Below, in pieces: positions 1 to 25,147 of a DNA stretch of 25,147 nt. Position numbers and translations under genes: made by a program. This DNA is from a virus, in IMG/VR virus record IMGVR_UViG_3300009155_000233, positions 1 through 25,147 of that record; one strand, given 5' to 3'. How positions within the stretch are numbered: position 1 is the first letter of the stretch; every line of letters starts with the position of its first letter. The notes under the pieces were generated by a model. It was not told the DNA's origin, ran no database searches, and saw nothing but the letters and a program-made list of their open reading frames with translations.

Positions 1-644
1 CTTACGTTGGCGGCGGCTGATATCAATCCACCCGTAAGTAGATTACCACCAGTTATGTTGGCAGTAACAGAAACAACTGAGCCCAAGTGACTTGTGCCAG
101 TTACTGTACTAGCCGCACTGATCAGTCCACCTGTTAAAAAGTTGCCACCAGTTACGTTACCTGTTGTGGACACTGGGTTTGATCCCAAAGCGGCCAAATT
201 AGCCACCACGTTGGCGTTGCCATAACTTGCTGGTAACCCAGTTAACTGTGAGCCATTACCAATAAAATAAGGAGCAGTTACGTTGCCTGTGGCACTAACA
301 ATGCCGGTTACATACGCACCAGTTGTGGCCACAACTACTACGTTTGATGTTCCACCAATGGTGATGTTGGCATTGCCACCTGATGTGCCAATGTTGGCTT
401 CACTTGTGCCGTTGTAAATTTTGCTGGCACTGAGTCCGGTCAATGCCGCGCCATTACCAATAAAATAAGGAGCAGTTACGTTGGCGGCTGCGGATATCAA
501 TCCGCCAGTTAGCAAGTTGCCCCCAACTATGTTACCTGTAGCACTAAGTACCGTTGGAACAAAAGTGCCAACAGTTAGTGTTCCGGCCGCTGTTATATTA
601 CCCGATACTGATATGCCAGTTGTGCCGTCTAGTGTGATTGCCAT
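1..644 (-). CDS. Phage tail-fibre-like protein, N-terminal part (open at left edge)
   Basis: The start is seen here and the stop lies beyond the window; about 213 residues are visible. The protein begins MAITLDGTTGI, a common opening of phage fibre proteins. It continues with the repeats used by its neighbours: YFIGNGAALTG (residues 60-70), an NGTSEANI element, GGTSNVVVVATTGAYVTG (97-114), a second YFIGNGSQLTG (126-136), then TGGNFLTGGLISAAS-type repeats. The ATG at 644-642 follows AAGGAC, a usable ribosome-binding site, and no other ATG in this frame fits the fibre start better. A late-promoter-like box lies just upstream (666-673), so it may be transcribed on its own as well as by read-through. 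It is the last visible member of the fibre block. Which fibre it is, and its receptor-binding end, cannot be seen. Confidence 0.85.
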   Translation of the reverse strand, partial: MAITLDGTTGISVSGNITAAGTLTVGTFVPTVLSATGNIVGGNLLTGGLISAAANVTAPYFIGNGAALTGLSASKIYNGTSEANIGTSGGNANITIGGTSNVVVVATTGAYVTGIVSATGNVTAPYFIGNGSQLTGLPASYGNANVVANLAALGSNPVSTTGNVTGGNFLTGGLISAASTVTGTSHLGSVVSVTANITGGNLLTGGLISAAANV

Positions 645-665
645 TCTCTTGTCCTTTTCATGCTA

Positions 666-673
666 TATTTATT
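666..673 (-). promoter_or_regulatory. Candidate T4-type late promoter box (AATAAATA)
   Basis: On the minus strand the box reads AATAAATA, one mismatch from the T4 late consensus TATAAATA. It lies in the 30-nt gap between the 563-aa gene and the fibre gene starting at 644, about 21 nt before the ATG. Phage late promoters of this kind have no -35 element, so the evidence is the box and its position only. An AT-rich 8-mer can occur by chance. Confidence 0.42.
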
Positions 674-674
674 G

Positions 675-2366
675 CTAAGCCGGAGTAAAAATTGTTAATG
701 TTGCATCATTAGGGACAAAAATATTGCCCAACGCACCCACAGTTACTGGGCTAACTAGTATTGCATTAACAGCATTTGCTACTAGTACGTTGCTGTCGAT
801 TGTCTTAGGAGTAGCAAAAGGGCCACTCAAACTTAGTGTATTAGTTCCAAAAACTGCAACATTGCTATATCCATTAACACCAACAGTGACATTTCCACCC
901 GAACTAACTACACTTACATTACTTGTGCCGTTTGCGATAGACGTGGCCGAAATACCCGTTAATTGGCTACCATTACCAATGAAGTAGTTGCCTGTGACGT
1001 TGCCCGTTGCTGACACTACGCCGGCGGTTAAAACATTACCACCAGTTACGTTGGCAGTAACAGATACCACTGAACCTAAGTGACTGGTGCCAGTAATAGT
1101 ACCTGCGGCACTTACTAGCCCACCTGTAAGTAAATTACCGCCAGTTACGTTACCACTTGCGCTTACTACGCCTGTTACATATTCACCTGAGGTAGCAAAC
1201 ACTGCCACGTTGCTTGTTCCGCCAACGCCAACAGTGACGTTGCCACCAGAACTCACAACAGTTACATTACTGGTGCCATTATTGATGTTGGCTACGCTGG
1301 TAATAACACCGGTTAGTAATGCGCCATTGCCTAAAATATAATTACCAGTTACGTTACCAGTTGCACTCACTAGGCCGCCAGTTAAAATATTGCCACCGGT
1401 TATGTTACCAGAGGTGGAGAATGAACTGGCTATAATGGTTCCAGAAATGTTACCACCATATATATTGCCAGTTCCTGAAACAATACCCGAACCAAATAGT
1501 ACGTTACCACCAGTAATGTTACCACTTAGTGAGGCTACAGTACCAAGCAGACTCGAACCTGTAATTGTTGAAGTAGCACTGATTAATCCACCGGTTAGTA
1601 AATTACCGCCTGTGACGTTACCGGTTGCTGTGACAACTGAGCCAAGTATGCTTGAACCAGTGACTGTTGATGTAGCACTTATCAGACCTCCTGTCAACAA
1701 ATTACCACCAGTTACGTTGGCGGTAACGGCCAATGAGCCCAATGTGCCAACGCTTGTGATATTAGTTTGAGAGGCTGTGGTCAGTGTACCAGCAATACTT
1801 GTTCCTGACAAATTACCACCAGTGATATTGCCTGCGGCACTGATTAATCCGCCTGTGGTCACGTTGCCTGCTGATAAGTTTCCTGTACTGGCTGTGCCTA
1901 GTGTTGTGGTTCCAGTTACGCTGAGTGTTCCTGTGGCGCTGATTGCACCGCCTGTTAAGAGATTGCCACCGGTTATGTTGGCTGCTGATATAATGTTACC
2001 GCTGGCACTTACGATACCAGTAACATATTCACCTGTGGTAGCAAACACTGCCACGTTGCTTGTACCACCAATGTTTACTGTGGCATTGCCGCCAGAACTT
2101 ACTATTTTTATATTACTTGTGCCATTAGCGATGTTGCCAGGATTTAAAGTAATTCCGGTCAGTAACGCACCGTTACCAATAAAATAATTGCCTGTTAATA
2201 TGTTGCCGGCTGCGCTGATATAGCCGTTGGAAACAAGCGTGTTGGCCGTGATGATATTGGCCGTTGAGAGTATGCGGGTCCAGGAGTTGCTAACGTTCGA
2301 GTACTGATATGAAACGTTGTTAACAACTACTGTTTGCCCGTTCGTCGGCGACGTTGGAAAGGCCAT
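675..2366 (-). CDS. Phage tail-fibre-like repeat protein, 563 aa
   Basis: The first ~40 residues (MAFPTSPTNGQ, then SYQYSNVSNSWTRILS) nearly match those of the upstream 2501-aa protein, so the two are paralogues. The rest is short beta-rich repeats: TGGNLLTGGLISATS units, three Y(F/I)(I/L)GNG...LTG elements (near residues 59, 340 and 459), and NGTSNV modules ending AVFATxGEYVTG. The C-terminal ~45 residues leave the repeat pattern (SPVTVGALGNIFVPNDATL) and resemble a short terminal element frequent in phage fibres. No signal peptide, membrane segment or enzyme motif is seen. The ATG follows AAAGGATA. Only 11 nt separate it from the stop of the 2501-aa gene, so the two are co-transcribed and the Shine-Dalgarno lies at the end of the upstream gene. 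Likely role: a short fibre or a fibre segment. The assignment rests on composition and repeats. Confidence 0.85.
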   Translation of the reverse strand: MAFPTSPTNGQTVVVNNVSYQYSNVSNSWTRILSTANIITANTLVSNGYISAAGNILTGNYFIGNGALLTGITLNPGNIANGTSNIKIVSSGGNATVNIGGTSNVAVFATTGEYVTGIVSASGNIISAANITGGNLLTGGAISATGTLSVTGTTTLGTASTGNLSAGNVTTGGLISAAGNITGGNLSGTSIAGTLTTASQTNITSVGTLGSLAVTANVTGGNLLTGGLISATSTVTGSSILGSVVTATGNVTGGNLLTGGLISATSTITGSSLLGTVASLSGNITGGNVLFGSGIVSGTGNIYGGNISGTIIASSFSTSGNITGGNILTGGLVSATGNVTGNYILGNGALLTGVITSVANINNGTSNVTVVSSGGNVTVGVGGTSNVAVFATSGEYVTGVVSASGNVTGGNLLTGGLVSAAGTITGTSHLGSVVSVTANVTGGNVLTAGVVSATGNVTGNYFIGNGSQLTGISATSIANGTSNVSVVSSGGNVTVGVNGYSNVAVFGTNTLSLSGPFATPKTIDSNVLVANAVNAILVSPVTVGALGNIFVPNDATLTIFTPA

Positions 2367-2377
2367 CCGCTATCCTT

Positions 2378-5300
2378 TTAATGCTTGCCAATCACGATTT
2401 CAATTGTGCCTTTGTCGCCGTCGAAGTCTTCTAGTGATTTACCAATTATAGTACCTACTTTTGGACTTGCAATTGTAACTGCTCTGGCTGTGCCGTCTCC
2501 AGCACTGACCATCAAGTCGCCTTTGCGTACTGTGCCTGTTACACTAACTGGTACACGACCAATCAATGCCACCGTAACCACATGTTCACCAACGACTCCT
2601 GCGTTCATCAAATGAGCCGGATTAGTTGAAACCACACCAGCAACCCGCTTGCTGGAATCTACAGTACTTATGGTGACTTCTTGTGTGCCGCCAAAATCCA
2701 AAACTGTACCCGAAGCGTAATCAGCATCGCCCAAATAGTTTTCTGCCAAGTCAGCATAGAGTGCTGTGGTTGCTTGAGCAAACAATCTGTTGAAGTAAAC
2801 ACTGGAACTACCAATGTTACCAACCGCGTTACCAGCACCATTCACAATGGCTGTTGCACCAGCACCAGAATTGACTGTAATAGCACCAGTAGCACTAATC
2901 AATCCACTTGTTAGGATGTTACCACCAATTACGTTGCCTGTGACACTGAGTATACCAACCGGTATATTGGTTTGTCCTGAGCCGTTAGGGTTCAAGTTGA
3001 TGTTGCCGTTACTGCTGGTGTTGACCCACAATGTACCAGTATCAACAATGTTACCTATCAGGCTCATGTCTCCACCAACTTGGATTGCGCCAGTTGCTGA
3101 TATCAATCCACCTGTTAGGATGTTACCACCTGTGACGTTGGCTGTTACAGCCAATGAACCCAAAGTACCAACTGATGTAATATTAGTTTGTGCGGCAGTG
3201 GTCAATGTACCAACAATGTTAGTACCTGACAAATTGCCACCAGTAATGTTGCCAGTTGCTGATATCAATCCACCTGTCAATAAGTTACTACCAGTTACGT
3301 TACCACTTGCACTTAACACACCAGTGATATATTCGCCTGTGGTGGCAAATACTGCCACATTGCTTGTTCCGCCAATGTTGATTGTAGCATTGCCACCTGA
3401 ACTTACAACTTTGACGTTTGACGTACCGCTTTGAATACTTGTAGCATCAATGCCTGTAAGTGCGCTACCATTACCAATAAAATAATTGCCTGCAACATTA
3501 CCAGTTGCTGTGATCAATCCGCCTGTGATGATGTTGCCACCAGTGACGTTACCGGCCACACTGGATGTTGCGGTTGCACCAGCCAATACTGTGGTTCCAC
3601 CTGCTGGGTTGGTCAGTACAATTGCTGTGGCGTTGGCACTGATCTGAGCGTTGCCTAAATAAATTGTGCTGTTGCTCAACCACAAGTCTTTCCAACGCTG
3701 AGTTGTTGAACCCAAATCATATGTGATGTTGGCACTTGGCAACAAGTTGGTTGCCAAAGTCAATGCAGTTGTACTAAACACGGCTGTGTTACTTGTGCCA
3801 CCAATTGTGATGTTGGCATTGCCGTTTGGCGTTTGAATGTCAATCAGTGTTGTACCGTTCTGGATTCTATCGCCCAGAATGTTACCGCTTAGTGTGGCAT
3901 TGCCTGACACACTCAAATCACCAGTAATGCTCAAACCACCGTTGTACCATACACCAACGTTTGATGTGCCAGCCACGCTGGTTGTGATGTTACCATTTGC
4001 ACTCACAATGGTAACGTTTGATGTGCCGTTGTTGATGTTGCTTACTGAAGTAATAATACCGCTTAATGAGGCACCGTTACCATAGTAGTTCTGAGCATAC
4101 ACATTAGCAAATGTCTGACTTGAACTACCGATGTCGTATGCGGCATTAGCGTTGACCAACATGCTACCCGAGATTGCTATGTTGGCAACCACGCCGGCAG
4201 CAAATGCCGGACTTGTTATGTCAACCCAGTATTGACTGACACTGTCGCTGAGATATTCATACAATACGTCAGTTGTAGTATTATACCATTGCCATCCGTT
4301 AGCAGGGCTAGAAGGAGGTGTAGTGGCTGCTGTGTAGTTTACGCCAAACACAATAGCCTGACCATTAGCATAGTAATAGTTGTTGCTCAGTATGTTGCCA
4401 CCAGCAAGGTTACCTGAGGTACTGATCAAACCAGTTGAAGCAATATTTCCGCCGGTGATGTTGGCTGTTACACTAACCACACTACCCAAGAAACTCGAGC
4501 CAGTGACTGTGCCAGTTGAACTAATCAATCCACCTGTTAACAAGTTGCCACCGGAGATGTTAGCACTACTTGTAATAGTTGATGTAGCACTAATTAGGCC
4601 GCCTGTTAACAAGTTGCCGCCAGTTACGTTACCACTTGCTGTGACAACTGAACCAATTAAAGTTGAACCAGTAACTGTACCAGTTGAACTAATCAATCCA
4701 CCTGTTAACAAGTTGCCACCAGTTATGTTGGCACTACTTGTGATTGTACTAGTAGCGGATATTAATCCACCTGTTAGGATGTTGCCACCAGTGACATTGC
4801 CACTAGCACTCAATAATCCATTAATATATTCACCTGTGGTGGCAAATACTGCCACGTTTGATGTTCCACCTACGCTGACCGCTACGTTAGCATTGGCCGC
4901 ATAGATACTGACATTTGATGTGCCATTATTAATATTGGCCACACTTGTGATAACACCAGTTAAGAATGCACCGTTACCAAAATAGTAATTGGTACCAATG
5001 TCAACGTTACCAGCGGCACTAATTTGTCCGCTACTAACCAAGTTACCACCTGTAATGTTGGCTGTTGCAGATATTAATCCACCTGTGAGTACGTTTCCAC
5101 CAGTGACATTGCCACTTGCGGTGACAACTGAACCAATTAAAGTAGAGCCAGTTACTGTACCGGTTGCAGAAACTAAGCCACCTGTTAATACGTTGCCGCC
5201 TGTGATGTTGGCTGCACTAGTGATTGTGCTTGTGGCGGATATCAATCCACCTGTCAATACATTACCACCAGTTACATTACCACTTGCAGTTACTACTGAA

Positions 5301-8300
5301 CCAATCAGGGTTGAACCAGTAATTGTACTAGTAGCACTAATTAGGCCACCTGTTAAAACATTACCACCAGTGATGTTGGCTGAACTTGTGATTGTACTAG
5401 TGGCAGAGATTAATCCACCTGTTAAGACATTACCACCAGTTACGTTACCACTTGCTGTGACCACTGAACCAATCAAAGTAGAACCGGTAACTGTACCAGT
5501 TGCTGAAATTAATCCGCCGGTTAATAGGTTTGCACCGGTTACGTTTCCGCCTGCACTTGCAGTTCCACCTGTGGCCAAGTTGCCACCAGTGACCGTACCA
5601 CTTGCACTCAATACACCTGTGATATATTCACCAGTTGTGGCAAATACTGCTACGTTGGCATTTCCGCCAACTGTGACTGAGATATTGCCGTCAGTCACAC
5701 CAGCAATATTACTGTTGCCTGCTGTGATTGGGAAACCAGCACTAGTAGCAGTAACACCAGTTAACTGTGATCCGTTACCAATGAAGAATGATCCTGTTTG
5801 TGCAGTAATATTACCTGTAGCACTTATCTGCCCAGCAGTTAAAATGTTACCACCAGTTACGTTACCACTTGCTGTGACAACCGAACCAATCAATGTAGAG
5901 CCAGTGACTGTACTGGTTGCAGAAATTAATCCACCAGTTAATACGTTTCCACCAGTTACATTACCACTTGCAGTTACTACTGAACCAATCAGGGTTGAAC
6001 CAGTGACTGTACCAGTAGAACTGATTAAGCCACCTGTTAACAAGTTACCACCAGTAATATTGGCTGTGGCCGATACTAAACCACCTGTTAAAACATTACC
6101 ACCAGTGATGTTGGCTGAACTTGTGATTGTACTAGTGGCAGAGATTAATCCACCTGTTAAGACATTACCACCAGTTACGTTACCACTTGCAGTTACTACA
6201 GTACCAATCAATGTAGAACCAGTAACTGTACCAGTTGAACTAATCAATCCGCCTGTGAGCAGGTTACCACCTGAGATATTAGCGGTGCTGGTGATTGTTG
6301 AAGTAGCACTAATCAATCCACCTGTTGTGATGTTACCACCAGTTACGTTACCTGTAGCACTTACTAATCCGCCTGTCTGCAAGTTACCTGCGTCAACATT
6401 GGCTGTGACGTTTAGACTTGTACCAGTTGCCGCACCAATGTTTGGTGTTGTAAGGTTAGCACTTGCTTTGACAATAATGTTACCGCCACCATCAAATGCT
6501 GTTGTGATGCCATCTGTCTTGGCTGAAAATACCGTACCAGTCAGACTCAGACCGGCTGCGGTGTTGGCCGAGTAAATTGGACTCTGGCTGAACACAGCAA
6601 ATGTAATATTACTAGTACCAAACGTGATAGTACCTGCAGGAGCATTGACGATAAACGCAGTGCCAGCATTGACATTACCGTTTGTGGTAAAGAAGTAGTC
6701 GTTTAAACTGATTTCTTCTACGCTGTTTGCACCATACTGGTCAGTGTCTGTTGAACGTACAATAGCAGTGGCGTTGGACCAAACATAAACACCGTTTTGC
6801 ACAGCATTGGCTTGATCTTTAACCAAAATACGTGTGCCAACTGTTTGAACGTTGGCAGTGTCGATCAAGTTGAATGATCCAGTAGTACTTAGGTAAGCAC
6901 CAATACCATTTGATGCTCCATTGGGTTGTGCATAAGTGATTGTACCACCAGTGGCTGTGGCCAATGTGGTGTTGGTGGCTGCATACACTGGTTCGTGATA
7001 AGTGATACCAGTTGAAGCCAAGTTATCAACATAAAGTTTTGTTGCCGCGTCTTGATCTTGTACCGGCTGAGCCACGTTGTTGATGTAGGTGTTACCAGTT
7101 GCCAGCACAATGTTACCAGCAGGATTTAAGTTTATATCGCCTGAGGCAGTACTAACTGTCAACGCACCACTTGTGGGTCGAATTGCACTGGTATTAACGT
7201 TAGCGGCAATTACATTACCTGCTGTGCTAAAAGATGTTGTGGCAAAAATATTGTTACCAAACACATTGCCTGCGGCAGTTACCACACCGGATGTAGAAAT
7301 ATTACCACCAGTTATGTTACCACCTGCTGTGACCAATCCGCCAGTGTTGATATTACCACCAGTTACGTTGCCTGTGGCACTTGCAAAACCGCCTGTGGCC
7401 AAGTTGCCACCTGTGATAGTGGCTGAACTTGTGATAGTTGATGTGGCTGATATTAGACCACCTGTTAACAAATTGGCACCAGTTATGTTGGCACCAGCCG
7501 ATACTAAACCACCAGTTAAGATATTACCACCAGTGATGTTAGCGGCACTAGTGATAGTTGATGTTGCAGATATCAATCCGCCTGTGAGTACATTACCGCC
7601 TGTGACGTTACCACTTGCTGTGACCACTGAACCAATTAATGTTGAGCCTTGTACTGTACCTGTTGCTGATAACAAACCACCAGTGGTTAGGTTGCCGCCA
7701 GTTACATTGCCGTTGGCACTGATTAAACCAGTTACCAGTAGACCTGCACCAGTGAAAAGTCCCACATTGCTTGCACCACCTATGGTGATACCAATGTTAC
7801 CGTTAGTAGCACCCGCAATATTTGAAGTTCCTGCTGTGATTGGGAAACCTGCTGATGTAGCAGTAACACCTGTCAGTTGTGATCCGTTACCAATGAAGAA
7901 CGAACTTGTAGATGCTGTAATGTTACCTGTAGCACTTATCTGTCCAGCAGTTAATATATTACCACCTGTGATGTTACCTGAAGCAGTAACTAATCCACCT
8001 GTTGTGATGTTGCCACCAACGACGTTGGCACTAGCACTAAGTGTAGTACTAGAAATTACGTTGGCACCACTGATGTTGCCGCCAGATCCTGAAGTACTGA
8101 TATTTCCAAATGTAGCGTTGCCAGTAGCACTTACTACTCCAGCGGTCAAGATGTTGCCACCAGTTATGTTTGCTGTGGCCGATACCAGGCCACCTGTCAA
8201 CAAATTACCACCAGTGATATTTGCACCACTAGTAATTGTACTAGTTGCTGAAATTAATCCACCTGTGAGTACGTTTCCACCTGTTACGTTGCCACTTGCT

Positions 8301-9883
8301 GTGACAACTGAGCCGATTAACGTTGAACCAGTTACTGTACCAGTTGCTGAAAGTAAGCCACCTGTGAGTAAGTTGCCACCGTCAATGTTGGCTGAACTTG
8401 TGATAGTTGATGTGGCTGATATTAGACCACCTGTGAGTACGTTTCCACCAGTAACGTTACCACTTGCTGTGACAACCGAACCAATTAATGTAGAACCAGT
8501 AACTGTACCAGTTGCTGAAACTAAACCACCTGTTAATACATTGCCACCTGTGATGTTAGCGGCACTAGTGATAGTTGATGTTGCAGATATCAATCCGCCT
8601 GTGAGTACGTTTCCACCTGTTACATTACCACTAGCACTTAATACACCAGTGATGTATTCGCCTGTGGTAGCAAATACTGCCACGTTTGATGTGCCACCCA
8701 CACTGACTGCTACATTGGCATTGGCCGCATAGATGCTGACATTTGATGTACCATTGTTGATATTGGCTACTGAGGTAATTACCCCAGTCAAAAATGCTCC
8801 GTTACCAAAATAGTAATTGGTACCAATGTCAACGTTACCAGCGGCACTGATTTGTCCGCTACTGACCAAGTTACCACCGGTTATATTAGCAGTAGCACTG
8901 ATCAATCCACCAGTTAAGACATTGCCACCGGTGATGTTGCCGCTTGCAGTTACTACCGAACCAATCAGGGTTGAACCAGTAACTGTACCAGTTGCTGAAA
9001 CTAAACCACCAGTTAAGACGTTACCGCCAGAGATGTTGGCGGCACTAGTGATTGTTGAAGTGGCTGAAATCAATCCACCTGTGAGCAGGTTTCCACCAGT
9101 TACGTTGGCTGTGGCCGATACCGTGCTAGTGGTGCTTATACTGTTGGTAGAAATCAAAGCGCCATCTAGATTTAATGTGCTTAGTACATTGCCTGATAAA
9201 CTTAAATTGGTAGCACCTACATTGCCGCCAGTGATGTTACCAGTCGAACTGATTAATCCACCAGTTAATAGGTTACCACCTGTGATTGTACTTGTAGCAC
9301 TAATTAATCCACCAGTTAAGACGTTGCCGCCTGTGACGTTGCCACTAGCAGTTACAACCGAACCAATCAATGTGGAGCCAGTTACTGTACTGGTGGCGCT
9401 AACAAGACCACCTGTCAACAAATTAGCACCAGTTACATTTCCGCCTGCACTTGCAGTTCCGCCAGTGGCCAAATTGCCGCCAGTGACAGTGCCACTTGCA
9501 CTAATTAAGCCAGTTACATATTGCCCAGAAGTTGCCCAAACAACTACGTTTGATGTTCCGCCAATGGTCAAATTGGCGTTGCCACTGGTCGCTGTTGTAA
9601 GATTTGTGGTGCCGTTGATCAGTGCCAATGCTGAGTTGGCAGTTCCGGCTGCCAAGCCAGTTAGTTGCGAGCCATTACCAATGAAATAATCGCCAGTGAT
9701 GTTACCAGTAGCACTAATCGTAGTACCTACTGTGAGCGCACCGTTTACAGCAATTGTGTTGGCTGTGATAACGTTGGCTGTTGATAAAATTCTAGTCCAC
9801 GAGTTAGTGGCACTAGAATACTGGTATGATACCTGGTTTACTACGGTTACTTGTCCATTTGTGGGCGACGTTGGAAATGACAT
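2378..9883 (-). CDS. Giant phage tail-fibre-like protein, 2501 aa
   Basis: Likely a virion fibre or adhesin. Order of parts: an N-terminal FPTSPTNGQ module (1-40); a long shaft of 16- to 23-residue repeats of the TGGNVLTGGLISATS and TVTGSTLIGSVVTASGN types; a non-repetitive module (about 895-1160) with AATKLYVDN, VGTRILVKDQ and NGVYVWSNATAIVRSTDTD, a domain seen in many phage fibres; more shaft; a WYNTTTDVLYEYLSD module (about 1835-1925); a YDLGSTTQRWKDLWLS element (about 2050); and a C-terminal domain (about 2360-2501) starting ALYADLAENY and carrying GVVSTNPAHLMN. That last domain resembles phage fibre ends and, loosely, the Peptidase_G2 self-cleaving domain; no catalytic residues are assigned here. 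Seven YFxGNG..L(T/S)G elements are present. The start follows AGGAG. Two internal duplications 2.1 and 3.8 kb apart are listed separately. Family membership is firm; which fibre it is remains unknown. Confidence 0.9.
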   Translation of the reverse strand: MSFPTSPTNGQVTVVNQVSYQYSSATNSWTRILSTANVITANTIAVNGALTVGTTISATGNITGDYFIGNGSQLTGLAAGTANSALALINGTTNLTTATSGNANLTIGGTSNVVVWATSGQYVTGLISASGTVTGGNLATGGTASAGGNVTGANLLTGGLVSATSTVTGSTLIGSVVTASGNVTGGNVLTGGLISATSTITGGNLLTGGLISSTGNITGGNVGATNLSLSGNVLSTLNLDGALISTNSISTTSTVSATANVTGGNLLTGGLISATSTITSAANISGGNVLTGGLVSATGTVTGSTLIGSVVTASGNITGGNVLTGGLISATANITGGNLVSSGQISAAGNVDIGTNYYFGNGAFLTGVITSVANINNGTSNVSIYAANANVAVSVGGTSNVAVFATTGEYITGVLSASGNVTGGNVLTGGLISATSTITSAANITGGNVLTGGLVSATGTVTGSTLIGSVVTASGNVTGGNVLTGGLISATSTITSSANIDGGNLLTGGLLSATGTVTGSTLIGSVVTASGNVTGGNVLTGGLISATSTITSGANITGGNLLTGGLVSATANITGGNILTAGVVSATGNATFGNISTSGSGGNISGANVISSTTLSASANVVGGNITTGGLVTASGNITGGNILTAGQISATGNITASTSSFFIGNGSQLTGVTATSAGFPITAGTSNIAGATNGNIGITIGGASNVGLFTGAGLLVTGLISANGNVTGGNLTTGGLLSATGTVQGSTLIGSVVTASGNVTGGNVLTGGLISATSTITSAANITGGNILTGGLVSAGANITGANLLTGGLISATSTITSSATITGGNLATGGFASATGNVTGGNINTGGLVTAGGNITGGNISTSGVVTAAGNVFGNNIFATTSFSTAGNVIAANVNTSAIRPTSGALTVSTASGDINLNPAGNIVLATGNTYINNVAQPVQDQDAATKLYVDNLASTGITYHEPVYAATNTTLATATGGTITYAQPNGASNGIGAYLSTTGSFNLIDTANVQTVGTRILVKDQANAVQNGVYVWSNATAIVRSTDTDQYGANSVEEISLNDYFFTTNGNVNAGTAFIVNAPAGTITFGTSNITFAVFSQSPIYSANTAAGLSLTGTVFSAKTDGITTAFDGGGNIIVKASANLTTPNIGAATGTSLNVTANVDAGNLQTGGLVSATGNVTGGNITTGGLISATSTITSTANISGGNLLTGGLISSTGTVTGSTLIGTVVTASGNVTGGNVLTGGLISATSTITSSANITGGNVLTGGLVSATANITGGNLLTGGLISSTGTVTGSTLIGSVVTASGNVTGGNVLTGGLISATSTVTGSTLIGSVVTASGNVTGGNILTAGQISATGNITAQTGSFFIGNGSQLTGVTATSAGFPITAGNSNIAGVTDGNISVTVGGNANVAVFATTGEYITGVLSASGTVTGGNLATGGTASAGGNVTGANLLTGGLISATGTVTGSTLIGSVVTASGNVTGGNVLTGGLISATSTITSSANITGGNVLTGGLISATSTITGSTLIGSVVTASGNVTGGNVLTGGLISATSTITSAANITGGNVLTGGLVSATGTVTGSTLIGSVVTASGNVTGGNVLTGGLISATANITGGNLVSSGQISAAGNVDIGTNYYFGNGAFLTGVITSVANINNGTSNVSIYAANANVAVSVGGTSNVAVFATTGEYINGLLSASGNVTGGNILTGGLISATSTITSSANITGGNLLTGGLISSTGTVTGSTLIGSVVTASGNVTGGNLLTGGLISATSTITSSANISGGNLLTGGLISSTGTVTGSSFLGSVVSVTANITGGNIASTGLISTSGNLAGGNILSNNYYYANGQAIVFGVNYTAATTPPSSPANGWQWYNTTTDVLYEYLSDSVSQYWVDITSPAFAAGVVANIAISGSMLVNANAAYDIGSSSQTFANVYAQNYYGNGASLSGIITSVSNINNGTSNVTIVSANGNITTSVAGTSNVGVWYNGGLSITGDLSVSGNATLSGNILGDRIQNGTTLIDIQTPNGNANITIGGTSNTAVFSTTALTLATNLLPSANITYDLGSTTQRWKDLWLSNSTIYLGNAQISANATAIVLTNPAGGTTVLAGATATSSVAGNVTGGNIITGGLITATGNVAGNYFIGNGSALTGIDATSIQSGTSNVKVVSSGGNATINIGGTSNVAVFATTGEYITGVLSASGNVTGSNLLTGGLISATGNITGGNLSGTNIVGTLTTAAQTNITSVGTLGSLAVTANVTGGNILTGGLISATGAIQVGGDMSLIGNIVDTGTLWVNTSSNGNINLNPNGSGQTNIPVGILSVTGNVIGGNILTSGLISATGAITVNSGAGATAIVNGAGNAVGNIGSSSVYFNRLFAQATTALYADLAENYLGDADYASGTVLDFGGTQEVTISTVDSSKRVAGVVSTNPAHLMNAGVVGEHVVTVALIGRVPVSVTGTVRKGDLMVSAGDGTARAVTIASPKVGTIIGKSLEDFDGDKGTIEIVIGKH
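4817..5088. repeat. Internal duplication, copy A (pairs with 8645-8916)
   Basis: This stretch of the 2501-aa gene matches 8645-8916 at a fixed offset of 3828 nt (1276 codons). Both copies encode the same run, from SSGQISAAGNVDIG through NYYFGNGAFLTGVITSV and NINNGTSNVSIYAANANV to VAVFATTGEYI. The DNA differs mostly at third codon positions. One stretch (from 4991) shows 2 differences in its first 57 nt. Ends are approximate because ordinary shaft repeats flank both copies. Confidence 0.8.
5660..5830. repeat. Internal duplication, copy A of second pair (pairs with 7772-7942)
   Basis: It matches 7772-7942 at an offset of 2112 nt (704 codons). Both encode SFFIGNGSQLTGVTATSAG followed by GFPITAG, SNIAG and a GGxxNV element. 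Differences change several residues in the second half (TDGNISVTV against TNGNIGITI), so this pair has drifted more than the 3828-nt pair. Confidence 0.7.
6404..7200. repeat. Inter-gene shared module, copy in the 2501-aa gene (pairs with about 15426-16216)
   Basis: This encodes the non-repetitive module from IRPTSGALT and AATKLYVDN to TTPNIGAATGTSL. The 2563-aa gene carries a homologous copy about 9.0 kb away, with a 6-nt indel near 7090. Stretches such as the one over 6665-6715 are identical or nearly so at DNA level. The two giant fibre genes therefore share more than the low-complexity shaft. Confidence 0.8.
7772..7942. repeat. Internal duplication, copy B of second pair (pairs with 5660-5830)
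   Basis: Partner of 5660-5830 at an offset of 2112 nt within the 2501-aa gene. It encodes SSFFIGNGSQLTGVTATSAG, then GFPITAGTSNIAG. Boundaries are approximate. Confidence 0.7.
8645..8916. repeat. Internal duplication, copy B (pairs with 4817-5088)
   Basis: Partner of 4817-5088 at an offset of 3828 nt, in the same frame of the 2501-aa gene. The protein is the same across the NYYFGNGAFLTG and NGTSNVSIYAANANV parts, with mostly synonymous DNA changes. Confidence 0.8.
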
Positions 9884-9906
9884 ATGAATTGGCTCCTGCT
9901 ATGTGT

Positions 9907-9914
9907 TACTTATG
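9907..9914 (-). promoter_or_regulatory. Weak candidate late promoter box (CATAAGTA)
   Basis: The minus strand reads CATAAGTA, two mismatches from TATAAATA, about 24 nt before the ATG of the 2501-aa gene at 9883. It lies in the 66-nt gap after the 218-aa gene, upstream of the AGGAG ribosome-binding site at about 9894-9898. The position matches the better boxes at 666-673 and 19807-19814, which is the main reason to list it. Confidence 0.25.
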
Positions 9915-9949
9915 CCAAACTAAAAATTTTACTTTGACACATTTGTTAA

Positions 9950-10606
9950 TTACTTTATCTTTGCTTGCTCTGCTAACCATTGCTCTCGGGTCATTTGCGG
10001 CGGTTGTACAACGGTTTTTTGCTGTTCTAACCACTGCTCGCGGGTCATTTTTTGACCACTTTCTAAAGATGCTTGCTCTCGTAACCACTCTTCAGAGGTC
10101 ATTGTACGAGTGGCGTTATGCACCGGTTGTGTGTCTTGTGCTGTTCTGACCTGGGCTTGAGATGCTAACCATTCTTCTCGGGTCATGTGGGTTGTTGACT
10201 GCTGTTGTTCCAGCCATTGTTCAGCGGGCATTTTTGTTTGTTCTGCCAACCATTCGTCGACTGTCATGGTTGTTGCAGTTTGCTCTGCAGTTTGTGTATG
10301 GTCCGGCGAGTAACGTGGATATTTTTCTTTTACTGCCCGTATTCTGGCTGCCATTGCTGGAGGAAACACTCCAGCGTGGTATAGGGCATCCAGTTGTTCT
10401 TGAATGCTAGGATATTCTCTAGCACGATTTCTTTGATATTCGTTCCAGTCATAGGCTTGTTGCAAACGCTGTTGTTCTGCCTGTATTTGTTCTAGGGTTA
10501 CCGGAGCCGCTTCGGGTTTGTGCCACTCTATTTTTTGATCAAATGTGCCCACACTGACTTCTGCACCAGGTACTAGACTTTGAATGGCGTGAAACAATGT
10601 TATCAT
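9950..10606 (-). CDS. Putative phage tail-assembly protein with C-terminal MTxEEWLxEQ repeats, 218 aa
   Basis: The N-terminal half (1-100) has the layout of small proteins found beside phage fibre genes and sometimes labelled XkdW-like or fibre-assembly proteins: LVPGAEVSV, a short acidic/Gln helix (IQAEQQRLQQAYD), then YQRNRAREYPSIQEQLDALY (57-76) and VKEKYPRYSPD. The C-terminal half is unusual: six copies of M(T/P)xxxWLxxQ at residues 114, 126, 141, 169, 187 and 205, with Gln/Thr-rich spacers of uneven length. The repeats are predicted here to be short amphipathic helices, each with an invariant Trp-Leu pair. Family members I know end before such a tail. The ATG overlaps the stop of the 497-aa gene (ATGA), with GGAG 11 nt ahead, so translation is probably coupled. 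Likely a chaperone or accessory of fibre assembly; the repeat function is unknown. Confidence 0.85.
   Translation of the reverse strand: MITLFHAIQSLVPGAEVSVGTFDQKIEWHKPEAAPVTLEQIQAEQQRLQQAYDWNEYQRNRAREYPSIQEQLDALYHAGVFPPAMAARIRAVKEKYPRYSPDHTQTAEQTATTMTVDEWLAEQTKMPAEQWLEQQQSTTHMTREEWLASQAQVRTAQDTQPVHNATRTMTSEEWLREQASLESGQKMTREQWLEQQKTVVQPPQMTREQWLAEQAKIK
9965..10267 (-). repeat. Six-copy MTxEEWLxEQ coding repeat
   Basis: Six ten-residue units lie in the C-terminal half of the 218-aa protein: MTVDEWLAEQ, MPAEQWLEQQ, MTREEWLASQ, MTSEEWLREQ, MTREQWLEQQ and MTREQWLAEQ. Distances between starts are 12, 15, 28, 18 and 18 residues. The last two intervals are equal, suggesting recent duplication at that end. 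Trp5, Leu6... in each unit (the WL pair) and the final Gln are invariant. Confidence 0.9.
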
Positions 10607-12096
10607 GATGCGGCAATCTCCATGGCTATCAGCCAGATATTTGTACTGGTAAGTGTACTGCTGGCCGTAGATATTTTTTGCTGTAATTTATAAGTCATAG
10701 GGCTTGTGGTGCCTGGTGCATCCATGTAACTGTAAGATACTGCACCTGTTGCGCCTGCATCTGTGCCGCCTGTGCCTGATGTTCCGGTATTTTGAACTTG
10801 CAAACTTGTACTAGCGCCTCTAACCAATTGAGTATAAGAAGTAACACCAAACCCTGATACAGCAGTAAATTCACTGGTACCAGTGGCTATGATAAGAACT
10901 TTGCTGGTTGAACTTGATGGTGTAATTGTCACGTTTGCATAACTGATATCAGCATAACTAGTGCTGTTTGTTGTACTACCGCCCAGGCTTGAACTCATTA
11001 CTGTTTGTACCACAGCACCCAAGGGCATATTAGATGCGGGCAATCTATTGTTGGTATAGAGATTCTGTGTGTAGGTGTTGCGGAAATATACTGTGCTGGT
11101 ACCAATATCATAGGTAACATTTGCAACTGGTACCAAGGTGCCTGAAATTGCTACGTTGGCAACTACTCCGCCTGCAAAGGCAGGGCTAGTAGTATCTACC
11201 CAGTAGTTGCTTGTACCGTCATTTAGAAATTCATATAAAACATCATTGGCTGTATCATACCACTGGTCAGTTACTTTGGGTGCTGGACTGACTGGGGGTG
11301 CTGTGTTGGCAGTATATACTACTCCTGGAGGAACTGGCAGACCATTGGCGTAATAGTAATTGTTTGAAAGTATGTTACCGCCAGTGATATTGCCACTGGC
11401 ACTGACTGCTCCCGAAACGTATGCACCTGTGTTGGCCACAACTATCACATTGCCTGTGCCATTGACCCCCATGGTGATGTTGGCATTGGCTGTGGCAATA
11501 GTTACATTACTGGTACCATTGCTGATAAACGTAGTGTCTACACCAAACTCACCAACGTACCTGTAACCCACAACGTAGATTGTGTTGCCTGTTCCGGTAC
11601 CAATAGGAGTTGGTATGGTTGCGCCATTGAAGTTTAGTACCCCAGACTGATAGTCAAAGAACCAGGTGTCATCACTACCGGAACCGGCACCGAATAACTT
11701 GGTACCTGTCGTTTGGGGAGTACTTAACCCTGGGGCGCCAGCATACACTTGTACCAGGTAGTTGTCACCGAACTGTGTGGGTATCCAATTGGTTAAATTG
11801 GTTTTCCAGGTTTGATTGTCAGGTGCTGTTAGATCTTCAGTACATTGTATTGTGGGACTGTATCCAGCGCCGCCACCATCTTTGTATACCTGTACCAGTG
11901 ATGTGGTATTGGCAGGTGGTAGGGCAGGTATGTCTCCACTCTGTGTCCAAATAAGGTCGCCACGATACAGCAGTGGACTGGGTATGCTTTCGTTGAAGGC
12001 TTCTTTGGAAGCAGGCTCGGCCGTTTTGGTTACACCGTAGCCGACCTTTTTCCAAAGGTAGTCAATTTTTTGCGATTCGTTGAACGAGGCAGCCAT
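10603..12096 (-). CDS. Phage virion structural protein with fibre modules and C-terminal beta domain, 497 aa
   Basis: The N-terminal ~190 residues (MAASFNESQKIDYLWKKVGY, ESIPSPLLYRGDLIW, WIPTQFGDNYLVQVY, DDTWFFDYQSGVLNFNG, YVVGYRYVG) match a conserved structural protein family I know from marine T4-like phages; its exact place in the virion is not known to me. After it come an NGTSNVTI module, a short TGGNILSNNYYYANG element, and a WYDTANDVLYEFLND-YWVD module shared with the 2501-aa protein. The last ~145 residues carry SYADISYANVTITPSSSTSK, the hallmark of a beta-sandwich often found at phage fibre ends, so this could be a receptor-contacting tip. The start overlaps the 2563-aa gene by one base (TAATG), with AGGAG 10 nt ahead; the end overlaps the 218-aa gene (ATGA). 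Confidence 0.88.
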   Translation of the reverse strand: MAASFNESQKIDYLWKKVGYGVTKTAEPASKEAFNESIPSPLLYRGDLIWTQSGDIPALPPANTTSLVQVYKDGGGAGYSPTIQCTEDLTAPDNQTWKTNLTNWIPTQFGDNYLVQVYAGAPGLSTPQTTGTKLFGAGSGSDDTWFFDYQSGVLNFNGATIPTPIGTGTGNTIYVVGYRYVGEFGVDTTFISNGTSNVTIATANANITMGVNGTGNVIVVANTGAYVSGAVSASGNITGGNILSNNYYYANGLPVPPGVVYTANTAPPVSPAPKVTDQWYDTANDVLYEFLNDGTSNYWVDTTSPAFAGGVVANVAISGTLVPVANVTYDIGTSTVYFRNTYTQNLYTNNRLPASNMPLGAVVQTVMSSSLGGSTTNSTSYADISYANVTITPSSSTSKVLIIATGTSEFTAVSGFGVTSYTQLVRGASTSLQVQNTGTSGTGGTDAGATGAVSYSYMDAPGTTSPMTYKLQQKISTASSTLTSTNIWLIAMEIAAS

Positions 12097-15000
12097 TAAG
12101 TTGCTACTCCTATTGATAGTGCTGTAATGGACTGTCCAGATGCCAAGGCAATTCTAATTAAAATGTTGGTTCCAGTACTGTTGGCGGCGTTTTGAGATCC
12201 TAGGGTCATTGTGTATGCTACGTTGGCTATTGCTGTATTTAACGGTATCACGTCCGCACCGGTCAAGGCACATCCGTTTGAACCGTTGCCACCAGTTGCT
12301 ATTGCCGCACCAGGAACTCCTGATCCAGCATATTGAGTGAATGCTTCCAGCCATCCGTTGATGGTACTGGTGGGCCCTGGGAATCCCGGAGTAGGCGATG
12401 AGAATCCGCCGGAGTCAATTGTGGTTCCTGGCGCCGCAAGCCAAACACCTGCAACGCCTGTGGTTGTGGTCAATCTAATGTCAAAGTTGGCCAGACTTGG
12501 TCTTGCAAATGCAAAAGTAAAGTACTGTGTGCTGGTACGATTGCCACTGATTGACAAGTTCGGTCCCACTGGCAAATATCCTGTGCTCAAGTCAACTGCA
12601 TATCGTTGGAGTACCCCATACCGCACAACTGCTTCGGGCGTGTTAGCAATGGTTTGTGCCCCAGACCAGGCATTAGATGTATAGTAGTTTATGCTGTTGG
12701 CAAACACAGGAGTGTTACCTGCGGTGCTCATTACCACTCGTAAGGCCACCTGTGTGTTAGATGCCACATTGGCCACAATGGCCTGTTCATTTATGCCAGA
12801 GTTTGCACCAGCATACATCTGTATGTTAGCAGGTAATTGTACTGTGGTACTGGTTCCTATCACGTTGAATATATTGGCTTGCAACGTGGCCACTACGTTG
12901 TTGGCACCTGTTAAGTTACCGGTCATGTTGCCAAGTGTGTAGTTTGAAGCAACACCCACATTGGCATTCAAGTTTGAACCTGTCAGGAAACTGCTGGCGG
13001 CATTGTTGATTGTGCTGAGTGCTTTGGTCTGTGTTGCAGATACCAATGCGCCTGATCCTTCTAATACTGTTCCGCTGGCCAAAATAAACGGGTCAGCACT
13101 TCTAAATGTTTGCCCAGACAAGTTTGCCACTTCTAAATTGGCAATGGTAATTGTAGGCGATCCTGTGTTGTAGTAAGGAATGCCTGAAATATATCTGTAG
13201 GTTCCTGCTGTGGCTTCAACTACTGCTGTGTTGGCAGTGACTAGGCTGGGTGATGAATTCAAATTGTCCTTGACAAATCCCACATAGTTGGTGTTGCCTG
13301 TCACCGAGTCTACCAATTTGTAGTTGTTGTATCCTGTGCCCAAACTGCTCAAAGCACAACTGATATTGGCATTGAATACTTTGTAGAAATAACTTGGCAC
13401 CGCGGCATTGGCCACGTGCAAGTCTCGGTCTTGCGTTATAACCAAGGCCCCAGATGTTCCAACGGTGTTACTCACATTGCTAAATGTCACGTTGCCAGCA
13501 TTGGCATTGTTGACATAGGCAAACAAGTTGGCAGTCAACTGACTTGAACTTATTCCTGTGTTGGCGTTTACAATATTACCTGCGGTAGCAATTGTTGTTG
13601 TGGTTGCAAAACGTGTGACGCTTGTGCCATTGGCCACAATGTTACCACCCGATGCGTCTCTTGCGCCGGCTGCCAATAACGGACTGGTACCTTCGCTGGT
13701 GTTAACAATGGCCAAGTTGGAGAAGCCACTGAGGTTTGTGGGTGCTGTGGGGTTACTGGCAATAAAGATATAGCCAACATTAGAGATTGTATTGCTTTGT
13801 GCTGTACTGGTTATACCATTGGGTGTACCATTGGCTGTGAGAGACACTGTGAAAGCACCGGTGCTGTTGTAGGTATGAAGTGTGTTGGCCACATTTGATA
13901 CACCATTGCTGAATGTACTGTCGCCCCAGGACCAGTTGGCCAAGTTGCTGTTTTGACTGGTGTTCTGGAAGGTAAAGGTCGATCGATTGGAACTGTTGTA
14001 GTCAGTATACAGGTATCCCACTCTGGCATTGCCTGTGTTGGCAGTGGCATCTGTTACGACGTTGGCAGTGGTTCCAATATAGTTGGCACGAGTCTGTGGT
14101 TCAACTGTGATAGTGATGTTGCCACTCTTGGCTGGACTGGAACTGTAGCCAGTGTACAAGAACAAGTTGGCAGTGAACTGTTGATATGCATTGGCAGCCT
14201 GGTTGGCAGCACTTAGTGCAAACGTGTTAGTGACATTGGCAGCACTTGGGTTACCTGCAATGCCTGTGCCTACGTTGACGTTACCAACATTGCCATCACC
14301 GTAGTTAAAGTTATACAATTGTTGTGCGCCAAAACTGGCTGTGTTCCCTGGCGTGCCATTTGAGTCGTTGCGGAAACTTATCACCCCCAGGCCGTTGATC
14401 ACGTTGGCTCTGTTGGCAGTGACAAACACATTACCAGTTTGTGGTGCATAAACTTTGACATTGCTGGCAGACGAAACAACTGTGACATTACTAGGTCCGG
14501 CTGTGTTACTGGTTCCACTCAATATCACACTGTACAAACTGTCTGCATTGGCTGAAACAGAGTTGTACTGATGAGTCACATTGGTAAACGATGTATTGCC
14601 TAAGCCAGGTCCAGCAGTAAAGTTAGCAGTACCGTCGCCAAAACTCAAATCATACCAGACCACATACTGACTGGTGTTGGTTATGGTTATGATATTACCA
14701 GTATTGAAACTGTTGCTACTCAGAGTAAATGATGGTATTGGACTTGGAGTGTACAACACAATATTCGAAATGTTGGCAGTACTGGTAGAACCTTTGGCAC
14801 CATTGGCCGCATTGCCGTTATAGGTTCCGTTGGTGTTGTAGGCTGTGAAGGTTACTGTGTAAGTTCCGCCTGAAGCATTACTAAATGTGTGAGTGGCATT
14901 GGCTGTGGTGGCGTTGGCTGTGCCATCACCAAATTGCCACAAGAAACTGTTGGGATTACCAATATAATAACTGGTGAATGCCACCGTTAATGGACTAGGT

Positions 15001-18000
15001 CCAGAATAAACATTGGCGATGATATAAGCATTGCCCACGTATGTGCTGTTGGCAATGTTCAATGACACTTGATTTAGATCATCTAAGCCATCTGTAACAA
15101 AAGTTGCTGTGGTCCACCCAGGATATGCAACGTTGACTGTTAGGCTACCATCTGTAGGGGTTCCTAAAGTGATTGTGTTACCTTGACCGCCGGATGCAAT
15201 AACTCCAGTGAGTTGACTACCGTTACCAATAAAGAAATTACCAGAAACATTACCAGTTGCTGATACTAACCCACCTGTTAAGATGTTGCCGCCAGTGATG
15301 TTAGCAACACTTATAATATTACCTGTTGCTGATAATATACCACCGGTGAGTAAGTTACCACCTGTAATGTTGCCAGTTGAACTGATCAATCCACCGGTGT
15401 TTACATTTCCGCTGTTGACATTGCCTGTTAAACTTAGGCTTGTACCAGTTGCGGCACCAATGTTGGGTGTGGTTAAGTTAGCGCCGGCTTTGACAATAAT
15501 GTTGCCGGCGCCGTCGAATGCTGTGGTATTCTGATCAACCTTAGCATTAAATTGTGTACCTATTAGACTTAGACCGGCATCAACGTTGGCTGTGTAGGTT
15601 GTGGCTTGACTGAACAAAGCAAAAGAGATATTGCTTGTGCCAAATGTGATTGTGCCTGTTGGTTCGTTAACAACAAACGCTGAACCAGCATTGACATTAC
15701 CGTTTGTGGTAAAGAAGTAGTCGTTTAGGCTTAATTGTTCTGCACTGTTTGATCCATATTGGTCAGCGTCTGTAGAACGCACAATAGCAGTGGCATTGCT
15801 CCAGGTATACACACCATTGTATACTGCATTACCTTCGTTCTTGACCAAGATACGTGTACCAACTGTTTGAACGTTGGCAGTGTCAATTAAATTAAATGAT
15901 CCAGTGGTACTTAGGTAAGCACCAACACCATTACTCACACCATTGGGTTGAGCATACGTGATGGTACCACCTGTAGTTGCGGCCAATGTAGTTGTGGTGG
16001 CTGCATACGTTGGTGAGTGGAACGACAATCCCGTTGACACCATATTGTCAACATATAATTTTGTCGCGGCATCAGTATCTTGTTCTGGATATGCTACGCT
16101 ATTAATAAATGTATTGGCTAATACAATGTTGCCGGCTGGTTGTAGATTTAAATTACCCGAGGCAGTGCTGATGGTTAATGCACCACTAGTAGGACGAATG
16201 CTACTGGTGTTAACATTGCCGGCAATCACATTGCCTGTGACACTTGCAAATCCTGAAGCAAAAATATTGTTGCCTAAAATATTGCCTGTTGCTGTTAGAT
16301 ATCCAGTGGTAGATAATCCTATTGGTCCAGATAAAGTGCCGTCATTGTTAAATGTCCATTGATAAGATCCGCCTGCTGGTTTTACACTAATCTGATAGGC
16401 ACCAGTAATTGCTAGATCCGATGGATTGGTCTGGACAATATTGGCATTAGCAAATGCCAGTGTACCGCCTGTTATGTTTACATTGCCGCCAACAATATTG
16501 CCAGTAGATGATACAAGACCACCTGTAAGCAGATTACCACTAACTGTGTTTCCAACCACACTCACGTTGGCCAAGTTACCAACTTGTGTTAGACTTGAAT
16601 ATAAAACGTTTGAACTTAGTGTGTTACCAATCAATGCATTGGCATTTACACTAGATGCCGCGACACCTGTTAGTTGACTACCGTTACCAATAAAATAGTT
16701 GCCAGATATGTTACCAGTTGCTGAAACAACGCCACCAGTTAATAGATTACCAGCGGTGGCATTGCCAGTGGCAGAGATCAATCCACCTGTGAGTACATTG
16801 CCACCTGTAACGTTGCCACTTAAAGATGCTACCGATCCTAACAAACTAGAACCAGTGACTGTGCCAGTTGAACTTATCAATCCACTTGTAAGTAAGTTTC
16901 CACCAGTTACGTTACTACTTGCGCTCAATACACCAGTTACATAAGCACCTGTAGTAGCAAATACGGCTACGTTGCCTGTACCGCCTACACCAACAGAGAC
17001 ATTACCACCCGAACTGACCACAGTGACATTTGATGTTCCGTTGTTGATATTAGCAACACTGGTGATAACGCCAGTTAGTAACGCACCATTACCAAGAATA
17101 TAATTACCGGTTACGTTACCAGTTGCTGATAACACGCCGCCTGTGAGTATATTGCCACTTGTGACATTGCCTGTAACACTTAGATTGGCTAGATTACCAA
17201 CTTGAGTCAGACTTGAGTACAAGACATTTGAACTTAGTGTGTTACCAGTTAAGGCACTAGCACTCACGTCAGACGCAGTGACTCCGGTTAATTGACTACC
17301 ATTACCAATAAAGTAGTTGCCAGATATATTGGCGGTTGTTATTATAGGACCAGTCAGACTGACCAAGTTACCAGTATAAGTTGGCAAGTAGGCGGCCACA
17401 TCAGCGTTGCTGTATCCGGCTGGTAAACCTGTAATAAATGCGCCATTACCAAGCAAGTACGTGCCAGTAACATTGCCTGTTGCACTTACTTCACCAATGA
17501 TATACGCACCAGTGTTGGCAAATGTTGCAACATTGCTTACACCTGCAGAACTTATTGTTATAGCACCATTGGCAGCCACAATAACATTGCTGTTGCCGTT
17601 TAAGATTGAAGTGCCGGCACTGACTGTGATACCAGTCAGTTGAGATCCATTACCAAAGAAATACCCGCCAGTGACATTTCCGGCTGTGAGTAGATTTCCA
17701 CCAGTGATATTGCCACTGGCGCTGAGAGACGCGGCACCAAATGTACCTGAGATAGCCACATTGCCTGCTGAAACATTACCTGTAACTGACAACGAAGAGC
17801 CAATAAGATTATTGCCATAAACATTGCCAATAGCCGATACAATACTATCAACATTGATATTACCGGCATGAACATTACCGGTATCTACATTACCGCCTGT
17901 GATGTTGCCAGTGGCAGTGATTGATCCAGTGGTAACAAAATTACCACCTTGTATTGTTCCAGTAGCACTAACAATGTAAGATGTTACACTGCCGCCAGGT

Positions 18001-19787
18001 GCATTTAAATTACTACCTCGAATATTGCCCGAGGCTGACACTTGACCACTGGTTGTGATATTGCCGCCAACTACATTGGCGATGGCTGTGACTGTGGTTC
18101 CTGTAACCGTTGAACCAATTAAATTGTTGCCTGTTATATTACCGGCAGCAGAAATTGTTGTATTAACTGTGACTGTGTTAGCATTGACTCTGCCAGCATC
18201 AACATTACCGCCAGTGATGTTACCTGTGGCTGATATCTGTCCTGCGGTCAGTAAATTGCCACCGGTAATGTTGGATGTGGTTGTGACTGGCCCGGTGAGA
18301 CTGACCAAGTTACCGGTGTATGTGGGCAAGAAGGCTGCTACATTGGCATTGCTATAATTTCCTGCTGGAAGATTGGTAAGTTGGCTACCATCACCGATGA
18401 AATATGCGCTGGTTGTAACATTGCCTGTGGCACTTACTGGTCCGCTTACTGTTACATTACCAGCATTGACTCTACCAGTATCAACATTGCCGCCGGTGAT
18501 GTTGCCAACGATAGAAATGTTTCCACCGACGATATTGGCAGTGGTACGCAACAAGCCAGTCATGCTTGACATGCTACCGGTGTATGTGGGCAAGAAGGCT
18601 GCTACATTGGCATTGCTATAATTGCCAACGGGCAAATTTGTGAGTTGGCTACCATCACCGATGAAATATGCGCTGGTAGAGATATTTGCCACTGCTGATA
18701 CTGAGCCACTTGCGGCAATGTTGCTGGCATTAACTTTTCCAGTGTCAAGATTAGCGGCAGTAATATTGCCCGAGGCTAATATTGTACCCGATGTTCGTAA
18801 ATTACCACCGGTGACATTGGCAGTGGTAGTAACTGGCCCTGTTAGACTGACCAAGTTACCGGTGTATGTGGGCAAGAAGGCTGCTACATTGGCATTACCA
18901 TAGTTGGCATTGATACCTGTGAGTAAACTACCATCGCCAATAAAATAACTGCTGGTAGAGATATTACCAATTGCACTTATAGTTGTGCCAACAGTGACGT
19001 AACCTGCGTTCAATCTACCGGTGTTGACATTACCACCTGTAATGTTGCCAGTGGCTGATATCTGTCCGGCTGTGCGTAAGTTGCCGCCGGTGACATTAGC
19101 AGTGGTTGTGACCGGTCCTGTTAGACTAACTAGATTGCCCGTGTATGTGGGCAAGAAAGCCGCCACATTACTATTGCCGTACCCAATGTTGATGCCAGTT
19201 AATAAAGCACCATTACCTAAAATATAATTGCCAGAGATGTTGCCTGTTGCGCTGACTTCGCCTGCAACATACGCACCGGTATTAGCAAACGTTACAACAT
19301 TGCTAGTGCCATTGACTGTGACAAAAATGTTTGACCCTGCTGAGGGTATGAGAATGTTACTTGTGCCGTTTACAACTTCACTACCAGTAGTAGCCACAAT
19401 GCCAGTGAGTTGACTACCATTACCGATAAAATAACCGGCTGTGATATTACCTGTAGTTGTGATACCACCTGTGGTATTGATACCGCCAATACCTAAATAG
19501 ATAGAATTGAAACGCAAACTGGGCGTGCCAATGTCGTAAACATTGTCCAGCCTAGGAAATAAAGTATTATTAAACTGTACTCGTCCAATACCCGACGGGC
19601 TTAGAATTAAATTGCTATTGAGTACTGTGGTGGTAATAGTATTATTACCAATTTGAATGTTACTAAGAACTGGCCCAGCCGCGAAAATCTGATTAAAGTT
19701 TTCGTTGGTATAATCAAACGCGGTCCGTAACGGATCACCTTGCCCGTCATCGGGTACCGCGCCAATGTCAATGATGTACTGTGCCAT
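12096..19787 (-). CDS. Giant phage fibre/adhesin protein with PKD-like domains, 2563 aa
   Basis: The N-terminus (MAQYIIDIGAVPDDGQGDPL, then RTAFDYTNENFNQIF) is a typical opening of marine phage structural proteins. Next: VYDIGTPSLRFNSIYLG, then a shaft with eleven Y(F/I)xG(N/D)G..(L/I)T(G/N) elements and several copies of NVAAFLPTYTGNL (about 90-820); further TGGNLLTGGLISATG repeats; the AATKLYVDN/RILVKNEGNAVYNGVY module (about 1190-1455); four PKD-like segments (about 1590-1990) marked by WQFGDGT, LSFGDGT, FNYGDGN and WSWGDST; an unrecognised beta-rich stretch; and a C-terminal domain (about 2420-2563) with QYFTFAFARPSLANFDIRL and VAGVWLAAPGT, which I recognise from large cyanophage structural proteins. 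No catalytic motif is seen. The start has only a weak Shine-Dalgarno; a late-promoter-like box lies 20 nt upstream. It heads a coupled run with the 497- and 218-aa genes. Probable role: a long virion fibre that binds host glycans or surface proteins. Confidence 0.9.
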   Translation of the reverse strand: MAQYIIDIGAVPDDGQGDPLRTAFDYTNENFNQIFAAGPVLSNIQIGNNTITTTVLNSNLILSPSGIGRVQFNNTLFPRLDNVYDIGTPSLRFNSIYLGIGGINTTGGITTTGNITAGYFIGNGSQLTGIVATTGSEVVNGTSNILIPSAGSNIFVTVNGTSNVVTFANTGAYVAGEVSATGNISGNYILGNGALLTGINIGYGNSNVAAFLPTYTGNLVSLTGPVTTTANVTGGNLRTAGQISATGNITGGNVNTGRLNAGYVTVGTTISAIGNISTSSYFIGDGSLLTGINANYGNANVAAFLPTYTGNLVSLTGPVTTTANVTGGNLRTSGTILASGNITAANLDTGKVNASNIAASGSVSAVANISTSAYFIGDGSQLTNLPVGNYSNANVAAFLPTYTGSMSSMTGLLRTTANIVGGNISIVGNITGGNVDTGRVNAGNVTVSGPVSATGNVTTSAYFIGDGSQLTNLPAGNYSNANVAAFLPTYTGNLVSLTGPVTTTSNITGGNLLTAGQISATGNITGGNVDAGRVNANTVTVNTTISAAGNITGNNLIGSTVTGTTVTAIANVVGGNITTSGQVSASGNIRGSNLNAPGGSVTSYIVSATGTIQGGNFVTTGSITATGNITGGNVDTGNVHAGNINVDSIVSAIGNVYGNNLIGSSLSVTGNVSAGNVAISGTFGAASLSASGNITGGNLLTAGNVTGGYFFGNGSQLTGITVSAGTSILNGNSNVIVAANGAITISSAGVSNVATFANTGAYIIGEVSATGNVTGTYLLGNGAFITGLPAGYSNADVAAYLPTYTGNLVSLTGPIITTANISGNYFIGNGSQLTGVTASDVSASALTGNTLSSNVLYSSLTQVGNLANLSVTGNVTSGNILTGGVLSATGNVTGNYILGNGALLTGVITSVANINNGTSNVTVVSSGGNVSVGVGGTGNVAVFATTGAYVTGVLSASSNVTGGNLLTSGLISSTGTVTGSSLLGSVASLSGNVTGGNVLTGGLISATGNATAGNLLTGGVVSATGNISGNYFIGNGSQLTGVAASSVNANALIGNTLSSNVLYSSLTQVGNLANVSVVGNTVSGNLLTGGLVSSTGNIVGGNVNITGGTLAFANANIVQTNPSDLAITGAYQISVKPAGGSYQWTFNNDGTLSGPIGLSTTGYLTATGNILGNNIFASGFASVTGNVIAGNVNTSSIRPTSGALTISTASGNLNLQPAGNIVLANTFINSVAYPEQDTDAATKLYVDNMVSTGLSFHSPTYAATTTTLAATTGGTITYAQPNGVSNGVGAYLSTTGSFNLIDTANVQTVGTRILVKNEGNAVYNGVYTWSNATAIVRSTDADQYGSNSAEQLSLNDYFFTTNGNVNAGSAFVVNEPTGTITFGTSNISFALFSQATTYTANVDAGLSLIGTQFNAKVDQNTTAFDGAGNIIVKAGANLTTPNIGAATGTSLSLTGNVNSGNVNTGGLISSTGNITGGNLLTGGILSATGNIISVANITGGNILTGGLVSATGNVSGNFFIGNGSQLTGVIASGGQGNTITLGTPTDGSLTVNVAYPGWTTATFVTDGLDDLNQVSLNIANSTYVGNAYIIANVYSGPSPLTVAFTSYYIGNPNSFLWQFGDGTANATTANATHTFSNASGGTYTVTFTAYNTNGTYNGNAANGAKGSTSTANISNIVLYTPSPIPSFTLSSNSFNTGNIITITNTSQYVVWYDLSFGDGTANFTAGPGLGNTSFTNVTHQYNSVSANADSLYSVILSGTSNTAGPSNVTVVSSASNVKVYAPQTGNVFVTANRANVINGLGVISFRNDSNGTPGNTASFGAQQLYNFNYGDGNVGNVNVGTGIAGNPSAANVTNTFALSAANQAANAYQQFTANLFLYTGYSSSPAKSGNITITVEPQTRANYIGTTANVVTDATANTGNARVGYLYTDYNSSNRSTFTFQNTSQNSNLANWSWGDSTFSNGVSNVANTLHTYNSTGAFTVSLTANGTPNGITSTAQSNTISNVGYIFIASNPTAPTNLSGFSNLAIVNTSEGTSPLLAAGARDASGGNIVANGTSVTRFATTTTIATAGNIVNANTGISSSQLTANLFAYVNNANAGNVTFSNVSNTVGTSGALVITQDRDLHVANAAVPSYFYKVFNANISCALSSLGTGYNNYKLVDSVTGNTNYVGFVKDNLNSSPSLVTANTAVVEATAGTYRYISGIPYYNTGSPTITIANLEVANLSGQTFRSADPFILASGTVLEGSGALVSATQTKALSTINNAASSFLTGSNLNANVGVASNYTLGNMTGNLTGANNVVATLQANIFNVIGTSTTVQLPANIQMYAGANSGINEQAIVANVASNTQVALRVVMSTAGNTPVFANSINYYTSNAWSGAQTIANTPEAVVRYGVLQRYAVDLSTGYLPVGPNLSISGNRTSTQYFTFAFARPSLANFDIRLTTTTGVAGVWLAAPGTTIDSGGFSSPTPGFPGPTSTINGWLEAFTQYAGSGVPGAAIATGGNGSNGCALTGADVIPLNTAIANVAYTMTLGSQNAANSTGTNILIRIALASGQSITALSIGVAT
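13810..15010 (-). repeat. Four PKD-like domain segments in the 2563-aa protein
   Basis: Each segment has the PKD hallmark, a (W/F/Y)-x-(F/W/Y)-G-D-(G/S) turn. The first, second and fourth are clearest and are followed by a T(Y/F)..(G)xYTVTLTA-like strand. Segment 1: SFLWQFGDGT then THTFSNASGGTYTVTFTAYN. Segment 2: WYDLSFGDGT then THQYNSVSANADSLYSVILS. Segment 3: LYNFNYGDGN. Segment 4: LANWSWGDST then HTYNSTGAFTVSLTANG. The DNA copies are clearly diverged. Confidence 0.72.
15426..16216. repeat. Inter-gene shared module, copy in the 2563-aa gene (pairs with about 6404-7200)
   Basis: Homologous to 6404-7200 in the 2501-aa gene at an offset of 9022 nt, falling to about 9016 nt after a two-codon indel. 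Shared protein parts include AATKLYVDN, GTITYAQPNG, AYLSTTGSFNLIDTANVQTV, LNDYFFTTNGNVNAG and ANLTTPNIGAATGTSL. Confidence 0.8.
17345..19210 (-). repeat. Tandem ~270-nt coding repeat (NVAAFLPTYTGNL units)
   Basis: The N-terminal shaft of the 2563-aa gene holds tandem units, each with Y(F/I)(I/L)G(D/N)G, LT(G/N), Y(S/G)N(A/S)NVAAFLPTYTGN, LVSLTGPVTTTANV and TGGN parts. The plus-strand mark GTATGTGGGCAAGAA recurs at 18317, 18582, 18864 and 19143, giving steps of 265, 282 and 279 nt. A more diverged copy lies near 17370. Some stretches of 30-45 nt are identical between copies, making this a good substrate for unequal recombination. Confidence 0.85.
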
Positions 19788-19806
19788 AAATTAGAGTCTC
19801 TGAGTG

Positions 19807-19814
19807 TATTTACC
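19807..19814 (-). promoter_or_regulatory. Candidate late promoter box (GGTAAATA) before the 2563-aa gene
   Basis: The minus strand reads GGTAAATA; the last six bases match the T4 late consensus. It lies 20 nt before the ATG at 19787, in the 59-nt gap after the 195-aa gene. Similar spacing is seen for the box at 666-673. There is no -35 element to support it. Confidence 0.3.
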
Positions 19815-19846
19815 GCAATCAAATATACTTGAGAACTCGAGCAAAA

Positions 19847-20434
19847 TCAAAGGTCTTGACCGGTATTCACACGATCTTGAAACAGTTGCATTGGTATGTG
19901 TAGTAGATTGTTAAAGACTTTTAACTCTCTTATGTCTGCTGTGGTTGTACCACACACACGTACAAACGTTATTTGCGGGAAATCTTGAGCAATTGTACAC
20001 AATTGTTTGACCCAGTTTCCTGTGTAGGTAGGTGCGGCATCAGGTTTCTTGTAAAAATCCGTACCAGCATACACATTGTTGAACTTTTGATTCACCGTAG
20101 GACCCAGATCAAATCCCAACAGATAGATAGTTTTGTGCCCATCTAGTGCCGCAAGAGCGGTGGCTATAGGTCCCGAACTGTTGCTGTGATACTTTTTGGG
20201 CACAGGTAATGCACCAAGTCCGGTTACGGGTTTGCGAGTATAAAATCTGTGATTTTTGCTATAGCCAGAATTTTGTATACTTTCTGCGATGGGTCGATCT
20301 GTGGCTACAAGACAATCGGGTTCAAAATCTCTGTAGAGTCCGTTACAGCCGTAGATCTTGCCCAATGGTCTTAATTGATTTAAATCCACGGCTTGTCGAC
20401 TGATGCCGTTGCCACATACAAATGCTAGGGTCAT
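19847..20434 (-). CDS. Sialyltransferase-like/DUF115-like Rossmann-fold protein, 195 aa
   Basis: The chain starts with a strand and a glycine turn, MTLAFVCGNGISR (GNG at 8-10), then IYGCNGLYRDFEPDCLVATD (27-46), SSGPIATALAALDG (86-99), IYLLGFDL (103-110) and NNVYAGTDFY (119-128). The order GNG...S, CN..Y, SG...A..A, IYL.G.D resembles bacterial GT42 sialyltransferases of the CstII kind and the related MptE/DUF115 fold. Proteins with the same GNG-SR and YGCN-LYRDF-PD pattern occur in marine T4-like phages as hypotheticals. At 195 residues it is shorter than GT42 enzymes (about 260-290), so activity is uncertain. A strong AAGGAGG ribosome-binding site lies 7 nt before the ATG, but inside a hairpin (20435-20466). 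It lies between a virion gene and the giant fibre gene. A nucleotide-sugar-binding role is inferred, not shown. Confidence 0.8.
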   Translation of the reverse strand: MTLAFVCGNGISRQAVDLNQLRPLGKIYGCNGLYRDFEPDCLVATDRPIAESIQNSGYSKNHRFYTRKPVTGLGALPVPKKYHSNSSGPIATALAALDGHKTIYLLGFDLGPTVNQKFNNVYAGTDFYKKPDAAPTYTGNWVKQLCTIAQDFPQITFVRVCGTTTADIRELKVFNNLLHIPMQLFQDRVNTGQDL

Positions 20435-20466
20435 AAAAAATCCTCCTTGTAGTTAGCAAGGAGGAT
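20435..20466 (-). terminator. Terminator-like hairpin that contains the ribosome-binding site of the 195-aa gene
   Basis: On the minus strand, ATCCTCCTTG (20466-20457), a 7-nt loop and CAAGGAGGAT (20449-20440) form a perfect 10-bp stem. Six T residues (20440-20435, the first closing the stem) and then the ATG at 20434 follow directly. It thus has the form of an intrinsic terminator for the 278-aa gene upstream (stop at 20483). The 3' arm carries the AAGGAGG Shine-Dalgarno (20448-20442) of the next gene, and the 5' arm is its perfect anti-Shine-Dalgarno. Both termination and translational masking are plausible. Confidence 0.7.
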
Positions 20467-20482
20467 GTTGGGAGGTTACAAA

Positions 20483-21319
20483 TTAACTTGTAACGTTTAC
20501 CACTTGAGCCAACTGTAAAGAACCGTTGTTTGCGTCCACACCGTTGATAATCTCTGCACCAGACCATGTGACTGTACCTTCGTCTGTGAAGAAGTTGGTT
20601 ACATAGAAGTTTTCACTTGAGTAGATGTTTTCACCAGTGTTGTTGTTGCTATAGTTGCCATAAGTCATGCCGTTCCAGTCACGGATCCACTTGTTGGTGA
20701 TGTAACTAGCGTACACCGCGGCTGAGTCGCCTACTGAGTATTCAATACTCATGTAACCGGCTGTTAGTGCGCCTACGGCTGCATTTTCCAAAATGCAAAT
20801 TCCAACTGGATATGCAGTACCTGATCCTGACCCAACTGCTACCGCAGTAAAGATATCGCCAGCGGCTGCGTTGACACCAGCACCACATGCCTGCCAGTCT
20901 GTTGTACCAACAACAGCAATTTGATATGCCTGTCCGATAATTAAACTTTCATCAGCAGTGGTACTGGCTGTGTAAGCAACCAAGAACTTATGCGCACCTT
21001 TCTGACGAATAAGACGACCAATTCCGCCAGTTGTGCTTGTTCCATCTGCTAACAAAATGTTTACCGCAGCCGAAACCTCTGGAAATGTAGTACTAGGAGT
21101 ACTAGTAGCAGGTGAGCCGCCAACCACGCCCACAAACTGATCTGAATTAAGAGTGTCTGCTGAGTTATATGGTGTTGCTGGTGAAGTCAAACTACCAAAG
21201 TTTGGAAAGCCAGCATCAGTTAAGATGGTTTGGTTGTAGGTTGTGACCTCAGGATTAGAACCAGTAACTGTACTACCGGAACCAACGTTGTTTTTTTGAA
21301 TTTTAAGTGCTCTTCCCAT
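20483..21319 (-). CDS. Putative phage virion structural protein, 278 aa
   Basis: It opens MGRALKIQKNNVGSGS, followed by GFPNFGSL, FVGVVGG (about 63-69), IGRLIRQKGAHKFLV (about 99-113), a Gly/Ala-rich central part, then YASYITNKWIRDWNG and NFYVTNFFTDEGTVTW. The M(G/A)RALKI opening, the VGVVGG turn and the I.RQKG..KFLV strand are familiar from a conserved structural protein of marine T4-like phages with no assigned position. No signal peptide, transmembrane helix or catalytic motif is present; it looks like a beta-rich, soluble virion part. The ATG follows TAAGGAG with about 8 nt spacing. A candidate late promoter lies about 92 nt upstream, and a terminator-like hairpin begins 17 nt after its stop, so it may be a single-gene transcript made in large amounts. 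A head or tail decoration role is a guess. Confidence 0.8.
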   Translation of the reverse strand: MGRALKIQKNNVGSGSTVTGSNPEVTTYNQTILTDAGFPNFGSLTSPATPYNSADTLNSDQFVGVVGGSPATSTPSTTFPEVSAAVNILLADGTSTTGGIGRLIRQKGAHKFLVAYTASTTADESLIIGQAYQIAVVGTTDWQACGAGVNAAAGDIFTAVAVGSGSGTAYPVGICILENAAVGALTAGYMSIEYSVGDSAAVYASYITNKWIRDWNGMTYGNYSNNNTGENIYSSENFYVTNFFTDEGTVTWSGAEIINGVDANNGSLQLAQVVNVTS

Positions 21320-21402
21320 TTGATTTCTCCTTATAGAAGCCCTATGCCGGTTCTATCGGCTACGCGGTGGGTATTAATCGCCGCATAAAACGCCAAATTG
21401 CG

Positions 21403-21432
21403 TTGACAAGTATTTATGGAAAACGGTTTTAT
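21403..21432 (+). promoter_or_regulatory. Candidate sigma-70 promoter for the plus-strand glycosyltransferase
   Basis: A perfect TTGACA (21403-21408), an 18-nt spacer and TTTTAT (21427-21432, four of six consensus bases) lie ahead of the only plus-strand gene. Start of transcription would fall near 21439, before the ATG at 21467 but after the ATG at 21416. The box overlaps the minus-strand late-promoter candidate at 21411-21418. The -10 is weak. Confidence 0.4.
21411..21418 (-). promoter_or_regulatory. Candidate T4-type late promoter box (CATAAATA)
   Basis: The minus strand reads CATAAATA, one mismatch from TATAAATA, about 92 nt before the ATG of the 278-aa structural gene. It lies in the intergenic region between divergent genes, where a promoter is needed. 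It sits within the spacer of the plus-strand promoter candidate. Confidence 0.45.
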
Positions 21433-21466
21433 TTTACCCGGCATGGCGGTTTTCTTAAATATCTTC

Positions 21467-22624
21467 ATGAACACAAACGACTTGATTGCCAGTGGTAACC
21501 TGGCCAGAGAACAACACAAACCCGAACAGGCCATTGCATTTTATGCACAAGCATTTGTGCAAGACCCCAACAGTTCAGGCGCATTTAACAACTACGGCAA
21601 TGTGCTGAGAGAAATGGGGCATACACAACGTGCTATTCCTTTTTTAGAAACTGCACGATTATTAGATCCTTCCAGCATTACCGCAGAATTCAATCTAGCA
21701 GTGGCGCATCTCATGCTGGGCAACTATGAACAGGGTTGGCGGTTATATGAGAGTCGTTGGCGTTACGAACACCTAGATGGTACCAAACCCAAACTACCTG
21801 CTCCAGAATGGTCTGGCGAAGACTTACGTGGCAAAACTATCCTGGTCATTGGCGAACAAGGTCTTGGAGATCAAATTCAGTTTTTGAGATTCTGTGGCAA
21901 TCTCCAAGACATGGGTGCAAAGATTAGACTGCATGTGAGTCCAGGAATCAAACCTTTGATAGTCAATACTCCTCCGGCAATTTTAGAAGTAACCTGCAAT
22001 ACAGAAGATGTAATTGGTCCGTTTGATTACTGGGTTGCTATGATGAGCCTGCCTAGACTTTTAAACATGCGATTAGAACATGTGCAACACTATTTACAAT
22101 ACGTACAGCCTGATTCAGAACGTGTCAAAGTATGGGCCGAGAGACTAGGTATTCCAAAAAATCGCATGAGAGTTGGAGTTGCTTGGTCGGGTCGCAAAGA
22201 TTCATGGATCAACCAACACAAGAGTATGCCAGCAGAAACCATGGCTGCACTTGTAAAAAAGTTTCCTGAACACCAATGGGTTAGTTTGCAAGTAGATGCC
22301 AGTGCGGAAGACGAAGCAGTGGTAAAGGCAGCAGGAGTTGAGTGTTACCCAGGAACTATCAAAGACTTTGCTGACACAGCCGCATTGATGCATCATTTGG
22401 ATCTTGTGATCTCTGTAGACACTGCCGCCGCACACTTGGCAGGTGCAATGGGTCGCCCGTTATGGATTCCACTCAATGCTTATGGTCCTTGCTGGCGCTG
22501 GATGCAGAATCGTGATGATTCGCCTTGGTATACCACTGCCCGATTGTTCCGTCAGGAAAAGTATGGAGATTGGTCAGCACCCATGGCCAAAATTGAAAAG
22601 TTTTTAGGCTGGTTTAAGATTTAA
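21467..22624 (+). CDS. TPR-repeat protein with GT9-like glycosyltransferase domain, 385 aa
   Basis: Residues 5-98 form about three TPR helix pairs (GNLAREQHKPEQAIAFYAQA, NNYGNVLREMGHTQRAIPF, FNLAVAHLMLGNYEQGWRLY). After PEWSGEDLRGKT the catalytic-type domain begins: ILVIGEQGLGDQIQFLRF (125-142), GVAWSGRKDS, then DLVISVDTAAAHLAGAMG (312-329) and DSPWYTTARLFRQ. This is the heptosyltransferase-like (GT9) arrangement seen in bacterial TPR glycosyltransferases, which move a sugar from a nucleotide donor to protein or envelope acceptors. The TPR array is short compared with many bacterial relatives. The ATG at 21467 is preferred over the one at 21416, because the TPR begins there and the promoter candidate lies between them; no clear Shine-Dalgarno is visible for either. 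It is the only plus-strand gene and overlaps the tail of the convergent gene by 21 nt. Its acceptor is unknown. Confidence 0.88.
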   Translation: MNTNDLIASGNLAREQHKPEQAIAFYAQAFVQDPNSSGAFNNYGNVLREMGHTQRAIPFLETARLLDPSSITAEFNLAVAHLMLGNYEQGWRLYESRWRYEHLDGTKPKLPAPEWSGEDLRGKTILVIGEQGLGDQIQFLRFCGNLQDMGAKIRLHVSPGIKPLIVNTPPAILEVTCNTEDVIGPFDYWVAMMSLPRLLNMRLEHVQHYLQYVQPDSERVKVWAERLGIPKNRMRVGVAWSGRKDSWINQHKSMPAETMAALVKKFPEHQWVSLQVDASAEDEAVVKAAGVECYPGTIKDFADTAALMHHLDLVISVDTAAAHLAGAMGRPLWIPLNAYGPCWRWMQNRDDSPWYTTARLFRQEKYGDWSAPMAKIEKFLGWFKI

Positions 22625-23680
22625 ATATTGTTTAATTGCATTAGCAATAGGACCAAAACGCCATTGCTGATCTTTTACTAATCTACGATTGTGTTCAACT
22701 GCTGATTGCATTTCTATACAGACTTGTTGGCGTTGCAGATCATTTAATTTTGCAAATTGATCAACTGTGTCAACCATAGCGCCAATGCGTTTCTTGGTAT
22801 CTGTCACAAGATCGTAACTTTCGTCTAGCCAAGGCGAAAATGTTTGAAATCCTAAATCACGCAAGGATTGCAGGTATCCTACACAACCCAATACCACAAA
22901 AGGATGCCCTACCAGCAACGGTCGGGTAATTTTTTCGCTAATAAAAAACGTACCCGACGCGGCTTCAGTTTCAGCAACAATACTGATATAGGCCGAGTTG
23001 TAAATATTTCTAGGAATCAGTTGACTGATCCATGCATGTTGTCCTGGTTTTGAATCTGGCAACGGACGACATGTGTTTATTGTTTTGTCTAAATTATCAA
23101 ATGCAAATTTTAAAAATACAGAATCATCTAATTGATCCAACTCTGGGGTTCTATAATTAAAAGCACTTTCTGGATATTGTGATTTATATTGTTGTCTCTC
23201 TTGCTCATTGAATTGTGATCGATCAAAATAGTTTACCAAGCATTTTTCTAATAGACCACGTGCATTCATTTCATGTATTAATAGTCCTCGATTTGATAAC
23301 CAACCTCCGAGCAATGCTGTAGCCAACCAGGGCTTATATCCTAGTTCTACCGCTGATATAAAGGGATTTAAATGTACTGTTGATGTTAAATTAGCCCAAT
23401 ACAAGATACAGTGTTTCAATTGCCAAGACTTGCGGCTCTTAGAGAATCCACTTACTGCCCATACAGCATTAGGTTTAGCGGCTATTTGTTTTTGATATTC
23501 CTTATCCGCCCAGAGTACTGGGTCGGGTTGTATAAAAATAGTAAGTCGATTCGAGTATTCAACACTTTCTGGACACAAAGTTGGTAGTACATCAATCTCA
23601 GCCTCAGTTGATTTTAAAAATTCAGGAAACGATTCAAACAGTTCAGGAACTAAATCGTATGGATCATTAACCAATATCAT
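22604..23680 (-). CDS. Glycosyltransferase-like protein (GT10-like C-terminal motif), 358 aa
   Basis: The telling stretch is AYISIVAETEA (230-240), then FFISEKITRPLLVGHPFVVL (245-264) and LRDLGFQTF...DESYD (273-290). A Glu, then (S/T)EK, then a Leu, a Gly and a (P)xVVxG turn is the donor-site pattern of GT10 alpha-fucosyltransferases (classically VTEK...AL..G.VPVV.G). I therefore read it as a GT-B-type glycosyltransferase or a degenerate relative. The N-terminal half (ILVNDPYDLVPELFESFPEF, WAVSGFSKSRKSW) is not recognised and would be the acceptor side. The start overlaps the stop of the 341-aa gene (ATGA) with no clear Shine-Dalgarno, so translation is probably coupled. Sampled lines of this gene are AT-richer than the fibre genes (about 33% GC against about 43%), which fits separate acquisition. 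Substrate unknown. Confidence 0.75.
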   Translation of the reverse strand: MILVNDPYDLVPELFESFPEFLKSTEAEIDVLPTLCPESVEYSNRLTIFIQPDPVLWADKEYQKQIAAKPNAVWAVSGFSKSRKSWQLKHCILYWANLTSTVHLNPFISAVELGYKPWLATALLGGWLSNRGLLIHEMNARGLLEKCLVNYFDRSQFNEQERQQYKSQYPESAFNYRTPELDQLDDSVFLKFAFDNLDKTINTCRPLPDSKPGQHAWISQLIPRNIYNSAYISIVAETEAASGTFFISEKITRPLLVGHPFVVLGCVGYLQSLRDLGFQTFSPWLDESYDLVTDTKKRIGAMVDTVDQFAKLNDLQRQQVCIEMQSAVEHNRRLVKDQQWRFGPIANAIKQYLNLKPA

Positions 23681-24702
23681 ACTGTTTCTAAATGTATTTG
23701 TAATTTTTCAACTGCAGGTTGTGCTAGTTTTTTTGCAAAACTCTTACTGTTTACTAAAGTTTGATTGTAATCAATCATATCACGCTGTTGATTATATAAA
23801 TTTTCAATATCGTTTCTCTGAAATAATTCAACAATTTTTTCGCATTTGAGTTTAGGTGGCTGAGCAGTATCGTATTCTTTCCAAATTTCAATGCCAAGAT
23901 TTTCTAATGCAGTTGGCATATCTTGTATTCCATAGTTAACAACCAAACATCCTGATCTATAGGCTTTCCACGTTTTTTCGCTGGGCAAAACTTGTGTGCC
24001 ATGCCCTAACGTTTCTCCTGTGATGTTAATACATGCTGTGTAAGCAGGATGTTTATTTCCGGCTTGATCGTGTGCCGCCGCGCATGACTGATCAGTATCA
24101 AAATATTCTAATCTATTTGACCAGGGTATTTCACCTAGCCATTGGTTGAAACCAGCAACTGTATTTGTTGGCAAAGAGTTCCAAAAATTTGATTGACTAA
24201 AACTGTTCACTACTACAACATCATTATCTCTAACCCAAGGTTTAATTTGTCTAAACAATAGTAATCTGTGATATCTAGGAATTCCTGATAAAAAACTTAT
24301 TCGACGAGTCTTAGTCTGGCCTGTTTGCATATTTTTGTGCAAGTGTTGATTAATTAACCAAGACGGCCAGGGTGCAAGATTTGATCTTGTGCTTTGCTCT
24401 GATCTGATATCAGGACTAAACACAAAAAAAATTTTAGGGTCTACGTGTTTTTCTAATTCGGTTAGATATGTTTCAACATTGTAAGGATTGCTATCCAAAC
24501 ACAAAACTGGCATACGCCCAGTTTGACTTTGGCATCTGTAGATAAGTTCAGCATCGTGTGACACATCCATTTGATTGATTTTTAATGAATTGTCAGACAC
24601 AAACGTCAAATGTCTAGCCAGAAGTCCTTGCTCTATATAATCAAAATGATTTCTATGACTTTGATTATAAACACAATTAATATCCCAATAATTTTCCAGC
24701 AT
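23677..24702 (-). CDS. Glycosyltransferase-like protein, distant paralogue of its neighbour, 341 aa
   Basis: The C-terminal half carries TACINITGET (222-231), LPSEKTWKAYRSGCLVVNYG (239-258) and ALENLGIEIW (265-274). This repeats the layout of the next gene (x-x-ET, SEK, G, VxxG, then LG(I/F)), so the two are probably distant relatives of GT10-like GT-B enzymes. The middle has RRISFLSGIPRYHRLLLF (133-150), a strand and basic helix as found at the start of the C-terminal lobe in such enzymes. The N-terminal part is not recognised. No membrane segment or signal peptide is seen, so it should act in the cytoplasm. The ATG follows the gp23 terminator by about 18 nt; its Shine-Dalgarno is weak (AAGTAG). 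No good promoter box is visible, so read-through from gp23 may drive it. A sampled line has about 37% GC. Function beyond likely sugar transfer is not known. Confidence 0.72.
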   Translation of the reverse strand: MLENYWDINCVYNQSHRNHFDYIEQGLLARHLTFVSDNSLKINQMDVSHDAELIYRCQSQTGRMPVLCLDSNPYNVETYLTELEKHVDPKIFFVFSPDIRSEQSTRSNLAPWPSWLINQHLHKNMQTGQTKTRRISFLSGIPRYHRLLLFRQIKPWVRDNDVVVVNSFSQSNFWNSLPTNTVAGFNQWLGEIPWSNRLEYFDTDQSCAAAHDQAGNKHPAYTACINITGETLGHGTQVLPSEKTWKAYRSGCLVVNYGIQDMPTALENLGIEIWKEYDTAQPPKLKCEKIVELFQRNDIENLYNQQRDMIDYNQTLVNSKSFAKKLAQPAVEKLQIHLETV

Positions 24703-24719
24703 GATCTACTTAGCCAACA

Positions 24720-24743
24720 AAAAAGGCTCCGAAGAGCCTTTTT
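24720..24743 (-). terminator. Intrinsic terminator after the major capsid gene
   Basis: On the minus strand, AAAAAGGCTC, the loop TTCG and GAGCCTTTTT form a perfect 10-bp stem closed by a stable UUCG tetraloop; the T run extends one base further. It begins 39 nt after the capsid stop and ends about 17 nt before the next ATG. A small GAGAAA/TTTCTC inverted repeat (24763-24779) lies between. UUCG-loop terminators are usual behind highly expressed T4-type genes. The A-run on the other side could also let it stop plus-strand transcripts. Confidence 0.88.
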
Positions 24744-24782
24744 GTTTTTCCTTCCCATCTCGGAGAAAGTTGTTTTCTCTGA

Positions 24783-25147
24783 TTAGGAGAATGACAAGTT
24801 AGATACAGCGATCTCACCAACATAGTCACCAGCATTGCCGAATGAACTGGCAGTGTTGGTTAACTCGATGAAGCCATAACGTGTCATGAAAGACACAACT
24901 GGTTCAAAGGTTGTTGGATCCAACACAACACCACTTGACATCAAAGGAATGTATGGGCAGTAGAATGCTGGAGCGTCTGCTTCGCTTGAACCTTTGTAGC
25001 CAACCAACACAGGAGTTGTGTCACTAGCATAAGAGTCAACGAACACACGCATAGCGCCGTTCAATGTACCAACAAACTTGGTGTTTGTAGGTGCTTCGAA
25101 TGTACCTTCTGTAGTACGTGCAAAAGCAGAAGTAGTTGCAGATTGCA
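24783..25147 (-). CDS. 23: Major capsid protein, T4 gp23-like, C-terminal 120 residues (open at right edge)
   Basis: The frame is open to the window edge, so only the C-terminus is seen; the true start lies outside. Key parts are KFVGTLNGAMRVFVDSYA (23-40 of the visible part), VLVGYKGSSEADAPAFYCPY (46-65), IPLMSSG, TFEPVVSFMTRYGF (79-92) and a closing GEIAVSNLSF. T4 gp23 ends with the same succession (VYxDxYA, VGYKG..E.DAG.(Y/F)Y.PY, FQPV.GF.TRYG), so this is the coat subunit of a T4-like head. T4 gp23 has 521 residues, so about a quarter is visible. A TTG codon at 25064 inside the conserved LNGAMRVFV strand is not a start. Placing gp23 next to glycosyltransferase genes rather than gp24-type or other head genes is unlike T4. 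Confidence 0.93.
   Translation of the reverse strand, partial: QSATTSAFARTTEGTFEAPTNTKFVGTLNGAMRVFVDSYASDTTPVLVGYKGSSEADAPAFYCPYIPLMSSGVVLDPTTFEPVVSFMTRYGFIELTNTASSFGNAGDYVGEIAVSNLSFS

Follow-up and report, generated by a model that had tools for sequence, protein, structure and literature searches.

The window analysed here is a whole virus record from IMG/VR, 25,147 bases long, which carries a T4-type gp23 and has related freshwater contigs of up to 364 kb; its source is a large freshwater phage, uncultured and with a T4-type capsid. Four glycosyltransferase-like (GT-like) genes lie between gp23 and more than 19 kb of fibre genes, which extend from position 19787 down to the contig start. 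The coordinates and the order of these genes were given correctly in the first-pass annotation, but the strands had to be corrected: TPR-GT9 runs opposite to all the others. The reading frames are not a product of chance: dozens of contigs conserve them as open frames of 195-402 aa. The features are as follows.

24783..25145, minus strand: gp23 major capsid protein, C-terminal 120 aa at the contig end (Pfam Gp23, E 1.6e-30; PHROG major head protein, 7e-29)
24720..24743, strand unspecified: intrinsic terminator-like hairpin behind gp23
23677..24702, minus strand: GT10-like protein b (GT10b), 341 aa, an accessory gene in the slot behind gp23
22604..23680, minus strand: GT10-like protein a (GT10a), 358 aa, an accessory gene in the slot behind gp23
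21467..22624, plus strand: TPR-GT9, 385 aa from the conserved start (Pfam TPR and Glyco_transf_9; conserved motifs)
21410..21418, minus strand: T4-type late promoter CATAAATAC of STR278
21317..21405, minus strand: freshwater-2 RNA (Rfam RF02980), 5' leader of STR278
20483..21319, minus strand: STR278, virion-like protein (MGRALKIQK...), 278 aa
20435..20466, minus strand: terminator-like hairpin and U tract directly before the start codon (ATG) of the GT42-like gene
19847..20434, minus strand: minimal Maf/GT42-like protein, 195 aa
12096..19787, minus strand: giant fibre gene, 2563 aa, S/T/N/G-rich (S+T 24%, N+G 26%), candidate acceptor

TPR-GT9 and a GT42-like gene flank STR278

TPR-GT9 matches Pfam TPR_2 above the cut-off (6.2e-10) and Glyco_transf_9 with 30.1 bits against a cut-off of 22, and it thus has a TPR part fused to a GT-B domain, the FlmG/OGT-type architecture. 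Among 43 distinct sequences that are 45-100% identical to the window protein, the motifs GEQGxGDxIQF and SVDTA..H, of the GxGD / DTxxxH donor-site type, are invariant or nearly so; their catalytic role is presumed from what is known of heptosyltransferases. Judged from sequence, the assignment to the GT9 family with intact motifs is secure. The longest reading frame starts at 21416, with an ATG that shares bases with the late promoter of STR278 on the opposite strand, and the conserved part begins with the Met at 21467, which is the more likely start.

FlmG of Caulobacter, a TPR-linked flagellin O-glycosyltransferase (PMC7591256), shares with TPR-GT9 an N-terminal TPR part, a C-terminal GT-B part and a soluble, cytoplasmic pathway. 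FlmG, however, has 596 residues and flagellin as its acceptor, whereas the phage-encoded TPR-GT9 has 385 aa, is of the GT9 type and has a putative acceptor. Rhizobiales homologues of TPR-GT9, whose neighbourhoods were annotated by eye without profiles, have giant S/T/G/N-rich repeat proteins as neighbours in seven loci, together with genes of type I secretion-like character. A simple motif search, possibly too narrow, found flagellin neighbours at none of 80 loci of bacterial TPR-GT9.

The neighbourhood survey covered 85 contigs, that is, the window and 84 relatives; because these were collected with the proteins of the locus, the presence of the query genes is biased and that of other genes is not. 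TPR-GT9 was antisense to STR278 in all 65 contigs that carry both, at most 800 nt away in 62 of them, and in every one of 77 contigs the GT42-like gene came after STR278 in the same orientation, no more than 120 nt away in 72. The distance between gp23 and TPR-GT9 was 3 kb or less in 52 of 53 contigs, and a fibre-like reading frame started at most 5 kb downstream in 38 of the 46 contigs with room for one (immediately in 27). The pattern persisted when near-identical contigs were collapsed to 44 (fibres in 19 of 25). TPR-GT9 and the GT42-like gene are therefore a conserved core that flanks STR278 in nearly all relatives. The linkage to the capsid and fibre region proposed earlier is conserved, but the core pair is tied to STR278 above any fibre type.

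STR278 itself, which adjoins both core genes and is conserved among relatives, has no database match, and from its position and composition only we infer a virion role. In 11 of 13 anchored leaders the late promoter ATAAATAC lies upstream at a constant distance of 91-98 nt, and NATAAATA occurs in 30 of 42 STR278 leaders. The covariance model of freshwater-2 (RF02980) scores 68 bits on the window leader, against a gathering cut-off of 49.9, and a scan of 16 related loci detected the RNA in all of them; in one (L102) the gene downstream lies beyond the contig.

A minimal Maf/GT42-like protein behind a conserved hairpin

By sequence the 195-aa protein is only weakly matched (PHROG sialyltransferase, 1.4e-4). 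The PF01973 (Maf/DUF115) profile reaches at best E 0.015 among 45 family members and does not match the window protein. When the family was compared with bacterial CST-I by hhalign, using two references that a scan of the taxonomic order of a Polynucleobacter genome had turned up, the alignment was collinear from end to end (prob 91, P 1.2e-7). The structural model is confident (pLDDT 94.6) and its best fold match is Maf 5mu5 (Z 13.0, 165 residues, rmsd 3.3), followed by CstII 1ro7 (Z 10.7); Foldseek alone found nothing in the PDB at E 0.001 with this model or that of GT10a, and matches to unlisted families are possible.

The motifs GNGxS, CN and SSG...YLxGxD are in register with those of CstI/CstII, but the protein is shorter and has Tyr (38 of 45 sequences) or Phe (7 of 45) at residue 137, which aligns with the GT42 histidine that we take, from knowledge of CstII, to be the catalytic one. 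Because of this replacement the protein is GT42/Maf-like and does not have the status of a proven GT42 enzyme. It also differs from the Maf proteins, the flagellin glycosyltransferases to which its best structural match belongs (5mu5; PMC4065374, PMC11339370), in that it comprises the core domain only.

It could be asked whether this protein is a glycosyltransferase at all, or rather a nucleotide-binding, pyrophosphokinase-like enzyme of the MptE type or a non-catalytic virion assembly factor. The missing histidine and the length of just 195 aa are consistent with such a role, as are the fold matches to pyrophosphokinases (Z 8-9.6, with HPPK of M. jannaschii at 9.6) and weak MptE-like Pfam matches in seven family members. 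Maf is nevertheless the best fold match with GT42 next, the gene sits among GT genes, and 36 residues are invariant among 45 sequences, many of them in predicted nucleotide-site motifs, which suggests an enzyme; we thus consider a non-GT role quite unlikely.

The GT42-like gene is kept across differing downstream gene sets, and a distant relative in Pelagibacter phage HTVC008M adjoins UvsY/UvsW, away from fibres. In the group of contigs represented by L001, the gene is gone and the fibres are still there.

The hairpin in front of the gene has ten pairs, with 96.4% of cells paired over 28 sequences (45-58% in slid controls), and two-sided changes at seven of the ten pairs (44 cells against 13.8 in shuffles). 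Its 3' arm contains the Shine-Dalgarno sequence (SD), and the stem that sequesters it is conserved; since the U tract directly abuts the ATG, the hairpin is also terminator-like. In the loop the sequence TAnnTAC is conserved; it is a perfect TAAATAC in some members and a degenerate promoter match in most, and thus resembles the late promoter of the lineage, nTAAATAC. In the L001 group, which lacks the gene, the stem is retained and the loop altered. A general element of these genomes was considered and rejected, as a search of the larger related contigs with the hairpin model gave a single copy in each, always before the GT42-like gene.

In T4, late transcripts of e, soc, 49 and I-TevI start inside a hairpin and so escape it (PMC3014915, PMC2988022). 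Here, too, a stable stem holds the SD in its 3' arm and a late-promoter-like sequence lies inside the hairpin, and by analogy the loop may act as a promoter; the differences are that the U tract abuts the ATG and that the gene concerned is GT-like.

GT10-like genes in a slot behind gp23

The two remaining GT-like genes had been called GT10-like, and this label stands, on moderate rather than strong evidence. No match to the Glyco_transf_10 profile or to any other Pfam GT family was found among 51 members of the GT10-like family. In profile-profile comparison, the conserved core (E, SEK, G) aligned in register with bacterial GT10 proteins, chosen as those above the Glyco_transf_10 cut-off (prob 71, P 3.7e-5), with GT9 and GT4 controls below prob 3. 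Of the donor motif EN...(Y)xTEK...G, the core keeps E, E and K (E230, E242 and K243 in GT10b), and the N of EN is T. TPR-GT9 and the core of the GT10-like proteins thus retain donor-site motifs, and a GT-like sequence or fold was found for all four proteins.

The GT10a model, good in its C-terminal domain only (pLDDT below 50 in the N-terminal part), matched FUT11 (Z 10.5) and FUT9 (Z 9.9) in that domain, ahead of other GT-B proteins at 8-9.8. Because the core aligns with bacterial GT10 and FUT11/FUT9 head the fold list, a GT-B fold is well supported, by a model that covers GT10a, and GT10-like is the best label for both proteins. They resemble GT10 alpha-1,3-fucosyltransferases in the E...(S/T)EK...G core and, for the GT10a model, in these top folds, and differ from them in the lack of a Pfam match and in the poorly modelled N-terminal half. 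The direct profile comparison of GT10a with GT10b was weak (prob 2.8), and their kinship is traced through an intermediate, L097.

The GT-B proteins matched by the GT10a model also include T4 beta-glucosyltransferase (Z 9.4), and phage glycosyltransferases often modify DNA, so that glycosylation of modified bases has to be weighed. The GT10 structures outrank it, however, the TPR and Maf-like features suit protein acceptors and the GT-like genes are located in the virion module, all of which makes DNA hypermodification very improbable.

One or both GT10-like genes occur in only 10 of the 85 contigs (GT10a in 4, GT10b in 7, window included), and both in the window alone; GT10a is 64% identical to its counterparts in L005-L007 and GT10b 73% identical to those in L001-L004. 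In many relatives the slot behind gp23 instead holds SegE-type GIY-YIG or HNH endonucleases with NUMOD3 motifs, and in the L001 group GT10b adjoins a homing endonuclease of SegE/HNH type; in T4, segD adjoins gene 23 (PMC2988022). Because few contigs carry them and the slot elsewhere holds endonucleases, the GT10-like genes are best read as accessory cargo. No relatives of GT10a, GT10b, STR278 or the GT10-like protein of L102 were found in 50,697 GenBank phage records.

The earlier proposal of a virion glycosylation cassette thus holds for the GT-like nature of the genes, the donor motifs named above and the capsid/fibre linkage. A single four-gene cassette is rejected by the neighbourhood survey: the GT10-like genes are accessory, TPR-GT9 is always antisense and the GT42-like protein lacks the catalytic His.

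Sugar supply

A DegT aminotransferase was found in 8 of 16 related contigs, and the three DegT clusters read lie near tandem GT10-like genes and near NAD-epimerase/dehydratase-like and carbamoyltransferase-like genes, with radical SAM genes confirmed in one of them (G003). A single 364-kb contig has 14 GT10-like matches. In the same 16 contigs, which are possibly partial, NeuB and CTP_transf_3 were not found, with positive controls used. On the basis of these 16 contigs, a nonulosonate donor supply of the virus's own was rejected, and any CMP-sugar donor would come from the host; this lack of genes for nonulosonate synthesis and CMP transfer in the contigs is a further difference from Maf systems.

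Discussion

We regard virion protein glycosylation as the best reading of this locus, and hold it tentatively, at somewhat less than an even chance. TPR-GT9 and the Maf/GT42-like core would sugar-coat a repetitive Ser/Thr/Asn-rich virion protein in the host cytoplasm, the candidate acceptors being the giant fibres and/or STR278. After docking on this protein through its TPR domain, TPR-GT9 would attach the first sugar, in the way that FlmG acts on flagellin, and the Maf-like protein would add another sugar or cap with it. The GT10-like proteins are optional extras, exchanged behind gp23, which would vary the glycan, and the Maf-like gene would be held down by the terminator/SD hairpin and probably released late from the promoter-like sequence of the loop. 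The analysis establishes the order of the genes, their conservation, the folds and motifs, the covariation of the hairpin, the late promoter motif and the freshwater-2 leader; activity, acceptor, donor, order of steps and hairpin function are what we infer for such a system.

This reading is favoured by the fusion of TPR to an intact GT9 site, by the position of the core pair around STR278, near gp23 and fibres in nearly all relatives, and by the nearest modelled fold of the 195-aa protein, Maf, a protein O-glycosyltransferase with precedent for protein glycosylation (PMC4065374). The Rhizobiales TPR-GT9 loci provide an independent context with the same type of neighbour, and the nucleotide-sugar-type cluster of relatives (NAD-epimerase, DegT, carbamoyltransferase, radical SAM and GT10-like genes) also favours it. 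None of the four GT-like proteins has a predicted membrane-like segment (maximum 19-residue Kyte-Doolittle mean at most 1.55), as would suit virion glycosylation, and virions of jumbo phage XacN1 are a precedent in which glycoproteins have been detected (PMC5852040).

Other observations speak against it: the GT42-like gene persists with differing genes downstream, has a homologue away from fibres (by UvsY/UvsW in HTVC008M) and is missing in the L001 group despite fibres, its product lacks the catalytic His, and NeuB and CTP_transf_3 were not found in the 16 contigs. TPR-GT9 is antisense to the late genes and therefore not simply co-expressed with the fibres. It could be expressed early, which would fit another explanation, namely that the enzymes remodel host LPS or capsule for superinfection exclusion or to protect progeny from binding debris, the proximity to fibres then reflecting a glycan/receptor module. 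GT9 enzymes classically build the LPS core, and as many as 14 GT10-like genes, besides those for DegT and epimerase, are found in relatives. In cyanophages, large glyco clusters have been interpreted as host-surface modifiers (PMC7824862). The TPR fusion and the Maf-like fold, however, indicate protein acceptors, no membrane or Gtr-like gene was seen beside the GT genes, and the bacterial TPR-GT9 homologues at the seven Rhizobiales loci accompany giant repeat proteins; we consider host-surface remodelling somewhat unlikely.

Virion glycosylation could also be put in a fuller form, as a lineage-wide, dedicated O-glycosylation of T4-type virions with TPR-GT9 as initiator, a single-domain Maf-like transferase, fibres or STR278 as acceptor, timing by a hairpin-embedded late promoter and a post-gp23 swap slot for GT10-like genes; that all of this holds together is, in our estimate, unlikely. 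Phage glycosyltransferases that are core or clustered are also found in jumbo phages, and the arrangement of gp23, TPR-GT9, STR278 and Maf-like gene is not described in the portions of those papers that we used (PMC7824862, PMC12619734, PMC5852040).

Phage-encoded glycosylation is known; what is new is the core module that the lineage conserves, together with the hairpin and the setting of freshwater-2. STR278, behind its late promoter, is a home gene for the orphan Rfam RNA freshwater-2, and the slot behind gene 23 is one whose cargo alternates with homing endonucleases. To our knowledge, glycosylation of phage virions has rarely been demonstrated. In this widespread freshwater lineage a fixed GT-like pair adjoins a repeat-rich protein that is a candidate acceptor, which offers concrete enzyme-substrate pairs for study. 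With its minimal domain, the Maf-like protein would serve as a small model of a poorly understood transferase family.

RNA elements beside the STR278 and GT42-like genes

The elements in the window are as follows:
21317-21405 (-), freshwater-2 RNA (Rfam RF02980), the 5' leader of STR278 in this phage lineage
20435-20466 (-), terminator/SD hairpin with covariation, adjoining the ATG of the GT42-like gene

Freshwater-2 is an orphan cis-regulatory RNA, found here as the upstream leader of a late virion-like gene. The hairpin is present as a single copy in each contig, and its loop has the sequence TAnnTAC, resembling a late promoter. A distant homologue of the GT42-like gene was observed in Pelagibacter phage HTVC008M (L104:9001-9831), where it is flanked by UvsY and UvsW; that genome has three similar places.

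Gene content of related loci

In two related loci (L043 and L096), the post-gp23 slot, lying between the gp23 capsid gene and STR278, is enlarged to 5.7-6.2 kb and holds additional fibre-like genes together with others that look structural. The glycosyltransferase gene TPR-GT9 was not found at the L093 locus, and a tRNA gene (L093:8913-8986, -) occupies the place expected for it. In relatives L170, L171, L172 and L174, radical SAM proteins are encoded in a cluster together with a carbamoyltransferase, an epimerase and DegT; the cluster also includes GT10-like genes in tandem and an amidinotransferase-like gene.

TPR-GT9 genes were also observed in seven Rhizobiales loci (L195, L208, L219, L221, L226, L245 and L254), together with a giant repeat protein, a GT4-like gene and type I secretion-like genes. 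Such loci look like adhesin glycosylation/secretion loci.
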